Shown here piece by piece: positions 1 to 64,000 of a stretch of DNA of 64,000 nt. Each line of letters begins with the position of its first letter. The first letter of the stretch is position 1. Origin of the DNA: Lachnospiraceae bacterium (GTDB taxonomy: Bacteria; Bacillota; Clostridia; Lachnospirales; Lachnospiraceae); contig JAGAMF010000005.1 of the NCBI GenBank assembly GCA_017624855.1, positions 62,001 through 126,000 of the forward strand, given 5' to 3'. Below the pieces are notes generated by a model. That model searched no databases. It was not told where the DNA came from and saw nothing but the letters and a program-made list of their open reading frames with translations. The position numbers and the translations under genes were made by a program.

Positions 1-183
1 GCTTGGGGTTCATTCGAAGTAGAGGAAACGACTTGTAGATATATGGATTATCTTAATCGAAAGCGTGTTAACGAATTAATCGATTGCTGTAAGCAACGAT
101 ATATTTCAACGACATACAGAAGAATAAGATATTCTCTGGGTTCATATAATATGGTATGGACGCAGAAAGAGGAAAAAAATTGA
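1..183 (+). CDS. C-terminal end of an unidentified protein (partial)
   Basis: Reading frame 1 is open from the window edge to a TGA at 181-183, giving about 60 residues that are basic and Cys-containing and end in WTQKEEKN. No ATG is needed because the gene starts outside the window. The TGA overlaps a TTG (TTGA at 180-183) that is the best start for the following spoIID, so the two genes look translationally coupled. I do not recognise the family. Its position directly upstream of spoIID suggests, but does not show, a sporulation or envelope role. It could be a chance open frame, but the overlap with a well-spaced ribosome binding site argues for a real gene. Confidence 0.45.
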   Translation, partial: AWGSFEVEETTCRYMDYLNRKRVNELIDCCKQRYISTTYRRIRYSLGSYNMVWTQKEEKN

Positions 184-1103
184 AAAAGTTGGAAAAGGAA
201 GCCGTATCGACAGAACAGAAAGATTACATTCTTCTTGTCAGTGCAGTTTCCTTTTTCATTTTTATTTTACCTTATATACTTAATGCTGCAATGAACGGAA
301 TTCATCCGATAGAAACGGAAGAATTCGGCAGAATCAATCAAAGGATTTGGGTTGAGAAGGAGTCCGGCAGGGAGAGTATTCAATTGGAAATTTATCTGCT
401 GGGAGCCCTGGCAAAAAATTGTGATCCAACTTTTAATGAAGAAACCTTAAAAGCTGTGGCGGTCATTCTTCGGAGCAATGCCGTTTGTATCATAGCAGAA
501 GAACGAGCGGTTAAAAGGAACAGTTTTTATTCGGAAGAAGAACTTCGGATTCTCTGGAAAGATGAATATGAGACAAATGTACAACGATACAAGGAGGCTG
601 TTATGGAGACTCAGGGTATCGTTATTTTTTATGGGGGAGAGATTACGGAAGTGCCCTATCATCGCCTAAGTTGTGGGAAAACCAGAGACGCCGGTATTTT
701 AGTGGGTAGCTTTCCGTACCTGCATTCAGCGGAATCGGCGGAGGATATGTATGCCAATGGCTATTACAGCACAGCAGAAATCAGAGTAGAGAAGTTGGGA
801 GAGGATTTTGAAGTGTTGCAGAAAGACTCTTTCGGCTATGTTGTTTCGGTTCGGGTAAAAGGAGAGGTGCTTGATGGTGAGGAATTTTCCGGGTTGCATC
901 ATCTGGCCTCTTCCTGTTTTGATTATGAAAGAAAAGAAGATTTTTATCTCTTTCATGTTCGGGGAATGGGGCACGGCTTTGGTTTGAGTTTGTACGGTGC
1001 GGATGCGTTGGCAAACAAAGGTTACAGTTTTGCGGAAATTTTGCAATACTTTTATAAAGGAATTGAAATTCGCAAAGAAAACAGAAGCGATATTGAAGCG
1101 TGA
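180..1103 (+). CDS. spoIID: Stage II sporulation protein D (SpoIID/LytB family)
   Basis: SpoIID is a membrane-anchored peptidoglycan lytic transglycosylase that works with SpoIIP and SpoIIM during engulfment of the forespore. Here a short basic N-terminus is followed by one membrane segment (about residues 18-38) and the SpoIID domain. The C-terminal signature GMGHGFGLSLYGADALANKG is clear, and YHRLSCGKT matches the middle motif. The start was set at TTG 180 because AGAGG lies 7 bases upstream and the upstream stop overlaps it; ATG 156 is in frame but lacks a ribosome binding site. An oddity: where the family has V-A-S-E-M-P, with the catalytic Glu of Bacillus SpoIID, this protein reads LAKNCDP, so Asn appears to replace Glu. 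Family assignment is firm; activity is doubtful. Confidence 0.85.
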   Translation: MKKLEKEAVSTEQKDYILLVSAVSFFIFILPYILNAAMNGIHPIETEEFGRINQRIWVEKESGRESIQLEIYLLGALAKNCDPTFNEETLKAVAVILRSNAVCIIAEERAVKRNSFYSEEELRILWKDEYETNVQRYKEAVMETQGIVIFYGGEITEVPYHRLSCGKTRDAGILVGSFPYLHSAESAEDMYANGYYSTAEIRVEKLGEDFEVLQKDSFGYVVSVRVKGEVLDGEEFSGLHHLASSCFDYERKEDFYLFHVRGMGHGFGLSLYGADALANKGYSFAEILQYFYKGIEIRKENRSDIEA

Positions 1104-1176
1104 ATGTATAATCGTTTCCAAATCGGTAAAAATACTTATATCGAAAGTGTTTTACTAAAACGGAAACGAGGTAATT

Positions 1177-2028
1177 ATGAGAAGAAAAAAGAATAGTCTT
1201 AGAAGAGAGAAAATCATAATGATTTCCGCGTCTGCCTTTGTTTTGACAGCCTTAACCATGGCAGGAGTATATGTGCGGGAGCAAAGCAAGGCAAACGATG
1301 AATATCGCGTAGATTTAAGCCAATTGGACGGGCAGACCGTGGCAGAAAAAACTGATGAAATCAATGAGAATTTGCAGTTAAGCCAGAACAATGTAATCAT
1401 TGCGGATGATTTGGATGCCGACCCTAATTTCTGGGAAGTGGATTCCCCTGAGGTGGAAAATGATTTTGAAGTAAAAACTGATGAAAAAGTAACAGCCGAG
1501 CAGGCCGAAGAGAATATAACCGCCGTGGCCGAGGATAACGAGGGCGAAGAGTTGGCTCAGACGGAAGAAACCCTGGAAGCGGGAGCTGAGAATGTAATTG
1601 CTCCAAATTATAATTTCCCCGGGCTTATGCAAATGCAGTGGCCTTTATACGGTGATTTGATCATGAATTACAGCATGGACAAAACCGTTTACTTCGAAAC
1701 ATTGGGTCAGTATCGTTATAATCCGGCACTGGTTATAAAAGCCGGCGTGGGCGATAAGGTAAAAGCTTGCGCAAACGGCGTTGTAACCGAGGTATATCAA
1801 AGCACGGAATTGGGAAATGTGGTGGTTATGGACATCGGTGACGGATATGAACTCACATACGGACAGCTTGAAGATATTACCGTAGTTCCCGGAAATGTCA
1901 TTGAAACCGGAACACTTTTGGGAACAGTGGCAGAGCCCAGCGTATATTATACCAGTGAGGGCAGTAACTTATATTTAAAAATGACCAAGGACGGTGCAGC
2001 GGTAAATCCCATGGATGTGCTTCCTTAA
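1177..2028 (+). CDS. spoIIQ: SpoIIQ-like M23-fold protein, zinc site lost
   Basis: SpoIIQ sits in the forespore membrane and binds SpoIIIAH across the intermembrane space during engulfment. This protein of 283 residues has one N-terminal membrane segment (about 12-30), an acidic linker (about 85-130) and a C-terminal LytM/M23 beta-sheet domain (about 150-283). The zinc-binding motifs are gone: the usual HxGxD region reads NPALVIKAGVGD, and the usual HxH region reads LTYGQL. Bacillus SpoIIQ is likewise non-catalytic, whereas many clostridial homologues keep the ligands. The start has GAGG upstream. It follows spoIID by 73 bases in the usual clostridial order. The SpoIIQ assignment rests on architecture and neighbours. 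Confidence 0.8.
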   Translation: MRRKKNSLRREKIIMISASAFVLTALTMAGVYVREQSKANDEYRVDLSQLDGQTVAEKTDEINENLQLSQNNVIIADDLDADPNFWEVDSPEVENDFEVKTDEKVTAEQAEENITAVAEDNEGEELAQTEETLEAGAENVIAPNYNFPGLMQMQWPLYGDLIMNYSMDKTVYFETLGQYRYNPALVIKAGVGDKVKACANGVVTEVYQSTELGNVVVMDIGDGYELTYGQLEDITVVPGNVIETGTLLGTVAEPSVYYTSEGSNLYLKMTKDGAAVNPMDVLP

Positions 2029-2047
2029 AAAAGCTTATGTCTTCTCC

Positions 2048-2131
2048 TGCGACTTTTATAGCGTCGCAAGGTAGTTCATTATAGTGTGTTGTACGTTTCT
2101 GGTAAGCCGGAATTCTCCTCGTCCGGCTTAC
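2048..2131 (+). other. Two hairpins downstream of spoIIQ
   Basis: TGCGAC at 2048-2053 pairs with GTCGCA at 2063-2068, and GTAAGCCGG at 2102-2110 pairs exactly with CCGGCTTAC at 2123-2131. Neither is followed by a T-run, so they are not standard terminators. They may protect or process the spoIIQ 3' end. The rest of 2029-2217 holds no gene I can support. Confidence 0.35.
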
Positions 2132-2217
2132 ATACATAGATTGGGCAGAGATATTTTTTATACCGACAATATAAAAATAAAAGATTTATCGCTTTATCAA
2201 AAAAAAGTAAAAAAATA

Positions 2218-2247
2218 TTGCAATTACATAAAAGGTTGTTATATAAT
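2218..2247 (+). promoter_or_regulatory. Sigma-A-type promoter of the gdhA leader
   Basis: TTGCAA at 2218-2223 and TATAAT at 2242-2247 are 18 bases apart. Transcription should begin near 2254, immediately before the structured leader, so the promoter, leader and terminator form one unit. Confidence 0.65.
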
Positions 2248-2253
2248 AGCCGT

Positions 2254-3767
<1,514 letters not shown>

Positions 3768-3820
3768 TCTTTGTAAAAAGAAAGTATAATCGTTTATTTA
3801 AAAGAAGTGTATATTTTAAA

Positions 3821-3857
3821 AACCGGAAATGCATTAATTTGCATCTCCGGTTTTTTT
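3821..3857 (+). terminator. Bidirectional terminator shared by gdhA and the ribbon-helix-helix gene
   Basis: AACCGG at 3821-3826 pairs with CCGGTT at 3847-3852, with an inner ATGCA/TGCAT pairing, and T bases follow on the plus strand. On the minus strand T bases also follow. The last codons and stop of the minus-strand gene lie inside the stem. Confidence 0.8.
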
Positions 3858-4004
3858 GTTACTTATATTCTTATTTACATGTTCTTTTAAAATCATATTA
3901 ATATACTGGCTGAAAGAACGGTCATCTGCTTCCGCCAGATTCTTAAGTTTTTCAACGATATCTTCATCTAAAGTAATGCTGACTTTTGTTTTTAAGGGTT
4001 TCAT
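3834..4004 (-). CDS. Small ribbon-helix-helix (CopG/Arc-type) DNA-binding protein
   Basis: This 56-residue frame starts at ATG 4004 with AGGTGA about 8 bases upstream and ends at TAA 3836-3834. The protein begins MKPLKTKVSITLDEDIVEKL, which is the beta-strand plus helix of a ribbon-helix-helix fold, and continues with a helix containing SFSQYINMILKEH. Such proteins bind DNA as dimers and often act as antitoxins or self-regulating repressors. No toxin is adjacent on the same strand, so it may act alone. It is too short for ordinary gene-length cut-offs. Its coding end overlaps the shared terminator. The lipoprotein gene is transcribed divergently from the 111-base gap upstream. Confidence 0.75.
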   Translation of the reverse strand: MKPLKTKVSITLDEDIVEKLKNLAEADDRSFSQYINMILKEHVNKNISNKKTGDAN

Positions 4005-4056
4005 AATATATCACCTACCTTTTTATTAGTAACATACCATTACATGCGATAAAATA

Positions 4057-4085
4057 TTGAAAAGTAGTATTAAATATGATAAAGT
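4057..4085 (+). promoter_or_regulatory. Predicted promoter of the 4.1-kb lipoprotein gene
   Basis: TTGAAA at 4057-4062 and TAAAGT at 4080-4085 are 17 bases apart, placing the start site about 25 bases before the AAGGAGG of the lipoprotein gene. Confidence 0.45.
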
Positions 4086-4115
4086 AGGATAAAAATACAC
4101 AACAAGGAGGAATGT

Positions 4116-4829
4116 ATGAAAAAGAAAATTTTGAGTTGCATATTAGTTATGTTGTTAATAGCTATCATGTTTGTTGGCTGCAGTAACGAGGAGGCTGTTA
4201 AGGAAGAAGAATCGAGTTCGGAGAACTCTTCTGTATCAGAGGAAACTATAATATCAGAGGAAGTTAGCGAGGAGAATTCGGAAACGGTGTCTGAAGAAAT
4301 CAATGAAGAGGCAGTTGAGGTTGATTATTCCGCAGATACAGTCATGGCGTTATGTGATGAATTAGCAGAAAAATATGTGTATGACGATCCGGAGTATATT
4401 AAATCCTTGGTAATTGCCGGAAATCTTGATTATATTACAGAAGAAGACTTAAACACCATATTGACGACATGGGGATATACCATGGAGGATTTGGCGGCTA
4501 TATATGAGGAGGGGATTAACGCAGCAGCAGATGCATATATAATAACTCATTATCATAAGGAGGGTTCGGCTATTGAGTTTAATGATGAGGTAAATTATGC
4601 TAACAGAATTTTATTTCAGGAGGTTCTGTTAAATCCGAAAGATAAAGAATTGGCAGTTCCATTTGATGAATGTGCTATTGCGAACAATGGAGCAAAATTA
4701 GATGAATTTTGGATCGAAGAACCGACAACAAGTTGTGAAGCTTTATTAAGCGCGGTTTCGGACACACTTCGTTATGGTGATGTGTGGGTAACGCCGTATG
4801 CAGATTACATTCAAGAAGATGTAAATTAG
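4116..4829 (+). CDS. Lipoprotein of unknown function with Ser/Glu-rich linker
   Basis: The 237-residue product has a type II signal peptide: Lys-rich start, hydrophobic core and lipobox FVGC, so it should be lipid-anchored outside the membrane. A Ser/Glu-rich linker with SEEVSEE motifs (about residues 25-70) follows, then an acidic, helical domain I do not recognise. AAGGAGG precedes the start. It stands alone between a promoter and a strong terminator. The linker style is shared with the cellulase at 17.2 kb and the lipoprotein at 24.7 kb, suggesting a common way of extending surface proteins from the membrane. Confidence 0.75.
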   Translation: MKKKILSCILVMLLIAIMFVGCSNEEAVKEEESSSENSSVSEETIISEEVSEENSETVSEEINEEAVEVDYSADTVMALCDELAEKYVYDDPEYIKSLVIAGNLDYITEEDLNTILTTWGYTMEDLAAIYEEGINAAADAYIITHYHKEGSAIEFNDEVNYANRILFQEVLLNPKDKELAVPFDECAIANNGAKLDEFWIEEPTTSCEALLSAVSDTLRYGDVWVTPYADYIQEDVN

Positions 4830-4871
4830 TACTTCCTTTAATGCCTGTTAAAAAATGGAATAAGTTGAATG

Positions 4872-4905
4872 AACTCTCGGAATCCAACAATTCCGAGAGT
4901 TTTTT
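4872..4905 (+). terminator. Intrinsic terminator after the 4.1-kb lipoprotein
   Basis: AACTCTCGGAA at 4872-4882 pairs exactly with TTCCGAGAGTT at 4891-4901, followed by T bases. Confidence 0.9.
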
Positions 4906-4934
4906 GTTATTTAAATTTTTTATAATTTTAATAC

Positions 4935-4963
4935 TTGACAATATAGGATATATCCTATATGAT
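4935..4963 (+). promoter_or_regulatory. Promoter with perfect palindromic operator for the DUF4160/DUF2442 pair
   Basis: TTGACA at 4935-4940 and TATGAT at 4958-4963 are separated by 17 bases, close to ideal. The spacer and first -10 bases form a perfect 20-bp palindrome at 4941-4960 (ATATAGGATATATCCTATAT). A repressor bound there would block the polymerase. The HTH protein encoded second in the operon is the obvious candidate. Confidence 0.85.
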
Positions 4964-4988
4964 AAAACCATAGAAGGGAGGTGACAGG

Positions 4989-5243
4989 GTGCCTGTAATA
5001 TCAAGATTTCGAGGAATCATCCTCAGAATGTACTTGAGACAAAAGGAACATAACCCGCCACATATTCATGCTCAATATGGTGAAACGGTAGGGGTATTTT
5101 CATTAGAGAACGGTGAGATGTTTGAAGGCGATTTAGAGAAGAAGATGAGGCATTTTGTGACGAATTTTATTTTACATTATAGAGAACAGTTAATACAGAT
5201 GTGGGAGACGCAGGAGTTTTCCATACTGGACCCGATTGAATAA
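4989..5243 (+). CDS. DUF4160 domain protein (possible toxin partner)
   Basis: The 84-residue product is a complete DUF4160 protein: it opens PVISRFRGIILRMY and carries the typical HNPPHIHAQYGE motif with two histidines and the GEMFEGDLEKK segment. The start is GTG 4989, with GGGAGGTGA about 5 bases upstream. DUF4160 genes commonly sit next to DUF2442 genes, as here, and the pair has been proposed to behave like a toxin-antitoxin module; no activity is established from this sequence. It is cytoplasmic, with no signal or membrane segment. Expression should be controlled by the palindromic promoter upstream. The downstream gene begins 12 bases after its stop. Confidence 0.8.
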   Translation: MPVISRFRGIILRMYLRQKEHNPPHIHAQYGETVGVFSLENGEMFEGDLEKKMRHFVTNFILHYREQLIQMWETQEFSILDPIE

Positions 5244-5255
5244 GGAGAGATGATT

Positions 5256-5747
5256 ATGACGAATAAGATTGTTTCAGCAGTTGGAAAAGATGATTTTTCA
5301 TTGGAAGTGGAATTTATGAACGGTGATGTGAAAAAATATGATATGGACTATATGTTGGTACAGTTTCCTCAGTTTCAGACCTTGAAAGACGATCCGAAAT
5401 TATTTCATGCCGTTAGAGTGGACGCAGGTGGTTACGGTGTCTCATGGAATGATGATTTGGATGTGGATGCCTTAACTATATGGGAAGATGGAATTTTAAT
5501 TGAGCGGACGAACAAGACGGAGCCGGATATTAACCGTTTATTGGCTTATCATTTGTCTCTGGCAAGAGAAACGGCAGGTATGACTCAGAAGGAATTGGCA
5601 GAGAAGACGGGGATTTATCAAGCGGATATAAGTAAGATAGAACGAGGATTGGCCAATCCTTCCGTATCTACATTGAAACGATTGGCAGAGGGGTTGAACA
5701 TGAATTTAATTATTTCTTTTGAGCCCCGGCAAGATAAGGCTGTATAG
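5256..5747 (+). CDS. DUF2442 domain fused to an XRE-type helix-turn-helix
   Basis: The N-terminal part (about residues 1-85) is DUF2442, with the FHAVRVDAGGYGVSWNDDLD signature. The C-terminal part (about 95-155) is an XRE/Cro-type helix-turn-helix: MTQKELAEKTGIYQADISKI then RGLANPSVSTLKRLAEGLNM. The start was moved to the third codon of the longest frame, ATG 5256, because GGAGAG at 5244-5249 is 6 bases from it and touches ATG 5250. The fused HTH probably binds the palindrome in its own promoter, giving autoregulation and neutralising the DUF4160 partner. The role is inferred from architecture and context. Confidence 0.82.
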   Translation: MTNKIVSAVGKDDFSLEVEFMNGDVKKYDMDYMLVQFPQFQTLKDDPKLFHAVRVDAGGYGVSWNDDLDVDALTIWEDGILIERTNKTEPDINRLLAYHLSLARETAGMTQKELAEKTGIYQADISKIERGLANPSVSTLKRLAEGLNMNLIISFEPRQDKAV

Positions 5748-5954
5748 GGATAGTTTGTAGCAACAGAGACAGAATAAGAGAGGAATTGTATGTAGCAAGT
5801 TAAAAATAATACAGCATAAAATCGTAGTCTGCATCTTTTCAATCCTTAACATGTGTAGTATAATTTTTGCATAAAGTTCATAGGGGAAACATGGACTTTG
5901 ATATATGTTTTAATTAAGCATAAGGGAAAGAAAATGTGTAAAGGAGAGGGATGT

Positions 5955-7667
5955 ATGAAAGTACGTAAAATCAGTATTTTTAACCAATTGTTTATTTGGC
6001 TTGCCATTCTGTTGCTTGCAGGAAATGCGGTTCTTGGCATTGCGGCTTATAAGCGTTCCGAATCTGCGTTGTTCGGTCAGATTCAGACCAATGTTATGAA
6101 TATTGCGCAGTGTGCCGCAATGAATGTCAGCGGAGATTTATTGAAAGATATTCAGGTAGGCGACGAAGGAAATGATGCTTACAATACTATTATTGAGGAG
6201 CTTTCTTTATTCCGCGACAATGCAGAGATTGAGTATATATATACCTTGCGTCAGGTAGGGGAAGAGCAGTATGTCTTTGTTGTTGATTCTGACCCGGAGG
6301 AGCCGGCGGCAATCGGTGATGAGTGTGAAGCTACCGATGGATTGACCACTGCTTTTACGGAGGCAATTACAGCTGCGGACGACGAACCTTTTACAGATGA
6401 ATGGGGAAGCCATGTATCGGCGTACAGCCCTGTTTTTGACGGAGACACCGTGGTTGGTGCGGTAGGTGTGGATATCAGCGCCAATTGGATTGACGAGCAG
6501 ATGAAAGCACTTCGTAATTTGGTAATTGTTGTTTTTGTAGGAACTTATGGAGTGAGTCTTCTTTTATTGGGCCTGTTAATGGGCAAGTTTAAGAAGGGCA
6601 TGAATAAGCTTAATAACAAGGTAAAAGAATTGTCTGGCGGTTCAGGCGACTTAACCAAGGAAATCGATATTTACAGCGGCGATGAATTGGAAGTGATTGC
6701 AGGAAACATGAATGCATTTATTCGCCAGATTCGCGGTTTGGTAAAAGAAGTAGCACAGTCTACGGAAGAGATTTTGCTTACCGGCGACGAACTGAAAACT
6801 ACAGTGGATGAGAATACCCGTATTATGTCAGATATGAATACGGAAATTGAAGATATCAGTGTTAACATGGAAAAGAGCGCGGCATCAAGTAAGATTCTTT
6901 CTGACAGCCTTGCGGAGAGCTCTGAACAGGTTGCGGCTTTTGCAAGAAATGTGGATGAGATTTGTCGTATGGTGCAGCAGGCAAACATCAATGCCCAGAC
7001 TACATCCAAGCAGGCGGTTGAGAATCGTCAGAGTGCAATGAGTTCCATTGGAGAATTGCAAATGAGAATGGAACAGGCCGGCGAAGATGCATTACAGATT
7101 ATGCGTGTAAAACAGATCGCGGAAGAAATCGGTGTTATTGCAAGCCAGACCAGAATGCTTAGTTTAAATGCCCAAATAGAGGCGGCGCGCGCAGGTGAGG
7201 CAGGACGAGGCTTTGCGGTGGTTGCAACCGAAGTTGAGAACCTTAGTGACCAGATTGACCGTGCGGTTGCAGAAATTAACGGAATTAACGGACAGGTTCA
7301 GTCTGCGGTAGGAGAATTAACTGCGGTATTGGAAGAAATGATTCGTTTTGTATCCGAAGATGTGGCAAGAGATTATGATTCCTTCGCGGCATTGGGTGAA
7401 GAGTACGGAACCACCACAGAGACAATCGGTACACAGATGACGGAAATCGGTAGCCAGAGTGCTTATATTTCACAGAATATTGCGACCATTAATGCAGATG
7501 TGCAGCAGATTGCATCCAATATTTTTACTACTGCGGAAGAAGCCAACGATCTTGCCCGTTCAACGGGAGTAATCGCAGAAAGCTTTGGAAACCTCAGCGA
7601 AACTTCCCGCAAGAACTCTGCACATTCTGAGCATTTAAGTGAGCAGGTAAAGAAATATACCTATTAA
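5955..7667 (+). CDS. Methyl-accepting chemotaxis protein with extracytoplasmic sensor
   Basis: This transmembrane chemoreceptor would signal through CheW/CheA. It has membrane segment 1 at about 10-30, a periplasmic-type sensor resembling a Cache/PDC domain (about 32-190), membrane segment 2 (about 193-215), a HAMP linker and a coiled-coil signalling domain. The hairpin tip reads [20 protein letters not shown], slightly diverged from the usual [15 protein letters not shown]. Start ATG 5955 is preceded by AAGGAGAGGG; the longer frame from 5898 has no ribosome binding site. The ligand is unknown. It is monocistronic with a terminator after it; a TATAAT lies near 5861, but its -35 box is weak. 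Confidence 0.9.
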
Positions 7668-7710
7668 ACGATGAAAATACAAATGAAACCGACACAGGCG
7701 GTTATGCGAA

Positions 7711-7740
7711 ACACCCACGGAAATATCTGTGGGTGTTTTT
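7711..7740 (+). terminator. Intrinsic terminator after the chemoreceptor
   Basis: ACACCCAC at 7711-7718 pairs with GTGGGTGT at 7729-7736, followed by five T bases. Confidence 0.85.
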
Positions 7741-7875
7741 GATACAATCCTGATACATTTTTATATAAGAATTAGTATGAAAAAGACTTTATTTCGCATA
7801 AATCATGCTATACTGGATATGTGTTTACCCATGGAGCGGAATATTATCGATAAAACCGATATGGGAGGAGTCCTC

Positions 7876-8535
7876 ATGTTAAAAATTCTTATTGCGGAAG
7901 ATGAAGAACCTATCGCAAATTTAGTTAAATTAAATTTACAGAAGGCAGGCTATGAATGTGTCTGGGCACCGGACGGAGTGAAGGCGGCAGACTATATGAT
8001 GAATGATGCCTTTGACCTGGTTTTACTGGATATTATGTTGCCGGGAATTGACGGTTATGAATTGCTGGAATATGCCCGCAAATTAGGATTTCCGGTCATC
8101 TTTCTTACGGCTCTTGGAACCACGGATCACAAGGTAAAAGGGCTTCGTTTGGGGGCAGATGATTACCTGCCAAAGCCTTTTGAAATTGCGGAACTTTTAG
8201 CCAGAGTTGAGGCGGTTTTAAGACGATTCAACAAAACCAAGGATATTATCGAAGTACATGATATCGTTATTAATGAAACTTCACATACCGTAAAAAGAGG
8301 TGAAGAAGAGATTTCTTTAACCATGAAGGAATTCGACCTTTTATTGTTGTTTGCGAGAAATCGCAATATTGCGTTGTATAGGGATGCCATCTATGAAAAT
8401 GTGTGGGGCGGAGAATACGGAGAGCAGAGCCGTACCGTTGATTTACATGTTCAGCGTTTGAAGAAGAAATTAAAGTGGGAAGATAAAATCGTTGCGGTAT
8501 ACAAAGTAGGCTATCGATTAAATGTGGAGAAATAA
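7876..8535 (+). CDS. OmpR/PhoB-family response regulator
   Basis: The 219-residue product has an N-terminal receiver domain and a C-terminal winged-helix DNA-binding domain. Receiver landmarks are the acidic pair in AEDEEP, the phospho-acceptor Asp in LVLLDIMLPGIDG, the Thr in FLTALG and the Lys in LPKPFE. The winged helix ends RTVDLHVQRLKKKLKW...YKVGYRL. Start ATG 7876 has GGGAGGAG 6 bases upstream; an in-frame extension to 7729 runs back into the preceding terminator and was rejected. It is first in an operon with the sensor kinase (2-base gap) and a third membrane protein. Target genes are unknown. Confidence 0.93.
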   Translation: MLKILIAEDEEPIANLVKLNLQKAGYECVWAPDGVKAADYMMNDAFDLVLLDIMLPGIDGYELLEYARKLGFPVIFLTALGTTDHKVKGLRLGADDYLPKPFEIAELLARVEAVLRRFNKTKDIIEVHDIVINETSHTVKRGEEEISLTMKEFDLLLLFARNRNIALYRDAIYENVWGGEYGEQSRTVDLHVQRLKKKLKWEDKIVAVYKVGYRLNVEK

Positions 8536-8536
8536 A

Positions 8537-9976
8537 ATGAAATTTGCCAATAAACTGTTTTTTACAATGACAGCGTTGCTGACCATCATATTTGCCGTTT
8601 TTGGAATGTGGATGCTTTTATCCTATTATTCCAAGGCCGTGGAACGGGAAATTGACCGTGCAAATGCGGAAAGCGGTATGTTCCAGTTGATGTTTGAGAA
8701 TACATATTATCCAATGGCTATGTATGGTAAGGAGTTTGCCGTCCGAGGTGTCATGGACAGCATATCCTTCGGTGTCGAGAAAAACGGCAATTATTGCGTT
8801 GTTTGGGATGATGAGCGGGAATATTATTGCAATCCCAACATCGGTGTTGATATGATAAACACAATCTATGGTGTAAGTAACGCATTGGACCGGGAAACCG
8901 GCAATTATGCAGAAGACGAAAATTATTACGGAGTAGCCATCCGTAAAATCGGTTCAAGATATTACATCATTACTGTAAGTAAAACAGAGTTTGATATATA
9001 TCTGGGCATGTGCCGTGATATTACTGCGGTGTATGAAGCAAGAGAAGAATTGACGATTCGTTACTGCATCGCTTTGGGAATTCTTCTGGTGGTAGGCGGC
9101 GCGGTAATCTTCATTCTTTCCCGTTACATTACCAGACCCATCAGCAGGTTAAATCATGTGGTAAACGATATCACCCAAGGCAATTATGAGATAAGATGTG
9201 ATGTAAAAGGAAATGATGAAATTGGTAAATTGGCGGCAAATTTTAATGAAATGACCAATGCCATTGTGGATCATATGCACCAGAAAGAGTTGGAAGCATT
9301 GCAGAAGGAGAATTTTACCACTTCTTTTGCCCATGAATTAAAGACTCCTTTAACATCCATTATCGGATATGCGGACATGCTTAATACCGTAGAAATGACC
9401 GACCGGGAGCGAAGCGAGGCATATTATTATATTTTTACACAGGGAAAGCGTTTGGAGAATCTTTCCCATAAACTTCTGGAATTGGCGGAGATTGATAAGA
9501 ATCCTATAAAAAAAGAAGCAATTCCCACAAAGGAATTGGAAGAAAATCTTCGCAATACCATGCGCCCTATTTTTGCTGCCAAAAAAGTGGAAGGTGATAT
9601 TCATCTGGACAAAGGCTACATATACGGAGACAAAGAACTGCTACTTTCCGTGTTTTACAATTTACTGGATAACGCCGTAAAAGCTGTGGAAGAAAACGGC
9701 GAAGTACATTTTAAGGGCATGAATCTCATGGGGGACTACGAGATTACAGTAACGGACAACGGCAGGGGAATTCCGGAAGAAGAAATAAGTCGCATTACGG
9801 AGGCTTTTTATATGGTGGACAAGTCCCGCTCCAGAAAAGAAGGCGGCGCAGGAATCGGTATGGCCCTCTGCCAGAAAATCATACAATGCCACGATGCAAA
9901 AATGCACATTCACAGTAAGTTGGGGGAAGGAACGGTAATTCGTGTTGTATTTACCGGGCAAGAGGAGAATAAATGA
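8537..9976 (+). CDS. Membrane sensor histidine kinase
   Basis: The partner of the preceding response regulator, about 479 residues. It has two membrane segments (about 8-28 and 177-197) enclosing an extracytoplasmic sensor, then HAMP, HisKA with phospho-acceptor His in FAHELKTPLTSIIGY, and an HATPase domain with NLLDNAVKA (N box), DNGRGIP (G1) and GGAGIGMALC (G2). Start ATG 8537 follows the regulator stop by one base and uses the GGAG of the preceding codons; ATG 8522 is an alternative. Its 3' end overlaps the next gene by four bases (ATGA). The signal sensed is not evident. Confidence 0.93.
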   Translation: MKFANKLFFTMTALLTIIFAVFGMWMLLSYYSKAVEREIDRANAESGMFQLMFENTYYPMAMYGKEFAVRGVMDSISFGVEKNGNYCVVWDDEREYYCNPNIGVDMINTIYGVSNALDRETGNYAEDENYYGVAIRKIGSRYYIITVSKTEFDIYLGMCRDITAVYEAREELTIRYCIALGILLVVGGAVIFILSRYITRPISRLNHVVNDITQGNYEIRCDVKGNDEIGKLAANFNEMTNAIVDHMHQKELEALQKENFTTSFAHELKTPLTSIIGYADMLNTVEMTDRERSEAYYYIFTQGKRLENLSHKLLELAEIDKNPIKKEAIPTKELEENLRNTMRPIFAAKKVEGDIHLDKGYIYGDKELLLSVFYNLLDNAVKAVEENGEVHFKGMNLMGDYEITVTDNGRGIPEEEISRITEAFYMVDKSRSRKEGGAGIGMALCQKIIQCHDAKMHIHSKLGEGTVIRVVFTGQEENK

Positions 9977-10935
9977 AAAAGAAAATTTTTAAAACCTATT
10001 TTATAACGGTGACTGCTTTGCTTGCGGTAATTGCACTTGCGGTTTTTTTGCCCCAAATTGTTTTTTATGTGCAGGACAGTTATCAGGTCAGTCGTATTGA
10101 TGTAATTAACAGGGATGTTTATGACATTATGGAAATGCAGACTGCATATTCGGCAGATACCGCGACTCGCTTAAAGAAATTGTCAGAGGTGGGATACGGA
10201 AATATAACCGTATCGTTGGTAGAAAATACCATCGGTTATGATGAATTGTATTCAATAATATCGGTTGTGCGCAATTCCGAATATATGACAAATCTTACAG
10301 AGATTACCTACAATGATTTAAATGAGGTCATGTCTACAATCGGTGGAGATGATTTGGAAAAATGCAATCGTTACATCGTGTATGGGCCAAGCTATTCGGA
10401 TGGCGTTATTCTTATGTTCTGGTATATGAAAATATATCTGCCTTCCGTTGACAGCTACATGGAGATCATTGTTGATTCCGAAACTCATACCATATATTAT
10501 GTCAGTCTGGAAGTATCACAAGAGGTTACTTATGTTGTAGAAGAAGACGGGAAATTAAAGGAATATACTCTTGCCGAAGGCGAAACCTTGGAAATTGAGG
10601 AAGGAACCGTGGCGATATTAACAGAACCTGTGGAGCAAACCTTGGAGCAAATGGAGACGATTCAATTAATTGCACAGAAGGTACCGGAGCAGTATGTGTC
10701 ATCTTATCGTGCATACTATGGTGCGGATGCGCAGGTTGTATCTTCTTATGATGAGGAGGTTCGTCTGGTTGCCGAGAACTCTGTATTAGAGGGGAATACA
10801 TATACATTTGCAGCGCCTTTGGAATATGATGGTCCTGCCGGCAGCGTATTCTTTCTCTTTTATGCAGAAACAAGCAGCGGCCCCATGCCGAACTTCACTG
10901 TCGGAATCCCTATAATACGTCGTCTAATTAACTGA
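9973..10935 (+). CDS. Membrane-anchored protein of unknown function, third gene of a two-component operon
   Basis: The 320-residue product has a basic start and one strong membrane segment (about 9-30), with the rest predicted outside the cell. I recognise no domain. There is a Glu-rich stretch around residues 190-220 and an aromatic, beta-rich feel elsewhere. The start overlaps the kinase stop by ATGA, so translation is coupled to the kinase at a fixed ratio. That coupling suggests it is an accessory sensor or a target of the two-component pair. The family could be lineage-restricted. Confidence 0.65.
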   Translation: MKKKIFKTYFITVTALLAVIALAVFLPQIVFYVQDSYQVSRIDVINRDVYDIMEMQTAYSADTATRLKKLSEVGYGNITVSLVENTIGYDELYSIISVVRNSEYMTNLTEITYNDLNEVMSTIGGDDLEKCNRYIVYGPSYSDGVILMFWYMKIYLPSVDSYMEIIVDSETHTIYYVSLEVSQEVTYVVEEDGKLKEYTLAEGETLEIEEGTVAILTEPVEQTLEQMETIQLIAQKVPEQYVSSYRAYYGADAQVVSSYDEEVRLVAENSVLEGNTYTFAAPLEYDGPAGSVFFLFYAETSSGPMPNFTVGIPIIRRLIN

Positions 10936-10953
10936 TAAAAGCGTAAAATAATA

Positions 10954-10981
10954 TTGTTTTTTGTCGCAGGTTTGCTATAAT
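10954..10981 (+). promoter_or_regulatory. Predicted promoter of the receiver/hybrid-kinase operon
   Basis: TTGTTT at 10954-10959 and TATAAT at 10976-10981 are 16 bases apart, 64 bases before the receiver gene. Confidence 0.55.
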
Positions 10982-11045
10982 AAAAACAGTTGGTAATAGC
11001 ATGCTAACTGAATGTGGTTTGTGGTGAATAGGGTGGAAACAAAAA

Positions 11046-11441
11046 ATGAATAATACAGTAACGTTTTATAAAACAAACAGTGCACATATTTTAATTATTG
11101 ATGATAATGCCTTGGTATTAAGAAATATGAAGGTTCTTTTGGACGATAAGTATTCCGTGTCTGTGGCGGCTTCCGCTACCCAGGCATATATGGCTATGGA
11201 AAAAAGAAAGCCCAACTTAATTCTCTTAGATTATGAAATGCCGGAGATGAACGGTAAGGACTTATATATCAAATTAAAACAAGACGAAGCCTACAAAGAC
11301 ATTCCCATTGTATTTCTTACAAGTGCGGCAGATGCGGATATTGTACAAAGACTTCTTTCTCTTCGTCCTGCCGGATATATTTTAAAACCGGTTAATGCGA
11401 TTAATCTTATGTCTGTTATTGAGGATGTATTAAGAGGATAA
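11046..11441 (+). CDS. Stand-alone receiver domain (CheY-like) protein
   Basis: The 131-residue protein is a single receiver: acidic pair in IIDDNA, phospho-acceptor Asp in LILLDYEMPEMNG, Ser/Thr in FLTSAAD and Lys in ILKPVN. There is no output domain, so it must act by binding a partner or as a phosphate relay or sink. It lies 5 bases upstream of a hybrid kinase carrying its own receiver and Hpt domains, and is most likely phosphorylated by that Hpt domain. Confidence 0.88.
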   Translation: MNNTVTFYKTNSAHILIIDDNALVLRNMKVLLDDKYSVSVAASATQAYMAMEKRKPNLILLDYEMPEMNGKDLYIKLKQDEAYKDIPIVFLTSAADADIVQRLLSLRPAGYILKPVNAINLMSVIEDVLRG

Positions 11442-11446
11442 GTCAT

Positions 11447-13915
11447 ATGGTATTCAAGACACAGTTAATCTGTTGTATCATTGTTTTCTTTATCGGTGTT
11501 TTTTATTTCGTATCTGTCAAAGAGAAAAAGAAAAAATCTCATAAGTGGTACTCTGTCATGCTGATTGTTTCCGTAGCGCAATTGGTATTTGACATCTTGT
11601 CCGTAATCACGGTAAATCAACTCGAAACAATTGAACCTTGGATAAATAAGCTGGTACATCAGTGTTTTATGACACTGATGCTTGCCATCTTTTTTGCTGT
11701 GTACAGATATTTGGAAACGGTTATTCAGGAAGAAATCGGAGATGCATTTAAAAGTGCCAAATGGGCCTATATTCCGCTTCTGGTCTCTTTCGTGGGAGTA
11801 TTGGTGTTGCCGATTTATTATGCAGAAACGCCGAAAGGGAATTATTCATATGGTCCCGGCCCCATAAATATCTATATCAGCATTGCCATTTATGTTATTT
11901 TAATTTTACGGTTGACCATCAAATACGGAAGAATGCTTTCCGCAAAAAAGACCACAGCCATTGTGGTTGCAATGCTCAGTGAGGCTTTAATTGCAGGATA
12001 TCAGGCGTTTGTACCCACTGCGTTAATTTCCTGTTTGGGTATTACCCTGTTGAATTTAAGCTTTTATCTGATGATGGAGAATCCGGATGCGGTTTTGGTA
12101 GAGTTGTTAAAAAAAGAAACTCACCGTGCGGATGTGGCAAACCGTGCCAAGACGGACTTCCTTGCTAACATGTCTCATGAAATCCGTACGCCCATTAATT
12201 CCATGCTGGGCATGACGGAAGTGATTTTGCGGGAGAATGATGAGAAGAAGATTAAAGAATATGCCATGGACATTCAGGATTCCACCAAGTCCCTGCTTAA
12301 CCTGATCAATGATATTTTGGATATTTCCAAAATTGAAGCCGGCAAGATGGTGATTACTGATGTGGAATACAGCTTTTCGGCTATGATTGAAGAAGTCCTA
12401 AGCATGATTGATTTCCGAATAAAAGACCGAAATCTTCGTTTTGATGTGGATATCGACGGCAATATTCCGGACAAACTCGTGGGTGATGATGTACATATTC
12501 GCCAGGTATTGGTGAATCTGTTAAGCAATGCATTCAAATATACCGCAGAAGGCTCGGTATCCCTTAATGTAAGACTTATCCCGGAAAGCAATGAGCAGGA
12601 AGCCTGTTTATGGTTCTCCGTAAAAGATAGCGGCATGGGTATTAAAAAAGAAGATATAGATAAGATTATGATTCCTTACGAGCGTTTCGATGTGACTAAA
12701 AACCGAAACATTGAAGGTAGCGGACTGGGGCTACCCATTACCTTCAAACTTCTCGCGGGCATGGGTAGCAAGATGCGCGTGGAAAGCGAGTACGGTAAGG
12801 GGTCTGAGTTTTCTTTTATCTTGAAACAGCAGGTGGTGAATGCCATACCGATTTCAAAGATAAAGAAAGACAAGGAAGAAGAGAAAACATATACCTATGT
12901 TCCGGCTTTTGAAGCTCCCGATGCCAAGGTACTTGTGGTGGATGACAATAAAATGAACCGCAAGGTATTTCGGGCGTTGTTGAAGAAAACCAAGATTCAG
13001 ATTGACGAGGCTTGTAGCGGTAAAGAGTGTCTTGAAATGGTGCAAAAGCGTGCCTATGACATCATTTTTATGGATCATATGATGCCGGAAATGGACGGCG
13101 TGGAAACCTATCATATTTTAAAAGAAATGAAGGATTATCCCAGCCAAAAGGCGCCGGTGGTTATTGTAACGGCCAATGCCATAAAAGGGGCGAAGGACAA
13201 GTACATTGTAAAAGAAGGATTCAGAGCCTACATTTCCAAGCCTATTGATTATGTGAAGCTGGAAAAAACCATAAAAGCATTGTTGAAAAAGAACTTGATA
13301 CATGGTGTTAGTGCAGAGGATGAAACAACGGAAGAGGCGCAGGAAGAACTTCCGGTAATCAACGGTTTGGATTGGGAATATGCGAAGAATCATTTTACCG
13401 AGCAGCAGGATATGTTGCAGGCTGTGGCATTTTTCTGCGGTTCCATTGACAGTGAGGCAAAAGAGCTGCAGTTGTTGTATGAGAAGCTGGATGAAGCGGA
13501 AGGGTATAAGAATTACTGTACCAAGGTTCACAGTATGAAGAATTCGGCGGCTATTGTGGGAATCATTCCGTTGACAGGTATGGCCAAAGTGTTGGAAGAT
13601 GCAGCCAGAAGAGAAGAACGATCAACACTTGATGTTTTAACTCCGGTATTCCTGAAAGAGTGGACTTCTTTTAAAGAGCGATTGGCAGATATGGTGTCTT
13701 CCGATGCGCAAGACCGGCAGCAGATGAGCGAAAGCAACTGGAATATGTTCAAAGGTGAAATTCGCAAAGCGGCGGAAGATATGGATATTGATGCCTTGGA
13801 TAAAATTTTGTTTGATATGCAGGCTTACCGCGTACCTGAGGAATACGAAGAAGCATATCTTAAAATTCAAGATGCCATTGGGCGTTTTGATGTAGAATAC
13901 TTAATGACAATATAA
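11447..13915 (+). CDS. Hybrid histidine kinase with multi-pass membrane sensor, receiver and Hpt
   Basis: The 822-residue protein carries a full phosphorelay. About seven hydrophobic segments fill residues 1-210 with almost no extracellular loop. HisKA follows with His244 in FLANMSHEIRTPINSMLGM, then HATPase (SGLGLPITFKLLAGMG), a receiver with Asp in IIFMDHMMPEMDG (about 490-610), and a C-terminal Hpt domain with His in KVHSMKNSAA. The compact membrane input suggests it senses something in or near the membrane, or pairs with another membrane protein. No DNA-binding partner is adjacent; the single receiver upstream is the likely last relay step. A terminator follows. Confidence 0.92.
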   Translation: MVFKTQLICCIIVFFIGVFYFVSVKEKKKKSHKWYSVMLIVSVAQLVFDILSVITVNQLETIEPWINKLVHQCFMTLMLAIFFAVYRYLETVIQEEIGDAFKSAKWAYIPLLVSFVGVLVLPIYYAETPKGNYSYGPGPINIYISIAIYVILILRLTIKYGRMLSAKKTTAIVVAMLSEALIAGYQAFVPTALISCLGITLLNLSFYLMMENPDAVLVELLKKETHRADVANRAKTDFLANMSHEIRTPINSMLGMTEVILRENDEKKIKEYAMDIQDSTKSLLNLINDILDISKIEAGKMVITDVEYSFSAMIEEVLSMIDFRIKDRNLRFDVDIDGNIPDKLVGDDVHIRQVLVNLLSNAFKYTAEGSVSLNVRLIPESNEQEACLWFSVKDSGMGIKKEDIDKIMIPYERFDVTKNRNIEGSGLGLPITFKLLAGMGSKMRVESEYGKGSEFSFILKQQVVNAIPISKIKKDKEEEKTYTYVPAFEAPDAKVLVVDDNKMNRKVFRALLKKTKIQIDEACSGKECLEMVQKRAYDIIFMDHMMPEMDGVETYHILKEMKDYPSQKAPVVIVTANAIKGAKDKYIVKEGFRAYISKPIDYVKLEKTIKALLKKNLIHGVSAEDETTEEAQEELPVINGLDWEYAKNHFTEQQDMLQAVAFFCGSIDSEAKELQLLYEKLDEAEGYKNYCTKVHSMKNSAAIVGIIPLTGMAKVLEDAARREERSTLDVLTPVFLKEWTSFKERLADMVSSDAQDRQQMSESNWNMFKGEIRKAAEDMDIDALDKILFDMQAYRVPEEYEEAYLKIQDAIGRFDVEYLMTI

Positions 13916-13925
13916 AAGAATCACC

Positions 13926-13972
13926 AAAACCTCCTTTTACGGGTAAAACAAGCCCAATAAGGAGGTTTTTTT
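13926..13972 (+). terminator. Intrinsic terminator after the hybrid kinase
   Basis: AAAACCTCCTT pairs with AAGGAGGTTTT and runs into T bases. Confidence 0.85.
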
Positions 13973-14084
13973 AATAATTATTTTAGAAAGTGGTTATTTT
14001 GTTTATAAAAATATAATTTGCCTTATTCTGCGGGGTACAGTTACAATGTTAAAAGAGGAAAAACAACGGTAAGGAGTAAATAGA

Positions 14085-14963
14085 ATGGCAAATTATAAGA
14101 TTTTTACGGATTCATCCTGCGACCTTCCCAAAGAGATTATTGAGAAGTTTGATTTACAGGTTATGCAGTTAGAGGTAATTATTGACGATAAGCCTCCCGT
14201 ATTGAATCGTGATATTAATATCAAGGATTTTTATGATCAGTTAAGAGCAGGAGCGAATGCGAAAACATCTGCCGTAACATTAGGACATTTCGAAGAGCAT
14301 ATGAGAGCGGTTTTGGAAGCGGGAGAAGACATTCTGTATCTCGGTTTTACATCCGGTCTTTCCGTAACTTACAACAACGGTGTGTTGGTTCTGGAAGATT
14401 TAAAGAAGGAATATCCGGATCGCAAGATTTTATATACAGATACTGTATGTGCATCCATGGGTGAGGGGCTTGTGGTATATCATGCGGCAAAACTTCGCGA
14501 AGAAGGAAAGAGCATGGAAGAGGTATTGGCAGCGGTAGAAGCGATGAAAGATCGTGTACATCACCATGTAACCGTTAATGACTTATTCTTTTTAAAGCGC
14601 GGCGGCAGAATCAGTGCAGCATCTGCTGTGGCAGGTACCGTGCTTCAGTTTAAGCCTATTATTATTGTGGATGAAGCAGGTAAGCTTTCCAATATCGGCA
14701 AAGTGAGAGGCCGTAAAACATCTCTGAACGAGTTATTTAACATGTTAAAGAAAGTTCAGAAATTTGATGAGTTACCTTATGTTTTTGTTTCACACAGTGA
14801 TTGTTTGGATGATGTAAATCATTTGGTAGATATGATTAAAGCTGAGTTCCCCGAAACCGAAGTGGTAATCAGTGACATCGGTCCCGTAATCGGAGCTCAT
14901 ACCGGTCCCGGAGCCATTGCGTTATGTCATTTGGGCAAAACCACGAAGGGCGTATTGGAATAA
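14085..14963 (+). CDS. DegV family fatty-acid-binding protein
   Basis: DegV-type proteins bind a fatty acid and in Firmicutes hand exogenous fatty acids to the FakA kinase for phospholipid synthesis. The 292 residues match the family. The N-terminus YKIFTDSSCDLP is typical, as are LGFTSGLSVTYNN and the ligand-lid motif FLKRGGRIS. AAGGAG lies 9 bases before ATG 14085. No FakA is adjacent, but the convergent next gene is plsY, the acyltransferase that uses the acyl-phosphate produced by that route, so the placement is functionally coherent. It is cytoplasmic and monocistronic. Confidence 0.93.
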   Translation: MANYKIFTDSSCDLPKEIIEKFDLQVMQLEVIIDDKPPVLNRDINIKDFYDQLRAGANAKTSAVTLGHFEEHMRAVLEAGEDILYLGFTSGLSVTYNNGVLVLEDLKKEYPDRKILYTDTVCASMGEGLVVYHAAKLREEGKSMEEVLAAVEAMKDRVHHHVTVNDLFFLKRGGRISAASAVAGTVLQFKPIIIVDEAGKLSNIGKVRGRKTSLNELFNMLKKVQKFDELPYVFVSHSDCLDDVNHLVDMIKAEFPETEVVISDIGPVIGAHTGPGAIALCHLGKTTKGVLE

Positions 14964-15000
14964 GCTGATTAAATTTGCATAATTCTCTCTTTTACATAAA

Positions 15001-15037
15001 AATGTCCCGGAGATTAAGTCTCCGAGACATTTTTTAT
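15001..15037. terminator. Terminator between convergent degV and plsY
   Basis: AATGTCcCGGAGA pairs with TCTCCGaGACATT and ends in T bases on the plus strand; A bases on the other side also let it serve the minus-strand plsY. Confidence 0.8.
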
Positions 15038-15047
15038 TTCTTATAGT

Positions 15048-15668
15048 TTATGATGCTTTTTTCTTTTTAAAAGATGCCCGAAGGCCAAGCTCTTCTTTTT
15101 TAATCATGCGCTTGATGTTCTCAAAGTGCTTTACAATGATAACCAGCGAAGCAATCAACGGAATCAGGAAGGCCCATTTTACCGGCGACATAAAGAACAA
15201 CCAAATAGGGAAGGTGGACACCGTTGTAAAAGTGGCCAAAGCCAGGTAATCGGTGATAATCGTAATTACAATAATGCCGATACCCATGATAATGAAGAAG
15301 CGCCAATCCAGTCCCAGCATAATGCCTACATATGTGGCAAAGCCCTTACCGCCTTTTCCTTTCAGATAAAAGGGGAAGATGTGGCCAAGTACTGCTGCGG
15401 TTGCCACGCAATAGGGTAGGTAAATATACTCCGGGAAAATCCACTTTGCAAGAAGGACCACCAGTGTTCCTTTTAAAATATCGCAGATTCCTACAATGAG
15501 GCCGTATTTCCAACCCAGAAGAAGGGTTGTATTGGATGCGCCCAGGTTTTTAGAACCGCCGGAACGCAGGTCTTTCTTCTTGATTTTGGATATGATGAGG
15601 GAAGTACTGATACTTCCTACCACATAGGCAATTAAAATGCCTACTATATGCACAACATAAATGTTCAT
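15048..15668 (-). CDS. plsY: Acyl-phosphate:glycerol-3-phosphate acyltransferase
   Basis: PlsY is the integral membrane enzyme that moves an acyl group from acyl-phosphate to glycerol 3-phosphate, the first step of phospholipid synthesis in most Gram-positives. The family's three conserved loops are present: GGSKNLGASN, GHIFPFYLKGKGGKGFAT and HFENIKRM. Five or more hydrophobic segments fit the known topology. Start ATG 15668 has GAGAGGT just upstream; an in-frame ATG four codons earlier (15680) lacks one. The C-terminus is Lys-rich. It is a single gene convergent with degV. Confidence 0.93.
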   Translation of the reverse strand: MNIYVVHIVGILIAYVVGSISTSLIISKIKKKDLRSGGSKNLGASNTTLLLGWKYGLIVGICDILKGTLVVLLAKWIFPEYIYLPYCVATAAVLGHIFPFYLKGKGGKGFATYVGIMLGLDWRFFIIMGIGIIVITIITDYLALATFTTVSTFPIWLFFMSPVKWAFLIPLIASLVIIVKHFENIKRMIKKEELGLRASFKKKKAS

Positions 15669-15844
15669 ATTACCTCTCATTTCTGAGCACTTCTTTGCGA
15701 AGAGCTGCCATAATAGCTATTTATTTTCGCTCCGAAACAAATAACCGTGTGAAAAAGATAAAATACACAAAAAAGTATCTTTTTATTCTCTTTTATGGTA
15801 CTATTTTTTGTAGAAAAGTGCAATGTTTTTATATGGAGAATGAA

Positions 15845-17140
15845 ATGAAACTAAATTATAGAAGAACCATTTTGGCCGGCCTTGCTTTTATGGCGATTTA
15901 TTCTTTTTGGCAGACTTATGACAATATCGTACCGTTGATTTTGAAAAACAGCTTTGGTATGAATGAAATCGTAACAGGCGTGGTAATGGCAGCCGATAAT
16001 ATTCTGGCATTGTTTTTATTACCGCTGTTTGGAACCCTGTCGGATAAGGTGGACAGCAAGTGGGGTAAAAGAAAGCCTTTTATCGTAATCGGTACGGCCT
16101 TTACGGTGGTGGCCATTGCGTTTATGCCTATCGGTGACAATACAAGAAACCTTCCTTTATTCTTGATATCAACGGGACTGGTGCTTTTGTTCATGGCATT
16201 CTTCCGTTCGCCCTGCGTGGCGTTAATGCCGGATGTTACACCAAGACCTTTGCGAAGCAAAGGAAATGCCATCATTAATCTGATGGGTACCGTGGGAGCC
16301 ATTTACGGACTGCTTATGATCGGACTTGTGGTAGGTGACGGTAAAACTCCGGATTATACGATGCTTTTTTGGTCCGTGATTATTTTTATGATTATCAGTA
16401 TTCTCGTGCTGATGTTTACCGTAAACGAAAAGAAATGGGGCGAAGAAGCCCGTAAGGCGGAAAAGGAACATCCCGAGCTTATGGAGGATGCCCAAGAAGA
16501 TGAAGCTCCGGCAACCGGCAAAAAGCTTAGTAAGCCTAAGAAAAAGAGTCTTATTTTCTTACTTCTGTCGGTGGCTTTCTGGTATATGGCATATAACGCG
16601 GTAACAAGTGCATTTTCCCGCTATGCAACCCAAGTATGGGAGCTTGAAAACGGAGGTTATGCAGACTGCCTTATGGTGGCAACCGTGGCGGCGGTTATCA
16701 GCTACATCCCTTTAGGATTCCTTGCAAGTAAAATCGGTCGTAAAAAGAGCATTCTCATGGGTATTGTAGGCTTGTTTATCGGCTTTTTATATGTAGGATT
16801 ATTTTTTAAGTATCATTTTATGATTAATTTAGGCTTTATTATAATCGGTGTATGCTGGGGAGCGATTAATGTAAATTCATTCCCCATGGTAGTGGAAATT
16901 GCCAATGACGGTGATGTGGGTAAATATACCGGCTATTATTATGTGTTCTCCATGGCCGCACAGGTGCTTACTCCGGTGCTTTCCGGCGCACTTTTACAGT
17001 GGGTAAGCTATACAACTTTGTTCCCTTATGCCTGTGTATTTTCGGTTTTGGCATTTTTTACCATGATTATGGTAAAACACGGGGATACCAAGCCCATGGC
17101 AAAGAAATCAGTACTTGAAAATTTTGATGTGGATGATTAA
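15845..17140 (+). CDS. Major facilitator transporter, SLC45-like
   Basis: About 431 residues with roughly twelve membrane segments. The first half has the cytoplasmic loop GTLSDKVDSKWGKRKPF, typical of SLC45/sucrose-symporter-like major facilitators, and the second half repeats an ASKIGRKKS loop. A long charged central loop (about 205-240) separates the halves. The start at 15845 uses GGAG 6 bases upstream; ATG 15833 is possible, and longer in-frame starts have no ribosome binding site. The next gene is a surface cellulase, 102 bases downstream without a clear terminator, so a role in importing released oligosaccharides is plausible but not shown. Confidence 0.85.
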   Translation: MKLNYRRTILAGLAFMAIYSFWQTYDNIVPLILKNSFGMNEIVTGVVMAADNILALFLLPLFGTLSDKVDSKWGKRKPFIVIGTAFTVVAIAFMPIGDNTRNLPLFLISTGLVLLFMAFFRSPCVALMPDVTPRPLRSKGNAIINLMGTVGAIYGLLMIGLVVGDGKTPDYTMLFWSVIIFMIISILVLMFTVNEKKWGEEARKAEKEHPELMEDAQEDEAPATGKKLSKPKKKSLIFLLLSVAFWYMAYNAVTSAFSRYATQVWELENGGYADCLMVATVAAVISYIPLGFLASKIGRKKSILMGIVGLFIGFLYVGLFFKYHFMINLGFIIIGVCWGAINVNSFPMVVEIANDGDVGKYTGYYYVFSMAAQVLTPVLSGALLQWVSYTTLFPYACVFSVLAFFTMIMVKHGDTKPMAKKSVLENFDVDD

Positions 17141-17242
17141 TATAGAAGATACAGTATCTGCGGATAATATAAAAGAGATGCCGATAATCCGAAGGCATTT
17201 AAAAATAAATTATTATAAAAGATTGTTTTAAGAGGTTTTGCT

Positions 17243-18901
17243 ATGTTTAAAAATAAAAAGATGTGGTTGGCAGCAGTTTTGTCGGCTATGATGCTGGTAA
17301 TTGCGGCATGTAATAATGTAACCGGCGTAGCCCAGGTGGTTACCGGCAATGACGGAGGAACTTCGGAAACGGTGAGCGAAGAAGAAAGCAATACAGAGGC
17401 AGATTCTGCCGTGACTTCCGAAACGGAATCCGAGGAGATTTCGGAAGAAGTATCAGAGGAAGTAAGCGAGGAAGTATCGGAAGAAGCAACCGCAGAAGAA
17501 GGCACGCCTTTTGAGATGCATGGTGCATTGAAGGTGGACGGAACCAATATTGTGGATGCCAACGGAGAGCCTTTTCAGATTGTGGGTGTAAGTACTCATG
17601 GTTTGGCATGGTTTCCCGATTATGTGAATAAAGATGCGTTTCTCTCCATTCGAGATGATTGGGGTGCCAATACCGTCAGACTTGCCATGTATACCGCAGA
17701 GAACGGCGGCTATTGCGAGGGCGGCAATAAGGACAACTTAAAAGCTCTGGTAAAGAACGGCGTGGATTACGCAACCGAATTGGGCATGTATGTAATCGTA
17801 GACTGGCATATTTTACATGACTTGGATCCCAATAAATATAAAAGCGATGCAATTGCATTCTTCGATGAAATGTCGAAGGAATATAAAGATCAGGATAATG
17901 TCATTTATGAAATCTGTAATGAGCCCAACGGCGGCACAAGTTGGAGTCAGGTAAAAAGCTATGCGCTGGAAGTCATTCCCGTGATTCGCGCCAATGACCC
18001 CAATGCCATTATCATTGTGGGTACCCCTAACTGGTGTCAGTTCGTAGATGATGCGGCCAATGACCCCATTACGGAATACGACAACATTGTTTATGCGGTG
18101 CATTTTTATGCAGAGACTCATCGTGATGATATTCGTAACAGAATGGTGACTGCCATTAACAAAGGTATTCCCGTTATTATTTCTGAATTCAGTATTTGTG
18201 ATGCTTCCGGTAACGGACGCAACAATATCGATCAGGCAAATGTATGGATTGATCTTTTAGACCAGCATAATGTAGGCTTTGTGGCATGGAATTTATCCAA
18301 TAAGGCAGAGTCTTCCTCTCTGATTTCATCCGGTTGCAACAAAAAATCCGGCTGGACTTTTGATGAGTTGTCTGAATCCGGTAAATGGTATGTAGGCGTG
18401 TTGAATGAACATTCTGACCAAGGTGCCGGCATCATGAACGGTCAGGCACCCGTATCGGGAAGCGGCGATTCTTCCGGGAACAACGGAGGAAATAACAATT
18501 CCTCAAATAATAACAGCAATAATAGCAATAACAATAATAGTGGCGGCAATAACCAGCAGACGACTCTTCCTTCCGGAAGCGGTAGCGGCAACAACTTATA
18601 CGCAACCGTAACCGGTGCCAACTCATGGGAAAGCGGCGGCAAGTATTGTACACAGTTAAATGTAAGCATCGAAAACAAAGGTACTTCTTCCGTAAGCGGC
18701 TGGACGGTAGAGATTGATTTGGGGCAGACTGCCACTATCGACCAGATCTGGTGTGCGGTAGGTAAAGTAGAAGGCAATAAGCTTATTATTACCCCGGAAT
18801 CTTTTAACGGAACCGTAGACGGCGGTAAGACCGTTTCCGATATCGGCTTAATTGTAACTACGTCGAGCGCAATCAATTCTACAAGCGTATCGGTAAAATA
18901 G
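17243..18901 (+). CDS. Lipid-anchored GH5 endoglucanase with C-terminal CBM2-like module
   Basis: A surface cellulase of 552 residues. The lipobox VIAAC (Cys23) anchors it to the membrane. A Ser/Glu linker (about 38-88, with repeated SEEV) leads to the GH5 domain (about 92-392). The catalytic acid/base should be Glu227 in EICNEP and the nucleophile Glu315 in IISEFS; HGLAWFP, VDWHI and VHFYAE are further GH5 landmarks. An Asn/Gly/Ser linker (about 405-450) precedes a CBM2-like cellulose-binding module (about 452-552) with Trp461, Trp487-region and Trp503-region aromatics. It follows an SLC45-like transporter. Substrate is inferred as a beta-glucan such as cellulose; xyloglucan or mannan cannot be excluded. 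Confidence 0.92.
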   Translation: MFKNKKMWLAAVLSAMMLVIAACNNVTGVAQVVTGNDGGTSETVSEEESNTEADSAVTSETESEEISEEVSEEVSEEVSEEATAEEGTPFEMHGALKVDGTNIVDANGEPFQIVGVSTHGLAWFPDYVNKDAFLSIRDDWGANTVRLAMYTAENGGYCEGGNKDNLKALVKNGVDYATELGMYVIVDWHILHDLDPNKYKSDAIAFFDEMSKEYKDQDNVIYEICNEPNGGTSWSQVKSYALEVIPVIRANDPNAIIIVGTPNWCQFVDDAANDPITEYDNIVYAVHFYAETHRDDIRNRMVTAINKGIPVIISEFSICDASGNGRNNIDQANVWIDLLDQHNVGFVAWNLSNKAESSSLISSGCNKKSGWTFDELSESGKWYVGVLNEHSDQGAGIMNGQAPVSGSGDSSGNNGGNNNSSNNNSNNSNNNNSGGNNQQTTLPSGSGSGNNLYATVTGANSWESGGKYCTQLNVSIENKGTSSVSGWTVEIDLGQTATIDQIWCAVGKVEGNKLIITPESFNGTVDGGKTVSDIGLIVTTSSAINSTSVSVK

Positions 18902-18936
18902 AAGATGTTATTTTATTAGAAGAATAATGTTAGTGT

Positions 18937-18968
18937 AAGGAGCGGATTTTTTAAATCTGCTCCTTTTT
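18937..18968 (+). terminator. Intrinsic terminator after the GH5 gene
   Basis: AAGGAGCgGATT pairs with AATCtGCTCCTT and is followed by T bases. Together with the mirror terminator at 19456-19491 it encloses the repeat array. Confidence 0.85.
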
Positions 18969-19084
18969 GATTTGAAAGTATTAAAAAATGTTCCGTTGCC
19001 TTCGGTTTGAAAGGTTACATGAAATTAAGTTAAAGGAAATCAGGCTTTTTTATTGTGCGAAAAACTCGAAAATGTAGATTTTAT

Positions 19085-19435
19085 CCTACTAAAAAAGAAA
19101 AAAGCCAATTAAGTAGGAGCGAAAAGGAATCCCCTGCCCTACTAAAAAGGAAAAATGCCACTTAAGTAGGAGCGAAAAGACATCGACTACCCTACTAAAA
19201 AAGAAAAAAGCCACTTAAGTAGGAGCGAAAAGGAATCCCCTGCCCTACTAAAAAAGAAAAAAGCCACTTAAGTAGGAGCGAAAAGGAATCCCCTGCCCTA
19301 CTAAAAAGAGAAAAAGTCGATTAAGTAGGGGCGACAAAGAATCGACTGTCCTACTAAAAAGAGCAAATCCCACTTAAGTAGGACAAAAAAGGAATCCCCT
19401 GCCCTACTAAAAGGAAAAAGAGCCAATTTAGTAGG
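19085..19435. repeat. Seven tandem 53-bp repeats, each with CCTACT-N21-AGTAGG
   Basis: CCTACT begins at 19085, 19138, 19191, 19244, 19297, 19350 and 19403, exactly 53 bases apart each time. In every unit AGTAGG follows 21 bases later, so there are fourteen identical six-base arms in alternating orientation. The 21-base inner part is A-rich on the plus strand and varies; the 20-base outer part is usually AGCGAAAAGGAATCCCCTGC and also varies. Units 3 and 4 are identical. 53 is not a multiple of three and no frame stays open, so it is not coding. 53 bp is close to five helical turns. The array fills the middle of a 638-base gap between convergent genes and is outside both transcription units. 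Confidence 0.95.
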
Positions 19436-19455
19436 ATTGAAAGCATGAAACAAAC

Positions 19456-19491
19456 AATAAAAAATACCTCTCACTTTTAAGTGGGAGGTAT
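19456..19491 (-). terminator. Terminator of the DtxR-type regulator gene
   Basis: ATACCTC at 19464-19470 through 19491 forms a stem of 13 pairs with a two-base loop; on the minus strand it runs into six T bases (19457-19463 on the plus strand are A). Confidence 0.85.
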
Positions 19492-19539
19492 CATTTTATG
19501 AATCTGACTTTTATTTAATGACATAAAGCAAATCAATAA

Positions 19540-19902
19540 TTACGCTTCTATGAATTTCTTAATGGCTTCCATGGATTCGTCGCTGATGACATGTTCCATT
19601 TTGCAGGCATCGTCGGCAGCAGTTTTCTCGTTAACCCCAAGTTTGCGCAGACACTCCGTAAGTATGGTGTGTCGCTCGTATATTTTTTGCGCAATTTCAA
19701 GTCCTTTGGCAGTGAGCGTAATACGACCGTTGGATTCCATCTCAATATAATGGTCTTCTTTTAAGAGTTTCATGGCCCGGCTGACGCTGGGTTTGGAGAA
19801 TCCCATCTCTTCGCATATATCTATGGAGCGTACGAAGTCGCTCTGCTGGGACAATGTATAAATGGTTTCGAGATACATTTCACCGGATTCTAATAAATTC
19901 AT
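19540..19902 (-). CDS. DtxR-family metal-dependent repressor, iron type
   Basis: The 120-residue protein has an N-terminal winged helix (SIDICEEMGFSKPSVSRAMKLL) and the DtxR dimerisation/metal domain, without the SH3-like third domain. Metal-site residues favour iron over manganese: Met9 in ESGEMYLETIY, His78, and Cys100-x-x-Glu103-His104 in ACKMEHV, the same types as DtxR Met10, His79, Cys102, Glu105, His106, whereas MntR has Asp and Glu at the Met and Cys positions. It is transcribed away from feoA-feoB, with two GTTAG-N6-CTAAC palindromes between. It should repress iron uptake when Fe(II) is sufficient. AAAGGGG precedes the start. Confidence 0.9.
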   Translation of the reverse strand: MNLLESGEMYLETIYTLSQQSDFVRSIDICEEMGFSKPSVSRAMKLLKEDHYIEMESNGRITLTAKGLEIAQKIYERHTILTECLRKLGVNEKTAADDACKMEHVISDESMEAIKKFIEA

Positions 19903-20014
19903 AGTTGTAAACCCCTTTACATCTTTGTCTCAGAATATCATAAAAGCAGGGAAAATTCAACCGTACAAGCATGATATGCTTCGTTGCATTATATAATACA
20001 AATAGAACGATGAA

Positions 20015-20034
20015 AAGTTAGCATAAACTAACTT
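20015..20034. promoter_or_regulatory. Operator 1 for the DtxR-type regulator
   Basis: A perfect inverted repeat, AAGTTAG-CATAAA-CTAACTT, with seven-base arms in the gap between the divergent regulator and feoA. The half-site resembles the TTAG/CTAA halves of DtxR-family operators. Confidence 0.75.
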
Positions 20035-20101
20035 AATGGCAGAAATGTTATAAAAACACCATAAAATTACCACATTTTAACATTTTTTTTAAAAAAAGCG
20101 G

Positions 20102-20130
20102 TTTACAAAGGCTGTAAATTATGTTATTAC
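20102..20130 (+). promoter_or_regulatory. Predicted feoA promoter
   Basis: TTTACA at 20102-20107 and TATTAC at 20125-20130 are 17 bases apart. Operator 2 begins 11 bases downstream, around the expected start site, so its occupation would block initiation. Confidence 0.5.
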
Positions 20131-20140
20131 TTTATATGGA

Positions 20141-20156
20141 GTTAGCAAAGACTAAC
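20141..20156. promoter_or_regulatory. Operator 2 for the DtxR-type regulator
   Basis: GTTAG-CAAAGA-CTAAC repeats the half-sites and six-base spacing of operator 1 and lies 20 bases before the feoA start codon. Confidence 0.75.
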
Positions 20157-20175
20157 CAAAATAGGAGTATAAACC

Positions 20176-20409
20176 ATGAATTTGATGGAAGTTGATTTGG
20201 AAAAAGAATATATAGTGGAAGATATAAGTACGGAAGATGAAGAATTGGATGCTTTTCTTTTTTCCTTAGGCTGTTACAGCGGTGAACCCATTACGGTTAT
20301 CTCCCGGAGAAAGCGCAGTTGTGTTGTAGCCATCAAGGACGGAAGGTATAACATTGACAAAGCTTTGGCGGAGGCAATTCGTGTAAACGGCGGTTCGATA
20401 AACGCATAA
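20176..20409 (+). CDS. feoA: FeoA domain protein
   Basis: A 77-residue SH3-like FeoA protein that supports FeoB in ferrous iron uptake. The typical pattern is visible: an N-terminal strand, the LFSLGCYSGEPITVISR turn in place of the usual GxxxGxxI, and a C-terminal strand ending in EAIRVN. AGGAG lies 9 bases upstream of the start. It is first in the feo operon, 28 bases before feoB. Cytoplasmic; iron-regulated through the two palindromes upstream. Confidence 0.92.
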   Translation: MNLMEVDLEKEYIVEDISTEDEELDAFLFSLGCYSGEPITVISRRKRSCVVAIKDGRYNIDKALAEAIRVNGGSINA

Positions 20410-20437
20410 TCAGATTAAGAACAGGAGAAATCTTTTT

Positions 20438-22447
20438 ATGAAAATAGCATTAGCAGGTAATCCAAACAGCGGTAAGACAACCATGTATAACGCACTGACC
20501 GGAAGTAAGGAGCGTGTGGGGAATTGGGCCGGTGTTACCGTGGATAAAAAAGAAAGTGAGATTCGAGCATGTTTTTATGACGGCGAAGAAGAACTGATTG
20601 TTGTGGATCTTCCCGGAGCATATTCCATGTCTCCCTTTACATCGGAAGAAAGTGTTACCAGTGAATATGTAAAAACAGAGAATCCGGATGTGATTATTAA
20701 CATTGTGGATGCCACAAACTTAAGCCGAAGCTTGTTTTTTACAACCCAATTGATGGAACTGGGAATCCCCATGGTGGTTGCTTTGAACAAAAGCGATGTG
20801 AATGATAAAAAGGGAAATGAAATTGATGAAGCAGCTTTGGCAGAGAAGCTGGGATGCGAAGTTTTAGAAACCGTATCTACATCTTCCGGAGAACACAACG
20901 GTCTTGCGGAGGTTGTAAAAGCCGCGGTTAACAGCATCGGTAAAGCCCAGAAAGCACCTTACATACAAGAAGAAATTGACCTAAACGATAAGCAGCAGGT
21001 TATGGAAGCGGATAAAAAGCGCTTTGATTTTGTCAATGGAATTGTGGCCCTTGTGGAAAGGCGCAAGACCAGAACCAATAAAAGAAACAAACAGGATAAG
21101 TTCGATGAGGTAATTACCCATCCGCTTGTTGGAATACCTCTGTTTGCATTGGTTATGTGGCTTGTGTTTTTTATCTCTCAGTCTACCGTAGGTACTTGGA
21201 TTGCGGATTGGCTGGTAAGTTGGATTGAGGTCTTTCAAGAATGGGTAGCGGGACTTGTGGAAGGAGCCAATCCCTTCCTGCAATCTTTGTTGGTTGATGG
21301 TATTATCGGTGGCGTAGGAGCCGTGGTAGGATTCCTTCCGCTGGTAATGGTAATGTATTTTTTAATTGCGTTGCTGGAAGACTGCGGTTATATGGCAAGA
21401 GCAACGGTTGTGTTGGACCCTATTTTTAAGAAAGTGGGACTCTCCGGCAAATCGGTCATTCCCATGGTAATCGGAACCGGTTGTTCCATTCCCGGTGTTA
21501 TGGCCTGCCGCACCATTCGTAATGAAAGGGAAAGAAGAGTTACTGCGATGTTAACACCTTTTATGCCCTGTGGAGCAAAACTTCCCGTTATTGCATTGTT
21601 TGCCGGAGCATTCTTCTCCGACGCAAAGTGGGTTGGCGTGGTAATGTACTTTGTGGGAATTCTCCTCATTCTTGTGGGTGCATTGCTGGTCAACAGAATC
21701 GCCGGACATAAGTTGCGTAAGTCCTTTTTTATCATTGAATTACCCGAATATAAACTTCCGAGTTTAAAGACAGCATTTTTCTCCATGTGTTCCCGTGGAT
21801 GGTCTTACATTGTAAAAGCCGGTACCGTTATTTTGGTTTGTAACGCAGTTGTTCAGATTATGCAGAGCTTCAACTGGCAGTTTCAATTGGTGGAAGAGGG
21901 CATGGAGCAAACATCCATCCTTGCAACCATTGCAACGCCCGTAGCCTACCTACTGGTTCCGGTTGTGGGGATTGCGGCATGGCAGTTGGCAGCGGCAGCA
22001 ATCACAGGATTTATTGCAAAAGAAAATGTTGTTGGTACATTGGCAGTATGCTACGCTTTAACCAATTTTATCGATACGGAAGAGTTGGCCTTAACCGGCG
22101 GTGCAAACGAGGTTGCAACGGTTATGGGTCTTACCAAAGTGGCAGCTCTTGCTTATTTGATGTTTAACCTATATACACCGCCCTGTTTTGCGGCCATAGG
22201 TGCCATGAACTCTGAAATTAAGAATAAAAAATGGCTTTTTGGCGGTATTATGTTACAGTTTGCCACCGGTTTTACGGTTGGATATCTGGTATACCAGATT
22301 GGTACTTTGATTACAACCGGTACCGTAGGAGCCGGATTCTTACCTGGGCTGGTTGCAGTACTTGCAATTGTGGTGGTTATTGTTCTTCTTATTCTTCGCG
22401 GAAACAGAATGATAAAACAGGAGAATGCATTAAAGAAAGCAGCATAG
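20438..22447 (+). CDS. feoB: Ferrous iron transporter FeoB
   Basis: FeoB imports Fe(II) and has a cytosolic G domain fused to a membrane channel. In this 669-residue protein the G domain shows G1 GNPNSGKTT, the switch region VGNWAGVTVDKKE, G3 DLPGAYS and G4 NKSD. The membrane part (about 235-660) has two Gate motifs, one containing GTGCSIPGVMACRTI and one near IAKENVVGTL. It lacks a fused FeoA, which is encoded separately upstream. The start follows an AGGAG. A small Cys-rich partner follows 42 bases later. Confidence 0.97.
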   Translation: MKIALAGNPNSGKTTMYNALTGSKERVGNWAGVTVDKKESEIRACFYDGEEELIVVDLPGAYSMSPFTSEESVTSEYVKTENPDVIINIVDATNLSRSLFFTTQLMELGIPMVVALNKSDVNDKKGNEIDEAALAEKLGCEVLETVSTSSGEHNGLAEVVKAAVNSIGKAQKAPYIQEEIDLNDKQQVMEADKKRFDFVNGIVALVERRKTRTNKRNKQDKFDEVITHPLVGIPLFALVMWLVFFISQSTVGTWIADWLVSWIEVFQEWVAGLVEGANPFLQSLLVDGIIGGVGAVVGFLPLVMVMYFLIALLEDCGYMARATVVLDPIFKKVGLSGKSVIPMVIGTGCSIPGVMACRTIRNERERRVTAMLTPFMPCGAKLPVIALFAGAFFSDAKWVGVVMYFVGILLILVGALLVNRIAGHKLRKSFFIIELPEYKLPSLKTAFFSMCSRGWSYIVKAGTVILVCNAVVQIMQSFNWQFQLVEEGMEQTSILATIATPVAYLLVPVVGIAAWQLAAAAITGFIAKENVVGTLAVCYALTNFIDTEELALTGGANEVATVMGLTKVAALAYLMFNLYTPPCFAAIGAMNSEIKNKKWLFGGIMLQFATGFTVGYLVYQIGTLITTGTVGAGFLPGLVAVLAIVVVIVLLILRGNRMIKQENALKKAA

Positions 22448-22489
22448 TTTATCTGTATAAAAGATTTTTATATAATAAAGAGGTAATGT

Positions 22490-22666
22490 ATGGAGAATTT
22501 TATTATCGTAGCTGTTATCCTCCTGATCGTGGGCGGGGCAGTGGCATACATAATAAAAGAGAAGAAAAAAGGAGCGGTTTGCGTAGGATGCCCTCATGCA
22601 GGCGAATGTGCCAAAAAGCGGCAGGGCGGTTGTAACTGCGGAAATAATACCGACTCCCATGAATAA
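22490..22666 (+). CDS. FeoB-associated Cys-rich membrane protein
   Basis: A 58-residue protein with one membrane helix (about 4-22) followed by a basic stretch and the cysteine motif CVGCPHAGEC...GGCNC. Proteins of this shape regularly follow feoB in Firmicutes and are thought to assist transport or its regulation, possibly by binding iron through the cysteines. Start ATG 22490 has AAGAGG about 8 bases upstream. The gene overlaps no other real gene; a longer plus-strand frame ending at 22635 is a shadow of feoB. Confidence 0.85.
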   Translation: MENFIIVAVILLIVGGAVAYIIKEKKKGAVCVGCPHAGECAKKRQGGCNCGNNTDSHE

Positions 22667-22700
22667 GATACCGACTCATACTTAAACATAATCTTAAAAA

Positions 22701-22735
22701 CAGGACCTTCGCCTACGGGCGGGGGTTTTGTTTTT
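22701..22735 (+). terminator. Terminator of the feo operon
   Basis: ACCTTCGCC at 22705-22713 pairs with GGCGGGGGT at 22718-22726 (two G-T pairs), loop TACG, followed by a T-rich run. Confidence 0.8.
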
Positions 22736-22820
22736 CTCCAAGGGGTTAAGTTTTTTGATTTGTTATACGATAAACTATGATAGACTATGTCAAAAAATGA
22801 TATTTTATATAAGGTGAAAA

Positions 22821-24035
22821 ATGCTTAGAATCATTGAAATTTTTGTATTCTGGTATCCGGCAATTATGTCTGCAACCTGGATTGTGGGAGCGATTATTTT
22901 TTATATCAGCAATGAGAGAAAGAAGCCTCTTCCTCTGTACGAAACCCCTATGGTGTCTATTTTAGTACCTTGTTACAACGAGGAAGAAACCATAGAAGTT
23001 ACGGTGGCGGAACTTTCTCAGCTGAGGTATCCCAATTTTGAAATTATAGCAATTAATGACGGCAGCAGTGATAAAACATCTGAGGTTGTGCAGAGTTTAT
23101 TGCCGATTTATGACAGATTACGATTTATTGATTTAAAAGAGAATAACGGTAAGGCCAACGCCTTGTATTTGGGATTGTTGGCGGCGCGAGGCGAGATTTT
23201 GATGGGCGTGGATTCGGATTCTTATATTATGCCGGATGCCTTAAATTATATTGTGCCTCATTTTACCAATCCTTTTAACGGAGAGCGTGTGGGCGCGGTT
23301 ACCGGTAATCCCCGTGTGCGTAACCGCAGTTCTTTGCTTGCTAAAATTCAGTTGTGCGAATATTCCAGCATTATCAGTTTAATTAAAAGAACCCAAAGAA
23401 TCTGGGGTAAGGTAATGACTGTATCCGGTGTAGTGGTAGCTTTCCGTAAAAGAGCCCTGTTGAATTGTGAGTTGTGGGACAGAGACATGATTACGGAGGA
23501 TATCGGCGTAACATGGAAGCTGGAGAAGAAGTTCTGGGACATTCGCTATGAGCCCAGGGCGTTATGTATGATGCTGGTGCCTGAAACCGTAAAAGGCCTG
23601 TATAAGCAGCGCAGGAGATGGTCTCAGGGTGGAATGGAGATTCTCAGACGCCACGGCAATATTTTTAAAGATTGGAAGACAAGGCGTATGACGCCGGTTT
23701 ATTTGGAGCAGATTTGTTCCATTGTGTGGGCGATTTGCTGGTTGTTTTTGACCATACTGATGATTATCGGATGGTTTCGACAGGATGATTTTTTCGTATT
23801 TCCTTATATATGGAAAAGCCTGTTTTTATCTACGGTGGGCATTATTCAGTTCATGGTAGCCATGATTTTGGACAGTAAGTACGATAAGCAGTTGATGCGA
23901 AATGCCATTACGGCGATCTGGTACCCGTTTTTCTATTGGTACATCAATGCAATTATCGTTATTGCCAGTTTGCCTTCGTTATTTAAGAAGCGAAAGAAAA
24001 CTGCTACATGGGACAGCCCGGACAGAGGCTTGTAG
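22821..24035 (+). CDS. pgaC: PgaC/IcaA-like family 2 glycosyltransferase
   Basis: A processive membrane glycosyltransferase that would polymerise and export a beta-linked polysaccharide, most likely poly-N-acetylglucosamine. Of 404 residues, the first membrane segment (about 8-28) precedes the GT-A domain with SILVPCYNEEETI, AINDGSS, the DSDS metal motif, the MITEDIG catalytic base and the RRRWSQGG product-binding motif (Q/R-x-x-R-W). Three or four membrane segments end the protein. It is followed by a PgaD-like gene whose ribosome binding site contains this gene's stop codon. A related chitin or hyaluronan-type synthase is the main alternative. Confidence 0.82.
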   Translation: MLRIIEIFVFWYPAIMSATWIVGAIIFYISNERKKPLPLYETPMVSILVPCYNEEETIEVTVAELSQLRYPNFEIIAINDGSSDKTSEVVQSLLPIYDRLRFIDLKENNGKANALYLGLLAARGEILMGVDSDSYIMPDALNYIVPHFTNPFNGERVGAVTGNPRVRNRSSLLAKIQLCEYSSIISLIKRTQRIWGKVMTVSGVVVAFRKRALLNCELWDRDMITEDIGVTWKLEKKFWDIRYEPRALCMMLVPETVKGLYKQRRRWSQGGMEILRRHGNIFKDWKTRRMTPVYLEQICSIVWAICWLFLTILMIIGWFRQDDFFVFPYIWKSLFLSTVGIIQFMVAMILDSKYDKQLMRNAITAIWYPFFYWYINAIIVIASLPSLFKKRKKTATWDSPDRGL

Positions 24036-24046
24036 GAGGTGTAATT

Positions 24047-24556
24047 ATGGGTTTTTCGGATATTCATCAAAAGCCGTTAAAACAGGAAGTTGAATATGAT
24101 ATAGAAGACCACTTAATCTATGGTAAACAAAAGGGTTGGAAAAAGGTTCTGGAATGGATTTTTACCGTTATAATGTGGATGGTAATTTTAAGTTATATCG
24201 GTTATTTGATTTACGGTTCCTTGGCAATCAAATTCGGGTGGTATCTGTTTGAGTTTTTATTTTATACCCGAGAAATGGTACTTACCATTCAGGAGTATTT
24301 CTTTGTGCTTTTGATCGCATATTTGGTATTTATTATTTTATTGATTTTTTGGAAAAATTATAATTATCAAAAATTCGGTAAGCTCCACAGAAGAACTTTT
24401 CAGCCTGAGGTAAGCAACGACGAATTAAGTGAAATGTTCGAATTGGATAAAAGTGTGATCGAGCAAATGCAAAGCGAAAGATATGTGGTATTGGAAACAA
24501 ACATCATTCCGCCGGATATGGGCATGGGTGGAAAGAAAAAAGAGGGCAAAGAATAA
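24047..24556 (+). CDS. pgaD: PgaD-like accessory membrane protein
   Basis: The 169-residue product has two close membrane segments (about 40-62 and 85-110) followed by a basic region and an acidic cytoplasmic tail, the architecture of PgaD, which stabilises PgaC and in Escherichia coli takes part in its c-di-GMP activation. Start ATG 24047 follows AGGAGGTG, which overlaps the pgaC stop (TAGGAGGTG), so the pair is tightly coupled. Sequence similarity to PgaD is weak by eye; the call depends on position and topology. Confidence 0.65.
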   Translation: MGFSDIHQKPLKQEVEYDIEDHLIYGKQKGWKKVLEWIFTVIMWMVILSYIGYLIYGSLAIKFGWYLFEFLFYTREMVLTIQEYFFVLLIAYLVFIILLIFWKNYNYQKFGKLHRRTFQPEVSNDELSEMFELDKSVIEQMQSERYVVLETNIIPPDMGMGGKKKEGKE

Positions 24557-24587
24557 GCTTTTATTTGTGAAAAATAGTTAGTAGTTA

Positions 24588-24615
24588 TTGACATTTAAAA
24601 TTTCAATGATATTAT
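24588..24615 (+). promoter_or_regulatory. Promoter of the 24.7-kb lipoprotein gene
   Basis: TTGACA at 24588-24593 and TATTAT at 24610-24615, 16 bases apart, about 40 bases before the start codon. Confidence 0.7.
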
Positions 24616-24656
24616 TAGTAATTGTAAATTTAAATTTTTTATGTAGGAGGAGAATT

Positions 24657-25964
24657 ATGAAAAAATTTGCGACTATTGCGCTTGCAGTGCTTTGCTGTTT
24701 CACATTAACCGCTTGCGGACCTCTTCAGGCTATTTTACAGAATGTAATGGGCAATGAAGAGGAAGAGTTAAGCATTAACCCCCCTTCAGAAGTGGTATCT
24801 GAAGAACCTTCTGAGTCTGAAGAGCCTTCTGTATCTGAAGAGCCTTCTGAGTCTGAGGAGCCTTCAGAATCCGAAGAACCTTCTGAACCTGTCACACCCC
24901 CTGTTGGAATGCCCACAGAATTATCTGATGATATTTATTCCTTCCAGGTAAAAGTTAACGGTGTGGTTCATCAGTTCCCTATGTGGTTCTCAGACATGGA
25001 ATCATTAGGCTGGAGCTTCGATAGTGACGAAAGCATTGAGCTTTCTGCAAGCCAGTATACATACGGCCAGAAATGGTCAAAAGACGGTATGGAAGTCTCT
25101 TCTGATGTATTCAACCTTACCATGAATGCAGCACCTATTACTGAATGTGCGGTTGCAGGTATGAATTTTGACAGATATACATTAGAAGATGTAAAGTGTG
25201 AAGTTGAATTCCCCAAGGGAATCAAGTTGCGTGAAGCAACCAAGGAAGACATCATTGAAGCATATGGTACACCCAGCAGCGAATATGATGGAGACTTATA
25301 CTGGAAAGCTACTTATGAAGCAGACATCTACTCTACCATTGAATTTTATGTATACAAAGAGAGCGGTGTATTAGAGCAGGCTGACCTTCGTAACATGGTA
25401 GAATTGGAAGGCGGTAACAACGAAGTTTCCGAAGAAGTGCCTCAGGCTGTATTGGATTATGAATTACCTAGTGAATTAAGCGACGACTTGGATGACTACC
25501 AGTTTGAATTAGACGGTGTAGTTTACGGATTACCTTGCCCTGTATCTGTATTTATCGATAACGGATTCGTCCTTGTAGAAGAGAATTCTCAGATGGTATT
25601 CCCGGCAGGAGATGCAGGTTTCATCGAGTTCAGATATGACAACCAGAAGGTAAGATGTTTTGTTAAGAACTATGAAAATTATGCAACAATTCCTCAGAAC
25701 TGCTTCGTTATGGGATTTAAGAGTAGTGAATACGATCCCGAATTGGATATTACTGTACCCGGTGGCATTACATTGGATACCACAGAAGACGAATTGAAGG
25801 AAATCCTGAGTGATTACAACTATGAATCAGAAGTGGGTTCCGTTGATGGTGCAATGTACTACACCGTTGAGAATCCTAACGGTCATGTGAATGACGGCTG
25901 GGAGTTCTACTTAATAGACGGTAATATGGTTTATATCGATATGCAGAATGATGTAGAACCGTAG
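24657..25964 (+). CDS. Lipoprotein with Ser/Glu/Pro linker and two copies of an unknown domain
   Basis: The 435-residue product has lipobox LTAC and a linker of repeated SEEPSE units (about residues 43-78). Two related domains follow, each opening with ELSDD, a short strand ending in NGVVH or DGVVY, and a later W/G-containing strand; they end with similar KATYEADI...EFYVYK and YTVENPNG...EFYLIDG segments. I do not recognise the domain. Start ATG 24657 has AGGAGGAG upstream; the longer frame starts inside the promoter. Codon bias resembles that of gdhA, suggesting strong expression. It is monocistronic with its own promoter and terminator, so it is probably an abundant surface protein. Confidence 0.75.
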   Translation: MKKFATIALAVLCCFTLTACGPLQAILQNVMGNEEEELSINPPSEVVSEEPSESEEPSVSEEPSESEEPSESEEPSEPVTPPVGMPTELSDDIYSFQVKVNGVVHQFPMWFSDMESLGWSFDSDESIELSASQYTYGQKWSKDGMEVSSDVFNLTMNAAPITECAVAGMNFDRYTLEDVKCEVEFPKGIKLREATKEDIIEAYGTPSSEYDGDLYWKATYEADIYSTIEFYVYKESGVLEQADLRNMVELEGGNNEVSEEVPQAVLDYELPSELSDDLDDYQFELDGVVYGLPCPVSVFIDNGFVLVEENSQMVFPAGDAGFIEFRYDNQKVRCFVKNYENYATIPQNCFVMGFKSSEYDPELDITVPGGITLDTTEDELKEILSDYNYESEVGSVDGAMYYTVENPNGHVNDGWEFYLIDGNMVYIDMQNDVEP

Positions 25965-25997
25965 TTATTTTAAAAGATACATAATAAAATAAGCAAT

Positions 25998-26041
25998 ACA
26001 CCTTCAAGTGAGAAGCATGCCTTCCGCTTGAAGGTGTTTTT
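25998..26041 (+). terminator. Terminator of the 24.7-kb lipoprotein gene
   Basis: ACACCTTCAAG at 25998-26008 pairs exactly with CTTGAAGGTGT at 26027-26037, then T bases. Confidence 0.9.
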
Positions 26042-26063
26042 ATGTGGATGTTTATAAAAGAAA

Positions 26064-26117
26064 AAGCTTTTGCATATAAGGCAGGTTTTAAATCAGATGC
26101 CTATGATGCAAAAGCTT
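26064..26117 (-). terminator. Terminator of the moxR/VWA operon
   Basis: AAGCTTTTGCAT pairs exactly with ATGCAAAAGCTT across a branch with an inner GGCA/TGCC pairing; on the minus strand a T-rich run follows. Confidence 0.8.
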
Positions 26118-26126
26118 ATTTTTTAT

Positions 26127-26738
26127 TTACCAGATTTCTCCTTCGAAATCAAAGTTGAATTCCTGGTCGAATTCTTCGGCGAAATCCATGCCTTCCTGAC
26201 GTTCTTCAAAGGCGTTGGATTGATTCTGCTGTAATTCATCCTGGATGCCCTGCTCGGTTTCCTGGTCGATTTGATCTTCCTGTTGCTGACCGCCGCCTTC
26301 CTGCTGCTGATTGTCGGGCTGCTGCTCGGGTTGCTGTTGCAACTGTTCAAGCAGTTTATCAATCTCTTCTTTCAGCTGCTGGGCAGTTTCATTATGTCCG
26401 GTGCCTTCTTCGGATGCACAGTGATCGTCCAGAAGGACTTCCTTTGCTGCCAGCAAAGTATTGATGCTGTTTTCAATGTTTTCCGGTTCGGCGAAGTTGG
26501 GTCCTAAATTATAGATCATAGCCAGCGCTAAATTGATTCTTACATTGCATTCTTTCGTTGAAAGAAAGTGGGGCGGATGTGCCGCCAAGGCATCTTCGTA
26601 GTATTCAATGGCTCCGGCGTAATCCAAACGCTCATAGAGATTATTGCCCTTGTTATACAAGAAGATGTAGCGGAAAAACAAGAAACCGCACAATATCATA
26701 ATTAAAATAAATATACCTGCAAAAATTTTTCTTTTCAT
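26127..26738 (-). CDS. TPR-type BatC-like protein with Gln-rich tail
   Basis: Last gene of the MoxR operon. An N-terminal membrane segment (about 5-27) precedes one or two TPR-like helices (GNNLYERLDYAGAIEYYEDAL) and then a long Gln/Glu-rich, low-complexity tail (about 125-203). BatC proteins with TPR repeats end MoxR-VWA operons in many bacteria and are thought to help assemble the VWA membrane complex. It starts 24 bases after the VWA gene. Confidence 0.75.
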   Translation of the reverse strand: MKRKIFAGIFILIMILCGFLFFRYIFLYNKGNNLYERLDYAGAIEYYEDALAAHPPHFLSTKECNVRINLALAMIYNLGPNFAEPENIENSINTLLAAKEVLLDDHCASEEGTGHNETAQQLKEEIDKLLEQLQQQPEQQPDNQQQEGGGQQQEDQIDQETEQGIQDELQQNQSNAFEERQEGMDFAEEFDQEFNFDFEGEIW

Positions 26739-26762
26739 GAATAAGAAGTTCCTTTGCTAAAT

Positions 26763-27716
26763 CTAAAAATTAACCTTTCGCTTATAATAGATAAAATCTA
26801 CTGCAAGCAGTGGAATCAGAGGAATCAGCAGATAAAAGAAGGTGTCGGAGTAACTGTTTGTGGTGGTTTCGGTTTCTCCGGTTCCGGCAGCTTCAATCTG
26901 TCGCTGGATTTCCGCAATGGTTGTATCAATTTGAGAAGTGGAAGTCATATGAACATAACCTACGCCCATATCCTTGGCAATGCTCTTTAAATTGTTTTCA
27001 TCAATCTGAGAAAGAGCAGGCTGGCGCTCGAAATTGTCGTCATAGTAATAGAGTTCTTCCAGCTCTTCATCACCGGCAAACGCAGGTGCATGCATTTTAC
27101 CGCCCTCTTCCGTACCGTAACCCAGTACAGCACCGCCGTCGATGTATTTTTTAAGGTTGGGATAAGAGCCCAATTCCTCTTCTGCGGTAATTTCGCCGTC
27201 ACTGATAAAAAATACAACCTGAAAATGTTCGTTGTCTCTGTCTAAGATATCCTCCAAAGAAGATAAAACATCTTCAAAACCGGTTCCCATAGCGTAGAGT
27301 GTTGCCTGACCTTTTAAGGTTTTCAGGGAATTTGCAATTGTTACGGTATCAATGGTATAGGGAAGCAATGTCTTGGTTTCGTTGGCAAAGCTAACCACCG
27401 AATAGGATGCTCCGGGGAACTGCTCCATAATGTAGTCGCAATCTGTGCGGACACCGTTCAAACGAATATCGTTTTCGGGGCCATAATCTTCTGCAATCAT
27501 GCTGATGGTATTGTCTACCACAAAGAGAATATCCACATCCTGTGTAACCGTGGTTGCCTCAGGATTTGCCACCATAACCCTTAGGTTAATGGCAAAAAGC
27601 AGAAGTACAATAATAATCTGGCGTATGTAATTAAAAGCTCCTTTTCGCTTAAAAATCAATAGAACGATACAGATGATTACCATAAGCCAAATAGGGATAA
27701 TCGGATTAACAATCAT
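26763..27716 (-). CDS. VWA-domain membrane protein (BatB-like)
   Basis: The 317-residue product has two short membrane segments at the start (about 5-22 and 32-50), a von Willebrand factor A domain and a last membrane segment (about 292-310). The MIDAS metal site begins DILFVVDNTISMIAED, matching D-x-S-x-S only in part because Thr replaces the first Ser. The start overlaps the previous gene's end by four bases. VWA proteins in this operon type form complexes under control of the MoxR ATPase. Precise function is unknown. Confidence 0.85.
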   Translation of the reverse strand: MIVNPIIPIWLMVIICIVLLIFKRKGAFNYIRQIIIVLLLFAINLRVMVANPEATTVTQDVDILFVVDNTISMIAEDYGPENDIRLNGVRTDCDYIMEQFPGASYSVVSFANETKTLLPYTIDTVTIANSLKTLKGQATLYAMGTGFEDVLSSLEDILDRDNEHFQVVFFISDGEITAEEELGSYPNLKKYIDGGAVLGYGTEEGGKMHAPAFAGDEELEELYYYDDNFERQPALSQIDENNLKSIAKDMGVGYVHMTSTSQIDTTIAEIQRQIEAAGTGETETTTNSYSDTFFYLLIPLIPLLAVDFIYYKRKVNF

Positions 27717-28735
27717 AATTTAACCTTTCTGCTGAATATAAAGTACATACTCATGCAAACAAGCAGGAAAACGAATAAAACTTCGGGCTTGTCAGTAATA
27801 ATGGTTTCCACATCCTGAATGACGGATGTTTCGGTAAGCTTAATGTCGTCGGTTAATTTTTCAAATATCTTGTTGGAGTTGTTGGAGGTCACTTCATAGA
27901 AACCGCCGCCGGTACTTTCCATTGCCGTTTTAAAGGATACTTCATCAATAATACCTCTCGGTGTAACCGCAAAAACTTTTACATCGTTCTGTACACATAA
28001 TTTTGCGGCTTCTTCTACCGTAACCAGAGAAGTACCGGTAATTTCGTTTAATTCGTTGTCTGTAGTAAAGATAATCAGTCTGCTACGCTCGCTGTTTTCT
28101 TTTAAATCGGGGAAGTTATAGAGGCAGGATGCCAGGCCGTCACCGATAAAAGAACTGCCGCGTCCGTCTTCCCACAGCGTACCTTCGTATTTGAATTCAT
28201 ACAGGTTCTGATCCTCCCAAAGTTCATAATCGCCGGTACCTAAGCTGTATTCAAAAGCATCTTCCAAGCGGTCCAGAGTATCCAAAATATACTCATAATC
28301 CGTTGTTAAGGGAACCAGCAATACGGACTTACCGTTAAAAATGGTGATGCCGAAACGCTCGCCGTCCAGACCTTTTACCACTTCTTTTAATTCACCGCAA
28401 ATCTGTAAATTTAATTCATCCACGGAATCGGAGATATCCATGCAGATAAAAATATCGCGGTTTCGCATTTCAGTGGTAACCACATCGATTTTTACGGGGC
28501 GCGCCAGCATAACAATGGCCAGAATAAGGCTGATCCACAGGCAGGTCAATGCGAGAATGCTGAATACCCGATATTCGATGATTAATCTTTTATAAAGAGG
28601 AGTTTCCTCCATAAAATTAGTGTTGGCAACTTTCTTTCCTTTGCGGAAGGTGTCCTTGCGCTTGATTGTAATAAAGGTTAAAACAATGGCAAGAGGAACA
28701 CCGATAAAAATTGCCACGGGAAACATTAATTCCAT
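27713..28735 (-). CDS. VWA-domain membrane protein (BatA-like)
   Basis: The 340-residue product has membrane segments at about 4-22, 55-78 and 318-335 with the VWA domain between. The MIDAS motif reads DIFICMDISDSVDELN (D-x-S-D-S). It overlaps both neighbours (10 bases upstream, 4 downstream), so the VWA pair is translated together. In the Bat/MoxR systems such proteins sit in the membrane with the VWA domain facing out. Role in this organism is inferred only from the operon. Confidence 0.87.
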   Translation of the reverse strand: MELMFPVAIFIGVPLAIVLTFITIKRKDTFRKGKKVANTNFMEETPLYKRLIIEYRVFSILALTCLWISLILAIVMLARPVKIDVVTTEMRNRDIFICMDISDSVDELNLQICGELKEVVKGLDGERFGITIFNGKSVLLVPLTTDYEYILDTLDRLEDAFEYSLGTGDYELWEDQNLYEFKYEGTLWEDGRGSSFIGDGLASCLYNFPDLKENSERSRLIIFTTDNELNEITGTSLVTVEEAAKLCVQNDVKVFAVTPRGIIDEVSFKTAMESTGGGFYEVTSNNSNKIFEKLTDDIKLTETSVIQDVETIITDKPEVLFVFLLVCMSMYFIFSRKVKL

Positions 28736-29193
28736 TCTGCAATTACCTTCCTTGCTTTGTTAATTAACAGATATATGTCGCCTTCGGTATCTGCGGCAAA
28801 TTCCGGAATGTAGCACTGGGAAATCAGTTCGTACAGGGCCGGAATGTTGGCGGAGTGAATTTCCATTAAGGTGTAGTTCTGTACCTTAATGCCGGTGGCT
28901 TTATATACGAAATCTCTGACAACGCGGCTGAGAGCCTGAAAGGCCTGACGGTCTGAGATTTTTTCAGTTTTATGGTTCTGTTCAATATCAGCCAAAACTT
29001 TTAAATATTTGTTTTTCAGGACTGCAATACTTTGAGGGGGTGCGGGTTTTACCACGGGAACCTTGGGTTTTCTCTTAAACTTGATTAAGGGAAGGAAAAG
29101 AATCAACAAGGTGCCGATTAAGCCCACAATTATAAAAAGTATTACAGGAAAATAAGAAAAATGTTCTTGTAAGTCTACGGTTATTACTTGCAT
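28726..29193 (-). CDS. Small membrane protein of the MoxR operon (DUF4381-like)
   Basis: The 155-residue product has one membrane segment (about 16-37), a Pro/Lys-rich linker (about 40-55) and a helical cytoplasmic domain with SDRQAFQALSRVVRDF and YIPEFAADTEGD. Its position between the DUF58 and VWA genes and its layout match the DUF4381-type component of these operons. It overlaps both neighbours by 10 bases. No catalytic motif is visible. Confidence 0.7.
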   Translation of the reverse strand: MQVITVDLQEHFSYFPVILFIIVGLIGTLLILFLPLIKFKRKPKVPVVKPAPPQSIAVLKNKYLKVLADIEQNHKTEKISDRQAFQALSRVVRDFVYKATGIKVQNYTLMEIHSANIPALYELISQCYIPEFAADTEGDIYLLINKARKVIAEWN

Positions 29194-30050
29194 GTTTTAT
29201 GCCTTTCCAATAATTCCATACTTTTATCTACAATATCCGCTTCGCTGTCAATCTGAATATTCACTATGCGGTTACGGATTAATTTGCGGTCGTTTTCTTC
29301 CGCGATTTTTTTGCGCACAAGGGTTTCCGTCTTCATCAACTTCTTATTGCCGGCAATGTAGTCGGCAACATATACGGACCTTTTTACATCATAGGATTTT
29401 TTACCGGTCATGGTGGTGTCTCCTATGCTGACAAAAAGCAAGTCATGCTGGGCGCAAAGCATTTTTATGGTGCGTTCGTCCACCTTATGTATGCCGGCTG
29501 CGTCGGTAATCACAAAAATAATCATTCTCTTGGGAATGTTTTTGATGATATATTCCAAGCACTTGTTTAAGTCGCTGTCATAGGCGGCAAAATCTTCCTT
29601 ATCGTAGGCGGTAAGAATCTGCTCTAAATGATTCAGGCCGCGGCGTAAGGGATAGTACTGTATCATGCCGCCGCGATTGTATACCGCGCCTACATTGTCG
29701 CCGTTCTGTGTTGCCAGATAGGCAAGGGTGCCGGCAGTGGTTAAGGCAACATCCTTTTTGGTTTCTTCCGCAGGGGTATCCGCAAGGAAGCCTCGGCCGG
29801 AATCCATAACCAGAAGCACATTATGTTTTTTTTCTGCTATATATTGTTTAATCAGGAGGTTTTTGTTACGCGCGGAAGCTTTCCAGTCGATATCGCGGAT
29901 GTTGTCTCCGGGAATATATTCTCTTAAGTTCTCGAAATCCAGACCGTTACCAGTATAGATGGATTTGTAGGAACCGTCAAAAATATTGCTGGTTTTCTTC
30001 TTGGCGTAAACGCTGACCTTCGCCTGAATTTTGATTATATGATTCATCAT
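29184..30050 (-). CDS. DUF58 domain protein
   Basis: The 288-residue product is a soluble DUF58 protein, with the signature YIPGDNIRDIDWKASARNKN followed by IKQYIAEKKHNVLLVMDSG, a VWA-like region. It is always found with MoxR ATPases. Its ATG overlaps the moxR stop (ATGA at 30047-30050). No membrane segment is present, unlike many DUF58 proteins that have two. Confidence 0.9.
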   Translation of the reverse strand: MMNHIIKIQAKVSVYAKKKTSNIFDGSYKSIYTGNGLDFENLREYIPGDNIRDIDWKASARNKNLLIKQYIAEKKHNVLLVMDSGRGFLADTPAEETKKDVALTTAGTLAYLATQNGDNVGAVYNRGGMIQYYPLRRGLNHLEQILTAYDKEDFAAYDSDLNKCLEYIIKNIPKRMIIFVITDAAGIHKVDERTIKMLCAQHDLLFVSIGDTTMTGKKSYDVKRSVYVADYIAGNKKLMKTETLVRKKIAEENDRKLIRNRIVNIQIDSEADIVDKSMELLERHKTCK

Positions 30051-31036
30051 GGTGTGGGAATTACTCCTAAAATTGTATTAATGATGTTTTCGGGAATTAC
30101 ATTGTCAGCAACAGCGGCGTAATTTAAGGTTACACGATGTCTTAATACGCTGTAGATCATCTTCTTCACATCTTCGGGAATAACGAAGTCTCTGCCGTTG
30201 ATTAAAGCAACTGCCTTGGATACTTCCATTAAGGCGATGGCACCACGGGTAGAAGAACCTAAGGTAACATATTGGGCAAGCTTGGGTCCGATGTAAGCCG
30301 CAGGATTTCTTGTGGCATCGATAATCTGGATAATGTATCTCTTAATGGAGTCATCAAGATATACCTGCTTGGTCAGCTTCTGGATGAAGCGAACATCTTC
30401 AATGGAAGCCACTGCTTCACAGGTTGCAAATACATTCTGCTCGATACGGTTAAGAATCTCAAATTCTTCATTCTGATTGGGATATTTTAATTTCTCCTTA
30501 ATTAAGAAACGGTCCAACTGAGCCTCGGCAAGAAGATAGGTTCCTTCCTGTTCGATAGGGTTCTGTGTTGCAATAACCGTAAAAACATCCGGCATTTTAT
30601 ATTTTTCACCGCCGATGGTAAGCTGCTGTTCCTGCATGACTTCCAACATGGCAGACTGGGTTTTTGCACTGGAACGGTTGATTTCGTCCAATAAAACGAA
30701 GTTTGCCATAACGGGGCCGATTTTGGTTTCAAAAGTATTGGTAGAGTAGTTAAAAATCTGGCTACCGATAATATCGCTGGGTAAAAGGTCGGGCGTACAC
30801 TGGATTCTTGAAAAAGACCCGTTTACCGCTTCTGTCATGATTTTGGCAGCAGTGGTTTTAGCAAGACCGGGAACGGACTCTACCAGAATGTGTCCGTTAC
30901 ACATCAGGGTAATCAGCAATGAAGTTCCAAGCTGATACTGTCCAACCATTTTAGAATAATAGTAGTTATTGATATTTTGCAGGATAGCCTGGCCTTTGGC
31001 CATATCCTCCGGGGTAATTTTGGTGTAGTTGTTCAT
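30047..31036 (-). CDS. MoxR-type AAA+ ATPase
   Basis: First gene of the operon; about 329 residues. Walker A is VESVPGLAKTTAA, Walker B is VLLDEINRSSAKTQSAMLEV, and sensor I is FTVIATQNPIEQEGTY, all as in MoxR. MoxR ATPases act as chaperones for VWA-protein complexes. Start ATG 31036 has GGAGAAGAAAG upstream; an in-frame ATG at 31072 has none. The 278-base gap to the ars cluster holds a CCCTG-CGT-CAGGG hairpin at 31081-31093 in the presumed leader. Confidence 0.93.
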   Translation of the reverse strand: MNNYTKITPEDMAKGQAILQNINNYYYSKMVGQYQLGTSLLITLMCNGHILVESVPGLAKTTAAKIMTEAVNGSFSRIQCTPDLLPSDIIGSQIFNYSTNTFETKIGPVMANFVLLDEINRSSAKTQSAMLEVMQEQQLTIGGEKYKMPDVFTVIATQNPIEQEGTYLLAEAQLDRFLIKEKLKYPNQNEEFEILNRIEQNVFATCEAVASIEDVRFIQKLTKQVYLDDSIKRYIIQIIDATRNPAAYIGPKLAQYVTLGSSTRGAIALMEVSKAVALINGRDFVIPEDVKKMIYSVLRHRVTLNYAAVADNVIPENIINTILGVIPTP

Positions 31037-31261
31037 CTTTCTTCTCCAATCTGAATGAATATAAAACAGCACTTTTATGTCCCTGCGTCAGGGGCGTTTT
31101 TTATGCCTTTCTACTTATAAAACAAAGTATATAGCAAAAAGGTTGCAAAAGAAAGTATTTTTTTAATACTTTTTATAAAATCTTGTTCTTTGCGGGATGT
31201 GTGCAACTAGAAAAAATGGTGGAAGCAGTAGTTGATAAAGGCGCCTTTTTCTACAAACAAC

Positions 31262-31292
31262 ATATTGACAGATTTCAATATATCAATATAAT
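31262..31292 (+). promoter_or_regulatory. ars promoter with overlapping ArsR operator
   Basis: TTGACA at 31265-31270 and TATAAT at 31287-31292 are 16 bases apart. ATATTGA-CAGATT-TCAATAT at 31262-31281 is a perfect inverted repeat with seven-base arms that covers the -35 box, a fitting site for the ArsR protein encoded just downstream. Confidence 0.8.
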
Positions 31293-31314
31293 GAAAGAAA
31301 AGGAAGGTGATTTT

Positions 31315-31596
31315 ATGGATTACAAAAAAACAGCAAACTTATTCAAGGCACTTGCCGATGAGAACAGATTACAGATTATGGAAATCTTAAAAGACGGCGA
31401 GAAGTGCGCTTGCAAATTATTGGAGGCATTGCAAATCAGCCAGCCTACTTTATCTCATCATATGAAGATTTTGTGTGATGCGGAACTGGTAAGCGGCCGT
31501 AAGGAAGGGAAGTGGATGTATTATTCTCTTTCCAAGGCGGGAATCAAGAACGCGAAAACATATTTAAAAGAACTAAAGATAAGTGAGGGTAAATAG
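31315..31596 (+). CDS. arsR: ArsR-family metalloregulator with CxC sensor
   Basis: The 93-residue winged-helix repressor contains ALADENRLQIM and QISQPTLSHHMKIL, standard for ArsR/SmtB. Cys31-Ala-Cys33 in the DNA-binding region is the CxC feature used by arsenite-sensing ArsR proteins. AAGGAAGGTGA precedes ATG 31315; the longer frame to 31183 covers the promoter and is not used. It is first of four linked genes and probably represses them until As(III) or a related metalloid binds. Confidence 0.9.
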   Translation: MDYKKTANLFKALADENRLQIMEILKDGEKCACKLLEALQISQPTLSHHMKILCDAELVSGRKEGKWMYYSLSKAGIKNAKTYLKELKISEGK

Positions 31597-31597
31597 T

Positions 31598-32044
31598 ATG
31601 AATCATGAAGAAAAAGCAGTAGCATATTTTGGTAATAATTTTAATTGTTCTCAGGCGGTTTTTGCCACTTTTGCGGAAGAACTTGGGATGGATGTTGAAA
31701 CCGCATTAAAAATAGGAACGCCTTTCGGTAGCGGAGCGCGCAGGGGCGAAATCTGCGGTGCCGTTTCCGGTGCATTGATGGTGTTGGGATTAAAATATGG
31801 ACATTGCCACAGCGAAAACGCGGAAGAAAAGGCGAAAGCTTACCGTGTGGCCGATGATTTTCTGAATCGTTTTACAGAGGCAAAAGGTACTGTGGTTTGC
31901 AGGGAACTTTTGAACTATGACTTGACCAAAGAAGAAGATATGAAAGAAATCATGGACCGAAATTTGTTCAGAACAGTCTGTCCCGAAATGGTTCGCTGTG
32001 CGGCAGCAATTGTGGAAGAGATGTTGGCAGAATACGGGGAATAA
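31598..32044 (+). CDS. C_GCAxxG_C_C family redox-type protein
   Basis: The 148-residue product carries the family pattern: Cys in FNCSQAVF, GEICGAVSGALMVLG for GCAxxG, Cys in HCHSENA region and VVCRELL, and CPEMVRCAA at the end. The family is named for this pattern and is thought to handle electrons or metals, but its reaction is not known. It starts one base after the arsR stop. In an arsenic-type operon it might supply reducing power or bind the metalloid. Confidence 0.85.
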   Translation: MNHEEKAVAYFGNNFNCSQAVFATFAEELGMDVETALKIGTPFGSGARRGEICGAVSGALMVLGLKYGHCHSENAEEKAKAYRVADDFLNRFTEAKGTVVCRELLNYDLTKEEDMKEIMDRNLFRTVCPEMVRCAAAIVEEMLAEYGE

Positions 32045-32082
32045 ACACTCCTTAAAATATTTATGTTCAAGGAGAAGAGAAG

Positions 32083-33099
32083 ATGTATGATATTATAAAA
32101 AACATATGGACCTTTATACAGACTGAAGTTCTGGGGATGCAATGGCTGAATCGTCTGATTGGTAGCGGTTTACAGGCATTGGGCCTTGATGTCGAAAGTC
32201 GCATAGGCGGAAGTATTCATTTTTTTATCTATGATGTGATTAAAATTATGATATTGCTTACGCTACTTATCTATATGATCGGATTTATCCAAAGCTACTT
32301 TCCGCCTGATCGTACCAAAAAGATTATCGGCAGATACAGGGGTATTGTAGCAAACAGCATCGCTGCGCTGATGGGAACGGTAACGCCTTTTTGTTCCTGC
32401 GCGTCTATTCCTATTTTTATCGGATTTACCAATGCAGGCCTTCCCTTGGGCGTGACCTTTTCCTTCCTGATTTCGTCGCCGATGGTGGATATTGGATCTC
32501 TCATTCTTTTGATGAGTATTTTCGGGTGGAAGATAGCAGTGGTATATGTTATTCTGGGACTTGTGATAGCAGTGGTTGGTGGTACGCTGATCGAGAAACT
32601 GCATATGGAAGACCAAATTATTTTAGATGTGCCCAAAGAAAGCATGGTGGAACTTCTGGCAGAAGGCATGACACTAAAAGAGCGGCTCTTTTATGCATGG
32701 GAGCGTGTTTATTATACGGTTAAAAAAGTTTTCCCTTATGTACTGATTGGTGTGGGCATCGGCGCAATTATCCACAATTGGATTCCCGAGGCTTGGGTCA
32801 TGCAGACGCTGGGAACCGGAAATCCTTTCGGCGTTATCATTGCAACCATCATCGGTGCGCCCATGTATGCGGATATGTTTGGATGCATTTCCATTGCTCA
32901 GGCTTTGCTTGAAAAGGGTGCGTTATTGGGTGTGATAGTTTCTTTTATGATGGCGGTCACAACCCTTTCCCTGCCTTCGATTATTATGTTAAAAAAGGTG
33001 CTAAAAACGAAATTGCTGGGGATTTTTATCACCATTTGCGTTGTGGGAATTATCATGATAGGTTATGCTTTTAATATCCTTCAAGTGTGGTTGGTGTAA
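32083..33099 (+). CDS. ArsP-like permease (DUF318 family)
   Basis: The 338-residue membrane protein has about eight to ten hydrophobic segments. The motif TPFCSCASIPIFIG, with two cysteines near the membrane, matches the TPFCSC motif of ArsP-type permeases, some of which export trivalent methylated arsenicals. The second half repeats a GAPMYADMFGCISIA segment. GGAGAAGAGAAG precedes the start. Neighbours (arsR, arsC-like) support metalloid efflux. No Acr3 or ArsB is present, so this should be the main exporter of the cluster. Confidence 0.8.
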   Translation: MYDIIKNIWTFIQTEVLGMQWLNRLIGSGLQALGLDVESRIGGSIHFFIYDVIKIMILLTLLIYMIGFIQSYFPPDRTKKIIGRYRGIVANSIAALMGTVTPFCSCASIPIFIGFTNAGLPLGVTFSFLISSPMVDIGSLILLMSIFGWKIAVVYVILGLVIAVVGGTLIEKLHMEDQIILDVPKESMVELLAEGMTLKERLFYAWERVYYTVKKVFPYVLIGVGIGAIIHNWIPEAWVMQTLGTGNPFGVIIATIIGAPMYADMFGCISIAQALLEKGALLGVIVSFMMAVTTLSLPSIIMLKKVLKTKLLGIFITICVVGIIMIGYAFNILQVWLV

Positions 33100-33200
33100 C
33101 AGTGCGATTGTGATTTGGAAAAGTTAATATAAAATATAAGCGGAAGCAATGGGGAAACATAAAAATGGAAAATAATCAAGAAAAAAGGAGTATAAATCCG

Positions 33201-33572
33201 ATGGATAACAAGCCGAAAGTTGCTTTTATCTGTGTGCATAATTCATGCCGCAGCCAGATTGCGGAAGCTCTGGGTAAAAAGCTTGCTTCGGATGTTTTTG
33301 AAAGTTATTCGGCGGGAACGAAATTAAAAGATCATATCAATCCGGACGCGGTACGCCTGATGAAAAAGATTCATGGAATCGATATGGAGCTGACGCAGTA
33401 TAATAAACTGATTGCTGCGATTCCAAAACCGGATGTGGTTATTTTGATGGGATGTAATGTAGGATGCCCGATTACCAATGCCGACATCGTGGAGGATTGG
33501 GGCTTGGAAGATCCCACCGGCAGGGAAGACGCTTTTTTGAAGAAACCATTCATCGGATTGAAGAAAAAGTAA
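33201..33572 (+). CDS. arsC: Low-molecular-weight-phosphatase-type arsenate reductase
   Basis: The protein has the phosphatase loop Cys11-x5-Arg17 in CVHNSCRSQ and later cysteines in MGCNVGCP, the resolving pair of thioredoxin-linked ArsC enzymes. It would reduce As(V) to As(III) for export. Start ATG 33201 has AAAAGGAG 10 bases upstream and gives the usual short N-terminus; ATG 33165 is an alternative adding 12 residues. The C-terminus KKPFIGLKKK is shorter than in some relatives. It closes the four-gene ars-type cluster. Confidence 0.85.
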   Translation: MDNKPKVAFICVHNSCRSQIAEALGKKLASDVFESYSAGTKLKDHINPDAVRLMKKIHGIDMELTQYNKLIAAIPKPDVVILMGCNVGCPITNADIVEDWGLEDPTGREDAFLKKPFIGLKKK

Positions 33573-33698
33573 TCATTTTAAAAGAACGGTTAAAAAATAT
33601 GGAATAATTCGTGATGAAAAAACATATATTTTAGTTTGCACAAATAGGAAAAATACGGCATATGATAAACCATAAAACACCTTAAAGGATGGTTATTT

Positions 33699-34235
33699 AT
33701 GAGCTGTAATAGAAGTTGTAATTCATCATATGTTACCAATCTTGTCAGTGCGGCAAGACAGAACTATAAAAATAAAAGCACGGTTTTCCACGGCGATTAC
33801 CTTCATGTAAATGTGATGTGTATTCCCATGTACGGTGAAATCGGTGTGGAAGTACACGAGAACGAAGACCAGTTAATCACGGTGGTATGCGGTAATGCTA
33901 CCGTTAAGCTGGGCAATACAAGATGTACCGCAGACTGCGTCAGAAAATTGTGTGCGGGAGACTCTATTTTTATTCCCGCAGGTACTTGGCACAATGTATG
34001 CAATTGCGGAAACGGCCGCTTGAAACTGATTTCCGCATATGCACATGCCAATACAGAAGGCGGTTGTGGCTGTACGCAGAATGCGGTTGTATCCGGCAAT
34101 ACAAATACAGGCTGTGGTTGCACACAGTCAATCAATACCGACGGATGCAATGTATTTAACACAACGAATTATAATTGGAGCAATACGCAGACTCAGGATA
34201 ACGGATGCAGTTGTGCAATTGACAGCGGATGCTAA
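33699..34235 (+). CDS. Cupin protein with Cys-rich C-terminal repeats
   Basis: The first 115 residues form a small cupin: HVNVMCIPMYGEIGVEVHEN, LITVVCGNATVKLG and GDSIFIPAGTWHNVCN give a possible metal site from His and Glu. The tail (about 122-178) is unlike a normal cupin: it repeats GCGCTQ twice (EGGCGCTQN, TGCGCTQS) and ends NGCSCAIDSGC with Asn/Thr-rich spacing, while the N-terminus begins MSCNRSCNSS. The cysteine content suggests metal binding or disulfide cross-linking, perhaps as a spore-coat protein. It is separate from the ars cluster (126-base gap) and has its own terminator. Function is not known to me. Confidence 0.75.
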   Translation: MSCNRSCNSSYVTNLVSAARQNYKNKSTVFHGDYLHVNVMCIPMYGEIGVEVHENEDQLITVVCGNATVKLGNTRCTADCVRKLCAGDSIFIPAGTWHNVCNCGNGRLKLISAYAHANTEGGCGCTQNAVVSGNTNTGCGCTQSINTDGCNVFNTTNYNWSNTQTQDNGCSCAIDSGC

Positions 34236-34245
34236 ATTGATAAGC

Positions 34246-34276
34246 AAAACAGGTCACCTCATGGTGGCCTGTTTTT
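34246..34276 (+). terminator. Terminator after the cupin gene
   Basis: AAACAGGtCACC pairs with GGTGgCCTGTTT across loop TCAT, then T bases. Confidence 0.85.
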
Positions 34277-34382
34277 AAAATAATCTTTTACATTAAAGTG
34301 ACAGTGTGATAAAATAAATTGTTAAATGTACTAGTTATGTAGAAAGAATTAGTTGTTTTATACCGGAAATAGGAGAAAAAGC

Positions 34383-35477
34383 ATGAAAAAAATCGGTATT
34401 GTGGCAAGTGTTATTATTGTGGCAATCATCATCGGTATCTTTTTTATAAATATATATGAAGCCGACACAGAAGTGACGAAAGAAACCACTAAGGTTGGAG
34501 TGATTTTAAACGGAAGCATCGATGACCGAAGCTGGAGCCAGTCCCATTACGAAGGGCTGGAGCAGACAGCAGAGGAGTTGAATCTGTCGGTTATTTATAA
34601 AGAAAATGTGGTGCCTGAACAGATACCGGAAATAATCGAAGAATTTGTAAAAGAAGACTGTAAGGTAATTGTAGCCAATTCTTTTGAGTTTGGTGAATAC
34701 ATAAATGAGGCAGCAAAAGAATACCCGGAAATTTATTTCCTTCACGCCACAGGCGTAGGTGAGGATAAGAATCTGTCTACCTACTTCGGGCGTATGTATC
34801 AGATTCGTTATTTGAGCGGTATTGTTGCCGGTTTGCAGACCAAAACCGGTAAAATCGGTTATGTTGCAGCTTTTCCCATTCCGGAAGTAAATCGTGGCAT
34901 CAATGCATTTACCCTCGGCGTAAGAAGTGTAAACAGTGAGGCGGAAGTTTATGTACATTGGACCAATTCCTGGAATGATGACGAGGCTACGGCAGAGGCT
35001 ACCAATAAGCTTCTGAATGAGCATGACATAGATGTGCTTGCCATGCATACGGATTCGTTGCAGGCTCTGGAAATAGCGGACGAAAAAGGCGTTATGTCCA
35101 TCGGATATAATCTGGACAACAGCCGGGATTACCCTGATACCTATCTGACTGCGGCAGTTTGGGATTGGGATGAGTTTTATACACCCATAATTTTAAAATG
35201 TCTTCAGGGAAAATTCGAAGGAAACCATTACTGGGAAGGTCTTGACAGCGGTATGGTATCTTTGGCTCCCCTTACAGACAAGGTAAATGCGGGGACGGCT
35301 GAAATCGTTGAGCAGGAAAGACAGCGAATCAGCAACGGTACTTACGATATTTTTTATGGCCCTATCTATGACAATGAGGGAAATCTCAGAGTCCGGGAAG
35401 ATGAGTGCATGACAGACAATGCCATGTTGAATGAATTCGATTGGTATGTTGAAGGAGTAATTAACTGTGAAGAATAA
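34383..35477 (+). CDS. Membrane-tethered BMP/PnrA-family binding protein, copy 1
   Basis: The 364-residue product is a substrate-binding protein of the BMP (basic membrane protein, nucleoside-binding) family. Motifs include KVGVILNGSIDDRSWSQSHY, STYFGRMYQIRYLSGIVAG, NRGINAFTLGVRSVN and LTAAVWDW. It has an uncleaved-looking membrane anchor (about 5-24) with no lipobox Cys, unlike transport lipoproteins. AGGAG precedes ATG 34383. It overlaps a paralogue and then a hybrid kinase. No ABC ATPase or permease is nearby, so it probably presents a ligand to the kinase rather than to a transporter. Confidence 0.85.
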   Translation: MKKIGIVASVIIVAIIIGIFFINIYEADTEVTKETTKVGVILNGSIDDRSWSQSHYEGLEQTAEELNLSVIYKENVVPEQIPEIIEEFVKEDCKVIVANSFEFGEYINEAAKEYPEIYFLHATGVGEDKNLSTYFGRMYQIRYLSGIVAGLQTKTGKIGYVAAFPIPEVNRGINAFTLGVRSVNSEAEVYVHWTNSWNDDEATAEATNKLLNEHDIDVLAMHTDSLQALEIADEKGVMSIGYNLDNSRDYPDTYLTAAVWDWDEFYTPIILKCLQGKFEGNHYWEGLDSGMVSLAPLTDKVNAGTAEIVEQERQRISNGTYDIFYGPIYDNEGNLRVREDECMTDNAMLNEFDWYVEGVINCEE

Positions 35478-36564
35478 TAAAAATAAGCAATATCTGCTGT
35501 TGATTGCGGCAGCTGTCTTATTGATTGCCATTATTGTTTTTATTTTTACAATCAATTTAAAAGAGGATTCAACTGCCAAGGTTGGTCTGATTATTACCGG
35601 ATCCGTGACGGATGACGGATGGAACGGCATGCATTATCAAGGAGTGAAATCGGCTTGCGAAAGCCTTGGTGTGGAACTCATTGTAAAAGAAAATGTGTCG
35701 GAAGGAACCGGAAGATGCGCAGAGGCCATCGACGAGTTGGTAAGCGAAGGCGCGGGAATGATTATTTTATCCAGTTATGCCTACCCCGTAGAGGTGCAGG
35801 AAACCGTGGGTAAATATCCGGAAATATCCTTTTACGGTATTTCGGCGGAGTATTACGCCGAGAACATGACATCCTATTTCGGGCGCATGTATCAGGCCAG
35901 ATATCTTGCAGGCGTAGTTGCCGGAATGAAAACAGAGAGTGATACCATAGGCTATGTGGCGGCTATGCCCAACAGCGAGGTAAACAGAGGCATCAATGCT
36001 TTTACCCTGGGTGTAAAAAGTGTCAATGAAGATGCCGAAGTAGTGGTGGTATGGACCGACGAATGGGAAGATGAAAAGAAAGAGTTGGAAGCTGCCAAGA
36101 TTTTGATGGAGGAAAAGGGTGTGGATGTGCTTACCTATCATCAGAATCAACATTATGTGGCGCAGGCTGCGGATGAGGCCGGAATATATTCCATCGGTTA
36201 TAATGCCGTGGCGGAAGGTTTGTCCGATAAATATCTTACCGCTGCCGTATGGGATTGGAATGCTCTTTATTGCCAGATTATCAGAGAATATTTGCAGGGA
36301 AAGGGCAACACGGTAAAACGCCATTGGTTCGGTATCAATACCGGCGTGGTAGCTTTGTCTGAATATTCCGCTCTGATTGATGAGGACATTATAGAAAAAA
36401 TAGAAGAAGCCAAAGCTGAGATTGGCGAGGGGAACGATGTATTTTCGGGAGTAATCTACGATAATACCGGTAAAATTCGTTGTGATGAGGGCGAATTGAT
36501 CAGTGATGAAATTCTATTGGAAAAGATGGATTGGTTTGTTGACGGAGTAGTGATTTATGAGTAA
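35467..36564 (+). CDS. Membrane-tethered BMP/PnrA-family binding protein, copy 2
   Basis: A 365-residue paralogue of the preceding protein with the same order of motifs: KVGLIITGSVTDDGWNGMHY, TSYFGRMYQARYLAGVVAG, NRGINAFTLGVKSVN and LTAAVWDW. It also has a plain membrane anchor (about 9-30). The start is GTG 35467, inside the end of copy 1 (11-base overlap), with GGAG 10 bases upstream. Ligand-region residues differ between copies, so they may bind different ligands or form a heterodimer. Its 3' end overlaps the hybrid kinase by 8 bases. Confidence 0.85.
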   Translation: MKNNKNKQYLLLIAAAVLLIAIIVFIFTINLKEDSTAKVGLIITGSVTDDGWNGMHYQGVKSACESLGVELIVKENVSEGTGRCAEAIDELVSEGAGMIILSSYAYPVEVQETVGKYPEISFYGISAEYYAENMTSYFGRMYQARYLAGVVAGMKTESDTIGYVAAMPNSEVNRGINAFTLGVKSVNEDAEVVVVWTDEWEDEKKELEAAKILMEEKGVDVLTYHQNQHYVAQAADEAGIYSIGYNAVAEGLSDKYLTAAVWDWNALYCQIIREYLQGKGNTVKRHWFGINTGVVALSEYSALIDEDIIEKIEEAKAEIGEGNDVFSGVIYDNTGKIRCDEGELISDEILLEKMDWFVDGVVIYE

Positions 36565-39082
36565 AAAACCTGAGATTAAGGTAATGAAAAACAACATATG
36601 GGTAATTGCAGTCAGCTTTCTGATTCTGATTGTGGTCTGTATTGCCATGTGGTGGAAAATGCAGGATATCATCGATGTTCAAATGGAGCATCAGGTTGCA
36701 CAGCAGGGAAAGGCTCTTTCAGGAATTGTAAACAACAGTTTTGGTGAGGAATTGCAACTGTTAAGCGATATTACTGCGTTGATTGATATGGAAACCGGCA
36801 AGTTGAAGGATATTCTTAAAGAGGAAGAAGGCGTTTCTTACGGTGTACTGCGTATTAACGGCGAAGCAACTTACGGCGAAGCCTTGGATGTTTCCGAGTA
36901 TGACGGAATCGTGGAATCCCTTCATGGAAACGATGCAGTCAGTTGCGGTGACGATTCTTCGGTATTGTTTACGGTACCGGTTTACAGCGGTGAGAATGTA
37001 AAATATGTGTTGTATAAACTCTATGACGGCGATGTACTGGCGGAAAAGCTTGATATTTCCTGCTATGACGGAAAGGGAGTATGTGCCGTTATTGACATAA
37101 ACGGACAGATTTTACTCCAGATGGAAGATGCTCCTCTGGACAGCGCATTATTTTATGCAGAAGACTGCACTAAGGCTTATGCAAGCATTCGCGATAAAAT
37201 GAATATAAATTCTGCGGCAGCTTCCGTTTGCAAAGTGGAAGGCGAAAACAGACTATTTTTTGCATCCGAAACCGAGTATTCGGGCGTATACATAACCGGG
37301 TGGGTTCCGGAAGAAGCGGTAGCCGGAGACATTGGTTTGTTGATTCCGCTTGTGCTGTGGTGTTTCGGTTTATTGTGGTTGCTTTTGGTTATCGTTACCA
37401 TATATTTGTTGGGAGCCGAAAAAAAGGCGAGAGAAAGCGACGAGCTTCGTCAGGCAAAGCAGATTGCAGAAGAGGCAAACAGTGCCAAGACCAATTTCCT
37501 TGCGAATATGTCCCATGAAATTCGTACCCCCATTAATGCGGTTATCGGTATGAATGAAATGATTATTCGCGAGAGCACCGATGAAGCCATTTTGGAATAC
37601 GCCGGAAACATTGACATTGCCGGTCACAGCCTTTTATCCATTATCAACGATATCTTGGATTTCTCCAAAATCGAATCCGGTAAAATGGAAATCGTCTGTG
37701 AGGAATACAAGTTAGGCGAATTGCTAAACGATGTTGTAACCATGATGGAATTGAAAGCAAAGCAGAAGAATTTAGGCTTTGAAGTAGATGTATGCAGTGA
37801 TTTGCCGGAGGTATTGTACGGCGATGACATGAGAATAAAACAGATTCTGTTGAATTTGTTAAACAATGCCGTAAAATATACATCTGCCGGTAAAGTTGGT
37901 TTAAACATAAAAGGCGAAAAGGATGAGGCAGCGGAAAGCATAAACCTCATCATGGAAATAAAAGATACCGGTATCGGTATTCGCGAAGAGGATATAGAAG
38001 GTTTGTTTAAACATTTTCAGCGTCTGGATTTGGAAACAAACCGTGACATTGAAGGTACCGGTTTGGGTCTTGCCATTACCCATAATCTTGTAAAGATGAT
38101 GGGCGGTGAAATAAAAGTGCAAAGCGTGTACGGAGAGGGCTCTACTTTTACGGTATATTTACCTCAATCCATTCGAGGAAAAGAATGCCTTGGCGATTTT
38201 GTGAAGAATTATCGCAATTCTGCAGGTCGCTTAAAGAAATATGCCAATGCCTATGTGGCACCTGATGCGTCCGTTTTGGTTGTGGATGACAATCAGATTA
38301 ACTTACAGGTGGTAAAAAACCTGCTAAAGAAAACCCGATTGAATATTACAACCTGTATGAGTGGCAAACAGGCACTGGAGCTTATGTGTAAAAACCGATA
38401 TGATGTAATTCTTCTCGATCATATGATGCCGGGAATGGACGGAATCCAAACATTGAAAAAGTCAAAGGAAATGCCGGAGAACAAGAACTCGGACATTGCG
38501 GTAATTGCGCTGACGGCAAATGCGGTTTCCGGAGCAAAAGAAATGTATTTGGAAGCCGGATTTTCCGACTATGTAAGCAAGCCGATTGTAGGAACCATTT
38601 TGGAAGAAAAAATTGCAAAATACCTTCCCGAAGAGAAAATAATTCTTACCGAAGAAGAAACGAAGACCGAGACACAAGAAACCGAGCCGGTATTGCCAAC
38701 CCAAGATGAGGCGGGTCTTATTGATTATGAGACCGGAAAGAAATACTGTGGTGACAGTTTGGAAATGTACGCAGAAATTCTCAAAATGTTTTGTCAGCAA
38801 TATGAGAAGAAGAAAGCAGATCTTGAACGCTTCCTGAATGAAAAGAACTGGAATGATTATACGGTGCTGATTCATTCAACCAAAACCAACGCTTTGAACA
38901 TAGGTTCCAAGAGTTTGGCCGACAAATGCCTTGAACTGGAAAAAGCAGGTAAAAGCATTCGTGAGGGCGTGGATACGGAAAGCAATATTGCTTTTATATC
39001 CGAACATCATGAGGATGCAATGAATATGTATAGTAAAGTGATGCGGGAAGCAATGGATTTTCTCGCTAAGCAAGAGGGCTGA
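36557..39082 (+). CDS. Hybrid histidine kinase of the BMP operon (HisKA-HATPase-REC-Hpt)
   Basis: The 841-residue protein has membrane segments at about 14-32 and 258-285 enclosing an outer domain of about 225 residues. HisKA carries His320 in FLANMSHEIRTPINAVIGM. HATPase motifs are NLLNNAVKYT, DTGIGI and GTGLGLAITHNLV. A receiver with Asp in VILLDHMMPGMDG (about 570-690) and a C-terminal Hpt with His in LIHSTKTNALN complete a phosphorelay. Overlap with the BMP gene argues that the binding proteins feed this sensor, as periplasmic proteins do for LuxQ or TorS. The next gene, a receiver-GGDEF protein, is the likely output. Confidence 0.92.
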   Translation: MSKKPEIKVMKNNIWVIAVSFLILIVVCIAMWWKMQDIIDVQMEHQVAQQGKALSGIVNNSFGEELQLLSDITALIDMETGKLKDILKEEEGVSYGVLRINGEATYGEALDVSEYDGIVESLHGNDAVSCGDDSSVLFTVPVYSGENVKYVLYKLYDGDVLAEKLDISCYDGKGVCAVIDINGQILLQMEDAPLDSALFYAEDCTKAYASIRDKMNINSAAASVCKVEGENRLFFASETEYSGVYITGWVPEEAVAGDIGLLIPLVLWCFGLLWLLLVIVTIYLLGAEKKARESDELRQAKQIAEEANSAKTNFLANMSHEIRTPINAVIGMNEMIIRESTDEAILEYAGNIDIAGHSLLSIINDILDFSKIESGKMEIVCEEYKLGELLNDVVTMMELKAKQKNLGFEVDVCSDLPEVLYGDDMRIKQILLNLLNNAVKYTSAGKVGLNIKGEKDEAAESINLIMEIKDTGIGIREEDIEGLFKHFQRLDLETNRDIEGTGLGLAITHNLVKMMGGEIKVQSVYGEGSTFTVYLPQSIRGKECLGDFVKNYRNSAGRLKKYANAYVAPDASVLVVDDNQINLQVVKNLLKKTRLNITTCMSGKQALELMCKNRYDVILLDHMMPGMDGIQTLKKSKEMPENKNSDIAVIALTANAVSGAKEMYLEAGFSDYVSKPIVGTILEEKIAKYLPEEKIILTEEETKTETQETEPVLPTQDEAGLIDYETGKKYCGDSLEMYAEILKMFCQQYEKKKADLERFLNEKNWNDYTVLIHSTKTNALNIGSKSLADKCLELEKAGKSIREGVDTESNIAFISEHHEDAMNMYSKVMREAMDFLAKQEG

Positions 39083-39100
39083 TTAAGGGAGAACGGATAA

Positions 39101-40456
39101 ATGAAGAAGATTTTGATTGTGGATGACGACAGCATTAACTGCCTATTGGCAAAACATGCCCTTGCCGCTGAATATCAGGCGATTACGGTAAATTCCGGCC
39201 CGGAAGCTTTGGCATTTTTGGAAAGCGAAATGCCGGATTTGATTCTTATGGATATTGAGATGCCGGAAATGGACGGTAAGGAAGTTGTAAGAAGAATCAA
39301 GGCCTGTGAAAAGTGGAATATGATTCCCATTGTATTTTTGACTGCCGATTCCAGCCCCATTACGGAAGCGGATTGTTTGCAGTGCGGGGCAGATGATTTT
39401 ATTACAAAACCCTTTGTTCCGGATGTTATGCGTAGTCGTGTGGCGAGAATTTTGGAGTCTCATGAACTGCGTAAGGATTTGGAGCAGGAGCTGGAAGAAA
39501 AGACCATAAAATCCCTTACAGATGCATTAACGGGCTTAAATAACAGAGATTTCCTGGAAAAAGAATTGAAGCTTTGGCTTTCGGAAGGAAAAGGCGGAAC
39601 GCTTTTTATGACGGACTTGGATAATTTTAAGTCCATGAACGACACTTACGGTCATATGGTAGGCGATGCGGTTTTGCAGAATTTTGCGGATACATTGAAG
39701 CACTATGCCGAAGAAGGGGATATCCTCTGTCGTTTGGGCGGAGATGAATTTGTTGCCTTCTTTAAGAATTTGCAAGATAAAGAAGCGGTAGCACAAAAAG
39801 CCGCAGATGTAATCAAGCTGTTTGCGACCAAGATGGGTGCCATGGGCTACGGCGGTATCGTATCCGTATCCATCGGTGCTAAAATTACCGACGGAAGCGA
39901 AACTTTTGAGCAGTTGTATTCAGATGCGGACGATACCCTTTATTTCGTAAAAGAGAACGGTAAAAATGCTTATCATATCTGGAGCGCAGAGGGAATGGGT
40001 GCAGGAACCGTTCTGGAACAGATCGACACAGAGGCGGATTTGGATGATATTCATCGCATGATTTCAGACAGTCAGGAAGAGAAAAAAGGCGCTTTTGATG
40101 TGGATTATGATGAATTCAAGACGATTTATGATTTTGCCATGCGAAGCGTAAGCCGCAATAACAAGAATGTGCAGACATTGTTATTTACCTTAAATGAGGA
40201 TGCGAAGGTATCCGCCGACATTTCCCGGGATGAGGTTATGGAGATTTTAAAAGATACCGTGGTTTCCACTCTTCGTTCCGTGGACACGGGAACAAAATAC
40301 AGCGCAAGCCAGTATATTGTTCTTTTAATGGATACCGATGTGGAAAACGGCAAGGCAGTGGCTGAAAGAGTGGTGGATAAATTCTGCCGGATAGAGAAAG
40401 TGATACAGTCCGGCATAAAAGTCATTTATGACATACAACCTTTAAAAGCTGAATAA
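39101..40456 (+). CDS. Receiver-GGDEF diguanylate cyclase with degenerate second GGDEF-like domain
   Basis: The 451-residue response regulator has a receiver (Asp51 in LILMDIEMPEMDG, Lys in ITKPFV), then an intact GGDEF domain (LTDALTGLNNRDFLEKEL ... CRLGGDEFVAFF ... SVSIGA), so it should make c-di-GMP when phosphorylated. The product-inhibition RxxD is missing: EEGD precedes GGDEF. Residues about 320-451 look like a second, broken GGDEF domain, with KYSASQYIVLLMDTD in place of the signature. GGGAG lies upstream; the gene starts 18 bases after the hybrid kinase and ends the operon. Confidence 0.92.
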   Translation: MKKILIVDDDSINCLLAKHALAAEYQAITVNSGPEALAFLESEMPDLILMDIEMPEMDGKEVVRRIKACEKWNMIPIVFLTADSSPITEADCLQCGADDFITKPFVPDVMRSRVARILESHELRKDLEQELEEKTIKSLTDALTGLNNRDFLEKELKLWLSEGKGGTLFMTDLDNFKSMNDTYGHMVGDAVLQNFADTLKHYAEEGDILCRLGGDEFVAFFKNLQDKEAVAQKAADVIKLFATKMGAMGYGGIVSVSIGAKITDGSETFEQLYSDADDTLYFVKENGKNAYHIWSAEGMGAGTVLEQIDTEADLDDIHRMISDSQEEKKGAFDVDYDEFKTIYDFAMRSVSRNNKNVQTLLFTLNEDAKVSADISRDEVMEILKDTVVSTLRSVDTGTKYSASQYIVLLMDTDVENGKAVAERVVDKFCRIEKVIQSGIKVIYDIQPLKAE

Positions 40457-40465
40457 AATAAATAC

Positions 40466-40503
40466 CGGCAGTAGTCTTTTACATAAAGTCTACTGCCGTT
40501 TTG
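40466..40503 (+). terminator. Terminator of the BMP/kinase/GGDEF operon
   Basis: CGGCAGTAG at 40466-40474 pairs with CTACTGCCG at 40490-40498, extended by CTTT/AAAG, then T bases. Confidence 0.85.
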
Positions 40504-40537
40504 TATATAAAAGCGGATTTATAACTTCGAACAAAAT

Positions 40538-41785
40538 CTATTTTTTTCTGCTTCCTTTCAGGAAGTTCTCCCGATACTCTTTCGGGGTTTTTCCCAATTT
40601 CTTTTTAAACAATTTTGTAAAATAATTTACATCCGGAATGCCGCAGTAGGCTGCAATGGTTTGAATCTGTAAGCCGGTGGAATGTAAAAGCAGAATACCG
40701 TGCCGGATGCGCTTTTCATTGACATAGTCCGTTAAAGTACTGCCGGTTTCTCTTTTAAAAAGTGTGGAAAGGTAGCTGGCATTCACATTTAAATTAGTGG
40801 CAAGGGAATTTAGACTTAGATCGGCGGTTAAATCCGAGTCTACGCAGGTCATTACTTTTTGTACCAGAAGCGAGTAACCCTTCATGGAATGATTTTTTAC
40901 AAGAAGACAATATTTGTGGACCATGTCTTTTTGCAGTTTTGCAACGCTTTGCGCAGATGTGACCTGCTCTATTCTACGAGCAAAATCTGAAGAAATTTTA
41001 TCGATATAAAAAGGATGCACAGTACTGCTTTCCACAGCTTTGCGAAGCAATGTATTTAAGATGATGCAATAATTTTGCATATTCCGAATGGAATCGGTGC
41101 TGCGCTTTTCGTAAACGGATGCAGCTAAATTAGATAAAATTAATTCTGCCTTATGGGATGAACCATGGGAGATTGCTTCAAGAAGCCGGTTCTCCGTATC
41201 ATAGCGTTTTTCTATTGATTGCATAAGCGCAGAAGCATCACCGTGTTCATAAGCTATATGAGTAAACGGTGGAGCGGATAGGAAATTATATTCGTCTGTG
41301 AGGTGGTCAAGATTTTCAAAGGTGAAATGGTCTATACTTCCCCAAAGTAATTCTCCGAATGTGTTTAAAAGAACCAAAACTACGGTTTCATTTTCCAGAT
41401 AAGGAATATTATAAAAAATCTTTTCCAGCACATTATATATTTGTGGTGATAGCGAATATGTTTCGGAGAAATGCATAATATCTTCACGATTTATACTTTT
41501 GGTCGTATAAGGGCCGATAAGCATATATTTATCAGTATCAAAAGGCAATTGCAGAATGTAGTAATTGCAATAAAAAGGATCTTTTAGTTTATAGATTATA
41601 TTTGGCTTCACTTCTTTTCGGATAAAAGCATAATTAAAAAAGCGTTCGTATCCCATGCCCAATAAATGACGCAGCCCCAAATCAATTTCGGATACATCCA
41701 TTGGAATGTCCGATATAAAGTAAGTTTCTATTCTGAAATGTGACAATGCCTTTTTGACAAATTCCACTTCAATTCCGTACCCCAT
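40538..41785 (-). CDS. AraC-family regulator of the glucuronide operon
   Basis: The 415-residue protein has a long N-terminal sensory region (about 1-300) I cannot assign and a C-terminal AraC-type double helix-turn-helix: SLNSLATNLNVNASYLSTLF then QIQTIAAYCGIPDVNYFTKLF and KKLGKTPKEYRE. It is transcribed away from the transporter-GH2-uxuAB operon; a direct repeat typical of AraC binding lies between. Local regulation of uronide use is the natural inference. The start has GAGGGC about 5 bases upstream. Confidence 0.88.
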   Translation of the reverse strand: MGYGIEVEFVKKALSHFRIETYFISDIPMDVSEIDLGLRHLLGMGYERFFNYAFIRKEVKPNIIYKLKDPFYCNYYILQLPFDTDKYMLIGPYTTKSINREDIMHFSETYSLSPQIYNVLEKIFYNIPYLENETVVLVLLNTFGELLWGSIDHFTFENLDHLTDEYNFLSAPPFTHIAYEHGDASALMQSIEKRYDTENRLLEAISHGSSHKAELILSNLAASVYEKRSTDSIRNMQNYCIILNTLLRKAVESSTVHPFYIDKISSDFARRIEQVTSAQSVAKLQKDMVHKYCLLVKNHSMKGYSLLVQKVMTCVDSDLTADLSLNSLATNLNVNASYLSTLFKRETGSTLTDYVNEKRIRHGILLLHSTGLQIQTIAAYCGIPDVNYFTKLFKKKLGKTPKEYRENFLKGSRKK

Positions 41786-41853
41786 ATACTGCCCTCATAA
41801 TCGCATAATTTTTATTTTTTTGCTTAAAATTTTTGAATCAGAGAATAAGTATT

Positions 41854-41885
41854 AAAAATTATACCAAAACTAACAAAAATTATAC
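41854..41885. promoter_or_regulatory. Two exact 11-bp direct repeats, 21 bp apart: likely AraC-type operator
   Basis: AAAAATTATAC occurs at 41854-41864 and 41875-41885. The 21-bp start-to-start spacing is two helical turns, as in adjacent araI half-sites. It lies between the divergent AraC-type gene and its presumed target operon. Confidence 0.6.
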
Positions 41886-41940
41886 TCTCGGTACTGTTTT
41901 TACTTCTGTTAAAATGACAGCGCATTTTAAGGAGAACAAA

Positions 41941-41973
41941 ATGAGCAGCTCCGAAAAAATGAGTATCAAATGA
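41941..41973 (+). CDS. Possible 10-codon leader ORF before the transporter gene
   Basis: AAGGAG lies 6 bases before ATG 41941, which opens a frame of ten codons (MSSSEKMSIK) ending at TGA 41971-41973. It ends 20 bases before the TTG start of the transporter. The ribosome binding site is stronger than that of the transporter, so ribosomes could load here and hand over to the next gene, or the ORF could regulate it. It may also be fortuitous. Confidence 0.35.
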   Translation: MSSSEKMSIK

Positions 41974-41992
41974 AGCAGAAAGGGGCACATAG

Positions 41993-43396
41993 TTGAAAGA
42001 GCAAAAAATAAAAAGTGTAAGACCATTTGGATTAAGGGATAAAATTGGGTATATGTTTGGTGATTTCGGTAATGATTTCACCTTTATTTTATCATCCAGT
42101 TTTCTTTTGAAATTTTATACGGATGTAATGGGGGTAGAGGCTGCCGTTGTAGGTGTGGTAATGATGATTGCCCGATTAGTGGATGCTTTTACGGATGTTA
42201 CCATGGGGCGCATTTGTGATAGGAGCAGGGTGACGAGTGCCGGAAAATTTCGCCCGTGGATTCTTAGAATGTGTGGACCGGTAGCCATTGCATCTTTTCT
42301 GATTTATCAAAGCGGTTTGGCGGATATGCCTATGGTATTTAAGATAGCATATCTGTTTGTCACATATATTCTGTGGGGTTCCGTTTTTTATACTGCAATA
42401 AATATTCCATACGGTTCCATGGCATCTGCTGTTTCATCGGAACCGGGAGACCGCCAATCCTTATCTACCTTCCGGTCTATGGGAGCTACTCTTGCGGGGT
42501 TATTTATCGGAGCCGGAGTGCCTATGATTGCTTACGATAAAATTGATGGCAACACCGTATTAAACGGTGGACGATTTACTGTGATTGCAGGAGTGTTTTC
42601 GGTGCTTGCGGTAATATGTTATTTATTGTGCTATATAATGACAACGGAACGGGTAAAAATTGCGGTGACGGACGAACAGAAGAAAAACAACAGTTTGTGG
42701 ACAATGTTTCGGAATGCATTTACCAATCGCGCGTTAATATCCATTATCGCGGCATCGGTAGTGATGCTAATGGCACAGCTTACCATGCAGTCTATGGCGA
42801 ATTATATATTTCCTAATTTTTACGGAAGCCCCGAAGCACAGACAATATCCAGTTTTATGATGGTGGGAGGTATGTTCATTGCCGCAGCCATAGCCAAACC
42901 TGTTTCGGCAAAATTCGGTAAGGCAGAGGTAAGCGTGGTATCTAATCTTCTTGCGGCGGCTACCTGTATTTTACTATTCATATTGAGGCCTGAAAATGTG
43001 TGGGTGTATGTGGCACTTCAATTTCTGTGTTGGCTTGGTTTAGGGGTTTTTACCATGGTATCTTGGGCGTTGATTACCGATGTGATTGATTATTCGGAAA
43101 TAAAAAACGGAATCCGCGAAGACGGTTCGGTATATGCCTTGTATTCGTTTGCAAGAAAGCTTGGTCAGGCGGCTTCTTCCGGTCTTTCGGGCTGGTTGTT
43201 AACATTGATTGGATACTCCGCCACAACAGCTTTTGATGAAGAGGTTGTAACGGGAATCTACAATATTTCCGCATTGGTTCCGGCAGTCGGTTTCCTATTG
43301 CTGGCGCTGATTCTATGGTTCTGGTATCCGCTTCATAAGAAGCAGGTAAATGCCAATGTTGCCATTTTAAAAGAAAAGCATGAAAAAGGAGAATAA
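41993..43396 (+). CDS. GPH-family glycoside:cation symporter
   Basis: The 467-residue transporter has about twelve membrane segments and the opening FGLRDKIGYMFGDFGNDFTF typical of the glycoside-pentoside-hexuronide family (MelB, UidB, XynB types). GRICDRSRVTSAGKFRPWI is the family's cytoplasmic loop. The start is TTG 41993 with AGAAAGGGG upstream. It is first in an operon with a GH2 enzyme, uxuA and uxuB, which points to glucuronide import in symport with Na+ or H+. The next gene starts 3 bases after its stop. Confidence 0.9.
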   Translation: MKEQKIKSVRPFGLRDKIGYMFGDFGNDFTFILSSSFLLKFYTDVMGVEAAVVGVVMMIARLVDAFTDVTMGRICDRSRVTSAGKFRPWILRMCGPVAIASFLIYQSGLADMPMVFKIAYLFVTYILWGSVFYTAINIPYGSMASAVSSEPGDRQSLSTFRSMGATLAGLFIGAGVPMIAYDKIDGNTVLNGGRFTVIAGVFSVLAVICYLLCYIMTTERVKIAVTDEQKKNNSLWTMFRNAFTNRALISIIAASVVMLMAQLTMQSMANYIFPNFYGSPEAQTISSFMMVGGMFIAAAIAKPVSAKFGKAEVSVVSNLLAAATCILLFILRPENVWVYVALQFLCWLGLGVFTMVSWALITDVIDYSEIKNGIREDGSVYALYSFARKLGQAASSGLSGWLLTLIGYSATTAFDEEVVTGIYNISALVPAVGFLLLALILWFWYPLHKKQVNANVAILKEKHEKGE

Positions 43397-43399
43397 ATA

Positions 43400-45631
43400 G
43401 TGAGAGAGATTATAAATTTTAATGTAAAATGGGCGTTTACCAAGAATGCAACAGAAGTACCGGCAACCATGCCGGAAAAGTGGGACTGGGTTACCCTCCC
43501 TCACAGCTGGAATGCCATTGACGGACAGGACGGCGAGAACGACTATTACCGTGGAACCGGTTACTATGCTAAGCAGTTAAAGAAATTTGATTTGCCGGAA
43601 GCGGACAGATATTATATGGAATTCCGCGGTGCAAACTCTTCCGCAGATTTATACATTAACGGAAAGAAACTTGCAAGTCATGACGGCGGATACTCTACAT
43701 GGAGAGTGGATATTACAGATGCTTTGGAAATGGATAATCTTGTTGTGGTTGCAGTTGACAATGCAGCAAATGAGAGAGTATATCCTCAGATGGCAGACTT
43801 TACTTTCTACGGCGGACTTTACCGTGACGTAAATATCATTGCAGTGAATAATTCACACTTTGACCTTGATTACTACGGTGGCCCCGGCCTTATGGTTACT
43901 CCTGAAATTAAGGGTGAAGATGCTGATATTGCAATTGAAGTATTCGTCACCAATCCTTCGGATGGTCAGGAACTTGTTTATAAAATCTATGACTATGAAG
44001 AGAATGTGATTGCAGAAGTGAAGCAGGCAATTACCGATACCAAGGCAGTGATCAATCTTCCCAAGGTTCATTTATGGCATGGCCGTAAGGACCCTTACCT
44101 TTACAGAGCGGAAGTTGACCTTGTAAAAGACGATGATGTAGTTGACAGCGTATCTGCACCTTTTGGTTGCCGTACTTTTGAAATCGATCCGGAAAGAGGC
44201 TTTATTTTAAACGGAGAGGAATATCCTTTAAGAGGTGTATCCCGTCATCAGGACAGATGGGGATTGGGTAATGCATTGTTACCGGAACACCACAGAGAAG
44301 ACATGGATTTAATCTGCGAAATGGGAGCTACAACCATCCGCTTGGCACACTATCAGCATGATCAGTTTTTCTATGATTTATGTGATGAAGCAGGTATGGT
44401 AATCTGGGCAGAAATTCCTTATATTTCTAAGCACATGCCTACCGGTAGAGAAAATACAATCTCTCAGATGAAGGAACTTGTGGTTCAGAATTATAACCAT
44501 CCTTCCATTGTTGTTTGGGGTCTCTCAAACGAAATCAGTATGGCAGGCTCTGATGAAGATTTGCTTGATAATCACAAAGTATTGAATGATATGGTTCATG
44601 AAATGGACCCCACAAGATTAACAACAATCGCTTGTGTATCTATGTGTGATATTCATGATCCTTATGTACAGATTCCCGATGTGGTATCTTATAACCACTA
44701 CTTCGGATGGTACGGCGGAGATGCATCCATGAACGGACCTTGGTTTGATAACTTCCATAAGACATTCCCCAACATTCCCATCGGTGTGAGTGAGTACGGA
44801 TGTGAAGCGCTGAACTGGCATACTTCAAAGCCGACACAGGGTGATTATACGGAAGAATATCAGGCATATTACCACGAAGAACTTATTAAGCAGTTATTCA
44901 CCAGAAAGTATCTCTGGGCGACACATGTATGGAATATGTTTGACTTCGGTGCCGATGCAAGAAACGAAGGCGGTGAGAACGGACAGAACCACAAGGGTCT
45001 TGTGACTTTTGATCGTAAGTATAAGAAGGACTCCTTCTATGCATACAAGGCATGGTTATCCGACGATCCTTTCGTACACATCTGCGGTAAGAGATATGTG
45101 GACAGAGTAGAGGATGTTACCAAGGTAACCGTATACTCCAACTTACCTGAGGTTGAATTGTTCGTAAACGGCAAGAGCCTTGGCAAGCAGGCAAGTGCAG
45201 AGCACTTCTTCTACTTCGATGTTCCCAACGAGGGCGTATCCGAATTGGAAGCGGTTGCAGGCGATTGCAAAGATTTCAGCACAATTTGCAAGGTTGAGAA
45301 GTTCAATGAAGCATATAAGTTAAGAGAAAAAGGTGCAATTCTTAACTGGTTTGATATCACCGAACCTGAAGGATATTTCTCATTAAATGACACCATGGGT
45401 GACATTATGGCAAATCCTCAGGGTGCGATGTTAATCGGCGGCTTGATGCAGCAGATGAAGAAGAATGCAGGTGGTATGGCAGCAGGCTTTGAAGTAAACG
45501 AAGGCATGATGCAGATGATGAACGGATTTACCGTTATCCGTCTTGCAAATCTTATGGGAACAGCCGGCATTACCTTCACCAAGGAGCAGCTTCTCGGCTT
45601 GAATGCACAGCTTAACCAGATTAAAAAATGA
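43400..45631 (+). CDS. GH2 glycosidase, probably beta-glucuronidase, with Met-rich tail
   Basis: The 743-residue enzyme has the GH2 order: sugar-binding domain (YYRGTGYYAK, FRGANSSADLYINGK), immunoglobulin-like domain, and TIM barrel with acid/base Glu in GLSNEIS and nucleophile Glu in GVSEYGCEA. NHKGLVTFDRKYKKDSF is shared with GH2 galactosidases, so sequence alone does not fix the substrate. Operon partners uxuA and uxuB make glucuronides most likely. The last ~100 residues are odd: a Met/Gly-rich region (LIGGLMQQMKKNAGGM, EGMMQMMNG) ending in FTKEQLLGLNAQLNQIKK. The start is GTG 43400 with AAAGGAG upstream. No signal peptide, so it is cytoplasmic. Confidence 0.9.
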   Translation: MREIINFNVKWAFTKNATEVPATMPEKWDWVTLPHSWNAIDGQDGENDYYRGTGYYAKQLKKFDLPEADRYYMEFRGANSSADLYINGKKLASHDGGYSTWRVDITDALEMDNLVVVAVDNAANERVYPQMADFTFYGGLYRDVNIIAVNNSHFDLDYYGGPGLMVTPEIKGEDADIAIEVFVTNPSDGQELVYKIYDYEENVIAEVKQAITDTKAVINLPKVHLWHGRKDPYLYRAEVDLVKDDDVVDSVSAPFGCRTFEIDPERGFILNGEEYPLRGVSRHQDRWGLGNALLPEHHREDMDLICEMGATTIRLAHYQHDQFFYDLCDEAGMVIWAEIPYISKHMPTGRENTISQMKELVVQNYNHPSIVVWGLSNEISMAGSDEDLLDNHKVLNDMVHEMDPTRLTTIACVSMCDIHDPYVQIPDVVSYNHYFGWYGGDASMNGPWFDNFHKTFPNIPIGVSEYGCEALNWHTSKPTQGDYTEEYQAYYHEELIKQLFTRKYLWATHVWNMFDFGADARNEGGENGQNHKGLVTFDRKYKKDSFYAYKAWLSDDPFVHICGKRYVDRVEDVTKVTVYSNLPEVELFVNGKSLGKQASAEHFFYFDVPNEGVSELEAVAGDCKDFSTICKVEKFNEAYKLREKGAILNWFDITEPEGYFSLNDTMGDIMANPQGAMLIGGLMQQMKKNAGGMAAGFEVNEGMMQMMNGFTVIRLANLMGTAGITFTKEQLLGLNAQLNQIKK

Positions 45632-45705
45632 AAGTGACCTTTTATGCAGAAATGCGTAATGAAGCTTATGAAAATCGTAATAAAAAGGAAAGGTAGAATC
45701 AAAAA

Positions 45706-46773
45706 ATGGAAATGACACTCAGATGGTACGGTTCCAAGTTTGATACCGTAACCTTAAAACAGATCAGACAGATTCCCGGTGTAACCGGAGTTATTACCAC
45801 ACTTTACGATACTGAGCCCGGCGAAGTATGGAGCAGAGAACGCATCCGTGCCATAAAGGATGAAGTAGAGGCGGCAGGCTTACACATTGCAGGTATCGAA
45901 AGTGTTAATATTCACGATGCGATTAAAACCGGTGCGCCCGAGAGAGATCAATACATTGCAAATTATATTGAGACTTTGGAAAACCTGGGACAGGAAGACA
46001 TCCATTTGGTATGTTATAACTTCATGCCTGTATTTGACTGGACAAGAACCGAGCTTGCAAGAATGCGTCCCGACGGTTCCACTGTACTTGCATATACACA
46101 GGAAGCAGTGGATGCTCTCGATCCTGAGAAGATGTTTGAATCGATCGCAGGGGATATGAACGGCACAATTATGCCCGGCTGGGAACCTGAGCGTATGGCC
46201 CGCGTAAAAGAGTTGTTTGAGACATACAAGGATGTGGATGATGAAAAGCTTTTTGCCAACTTAAAATACTTCCTGGAGAAGATTATGCCCGTGTGCGATA
46301 AGTACGATATCAACATGGCAATTCATCCTGATGACCCCGCATGGAGTGTATTCGGACTTCCCAGAATCATCATCAACAAGAAAAATATTTTAAGAATGAT
46401 GGAGATGGTGGACAACCCTCACAACGGTGTTACCTTCTGCTCCGGTTCTTACGGAACCAACCTTGAGAACGATCTTCCCGATATGATTCGTTCTTTAAAA
46501 GGCAGAATTCACTTTGCCCATGTGCGTAACTTAAAGTTTATCACACCCACAAACTTTGAAGAGGCAGCTCATCTTTCATCAGACGGTACTTTTGATATGT
46601 ACGAAATTATGAAGGCGCTCTACGATATCGGCTTTACCGGCCCTATCCGTCCCGATCATGGTCGTATGATTTGGGATGAAGTGGCAATGCCAGGTTACGG
46701 TTTGTATGACAGAGCTTTGGGCGCAACTTATTTGAACGGTTTATGGGAAGCAATTGAGAAAGGAGCCAAATAA
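45706..46773 (+). CDS. uxuA: Mannonate dehydratase
   Basis: UxuA converts D-mannonate to 2-keto-3-deoxygluconate in hexuronate breakdown. The 355 residues match the family, with LRWYGSKFDTVTL at the start, YNFMPVFDWTRTEL, NMAIHPDDPAW, CSGSYGTN and RPDHGRMIWDE, the last two giving metal and catalytic residues. A ribosome binding site AGGAAAGG lies about 11 bases upstream. It starts 74 bases after the GH2 gene with no terminator between, and 1 base before uxuB. Confidence 0.96.
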   Translation: MEMTLRWYGSKFDTVTLKQIRQIPGVTGVITTLYDTEPGEVWSRERIRAIKDEVEAAGLHIAGIESVNIHDAIKTGAPERDQYIANYIETLENLGQEDIHLVCYNFMPVFDWTRTELARMRPDGSTVLAYTQEAVDALDPEKMFESIAGDMNGTIMPGWEPERMARVKELFETYKDVDDEKLFANLKYFLEKIMPVCDKYDINMAIHPDDPAWSVFGLPRIIINKKNILRMMEMVDNPHNGVTFCSGSYGTNLENDLPDMIRSLKGRIHFAHVRNLKFITPTNFEEAAHLSSDGTFDMYEIMKALYDIGFTGPIRPDHGRMIWDEVAMPGYGLYDRALGATYLNGLWEAIEKGAK

Positions 46774-46774
46774 A

Positions 46775-48409
46775 ATGGAATTAAGTAAAAAAGGTTTGGC
46801 TGACAAGGCCGCTTGGGAACAGGTCGGCTATTCTCTCCCTAAATTCGACAGAGACATAATCGAAAAAAACACCAAAGAAAATCCGATCTGGATTCATTTT
46901 GGTGCAGGTAATATTTTCCGTGCATTCCAGTGCAATGTAGTACAGAATCTTTTAAACGAAGGTGTGCTGGATAAGGGCTTAATCGTAGCAGAGGGTTATG
47001 ACTATGAAATTATCGAGAAGATGAACCGCCCTCATGACGAGAATACGATGCTTGTTACCTTAAAAGCAGACGGAAGCATTGAAAAGACTGTGGTAAGCAG
47101 TGTTATGGAATCCTGTATTTTGGATTCCGAAAATGACAAGGAATACGGCCGTTTAAAAGAAATATTTGCCAAAGACTCGCTGCAGATGGCTTCTTTTACC
47201 ATTACGGAAAAAGGCTATAGCCTGGTAGACGGTAAGGGACAGATTCTCGGTGCGGTGGAAGCGGATTTTACGGCAGGTCCCGTAAAGCCTGCAAGCTACA
47301 TCGGTAAAGTGGCATCCCTTTTATATCATCGTTTTGTAAGCGGCGAGAAGCCCATTGCCATGGTAAGTATGGATAACTGTTCTCACAACGGTGACAAGTT
47401 ATATGCGGCTATGGATGCTTTTGCCAAGAAGTGGGCAGAGAACGGTCTTGCAGACAAGGCGTTTGTTGATTATGTGAATGATAAAAACAAGGTTTCTTTC
47501 CCCTGGTCCATGATTGATAAAATCACCCCTAGACCGGATGCATCGGTGGAAGCCATTCTTAACAAAGACGGCATTGACGGTTTAGAGCCTGTCATTACAA
47601 GTAAAAACACATATGTGGCACCTTTTGTGAATGCGGAAGAATGTGAATATCTTGTAATCGAAGATGCATTCCCCAACGGTCGTCCCGCGCTTGAAAAAGG
47701 AGGGTTGATGTTTACTGACAGAGAGACCGTTGACAAGGTGGAGAAGATGAAGGTTTGTACCTGTTTGAATCCTCTTCATACTACTTTGGCTGTGTTCGGA
47801 TGTCTTTTGGGATATACTAAGATTTCCGAAGAAATGAAGGATGCAGAGCTGAAGAAACTGGTTGAGATTATCGGTTATACAGAGGGACTTCCCGTTGTGG
47901 TAAATCCCGGTGTGCTTGACCCGAAACAGTTCATCGATACCGTTTTAAATGTAAGAATTCCTAATCCTTTTATGCCGGATACACCTCAGAGAATTGCAAC
48001 GGATACTTCACAGAAGCTTGCAATCCGTTTCGGTGAAACAATTAAGGCTTATGCGGCAGCAGATGATAAAGATGTAGCAGATTTAAAATTCATTCCTATG
48101 GTATTTGCAGGATGGCTTCGCTATCTCATGGCAGTGGATGATGAAGGTAATGCATTTGAGTTAAGTCCCGATCCTTTATTGGATACGGTTTGTCCTTATG
48201 TGGAAGGCTTTAAGGCCGGTTTGGTAGCAGGAAAAGCGGTGGATGTTGCAGAAATTAAGACAGTATTACAGCCTGTACTTACTAATGAGATAATCTTCGG
48301 TGTTAACCTTGAAACTGTGGGTATGGCAGATACGGTTTGCACATATTTCGGTGAAATGCTCGCCGGTAAGGGCGCGGTAAGAGCAACTTTGAAGAAATAC
48401 CTTGCATAG
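46775..48409 (+). CDS. uxuB: Fructuronate reductase / mannitol dehydrogenase family
   Basis: The 544-residue product is a long-chain mannitol dehydrogenase-family protein with IHFGAGNIFRAF (nucleotide binding) and a C-terminal catalytic domain with CLNPLHTTLA and KLAIRFGETIKAY. Next to uxuA it should reduce D-fructuronate to D-mannonate with NADH. Start ATG 46775 follows the uxuA stop directly, with AAAGGAG upstream; the longer frame from 46754 lies inside uxuA. The isomerase UxaC for glucuronate-to-fructuronate is not in the window. Confidence 0.93.
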   Translation: MELSKKGLADKAAWEQVGYSLPKFDRDIIEKNTKENPIWIHFGAGNIFRAFQCNVVQNLLNEGVLDKGLIVAEGYDYEIIEKMNRPHDENTMLVTLKADGSIEKTVVSSVMESCILDSENDKEYGRLKEIFAKDSLQMASFTITEKGYSLVDGKGQILGAVEADFTAGPVKPASYIGKVASLLYHRFVSGEKPIAMVSMDNCSHNGDKLYAAMDAFAKKWAENGLADKAFVDYVNDKNKVSFPWSMIDKITPRPDASVEAILNKDGIDGLEPVITSKNTYVAPFVNAEECEYLVIEDAFPNGRPALEKGGLMFTDRETVDKVEKMKVCTCLNPLHTTLAVFGCLLGYTKISEEMKDAELKKLVEIIGYTEGLPVVVNPGVLDPKQFIDTVLNVRIPNPFMPDTPQRIATDTSQKLAIRFGETIKAYAAADDKDVADLKFIPMVFAGWLRYLMAVDDEGNAFELSPDPLLDTVCPYVEGFKAGLVAGKAVDVAEIKTVLQPVLTNEIIFGVNLETVGMADTVCTYFGEMLAGKGAVRATLKKYLA

Positions 48410-48431
48410 AATGACAGAATATGAAAAACAG

Positions 48432-48460
48432 TTGACAAAAATTCTCCCTTCTGTCATAAT
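48432..48460 (+). promoter_or_regulatory. Promoter of the TM2 gene
   Basis: TTGACA at 48432-48437 and CATAAT at 48455-48460 are 17 bases apart, giving a leader of about 70 bases. Confidence 0.6.
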
Positions 48461-48536
48461 CAAGCCATAAAATGACAAGGCATAGTATTATACTATTAGC
48501 CAAAACAAATGAAAAGTAGAAGGGAGACTTTAAATT

Positions 48537-48737
48537 ATGAGTAAAGTTGCAGCAATTCTTATCACATTTTTCCTTGGTGGACTTGGTGTTCACAGATTTA
48601 TGACAGGTAAAATTGGTACAGGTATCCTTTGGTTATGTACAGGTGGTTGCTTCGGTATTGGTTGGCTCATCGACCTTATCATGGTAATCACAGGTAAGTT
48701 TACTACAAAAGACGGCTCATCATGGGTTATCGACTAA
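48537..48737 (+). CDS. TM2-domain small membrane protein
   Basis: The 66-residue protein is a single TM2 domain: two membrane helices joined by a turn, with the family pattern [14 protein letters not shown] and [12 protein letters not shown]. Function of bacterial TM2 proteins is not established. AAGGGAG precedes the start. It has its own promoter and terminator and uses a strongly biased codon set, so it is probably well expressed. Confidence 0.88.
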
Positions 48738-48784
48738 TAATGTAGTGAATAATAAAAGAAGCATATTATTGTGTGAGAAGTAAG

Positions 48785-48814
48785 AAGCTCACGGTGTCAT
48801 GCCGTGAGCTTTTT
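48785..48814 (+). terminator. Terminator of the TM2 gene
   Basis: AGCTCACGG at 48786-48794 pairs exactly with CCGTGAGCT at 48802-48810, then five T bases. Confidence 0.9.
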
Positions 48815-48860
48815 GATTATTTTTATTATGAAAACGTAATTGGACAGATGAGAGGTTATT

Positions 48861-49481
48861 ATGGCAGTATTGGCGTTACTTATCAGTAGAATAACGGAAT
48901 TTATATGTACAGCGGTTAGCTTTGTTATTTTTCAATTTATTACAGCCTTGCCTTATTTTTACATTGCAAGAAATGCCGGTAAAAGAAGTCCGGGCTTGGT
49001 TTTTCTTCCCTTTGTAAAAGAATATGTGGCATTTACCATTCCTACCGAAAAATATAATATCGGTATTATCAGGCTTACCAACCGTAAAGTGGCTTTCTGG
49101 ATCTATTTGATTCCGGAAATTATATATTTGCTGTTGGCTCGTTTGGTGATATCAAGAAGCTTTTATGTTTTATCGGGAACCATTGATTTGGCCAACTTGG
49201 AAGATTTGCCTTATGTTCCGCAATATATTTTTGAATTGCTGTTTAGTGAACCGATTTGGGGCATCATTGCAATATTCTTTTTAGCAATGTTGTTTATTTT
49301 ATGGGTAATCAGAAGTGTTTTTGTATGGCGTAAAAATTATGACCTGATCAGATGCTATGATGTGGAGAAACATGCGATGTGGGTATCCATTGCCAACATA
49401 TTCTGCCCCTTGGTAATGTTTGTATTTTCTTATGTGCTTATGAATCGAATTCCCTGTGGTGCTGGGGAGGATGATGAATAA
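48861..49481 (+). CDS. Multi-pass membrane protein of unknown function
   Basis: The 206-residue product has about five hydrophobic segments (roughly 5-35, 70-90, 128-150 and 170-192) and short basic loops (ARNAGKRSPG, VWRKNYDL). GAGAGG precedes ATG 48861. I recognise no family. It sits between the TM2 gene and the desulfoferrodoxin gene, each with its own signals, so context gives no function. Confidence 0.65.
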   Translation: MAVLALLISRITEFICTAVSFVIFQFITALPYFYIARNAGKRSPGLVFLPFVKEYVAFTIPTEKYNIGIIRLTNRKVAFWIYLIPEIIYLLLARLVISRSFYVLSGTIDLANLEDLPYVPQYIFELLFSEPIWGIIAIFFLAMLFILWVIRSVFVWRKNYDLIRCYDVEKHAMWVSIANIFCPLVMFVFSYVLMNRIPCGAGEDDE

Positions 49482-49614
49482 GTAACGGGATTAAAATTAA
49501 AAATCGCGTTTTTTTAGCCGAAAGAGGTTTTCATGTAAAAATATCATTTTATTGGTTTTCAATTATTATAAAAAGTGCTAAAATAAAACAAAAATCTCAG
49601 GGAGGGTTATTTTT

Positions 49615-50229
49615 ATGAAAATTTATAAATGCAGTCATTGCGGTAATGTAATTACCAAGATTACAGATTCGGGAGTTCCGGTAATGTGTTGTGGTAAGCC
49701 TATGGATGAATTGGCAGCAAATACCGTAGATGCAAGTCTTGAAAAACATGTGCCTGTTGTTGAAGCCGAAGGTAATAAGGTTAAGGTAAAAGTAGGCGCA
49801 GTTGAACATCCCATGGCGGCAGAACATTTCATCGAGTGGATTTATTTGGAGACCGCAAAGGGCGGACAGCTTAAGAAGTTGTTCCCCGGAGAAACACCGG
49901 AAGTTGTATTCGCGTTGGAAGACGACAGAGCTTTGGCAGTGTATGCATACTGCAATCTTCATGGTTTGTGGAAGGCAGAAGTGGTTGAAAAGGTTGCTTG
50001 CGAAACCGGTGCTGCATCTACAGGTTCCAAGGAAAATTACAAGGTATGTAATTGTAACAATGTAAGCTACTTTGATATCTTGGATGAAGTTGAGAAGCAC
50101 GGTGATTTAAACGAACTTTTGGATGTGTTTGAAGAAGTTAAGAATACCACACATTGTTCAACCGGTTGTGGCGGATGTTATGATAAGGTAATCGGCATAA
50201 TCTCTGATGCTATGGCAGGAATCAAATAA
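49615..50229 (+). CDS. Desulfoferrodoxin (superoxide reductase) fused to a BFD-like [2Fe-2S] domain
   Basis: The enzyme reduces superoxide to peroxide without making oxygen, a defence of anaerobes. Centre I cysteines are Cys6, Cys9, Cys25 and Cys26; the catalytic iron ligands are His45, His65, His71, Cys113 and His116 (EKHVP, EHPMAAEHF, YCNLHGLWK). After a linker, residues about 143-200 form a BFD-like domain with CNC at 145-147 and CSTGCGGC at 181-188 that should bind a [2Fe-2S] cluster, perhaps to deliver electrons. AGGGAGG precedes the start. The convergent neighbour is grcA. Confidence 0.93.
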   Translation: MKIYKCSHCGNVITKITDSGVPVMCCGKPMDELAANTVDASLEKHVPVVEAEGNKVKVKVGAVEHPMAAEHFIEWIYLETAKGGQLKKLFPGETPEVVFALEDDRALAVYAYCNLHGLWKAEVVEKVACETGAASTGSKENYKVCNCNNVSYFDILDEVEKHGDLNELLDVFEEVKNTTHCSTGCGGCYDKVIGIISDAMAGIK

Positions 50230-50247
50230 TTGAAATGAGGACATATG

Positions 50248-50283
50248 AAAACCCCTTGCGAAATAATTCGTAAGGGGTTTTGT
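50248..50283. terminator. Terminator between convergent desulfoferrodoxin and grcA genes
   Basis: AAACCCCTTgCGAA pairs with TTCGtAAGGGGTTT; T bases follow on the plus strand, and the A run on the other side lets it work for grcA. Confidence 0.85.
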
Positions 50284-50287
50284 TTGT

Positions 50288-50530
50288 CTAAATTGCATCG
50301 TGAAATGTTCTGTTGATTACATCTTCCTGCTGCTCCGGAGTCAACTTCACGAAGTTAACCGCGTATCCGGATACTCTTATTGTAAGCTGGGGATATTTCT
50401 CAGGATGTGCTTGTGCATCTCTCAGTGTTTCTTTGTCTAAGACATTTACATTGAGGTGGTGTCCGCCTTTTTTAAAATATCCGTCCAATAATGTGACAAG
50501 ATTATCAACTTGATTGTTTCCGGGTTCCAT
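50288..50530 (-). CDS. grcA: Autonomous glycyl radical protein (GrcA-like)
   Basis: The 80-residue protein equals the C-terminal piece of pyruvate formate-lyase, with the radical loop [10 protein letters not shown] (Gly55) and [15 protein letters not shown]. In Escherichia coli the equivalent protein replaces the damaged C-terminus of oxygen-cleaved pyruvate formate-lyase and restores activity. AAAGGAGG lies 9 bases upstream of ATG 50530. It has its own promoter and a 7-1-7-like palindrome between promoter and gene. Placement beside superoxide reductase fits an oxygen-damage role. The radical must be installed by a PFL-activating enzyme encoded elsewhere. Confidence 0.92.
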
Positions 50531-50558
50531 AGACTTATACCTCCTTTAAACTAATAAT

Positions 50559-50571
50559 AGTAATCATTACT
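50559..50571. promoter_or_regulatory. Palindrome downstream of the grcA promoter (Fur/PerR-like)
   Basis: AGTAAT-C-ATTACT is perfect over 13 bases and its 7-1-7 layout partly matches the PerR/Fur consensus (TTATAATnATTATAA). It lies about 14 bases after the -10 box, where a bound repressor would block transcription. Confidence 0.45.
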
Positions 50572-50584
50572 GTTATTTGTCTTT

Positions 50585-50613
50585 ATTATAGTAACTATGG
50601 GAAAATTTTGCAA
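50585..50613 (-). promoter_or_regulatory. grcA promoter
   Basis: On the minus strand TTGCAA (50613-50608) and TATAAT (50590-50585) are 17 bases apart. Confidence 0.8.
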
Positions 50614-50634
50614 TACTTTTTTAAAAATTTTTTT

Positions 50635-50677
50635 AAAAATAAAATACCGCTCAAATCTTTGCGACCGGAGCGGTATT
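50635..50677 (-). terminator. Terminator of the cytoplasmic GH5 gene
   Basis: ATACCGCTC at 50644-50652 pairs exactly with GAGCGGTAT at 50668-50676; T-rich sequence follows on the minus strand. Confidence 0.85.
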
Positions 50678-50692
50678 TTATAGATATATTTT

Positions 50693-51700
50693 TTAGAAGC
50701 CGTAGTCGGAATCAATAATGCCGAAATCTTTTCCTTTATAGTTCCAAACAGCTCTTCCGATGCCGTACTTATCAAATACGGAATGGATGTCTGCGAGCCA
50801 TCTCTTGGTGTCCTCCTTAGGCGCCAGTTCGATAACGCCATATTCACCGCAGTATAAGGGAACATTATATTTTTCAGCCACTTCCAGAGCTTCCGAGAAT
50901 AATTCTTCGAAAAACTGAGGGCCAACGGAAGTTAAGCGCTCGTTGTAAATGGCCGTTGTGCATTCCTTGGGAAAGGCTTTACTTTTTTCGCGTAACTCTT
51001 CCAGAGAAACAGGATAAGCCAGTTCAAAATCGGGAGTCATGTTTTCGACCCAATATGCTTTCTGGTGTGTAAAAATAATAGGGTCGTAGCAGTGGAAGTT
51101 ATAAACAATTTTATCATCGTAAGGTGCGTCCAAAAGTGCCACGCTGGTAACATTGTTGTAGTTTACGCCGCCGATGACAATATATGTATCCGGTGCGATG
51201 GCGCGGATATGTTCTACTGCCTTTTTCGCCACATCATTCCATGCCTTGTATACTTTTTTTAAAACAACCTCGTTTAAAAGTTCAAAAGCCACTGTGTCGG
51301 ATTCTTTGCCGAAGCGGGTTGCTATGGTTTCCCATAAGCGATAGAAACGCGCCTGTAAAGCCTCATCATAAAAGAACTTTTCTCTGTCCATATCCTTTAA
51401 AGGGTCAAAAGAATATCCGTATACTTCGTGTACGTCAATAATCATTTTAAGACCGTATTTCTTGCACCACGCCAGACAATCTTCGATGTGACCATAACCG
51501 CTTTCGATTACTTCGCCGGTTTCTGTTTCCAATACATTGTAATCTACGGGAACTCTTACATGGTCAAAACCCATTTCGGAAATTCTTTTGATATCCGCTT
51601 CCTGAATAAATGAATTAAAATGTTCTTCCGAATACACATCAAACTGTGAAATCCAACCGCCTAAATTAACACCTTTTAAATAACCTTCAAACTGTCTCAT
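50693..51700 (-). CDS. Cytoplasmic GH5 glycoside hydrolase
   Basis: The 335-residue enzyme has the GH5 barrel: KGVNLGGWIS at the start, HVRVPVDYN, IIDVHEV, acid/base Glu144 in FELLNEVV, NFHCYDP and nucleophile Glu286 in YCGEYGVIE. There is no signal peptide, so it acts on imported oligosaccharides, unlike the lipid-anchored GH5 at 17.2 kb. The layout is closer to exo-beta-1,3-glucanase and intracellular beta-glucosidase-type GH5 subfamilies than to secreted cellulases; substrate is unresolved. The divergent AraC-family gene is its likely regulator. GGAGGGTT precedes the start. Confidence 0.9.
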   Translation of the reverse strand: MRQFEGYLKGVNLGGWISQFDVYSEEHFNSFIQEADIKRISEMGFDHVRVPVDYNVLETETGEVIESGYGHIEDCLAWCKKYGLKMIIDVHEVYGYSFDPLKDMDREKFFYDEALQARFYRLWETIATRFGKESDTVAFELLNEVVLKKVYKAWNDVAKKAVEHIRAIAPDTYIVIGGVNYNNVTSVALLDAPYDDKIVYNFHCYDPIIFTHQKAYWVENMTPDFELAYPVSLEELREKSKAFPKECTTAIYNERLTSVGPQFFEELFSEALEVAEKYNVPLYCGEYGVIELAPKEDTKRWLADIHSVFDKYGIGRAVWNYKGKDFGIIDSDYGF

Positions 51701-51751
51701 TTTTTAACCCTCCAAATATAACTGCCAATTATTATAGCTTTGATAGCATGT

Positions 51752-51774
51752 ACTTTTTACAGACCGTAAAAAGT
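51752..51774. promoter_or_regulatory. Perfect inverted repeat between GH5 and AraC genes
   Basis: ACTTTTTAC-AGACC-GTAAAAAGT has nine-base arms. It lies in the 179-base divergent gap and is a candidate operator, though the short loop would also allow a hairpin. Confidence 0.5.
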
Positions 51775-51879
51775 TGTTGTTGTCTTGTTACATTTTTATG
51801 ATATACAAATTAAGGGCAGTGTGATACAATAAAACGGTCATTTATAAAATAATTCAAGCAATATAAAGGAAATGTTAAG

Positions 51880-52635
51880 ATGGAAGGTAATAACGAACAA
51901 AAAATGCTGGCGGAGCAGCAGTTTTTGAACCGGGAATATAATATTTCACATCCTACATATGATTCGGAATTGGCGTTTTATACAGCTGTTTCGGAGGGGA
52001 ATATTGAGCTTTTGGAAGAGCTTTATTCGGAGAATTCTTTTTATGACAAGGAGAGAGGTGTACTATCCGTTGACGCCGTTCGTAATTCCAGATATCACCT
52101 GATTGTATCCGTATCGCTGATTTGCAGATTTTGCATAGAAAAAGGGTTAGATGAACAGAAAGCATACGGATTAAGCGATGTTTATATCCGTAAAGCGGAT
52201 GAAACTTCTACCATTGGGCAACTGTCAAAACTGCATAGGAAAGTTGCATTTGAATTTGCCAATGAGATGATTCTGTTAAAGAAGAGTAATACGATTCCCA
52301 AGAATTTGAGGATCGCGTTGGATTATATATATGACCATCTTAACGAAAAAATCGACATTTTGGATATTGCGGATTATGTAGCAATCAGTGAGAGTCAGTT
52401 GCGTAGAGATTTTAAGAAATATTTGTCTATGACACCCTCTGCATTTATCAATCATAAAAAAATCGAATATGCCCAAAACAGATTGGTATATTCCGATATT
52501 TCTTATGTTGATTTGGCCAACGATTTGGGGTTTGCCTCTCACAGCCATTTTATCAAAATTTTTAAGCAATATGCAGGAATGACTCCGGCGGAATATCGTA
52601 ATAAAAAATACAGAAAGCATTTTATTGACGGATAA
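51880..52635 (+). CDS. AraC-family transcriptional regulator
   Basis: The 251-residue product has an N-terminal helical region (about 1-140, including FYTAVSEGNIELLEEL) and a C-terminal AraC double helix-turn-helix: DILDIADYVAISESQLRRDF then VDLANDLGFASHSHFIKIF and QYAGMTPAEYR. No sugar-binding cupin is obvious. Divergence from the cytoplasmic GH5 gene, with an inverted repeat between, suggests control of that gene. A ribosome binding site AAAGGAAATG is 9 bases upstream. Confidence 0.88.
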   Translation: MEGNNEQKMLAEQQFLNREYNISHPTYDSELAFYTAVSEGNIELLEELYSENSFYDKERGVLSVDAVRNSRYHLIVSVSLICRFCIEKGLDEQKAYGLSDVYIRKADETSTIGQLSKLHRKVAFEFANEMILLKKSNTIPKNLRIALDYIYDHLNEKIDILDIADYVAISESQLRRDFKKYLSMTPSAFINHKKIEYAQNRLVYSDISYVDLANDLGFASHSHFIKIFKQYAGMTPAEYRNKKYRKHFIDG

Positions 52636-52695
52636 AATGTTTTATAATAAAAAATAAGCAAGAATTTAAAGATAAGTGGGAAGGATGAAAACAAT

Positions 52696-53187
52696 ATGGT
52701 AACTCCCGAGAACGGAAAACGAATTTCCAAAGTTGATACATACTTAAATTGTGCGGAAGTTTTTGCTTACCGCAGCACCTGCATCAAAAGAAAGTACGGT
52801 GCGGTCATTGTAAAAGACGATGTGGTTATTTCCACCGGTTACAACGGTGCGCCAAGAGGGTTTGACAATTGTTGCGATTTGGGAGAATGTCCACGCATGG
52901 AGAGAGATATGCACCAGGGCGACGGCTACGGAATCTGTCGCGCGGTACATGCCGAGGCCAATGCACTTTTAAATTGTTCCAGACAGCAGACCATCGGAGC
53001 AGATTTGTATCTTACCGGTGTAAACCCGGGAGACAACACCATTCATAAGGCAAAACCCTGTCCGCTATGTGCCAGAACCATTATCCAGGCGGGAATCCGC
53101 AATGTGTATCTTCGCGTAGGCGACGGCGCGGACAATTATGAAGTAAAAGCCGCAACGGATTTGGAATGGGTACAAAAGAGTGAGTAA
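52696..53187 (+). CDS. dCMP deaminase (ComEB-like)
   Basis: The enzyme converts dCMP to dUMP for thymidylate synthesis. The 163-residue product carries zinc motifs HAEANALL and PCPLCART plus an extra zinc site in DNCCDLGECPR and the H of MHQGDGYGICRAVH, all typical of the dCMP deaminase branch of cytidine/deoxycytidylate deaminases. AAGGATG lies upstream of ATG 52696. It follows the AraC gene by 60 bases and has its own terminator after it. Confidence 0.93.
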   Translation: MVTPENGKRISKVDTYLNCAEVFAYRSTCIKRKYGAVIVKDDVVISTGYNGAPRGFDNCCDLGECPRMERDMHQGDGYGICRAVHAEANALLNCSRQQTIGADLYLTGVNPGDNTIHKAKPCPLCARTIIQAGIRNVYLRVGDGADNYEVKAATDLEWVQKSE

Positions 53188-53245
53188 ATGTCGAAAAATG
53201 TCGATGAGATTTTGTTGAAAAAGAGATAAAAAATATGTTAGCATC

Positions 53246-53275
53246 AAAGCACGCAAATCAAATGCGTGCTTTTTA
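53246..53275 (+). terminator. Terminator after the dCMP deaminase gene
   Basis: AAGCACGCA pairs exactly with TGCGTGCTT around 53247-53271, then T bases. Confidence 0.85.
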
Positions 53276-53396
53276 TATTGATGCATCAGAGAGGATGGAT
53301 TGTGTCAATACCGGTCTTTTTTATATTCATGGGCACTCGCCCGATTTTTTACCCTTTACAATGCAAAATTTAATTATGGACAGAAAGGAGCAAACA

Positions 53397-53786
53397 ATGT
53401 TTCTGACAGATGAACAGTATATACATGCGATAAGTCTGTACAACGAGGAAGCAGAGCCCTCGCCGCTGCTTACGAAATTGTCGGCATGGGCGGAGAAACA
53501 GTACGGAATCAAAGTGATTGATTATATTTGTGATAAAAGATTGGATGGCATGCTTAGGCTGGTGCCGGTACTTTGGGATGATAAAGAGGTCCGTACACTT
53601 ATGATGTTGGGAAATTATAATCCTGAGATTCAACATGCTTTTGCCAAGAAGTTTGCGGAGCTTTGCAGGAAATATGATATGCATGAAGGATATGCCAAGC
53701 CTAAGAATTTTTTTGTAGCGTATGAGACCTTGAAGGATGAGCCGGAGCGTCATGCTGTGCAGTCGACTGCGGAAGAAATTGCATAA
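53397..53786 (+). CDS. Small conserved-looking protein of unknown function
   Basis: The 129-residue soluble protein starts at ATG 53397 with AAAGGAG 6 bases upstream; the longer in-frame start at 53235 lies before the deaminase terminator and has no ribosome binding site. It is acidic and helical, with SPLLTKLSAWAEKQYGIKVIDY near the middle. No domain is recognised. No partner gene is close on the same strand. Confidence 0.65.
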   Translation: MFLTDEQYIHAISLYNEEAEPSPLLTKLSAWAEKQYGIKVIDYICDKRLDGMLRLVPVLWDDKEVRTLMMLGNYNPEIQHAFAKKFAELCRKYDMHEGYAKPKNFFVAYETLKDEPERHAVQSTAEEIA

Positions 53787-53869
53787 TAAAAGAGGGATTT
53801 TGCTTCAGGGTATGGAATGTTGAAGCTGTGTCCCTCTGTTTATATCATGAAAACATCATTAACGGAAGA

Positions 53870-54526
53870 TTATTTCAATTCTTCGATTCTGTCACGGATT
53901 ACATCTGCACTGGTGTATCCGCGAATGATAGCCATATCAAGATATTCATCCGCTGTTTCAAAGTCTCCGACCATAGCGTATGCAAGTGCTGCGTTGCCGT
54001 AAGCGACAGCAAGATTGGGATTTAATTCAATGGCCTTATTGAAACTTTCAATTGCATCTTCCGGGCGATTTTCAATAATGTATAAAGTGCCCAGTGAAGA
54101 GTGTAATTCTGCGTAATTCGGATCAATTTCCAAGGCCTGAAGATACAATTCCTTAGCGGTTTCATTATCGCCGCACTGTCTGTATGCGATTGCCAGATTT
54201 ACGACATAAGAAACTTCATCAGGGTCTTCGTCCACTGCATATTGGTAATATCCGATGGCCTCGTCACTTAAGCCCAATTCCCAGTAAGTGTGTGCGATAT
54301 AAGTATACAAGTCTCCGTTGGAATATTCATCTACGCCGTATTTTTCAGCCTCTTGCAGTTTCTCAAGGGCTGTGATGTAATCGCCGTCCAGATAGGCAGC
54401 AGCACCTTCTTCAAAATATGTATCGCCGGACTCTGGGAGAAACGGCAGCGTGCAGGCCGTCAGAAGAAACGACATGAAGAATGCGGCTAAAAGAGTAATA
54501 ATAAAATGTTTGTTCCGTAATTTCAT
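53870..54526 (-). CDS. TPR-repeat lipoprotein
   Basis: The 218-residue product has lipobox LLTAC and four or five TPR motifs in order, for example AAAYLDGDYITALEKLQEA, YTYIAHTYWELGLSDEAIGY, AIAYRQCGDNETAKELYLQA, SLGTLYIIENRPEDAIESF and GNAALAYAMVGDFETADEYL. TPR lipoproteins act as outside scaffolds for protein complexes. AAAGGAG lies upstream. It is a single gene with no partner evident. Confidence 0.88.
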   Translation of the reverse strand: MKLRNKHFIITLLAAFFMSFLLTACTLPFLPESGDTYFEEGAAAYLDGDYITALEKLQEAEKYGVDEYSNGDLYTYIAHTYWELGLSDEAIGYYQYAVDEDPDEVSYVVNLAIAYRQCGDNETAKELYLQALEIDPNYAELHSSLGTLYIIENRPEDAIESFNKAIELNPNLAVAYGNAALAYAMVGDFETADEYLDMAIIRGYTSADVIRDRIEELK

Positions 54527-54667
54527 TAAGATAGAATCTCCTTTATTTTTATTTCAATAAAAGTGTTATTTTTATGTTATAAAACAAGAGAATTGTATCA
54601 AAGATAAAGGCCTTGTGTCAATTTGAAATAATCATTGCGGATAAAATGGTAGGAGACTACAAACCGT

Positions 54668-54697
54668 TTGCTTATTACATGATAATAATGCTATAAT
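54668..54697 (+). promoter_or_regulatory. Promoter of the NhaC gene
   Basis: TTGCTT at 54668-54673 and TATAAT at 54692-54697 are 18 bases apart, about 37 bases before the start codon. Confidence 0.6.
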
Positions 54698-54733
54698 GCA
54701 ATAAGTTATATAAAACAAGAGAAGAGGTATTTT

Positions 54734-56077
54734 ATGAGTAACGAAACGAATCATGAAGCACCTAAGGGTAGGGCAATCGCCTTACTTCCTATCGGTGTGT
54801 TTTTGGTGCTTTTTTTAGGTATGGGTATTATTACCGGAGATTTTTATAAAACTCCCGCCATTGTGGCTTTCTTAATTGCATTGTGTGTGGCTTTTATACA
54901 GAATCGAAAGTTGCCTTTTAACGAGAAATTAAAAGTTATAGCAAAAGGCGTAGGGGATGAGAATATCATTACCATGTGTCTGATTTTCCTCTGTGCAGGT
55001 GCTTTTTCCGGTGCGGTAACCGCTTCCGGAGGCGTGGACAGTACCGTTAATCTGGGCTTGTCTGTTTTGCCGGCGCCCTTTGCGGTTATGGGGCTTTTTA
55101 TTATTGCATGTTTTATTTCGGTTTCTATGGGAACTTCCGTAGGAACGGTATCCGCATTAACCCTTATTGCGGTGGAAATCAGCAATAAAACCGGTTTTGC
55201 CATGGCTGTTTGCGTAGGTGCCGTAGTCTGCGGAGCCATGTTTGGAGATAACCTGTCCATGATTTCCGACACTACCATTGCGGCGGTAAAAACCCAGGGA
55301 TGCGAAATGAAGGACAAGTTTAAAGAAAACTTTTTAATTGTGCTTCCTGCCGCAATATTAACCGCTGTCATTTTCTTTCTTTTAACCCGTAACGGAAATT
55401 TTGAACAGGCAGAAAGTTATGCATACAATATTTGGAAAGTAATTCCCTATCTTTTTGTTTTGGTAGGTGCGTTAATCGGAATCAATGTATTTATTGTCTT
55501 AATCGGTGGTACAATTATGGCCTTGGTTGTAGGCGTTGCCACAGGCACTTTCCCTCTGTCCGATGTTTTTGTTGCCATTGGCGGCGGTATTATTAACGGC
55601 GAGAAAATCGGCGGTGTTATGGGAATGTATGATATTACGGTAATTTCCATTATTGTGGCTTGTATCGTTTCTCTGGTAAAAGAATTCGGCGGAATCCAGT
55701 TTGTCTTAAATTTGATTCGTCGCCTGGTAAAAGGACCCCGCGGTGCGGAAGTCGGCATTGCAAGTTTGGCTTTGGTGGTGGACGCCTGTACGGCAAACAA
55801 CACGGTAGCCATTGTTATGGCCGGTCCCATTGCCAAAGAAATTTCCGATGAATATGGCGTGGATCCGAAGCGTTCGGCATCCCTTTTGGATATTTTCAGT
55901 TCGGTGGGTCAGGGCTTAATTCCCTACGGCGCTCAGATTTTGACGGCAGCAGGACTTGCGGCAATTTCACCGGTAGAAATTATACCGTACCTGTGTTATC
56001 CCATTCTGATGGCAATCAGTGCCTTGATTTTTATCTTGTTGCGCAAGCGTACAAAGGGTGTAGAACAGACAAAATAA
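54734..56077 (+). CDS. NhaC-family Na+/H+ antiporter
   Basis: The 447-residue membrane protein has about eleven or twelve hydrophobic segments and the conserved VSMGTSVGTVSALT and GAMFGDNLSMISDTT motifs of the NhaC family, where Asp in GDN is the likely ion-binding residue. VDACTANNTVAIVMAGPIAK is the second-repeat equivalent. It would exchange Na+ for H+; some family members carry amino acids or dicarboxylates instead. AAGAGG precedes the start. Terminator follows. Confidence 0.88.
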   Translation: MSNETNHEAPKGRAIALLPIGVFLVLFLGMGIITGDFYKTPAIVAFLIALCVAFIQNRKLPFNEKLKVIAKGVGDENIITMCLIFLCAGAFSGAVTASGGVDSTVNLGLSVLPAPFAVMGLFIIACFISVSMGTSVGTVSALTLIAVEISNKTGFAMAVCVGAVVCGAMFGDNLSMISDTTIAAVKTQGCEMKDKFKENFLIVLPAAILTAVIFFLLTRNGNFEQAESYAYNIWKVIPYLFVLVGALIGINVFIVLIGGTIMALVVGVATGTFPLSDVFVAIGGGIINGEKIGGVMGMYDITVISIIVACIVSLVKEFGGIQFVLNLIRRLVKGPRGAEVGIASLALVVDACTANNTVAIVMAGPIAKEISDEYGVDPKRSASLLDIFSSVGQGLIPYGAQILTAAGLAAISPVEIIPYLCYPILMAISALIFILLRKRTKGVEQTK

Positions 56078-56096
56078 CAGATTTTAAGATAATGAA

Positions 56097-56124
56097 GGGG
56101 TGCAATAATGTTGCATCCCTTTTA
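56097..56124 (+). terminator. Terminator after the NhaC gene
   Basis: GGGGTGCAA at 56097-56105 pairs with TTGCATCCC at 56111-56119 (one G-T), then T bases. Confidence 0.8.
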
Positions 56125-56148
56125 TGCTGAAAAATCCATGTAAAAAAA

Positions 56149-56177
56149 TAGACAAGGATTATACAATCGTGTATAAT
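56149..56177 (+). promoter_or_regulatory. Promoter of the HD-GYP/chemoreceptor operon with overlapping palindrome
   Basis: TAGACA at 56149-56154 and TATAAT at 56172-56177 are 17 bases apart. ATTATAC-AATCGT-GTATAAT at 56158-56177 is a perfect inverted repeat covering the -10 box, a candidate operator. Confidence 0.65.
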
Positions 56178-56242
56178 ATATAGTGTTTTTATACATAAGA
56201 GATTACATGGCAATCAGTAGTATGGATTGAGAGGGAATCACA

Positions 56243-57451
56243 TTGAAAAGATTAAAAAAAATACCTGTGGGTGCGATTGTTTTATTGCTGTCCCTGATTA
56301 TATTGATTTTCAGTTGGTTTTATTTGGATGAGAAAGTACAAAAAGATTCCAGAGATCCGTTTGTTTTACAGTATAACGGAGGCAGAGACGATTCGACCCG
56401 CGTTACAATTCAGTTGAATGTTGCCAAAAGCTGGATTAATGATGAGGGTGGCGAAAATCAAACCGTGGGTGCCCAGTATGACGGTGTCATTACCAACGGT
56501 TATGCCAGCGATATTGAGAACTGGCAGTTGGTAATTACAATGCCGGAAGAAGGTGTTCTGGACAGTTCGTGGAACGGAACTTATTCATTGGACGGTAATC
56601 GCCTGGTTTTAATTCCGGATGAAAATACGGGAATCATTCCGGCAGAAGACGAAAAGACCTTTGGTTTTATTATGATATCCGATGAGTTGCTGAAATTTGA
56701 GAAGTTTGAATTTATCGGTTATCGTCAGACCGCTTATACGCAGTATCCTCTGTTTTGGGTGCTTGTGGTTTCGGCAGGAATATGGGTTGTATTTTTCCTG
56801 GTTTATTTGATTGTTTCGGTTCGTATGCGTGCGTATGAACGCCGAAGTGAGAAAGATGCCAAAATAATTACTCAGACCATGAAAACTTTCGCCGGCTTAA
56901 TTGATGCCAAGGATCCGTATACCAAGGGTCATTCCACAAGAGTGTCGATTTATGCGCAGGAATTGGGAAGAAGAATCGGTCTTAGCAAGGAAGAAGTCAG
57001 AAACTTAGGTTACATAGCTTTAATGCATGACTGTGGCAAAATCGGTGTTCCGGATCATGTACTTACCAAGCCGAAGCGTCTGGATGAGGATGAGCGTAAA
57101 ATTATTGAAGAGCATACCACCAAGGGCGGATATGTCTTGGAGAATTTTACCGCCATTGAAGGAATCAGAGACGGTGCGTTATACCATCATGAAAGATATG
57201 ACGGAAAGGGTTATCCGAAGGGATTGAAAGGTGTGGATATTCCCTTGTGCGCGAGAATTATTTGTGTGGCGGATGCTTACGATGCCATGAATTCAGACCG
57301 TTGTTATCGTCCGCGTCTGCCTCGGGAAAAGATTGTTAAGGAATTGGATGATAACGCAGGTACGCAGTTCGATCCCGATGTGGTAGCACATATGTTGTCT
57401 ATGTTAAGGGAAGGATTTTGTGATAATCCCACACAGAAGTGGGACAATTAA
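56243..57451 (+). CDS. HD-GYP c-di-GMP phosphodiesterase with CBM2-like outer domain
   Basis: The 402-residue protein has membrane segments at about 10-28 and 170-193. Between them, residues about 55-147 look like a CBM2 cellulose-binding fold: Trp64, ITNGYASDIENWQLVI (Trp94), SSWNG (Trp110), GNRLVLIPDENTGIIP and FGFIM follow the pattern of the CBM2-like module at the end of the cellulase at 17.2 kb. The cytoplasmic part is a complete HD-GYP domain with His262-Asp263, HDCGKIGVP and HHERYDGKGYP (315-325), which degrades c-di-GMP. The start is TTG 56243 with AGAGGGA upstream. A chemoreceptor gene follows in the same operon. Confidence 0.9.
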   Translation: MKRLKKIPVGAIVLLLSLIILIFSWFYLDEKVQKDSRDPFVLQYNGGRDDSTRVTIQLNVAKSWINDEGGENQTVGAQYDGVITNGYASDIENWQLVITMPEEGVLDSSWNGTYSLDGNRLVLIPDENTGIIPAEDEKTFGFIMISDELLKFEKFEFIGYRQTAYTQYPLFWVLVVSAGIWVVFFLVYLIVSVRMRAYERRSEKDAKIITQTMKTFAGLIDAKDPYTKGHSTRVSIYAQELGRRIGLSKEEVRNLGYIALMHDCGKIGVPDHVLTKPKRLDEDERKIIEEHTTKGGYVLENFTAIEGIRDGALYHHERYDGKGYPKGLKGVDIPLCARIICVADAYDAMNSDRCYRPRLPREKIVKELDDNAGTQFDPDVVAHMLSMLREGFCDNPTQKWDN

Positions 57452-57472
57452 AAACAAATGGGGGAAATAAAG

Positions 57473-58960
57473 ATGGGCAAGAGTATCGGCAAGACGAAAA
57501 GTCCTATGAACGACAATAAAATCTTCAGAGTAATGCTTACAATGGTATTCCTGATTTCCGGTGTTTTTCTGATTAAGAATTTAATCAGTAAAAGCTGGAC
57601 CGCAGCTTTGGCGGTAGGCGCATGTATCATTGCATTTGCGGTTATGGCGACTGTCATGAAGGTTTTAAAGATCAGAAAGAACATACAGAAATTCGGCATA
57701 AGCATTTGTATGATGTTGCTGGTTTTTGTAATCTCGCTTTTTAGCGGAAATTATTACAGCGATGATTTTTGTTTATATTTGGCGGTAATCGGTTTATCCG
57801 GTCTGTATTTACAACCGAAAATAACCATTGTACAGATGATTCTCGGTGATATTTTCCTGATTTTACAGTATGTAATCAATCCCGGAAAAGCGGATCCGTT
57901 AAGCCAGTTTATTATGTGTATGGTATGCTTTACCGCGGCGGCTTTCGTGGTGTACTTAACCATTAAGCGTGGTCAGGCATTTATTGAGTTGGGGCGTAAT
58001 CGTGCCGAGGAAGCAGAGCAACTGATTGACTCCATGAAGCAAATCGGCGGCGAATTACAGGAGAATTACGATAAGTCTTCCGAAAGAATCGACAATCTTC
58101 AGAATGCGAACCGTATGTTGGAATCCAGTGCCAATGAAATTACCCAGGGTTCCATCAACATAACTTTGGAAGCAAGAGAAGTAGAGGAAGTATGTGACGA
58201 TGTTCAGGAAAGAATGAAGATTACCGAAAGCGGTATGGGTTCTTTGAATGAAGAAGTCAGAGGCGTGGAAAGCTCACTTGCGGACAACAGAGAAAACATG
58301 ACTGCCATGTCAGAGCAGATGGGTTCCGTAAAGAGTGCTATTGAATCTGCGAATGAAGTATTTAATTTGTTGGAAGCACAGATTAAGGAAATTTACGCAG
58401 TTACCGAGCAGCTGAATAAAATTGCGGCAAGTACCAATATGCTTGCTTTAAATGCCTCTATTGAGGCGGCTCGCGCAGGACATTCCGGTGCAGGATTCGC
58501 GGTAGTTGCAACCAAGGTACAGGCGCTTGCGGTAGACAGTAACAGATGCTCCGGTGAAGTTGCGAATGTTGTAAAAGTGATGCAGCAGCGTATCGAAGAT
58601 ACCGTAACGGAGCTTGCGGAAAGTACAGCGGCAATTGACGATTCCATGCGTGTCATGAGCGAACTGGAAGACAGTTTCGATAAGCTTACTGCCAGATTTG
58701 AAGGCTTGTACGACAACATCGAAGAGCAGAACAACAACATTGCTCAGATGGATGAAATCTTCGGCGAGTTGAAGGTTAAGATTAACGGAATGAGCGAGTA
58801 TTCGGAAGAGAATCAGCGTTCTGTTGAGAATATGACAGAGGCTATGAATGTTTACCGTGACAGTATGGGTCAGGTTGTTGATGATGCAAAGCAGATTCAG
58901 GAATTATCCGTATCCATGCTTGATGTTACTCAGGAGTCGGAAGGTTTTGACGAGGAGTAA
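57473..58960 (+). CDS. Methyl-accepting chemotaxis protein with six-helix membrane input
   Basis: About 495 residues: five or six hydrophobic segments fill residues 15-165 with very short loops, then a coiled-coil signalling domain with hairpin STNMLALNASIEAARAGHSG. There is no HAMP domain or outer sensor, so it senses membrane state or works with another protein. Start ATG 57473 has GGGGGAAA upstream; ATG 57458 is an alternative. It follows the HD-GYP gene by 21 bases, so c-di-GMP turnover and chemotaxis are expressed together. Confidence 0.9.
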   Translation: MGKSIGKTKSPMNDNKIFRVMLTMVFLISGVFLIKNLISKSWTAALAVGACIIAFAVMATVMKVLKIRKNIQKFGISICMMLLVFVISLFSGNYYSDDFCLYLAVIGLSGLYLQPKITIVQMILGDIFLILQYVINPGKADPLSQFIMCMVCFTAAAFVVYLTIKRGQAFIELGRNRAEEAEQLIDSMKQIGGELQENYDKSSERIDNLQNANRMLESSANEITQGSINITLEAREVEEVCDDVQERMKITESGMGSLNEEVRGVESSLADNRENMTAMSEQMGSVKSAIESANEVFNLLEAQIKEIYAVTEQLNKIAASTNMLALNASIEAARAGHSGAGFAVVATKVQALAVDSNRCSGEVANVVKVMQQRIEDTVTELAESTAAIDDSMRVMSELEDSFDKLTARFEGLYDNIEEQNNNIAQMDEIFGELKVKINGMSEYSEENQRSVENMTEAMNVYRDSMGQVVDDAKQIQELSVSMLDVTQESEGFDEE

Positions 58961-59007
58961 TTAAACGGGTGTAAAATGTTTGTGATATACACAATATGCA
59001 TATAATA

Positions 59008-59041
59008 AAAACACTCACAGGATGACCGGTGAGTGTTTTTT
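59008..59041 (+). terminator. Terminator of the HD-GYP/chemoreceptor operon
   Basis: AACACTCAC at 59009-59017 pairs exactly with GTGAGTGTT at 59029-59037, then T bases. Confidence 0.9.
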
Positions 59042-59064
59042 AGAGAAAGAGAGGAAATAATAAA

Positions 59065-59367
59065 ATGGTAAAACACATTATTTTATGGCAGTTAAAAGAC
59101 GAGTTAAGCGCGGAGGAAAAAAGCACGGTAAAATTGGGAATTAAGGAAGGCTTGGAGAATCTTGCGGGCAAAATTCCCGGACTTTTGGATATTCATGTAC
59201 AGATTGAAGGCTTAGCTTCTTCCAATGCGGATGTTATGTTAGATTCTTCTTTTGAAAACGAAGAGGCATTAAAAGGCTACGCGGTACACCCTGAGCATGT
59301 GGCTGTGGCTGACGGTAAGGTAAGACCTTATACCAAGACCAGAGCATGCCTTGATTACGAAGTGTAA
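59065..59367 (+). CDS. Dabb (stress-responsive alpha/beta barrel) protein
   Basis: The 100-residue product is a single Dabb domain: MVKHIILWQLKD at the start, LENLAGKIPGLLDIHV in the middle, and HPEHVAVADGKVRPY near the end, with the usual His pattern. Such proteins form dimers; function is mostly unknown, and some are stress-induced. GAGAGGA precedes the start. It lies 77 bases before the flavodiiron gene. Confidence 0.9.
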   Translation: MVKHIILWQLKDELSAEEKSTVKLGIKEGLENLAGKIPGLLDIHVQIEGLASSNADVMLDSSFENEEALKGYAVHPEHVAVADGKVRPYTKTRACLDYEV

Positions 59368-59444
59368 TAGCAAAATTTGGCGTTTGCACGGAACCGGCGG
59401 ATAAGATAAAATGATTTTACAATGCTTGATGACGGAGGCTTAAA

Positions 59445-60611
59445 ATGAGTAAAGTGGAAATTACAGAACATATTTTATATGTAGGCGTAAATGACCGTGA
59501 CATTGATTTGTTTGAGGGACAGTATGTGGTACCCGAAGGTGTAGCCTACAATTCTTATTTGATTATGGATGAAAAGATTGCCTTAATGGATACGGTGGAT
59601 GCCCGAAAGAGCGAAGAGTGGCTTGCCAATGTTAAGGTAATTCTTGGGACAAGACAGCCGGATTACTTGGTGGTTTCCCATATGGAGCCGGACCACGCAG
59701 GCAGTATTGCCAAGGCGGTAGAAGAATTCCCGGAGATGAAGATTGTGGGAAATGCCAAGACTTTTACTTTTATGGGACAGTTCTTTGACATGGACATTGA
59801 CGCCAAGAAAGTGGTTGTGGCAGAAGGCGATGAATTGGTGCTCGGTGGTCATACTTTAAAATTTGTCATGGCTCCTATGGTACACTGGCCGGAAGTTATG
59901 ATGAGTTATGAAAAGACTGATAAAGTGTTATTTTCCGCTGACGGTTTCGGTAAATTCGGTGCCTTGGACGCGGAAGAAGACTGGGCTTGCGAAGCGAGAA
60001 GATATTACTTCAACATCGTAGGTAAGTACGGCGCACAGGTGCAGGCAGTCCTTAAAAAACTTGCCGGTGTGGAAGTAAATGCGATCTGTCCTCTTCACGG
60101 ACCGATTTTAAAAGAAAATCTCGGATACTATCTTGATTTATACGATACATGGAGCTCTTATCGTCCGGAGGATGAAGGCGTGCTTGTAGCATATGCTTCC
60201 ATTTACGGAAATACAGCGGGAGCTGCCAAGAAGATTGCCGAAATGTTAAAAGAAAAAGGTGCCAAGAAGGTAGCTGTTACCGATTTGGCAAGGGACGACA
60301 TGGCCGAGGCGTTGGAAGATGCCTTCCGCTATGATAAAATGGTTTTGGCGTGCTCAACTTACGATGGCGGAATTTTCCCCTGCATGGAAGATTTCCTCTC
60401 TCATTTAAAAGCCAAGAATTATCAGAAGAGAACGGTTGCCTTAATTGAAAACGGTACATGGGCGCCCATGGCCGGCAAAAAGATGCGTGAGGCATTGGAA
60501 GGTATGAAGGAGGTTACGGTTCTTGAACAGACGGTAACCATCCGTTCTGCGGTAAAAGAGGATACTCTTGCGGCGTTGGATGCACTTGCCGATGCGTTGA
60601 TTAAAGCGTAG
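59445..60611 (+). CDS. Flavodiiron protein (A-type flavoprotein, FprA family)
   Basis: The 388-residue cytoplasmic enzyme reduces oxygen to water or nitric oxide to nitrous oxide. The N-terminal metallo-beta-lactamase-like domain carries the diiron ligands His79, Glu81, Asp83 and His84 in SHMEPDHAGS, the His in HWPEVMM, the Asp in SADGFGKFG and the His in CPLHGPI. The C-terminal flavodoxin domain (about 253-388) opens VAYASIYGNTAGAA, which binds FMN. There is no rubredoxin fusion. GGAGG lies upstream. It adds to the oxygen defence represented by the desulfoferrodoxin and GrcA genes. Confidence 0.95.
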   Translation: MSKVEITEHILYVGVNDRDIDLFEGQYVVPEGVAYNSYLIMDEKIALMDTVDARKSEEWLANVKVILGTRQPDYLVVSHMEPDHAGSIAKAVEEFPEMKIVGNAKTFTFMGQFFDMDIDAKKVVVAEGDELVLGGHTLKFVMAPMVHWPEVMMSYEKTDKVLFSADGFGKFGALDAEEDWACEARRYYFNIVGKYGAQVQAVLKKLAGVEVNAICPLHGPILKENLGYYLDLYDTWSSYRPEDEGVLVAYASIYGNTAGAAKKIAEMLKEKGAKKVAVTDLARDDMAEALEDAFRYDKMVLACSTYDGGIFPCMEDFLSHLKAKNYQKRTVALIENGTWAPMAGKKMREALEGMKEVTVLEQTVTIRSAVKEDTLAALDALADALIKA

Positions 60612-60636
60612 GGATTTCAGGATATAAAAGCAATAA

Positions 60637-60684
60637 AAATACTCCCTCCTTCACTTGTTTGTATAAGTGATGCAGGGAGTATTT
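60637..60684 (+). terminator. Likely terminator after the flavodiiron gene
   Basis: AATACTCCCT at 60638-60647 pairs with AGGGAGTATT at 60674-60683 and an inner CACTT/AAGTG pairing is present; the T-run is short, so efficiency is uncertain. Confidence 0.6.
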
Positions 60685-60774
60685 CAGCTTTACACCCAAG
60701 TCGGCTCTTGTTAAAATGATAAAAGGGATTTTACCCGGGAAACAGGTTAAATTTGCAGGAAAGGATGGACGGGC

Positions 60775-62004
60775 ATGGACAGAGTGATTTTTCATATAGA
60801 CGTGAATAATGCGTTTCTTTCATGGGAAGCGGTTCATCGCCTGGAACAGGGTATCTCGGGGCCGGATTTGCGTACCATTGCCTGCGCGGTAGGCGGTGAC
60901 GCATCCAAGCGCCATGGTGTCATTCTGGCGAAGTCCATGGAAGCCAAGAAGTACAAGGTGCAAACCGGGGAGCCGATTACCGATGCTCTTCGTAAATGTC
61001 CTCATTTAACCATCATTTCTCCGACCCATGACATATATCCCAAATACTCCCGGGCTTTTATTGAGATTCTTCACAAATATACCGATAAGGTGGAGCAGGT
61101 CAGTATTGATGAAGCTTTTATGGATATGACCGGTACGGAGAAGTTGTTCGGGAAACCCTTGGAAATAGCCGAACGAATTAAAAGTGAGATATACGATAAT
61201 TTAGGTTTTACCGTGAATGTGGGTATCTCTTCCTGTAAAATTCTTGCCAAGATGGCCAGTGATTTTGAGAAGCCCAATAAAATACATACCTTGTTCCCGG
61301 AAGAGATTCCGACTAAAATGTGGCCTCTGCCGGTAGGAGATTTATTTTCGGTAGGAAAAGCCTCTGCGGCGAAATTACAATCCATCGGCATACTGACCAT
61401 CGGTGATTTGGCGGCAACCGATCCGGAATATTTAAAAAGTCACCTTAAAAAGCATGGAGAGAGCATATGGCGATTTGCCAACGGCATGGACGATTCTCCC
61501 GTAGAGCCCGTGCCTCCCGAAAATAAGGGATATGGTAATTCCACGACTTTGCCCGCAGATGTAACGGAGAGTACAGAGGCGAAAAAAATCCTTCTTTCCC
61601 TGGCGGAGAAAGTAGGCAGAAGACTTAGGGAAGACGATGCAAGAATTGAAGTGGTGTCCGTGGGCATTCGCTTCTATGATTTAAGCAACATCTCGCATCA
61701 GACCGTATTGGAAAGTCCCACCAACATTACTATGGAGATTCATCGGGCGGCATGTAAGCTGTTTGACGAGATGTGGGACGGTACACCCATTCGCCTTCTC
61801 GGCATACAGACCGGAAGGGTTTCCAGGGGAGAAAGTAACCGCCAGATGAGTTTGTTTGATACTACGGACTATGAGAAAATGGAGAAGCTGGATCGGGCAA
61901 TTGACAGTATCCGTCAGAAATTCGGTAACGATGCGATTTGTCGTGCGGCTTTTATGGAAAGCCAAGGAAAAGTGTCGCCCGGCGGAAATTCGGATGAAGA
62001 ATAG
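60775..62004 (+). CDS. dinB: DNA polymerase IV (Y family)
   Basis: An error-prone translesion polymerase of 409 residues. Catalytic acids are Asp9 in FHIDVNNAF and the SIDEAFMD pair; Phe14 aligns with the steric gate. The thumb HhH region (VGKASAAKLQSIGILTIGDL) and little-finger domain follow. NRQMSLFDTTD near the C-terminus is a beta-clamp-binding motif (QMSLF). AAAGGATG lies upstream. DVNNAFLSWEA replaces the usual DMDAFFASVE, a variant I believe is common in clostridial polymerases. It is followed 35 bases later by an rRNA methyltransferase gene. Confidence 0.95.
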   Translation: MDRVIFHIDVNNAFLSWEAVHRLEQGISGPDLRTIACAVGGDASKRHGVILAKSMEAKKYKVQTGEPITDALRKCPHLTIISPTHDIYPKYSRAFIEILHKYTDKVEQVSIDEAFMDMTGTEKLFGKPLEIAERIKSEIYDNLGFTVNVGISSCKILAKMASDFEKPNKIHTLFPEEIPTKMWPLPVGDLFSVGKASAAKLQSIGILTIGDLAATDPEYLKSHLKKHGESIWRFANGMDDSPVEPVPPENKGYGNSTTLPADVTESTEAKKILLSLAEKVGRRLREDDARIEVVSVGIRFYDLSNISHQTVLESPTNITMEIHRAACKLFDEMWDGTPIRLLGIQTGRVSRGESNRQMSLFDTTDYEKMEKLDRAIDSIRQKFGNDAICRAAFMESQGKVSPGGNSDEE

Positions 62005-62039
62005 ATGTGTGGCTGCAAAATAAAGAAAGTGAGTAAACT

Positions 62040-63449
62040 ATGCATTTACCTCAGGATTTTATGACCCGTATGCAGGAGCTTATGGGCAGTGAATACGAGT
62101 CTTTTATAAAAACATATGACAGAGAGCCTTTTAAGGCATTGAGGGTGAACACCTTAAAATTATCCCCGGAGGAATTTAAGGAAATATCGCCGTTTCATCT
62201 TAGCCCTGTGCCTTGGTGCGAGACAGGTTTTTACTATGGGGAATCTGCGCTGAGAGCGGAAGGTAGGGCGGAAGCATTGCCGGAAGAACGGCCGGGAAAA
62301 CACCCTTATCATGAGATGGGCCTGTATTATATGCAGGAGCCCTCGGCCATGTCCGTGGCGGAACTGGCAGGTGTTACCCCGGGAGAAAAAGTGCTGGATT
62401 TGTGCGCTGCGCCCGGCGGAAAAAGTACTCAGTTGGCAGCGAAATTGCAGGGCGAAGGCCTGCTTGTCAGCAACGAAATTCACCCTGCCAGATGTAAAAT
62501 TTTATCCCAGAATATCGAGCGCATGGGAATCACCAACAGCGTGGTTACCAACGAGACACCACAGGGCTTGTCGGCCCGGTTTGTGAACTTCTTCGACTGC
62601 ATCGTGGTGGATGCTCCCTGCTCCGGTGAAGGCATGTTTCGTAAGGATGAAGAGGCGGTAAACCAGTGGTCTTTGGAGAATGTAACCATGTGCGCAGACC
62701 GTCAGGATGAGATTCTGGACGAAGCGGTAAAAATGCTTTGCTCCGGCGGAAGAATTGTGTACTCCACCTGTACCTTTGCCCCTGCGGAGGATGAAGACTG
62801 CATCAGGCGTTTCCTTGAACGGCATCCGGACTTTTATGTGGAGAAAGGCTGTGGATTTGAAGGATTTGCGCAAGGGAAACCGGAGTGGTGCGGCGGCTTA
62901 AAAGAGGTTGAAAAGACTTACCGCCTGTGGCCCCATCATATTAACGGCGAAGGGCATTTTGCCGCCTTGCTTGTGCATAAGGGAGAAAAGACGGAAGCCG
63001 CGGAACCCGCCAATAAAAAGAAAAAAGGCGGAACCGTATTGGATAAAGAGAAGCTAAGGCTGTACGAGGATTTTATCAGAGAAACATTGGTAAAAGAGCC
63101 GGCCGGCGAGAAGATTCTCTTCGGAGAATCCCTGTATCTTATGCCTATGGAATTAAATCTAAAAGGGTTAAAAGTTCTGCGCCCCGGTTTGCATGTGGGA
63201 ACTTTTGAAAAGAAGCGGTTTGAACCATCTCATTCACTGGCGTTGGCATTAAAAATGCAGGATGTTAAGCAGGTTTTGGAAACGGATGTTGAAGCGGGAG
63301 AGCCTGAGAAATATTTAAGAGGCGAAAGTCTGGTTACGGAAGGCGGCAAGGGTTGGACCCTTGTATGCGCACAAGGGCATCCCATGGGATGGGGAAAAGT
63401 GAGCAACGGAATGCTTAAAAATCACTATCCCAAAGGACTTCGTCGGTAA
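62040..63449 (+). CDS. RsmF/YebU-type 16S rRNA m5C methyltransferase
   Basis: The 469-residue protein is a RsmB/NOP-family cytosine-5 methyltransferase. SAM-binding motifs are LDLCAAPGGKSTQLA and VSNEIHPAR; catalytic cysteines are in VDAPCSGEGMFRK (motif IV) and YSTCTFAPAEDE (motif VI). The C-terminal part (about 330-469) contains an RsmF-like RNA-binding domain with GLHVGTFEKKRFEPSHSLAL. The exact target cytosine cannot be told from sequence. The start follows AAAGTGAG. Operon membership with dinB is possible. Confidence 0.92.
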   Translation: MHLPQDFMTRMQELMGSEYESFIKTYDREPFKALRVNTLKLSPEEFKEISPFHLSPVPWCETGFYYGESALRAEGRAEALPEERPGKHPYHEMGLYYMQEPSAMSVAELAGVTPGEKVLDLCAAPGGKSTQLAAKLQGEGLLVSNEIHPARCKILSQNIERMGITNSVVTNETPQGLSARFVNFFDCIVVDAPCSGEGMFRKDEEAVNQWSLENVTMCADRQDEILDEAVKMLCSGGRIVYSTCTFAPAEDEDCIRRFLERHPDFYVEKGCGFEGFAQGKPEWCGGLKEVEKTYRLWPHHINGEGHFAALLVHKGEKTEAAEPANKKKKGGTVLDKEKLRLYEDFIRETLVKEPAGEKILFGESLYLMPMELNLKGLKVLRPGLHVGTFEKKRFEPSHSLALALKMQDVKQVLETDVEAGEPEKYLRGESLVTEGGKGWTLVCAQGHPMGWGKVSNGMLKNHYPKGLRR

Positions 63450-63466
63450 ATAATCCGCGATTTTAC

Positions 63467-63495
63467 TTGCCGAAAGACAAGAATAAAGGTATGAT
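63467..63495 (+). promoter_or_regulatory. Promoter of argC
   Basis: TTGCCG at 63467-63472 and TATGAT at 63490-63495 are 17 bases apart, 35 bases before argC. Confidence 0.65.
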
Positions 63496-63529
63496 ATAAG
63501 ATAGGACAAAATTAGCTTGGAGGCTAGAC

Positions 63530-64000
63530 ATGAAAAAGAAAATATATATCGACGGAAGCGAAGGCACAACAGGACTTCGTATCCACGAGAGATTTCAGGG
63601 TAGGGATGATGTGGAAATTCTTACCATCAATCCGGAATTGCGTAAGGATCCGGAAGAACGAAGAAAGATGATTAATGCGTCAGACATTACTTTCCTTTGC
63701 CTGCCGGATGCAGCAAGTATAGAATCCGTAAGCCTGGTGGAGAATGAGAATGTTACCATTATCGATACATCCACCGCACACCGTACCATGGAAGGTTGGG
63801 CATACGGTTTTCCCGAGTTATCAAAGAACCACAGAGAAGCAATTAAAACAGGTAAAAGAATTGCGGTTCCCGGCTGCTATGCCACCGGTTTTATCTCTTT
63901 GGTATATCCTTTGACCGCAGGGGAGTTAATCGATGCAGATTGCCCCGTATCTTCTTTTGGTATTTCAGGATACAGCGGAGCGGGTAAAAAAGTCATTGCG
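63530..64000 (+). CDS. argC: N-acetyl-gamma-glutamyl-phosphate reductase (5' part)
   Basis: ArgC catalyses the third step of arginine synthesis, the NADPH-dependent reduction of N-acetylglutamyl phosphate. The 157 residues in the window include IYIDGSEGTTGLRIHERF (nucleotide-binding start), FLCLPDAAS, IDTSTAHRT and the catalytic Cys in VPGCYATGF. The TTGRxH-like opening fits the shorter (type 2) ArgC group. TTGGAGG precedes ATG 63530. The gene runs off the window edge; other arg genes are probably downstream. Confidence 0.95.
   Translation, partial: MKKKIYIDGSEGTTGLRIHERFQGRDDVEILTINPELRKDPEERRKMINASDITFLCLPDAASIESVSLVENENVTIIDTSTAHRTMEGWAYGFPELSKNHREAIKTGKRIAVPGCYATGFISLVYPLTAGELIDADCPVSSFGISGYSGAGKKVIA

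Follow-up and report, generated by a model that had tools for sequence, protein, structure and literature searches.

The array and its surroundings

What is the purpose, if any, of seven inverted repeats with identical arms, placed in tandem between two genes? This is the question raised by positions 19085-19435 of the window (the whole stretch of 64,000 nucleotides that was analysed, from a Lachnospiraceae genome referred to here as G000). The array consists of seven exact CCTACT-N21-AGTAGG units with a period of exactly 53 bp, and 14 of 14 arms are exact, which confirms what an earlier note on this DNA had claimed; at up to one mismatch the pattern was found 7 times, compared to a mean of 0.04 in 100 dinucleotide-preserving shuffles of the window. 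Its description of constant arms with variable inner and outer segments also holds, as 0 of 12 arm columns vary between units versus 30 of the 41 others. Arm orientation switches every 27/26 bp, so that the linker between two units is bounded by inverted arms as well.

17243..18901, + strand: gene that we take to be of the GH5 type (cellulase-like)
18937..18965, + strand: intrinsic terminator 3' of the GH5 gene (terminator scan)
19085..19435, no strand: whole array, with six variable 20-bp linkers between the units
19085..19117, no strand: unit 1, inner palindrome CCTACT-N21-AGTAGG, exact match
19138..19170, no strand: unit 2, exact match
19191..19223, no strand: unit 3, exact match
19244..19276, no strand: unit 4, exact match
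19297..19329, no strand: unit 5, exact match
19350..19382, no strand: unit 6, exact match
19403..19435, no strand: unit 7 (last), exact match
19464..19491, - strand: likely dtxR terminator, a one-mismatch stem followed by U's (folding)
19540..19902, - strand: presumed DtxR-family regulator gene, used as the synteny anchor

The array adjoins dtxR-feoA-feoB. That it lies outside both flanking transcripts, as had been proposed, is likely for the window: the GH5 gene has its terminator, and the stem at 19464-19491, which the terminator scan reports for the + strand only, folds on the minus strand (-16.4 kcal/mol, z -5.5, one mismatch) with a U-run after it, and is therefore likely the dtxR terminator. 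As a general statement it fails, given that other arrays are found between co-directional genes or, in one case, 28 bp upstream of tatD. A scan of the region gave no promoter-like sites within the array and one terminator-like match (minus strand, 19384-19367), the array region having three such matches against 1.2 expected.

Recurrence within the genome and across relatives

G000 contains four further arrays, three of the 27/26-bp geometry (which surfaced at up to 3 mismatches) and a weak one of ~63 bp:

Contig C7, 39372-39616: array of 27/26 geometry, presumably between ClpP-like and PadR-like genes (ORF reading)
Contig C11, 25672-25916: array of 27/26 geometry, upstream of what we take to be rpsJ-rplC-rplD (ORF reading)
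Contig C12, 164799-164884: short array of two units, 27/26 geometry, between convergent genes (ORF reading)
Contig C2, near 164.4 kb: weak array with 35-bp outer spacing and only three arms exact

Apart from the window array, the arms of the 27/26 arrays are CCGACT/AGTCGG or mixed, exact CCTACT arms being found in G000 in the 53-bp array alone; a loose two-arm pattern is uninformative in this genome (9 matches versus 7 for the control). The window array is real and non-random, is one of several in its genome, and is part of a recurrent design.

This design extends to other genomes. A three-arm pattern with wide gaps (21-33 inner and 16-46 outer spacing permitted) has matches in 7 of 397 family genomes, namely G000 (6/7, forward/reverse), G094 (10/9), G422 (14/15) and four with single matches. 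With CCNACT/AGTNGG at one mismatch, matches occur in 14 of 395 relatives, and the array genomes are G000 (15/15), G094 (29/31), G229 (23/25) and, with a short array, G154 (1/1); in both surveys the reversed-arm control gave at most 2 per genome and column. Scanning contigs with the inner spacing fixed at 27 yielded 46 stretches, many of which have only one match and appear fortuitous, while the longer arrays come (by reading) from Lachnospiraceae or 'Clostridiales' MAGs, many of rumen and deer. Arrays of 52 bp also occur in a Bacillus sp. (P14.5, L073:5668-6010) and in Rossellomorea vietnamensis (L084:1132-1580), with related arms and GTG/CAC outward pairs. In 13 whole genomes (G094, G422 and eleven reached via contig-scan loci) CCTACT-N20-22-AGTAGG has 1 to 23 forward matches compared to 0 to 3 for the control, among them G422 with 23, G427 with 20, G428 with 17, and G094 and G429 with 15 each; the count is below the control in G433, G435 and G436, and in G434 it is 4 versus 3. 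Half-sites and spacing are shared by the arrays of G000, G094, G229, G422, G427, G428, G429 and others; in distant Lachnospiraceae MAGs there are several arrays per genome, whose half-sites are the same but whose interiors differ. The suggestion that the array is not a relic is supported by this recurrence in the same and in distant genomes.

Among close relatives the picture is different. Within the genus (31 genomes), an exact-arm array is confined to G000; at up to 3 mismatches isolated matches, one or two per genome, occur in 5 of the 30 congeners (several of them incomplete, 69-100%), which does not exceed the control with its maximum of 4, and with CCNACT arms at one mismatch 0 of the 30 match. 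Three congeners keep the GH5-dtxR-feoAB order, with 79-81% DNA identity over GH5, and lack the window array at the syntenic place, the gap from GH5 to dtxR being 131, 117 and 160 bp compared to 638 bp in the window. From this comparison, a gain in G000 appears likelier than a loss in all three congeners.

Geometry and constraint

Each unit forms an imperfect 33-34 bp palindrome with the consensus (XYZ)CCKACT-AAA-N~15-TTT-AGTMGG(Z'Y'X'), in which XYZ and Z'Y'X' vary by genome yet tend to pair, and in which the dyad base is usually A or T in the 53-bp arrays. Arrays are scattered over intergenic sites, with periods of 52-54 (once 50) or 63 bp, the latter in G422 and at one other G000 locus. In 41 parsed arrays or fragments (the parser being limited to 26-28 inner and 23-27 or 34-36 outer), the inner arm spacing of 109 exact pairs is 27 (70) or 28 (39), and the outer spacing of 95 exact pairs is 26 (52), 25 (23), 35 (18), 27 (1) or 23 (1). 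The 63-bp version (28/35 spacing) is found in L184-L189 of G422, where a GCCACGGCGAAATTA-type linker is common to several arrays and the end units have other, self-complementary arms.

The earlier note had placed the sites on one face of the helix. The periods do hint at such phasing, but a longer inner segment is not offset by a shorter outer one (Spearman 0.11, p=0.40, 55 triples), and selection on helical phase is thus unsupported. The A-tracts that it described are real in the window array, but by reading they are not a fixed feature of the family, and neither is the curvature expected from them.

Within arrays, the arms change at 0.116 and the rest at 0.377 (lower in 17 of 17 arrays, Wilcoxon p=1.5e-5), in agreement with the proposed conserved arms and drifting interiors, although this conservation is in part ascertained because the arrays were found through exact arms. 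The results for the flanks, the centre and the outward bases are free of that ascertainment. The linker changes at ~0.45 (save for its first base, 0.15) and the inner flanks at ~0.22; in two arrays, L096 and L066, variation is no greater in the interior than in the arms. The base at the dyad centre changes at 0.057 versus 0.365 for the remaining core (p=1.5e-4; 16 arrays, for which a consensus inner length of 21 was also demanded). The 63-bp arrays of G422, by comparison, show little divergence throughout the unit and a flat profile, and in G427 three 54-bp arrays have low values in the arms without a minimum at the centre, which speaks against the generality of the centre constraint. The interiors share a polar consensus, roughly AAAA.GARGAAAA.GC, which amounts to 7.8 bits versus 5.8 +/- 0.21 in all 31 arrays with 21-base interiors (60 shuffles, maximum 6.21), and to 9.02 versus 6.49 +/- 0.27 in a 25-array subset. 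At position 3 the half-site mostly has A or C, and in L240 the two arms disagree there in 8 of 9 units, so that each arm seems acceptable on its own.

It could be argued that the arrays are functionless and result from neutral tandem duplication, with symmetry arising via template switching (quasi-palindrome correction). This would suit their sporadic occurrence, their absence from congeners and their homogenisation per locus, and templated repair could yield symmetric changes at array ends. It leaves unexplained why the same half-site letters, the same inner spacing and a constrained dyad centre recur across arrays and genera, and we consider it very unlikely.

Symmetry and pairing

In 43 arrays from 14 genomes, the rates of pairing for the three positions just outside the arms are 0.77, 0.60 and 0.58, compared to 0.32, 0.22 and 0.26 after between-genome swaps, with 0 of 5000 swaps as high in sum (some of these arrays have one exact unit, L066 and L107 lie at contig ends and may be one array, and L190 is excluded). 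The consensus of the window array itself pairs at 0 of 3 outward positions. The inner flanks AAA/TTT are held, and in the same 43 arrays they show no excess pairing or covariation. Per unit, outward pairing is 0.68, 0.43 and 0.39 across the unit and 0.68, 0.56 and 0.42 across the linker, and pairing can therefore not tell which of the two segments is the palindrome; the inner one is taken as the unit because of its constraint profile and fixed length.

Across the family the arms occur as CCTACT, CCGACT, CCGCCT and CATGCT. At array ends both arms have changed in step in several cases (CCGCCT/AGGCGG in L184 and L185, CATGCT/AGCATG in L084, CCGACT/AGTCGG in L095), against ~1.1 chance matches expected in 4460 end-unit tests; end-unit matches in L190 and L195 seem to reflect chance or the array itself, and those in L105 are runs of N. 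Variants within arrays are mostly one-sided, being compensated in 1 of 84 inner and 3 of 73 outer pairs. What the earlier note had named as refutation, random arms or period in related strains, has a mixed outcome: the arms are not fixed letters, yet in these variants the geometry is retained and, at array ends, often the complementarity as well. Judging from these comparisons, symmetry is favoured and strict pairing not required, which fits a dimer on two half-sites better than an obligatory hairpin, though there may be a hairpin stage.

Transcribed hairpins, acting in mRNA stability, in attenuation or as sponges, would account for the inverted arms and the covarying outward pairs, and a number of arrays do directly precede a gene or separate two co-directional ones. 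Folding of the window array is more stable than that of shuffles on both strands (z -5.8 and -6.6), though this is expected of any inverted-repeat array. The window array, on the other hand, is separated from both neighbouring genes, by the GH5 terminator and the likely dtxR terminator, arrays are also present between divergent genes (L096, L192, L090 and L099), and the arms of L240 are mismatched in all units but one. RNAalifold on the consensus units of 24 arrays gives 6-7 pairs (i.e. the arms) with small covariation terms. Wobble asymmetry, judged by eye, tells nothing here because every transition produces G-U on one of the strands. A known RNA family was rejected, as 4227 Rfam models had 0 matches up to E=1 in positions 17000-21000. 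Overall, a role as RNA seems quite unlikely.

Genomic context and comparison with known repeats

The genes that flank the arrays are ordinary and varied (including tatD and metG, rplJ, yqeY, polyA polymerase and rubrerythrin, topoisomerase IV/gyrase A, polA, release factor 3), and arrays are found between co-directional, convergent and divergent genes. In 60 flank proteins (with the array flanks of G000, G229 and L240 left out) no common neighbour gene or flanking element was seen. A role in partition, one of those suggested earlier, finds no support, as there are several arrays per genome and they adjoin ordinary genes. A phage origin was considered and set aside: three patterns hit 2, 12 and 3 viral stretches, with one match in each.

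Interspersed palindromic repeats are best described in Proteobacteria. GTAG-tagged REPs are short palindromic intergenic repeats, clustered in opposite orientation, with a GTAG/GTMG motif (PMC3733652), and BIMEs likewise have alternating orientation (PMC2817692); in the main text of the GTAG-REP survey 'Firmicutes' has 0 occurrences (PMC3733652). The present arrays appear to resemble BIME/REP or staphylococcal STAR elements in design. As in BIMEs and REPs, they cluster with alternating orientation and have a GTMG core, the GTAG-type tetranucleotide being present as AGTMGG in the arms (with which the arrays were sought). They differ in that the GTMG lies inside the paired arm, in their strict period of 52-54 or 63 bp, and in having some tens of units per genome rather than the >100 of REP; the count, at most 29/31 overlapping matches (two strands) per genome at one mismatch, is a lower bound because degenerate copies and missing genome parts escape.

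It is therefore worth asking whether the arrays are selfish or domesticated DNA whose hairpin ends are processed, single-stranded, by a transposase-like nuclease that recognises the GTMG tag, as for RAYT/TnpAREP. AGTMGG contains GTAG/GTCG, and some GTAG-REP families show this same GTMG degeneracy and opposite-orientation clusters (PMC3733652). Outward letters and some whole arms covary, the arrays are dispersed, and G430, which has a Y1 transposase, also has the only array with a REP-type stem (L089). The REP criterion is a stem of 7+ bp with a loop of 2-5 nt, located 0-2 nt from the tag (PMC6006769). Of 86 half-sites, 84 lack such a stem, and the 2 that have one both belong to L089. The test did recognise a proteobacterial repeat used as positive control (L098:7609-7716), which, like L074:3055-3216, is one of the AGTAGGGGCGGTTCGCGAACCGCCCCTACT repeats of a proteobacterial MAG, which fit the canonical GTAG REP. 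Y1 transposase was found in 4 of 10 array genomes and undetected in G000, G094, G427, G428, G429 and G435, several of which are incomplete MAGs (G000 is 74.5% complete), and transposase/integrase families match 0 of the 60 flank proteins at E 0.001. Membership of the RAYT/REP system was rejected on stem geometry and is weakened further by the undetected transposase; we consider processing of this type unlikely.

STAR elements consist of a short conserved motif with locus-specific spacers of 40-44 bp, are tandem and intergenic, differ in loci per species and are unevenly spread across species, and their function is unknown (PMC3532100). Locus-specific interiors, few copies, tandem growth and loci that differ species by species are shared with the present arrays, but STAR is a GC-rich 14-bp direct repeat, as opposed to AT-rich inverted half-sites with a fixed inner spacing, and its motif TNTGTTGNGGCCC occurs 0 times in the window array and 0 times in 45 array loci. 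BOX of pneumococcus is a further interspersed repeat of a Firmicute (PMC3049150). Outside the units, the five G000 arrays have no flanking sequence in common (short-word BLAST), and a boundary element as in BOX was not found around them. BOX elements have boxB as their tandem module.

The regularity of the arrays, together with a Cas2-like ORF near the L189 array, might suggest CRISPR or a degenerate form of it. Within one array, however, the interiors closely copy one another instead of being unrelated spacers, the arms are inverted, and Cas1 was found in only 1 of 13 array genomes (several of them incomplete MAGs), on which ground CRISPR was rejected; it can be practically discarded. The Cas2-like ORF itself (L189:1568-1873) lies near a Uma2 endonuclease gene and the array, in a genome with Cas1 undetected.

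A proposed reader protein

Among the open-licence literature matches listed, nothing describes this array, and the best reading is that the arrays represent a new family of palindromic recognition sites that are interspersed and have been amplified in tandem, with a postulated reader. More specifically, the window array is a copy of a dispersed repeat family whose inverted half-sites TTTAGTMGG may be read by a dimeric protein, an explanation that we prefer tentatively and hold at slightly below an even chance. One such sequence-reading dimer, from the host or from an element that uses the repeats, would recognise each unit through two half-sites in inverted orientation, tandem duplication would multiply the sites, and selection would retain arms, centre and inner spacing while the linker drifts. 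Occupancy of the array by the reader would then be the function, be it to organise the chromosome, to insulate neighbouring genes from each other or to regulate locally.

This dimer model is supported by the same half-sites and spacing across genomes, with the reversed-arm control at no more than 2 where the arrays reach 6/7, 10/9 and 14/15, by the inner spacing of 27/28, by the low change in arms and dyad together with the shared interior consensus, and by arms that are acceptable singly (L240) with inner flanks held in the absence of covariation. It is weakened by the outward covariation and the in-step arm changes at array ends, which a plain reader of double-stranded half-sites does not need, and by outward pairing that is as strong across the linker as across the unit. 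The unseen centre constraint in 54-bp and 63-bp arrays, the interiors of L096 and L066, the partly ascertained arms and the uncompensated inner and outer lengths weaken it as well.

A wider version of the dimer model, which we find doubtful, is that of a hitherto undescribed system of chromosomal sites in Lachnospiraceae, present in at least 4 genera, in which a dimeric protein would bind inverted TTTAGTMGG at a fixed offset of 27-28 bp, and helically spaced intergenic arrays would act as chromosome-organising or insulating stations. As the same half-sites with one geometry are present in distant Lachnospiraceae, one oligonucleotide could serve to search for a single reader protein, the discovery of which would reveal a new nucleoid, insulator or repeat-mobilising system for these gut bacteria, and show the purpose of such arrays, a question that is also open for STAR elements.

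Other repeats seen

Two GTTAG-N6-CTAAC palindromes, which we take to resemble DtxR-family boxes, are located upstream of feoA (window 20017-20032 and 20141-20156), and by reading similar ones precede feoA in L115, L116 and L117. An array of G094 (L190:2873-2958) lies between feoA and a CarD-like gene, the two iron-locus neighbours seen being probably chance. In G097, CCTACT is repeated every 66-69 bp more than 20 times (L023:1296-3056), which is probably a CRISPR array with the hexamer within its repeat. Finally, an 18/36-bp tandem repeat at window 24795-24891 probably codes for a Ser/Glu/Pro-rich stretch.
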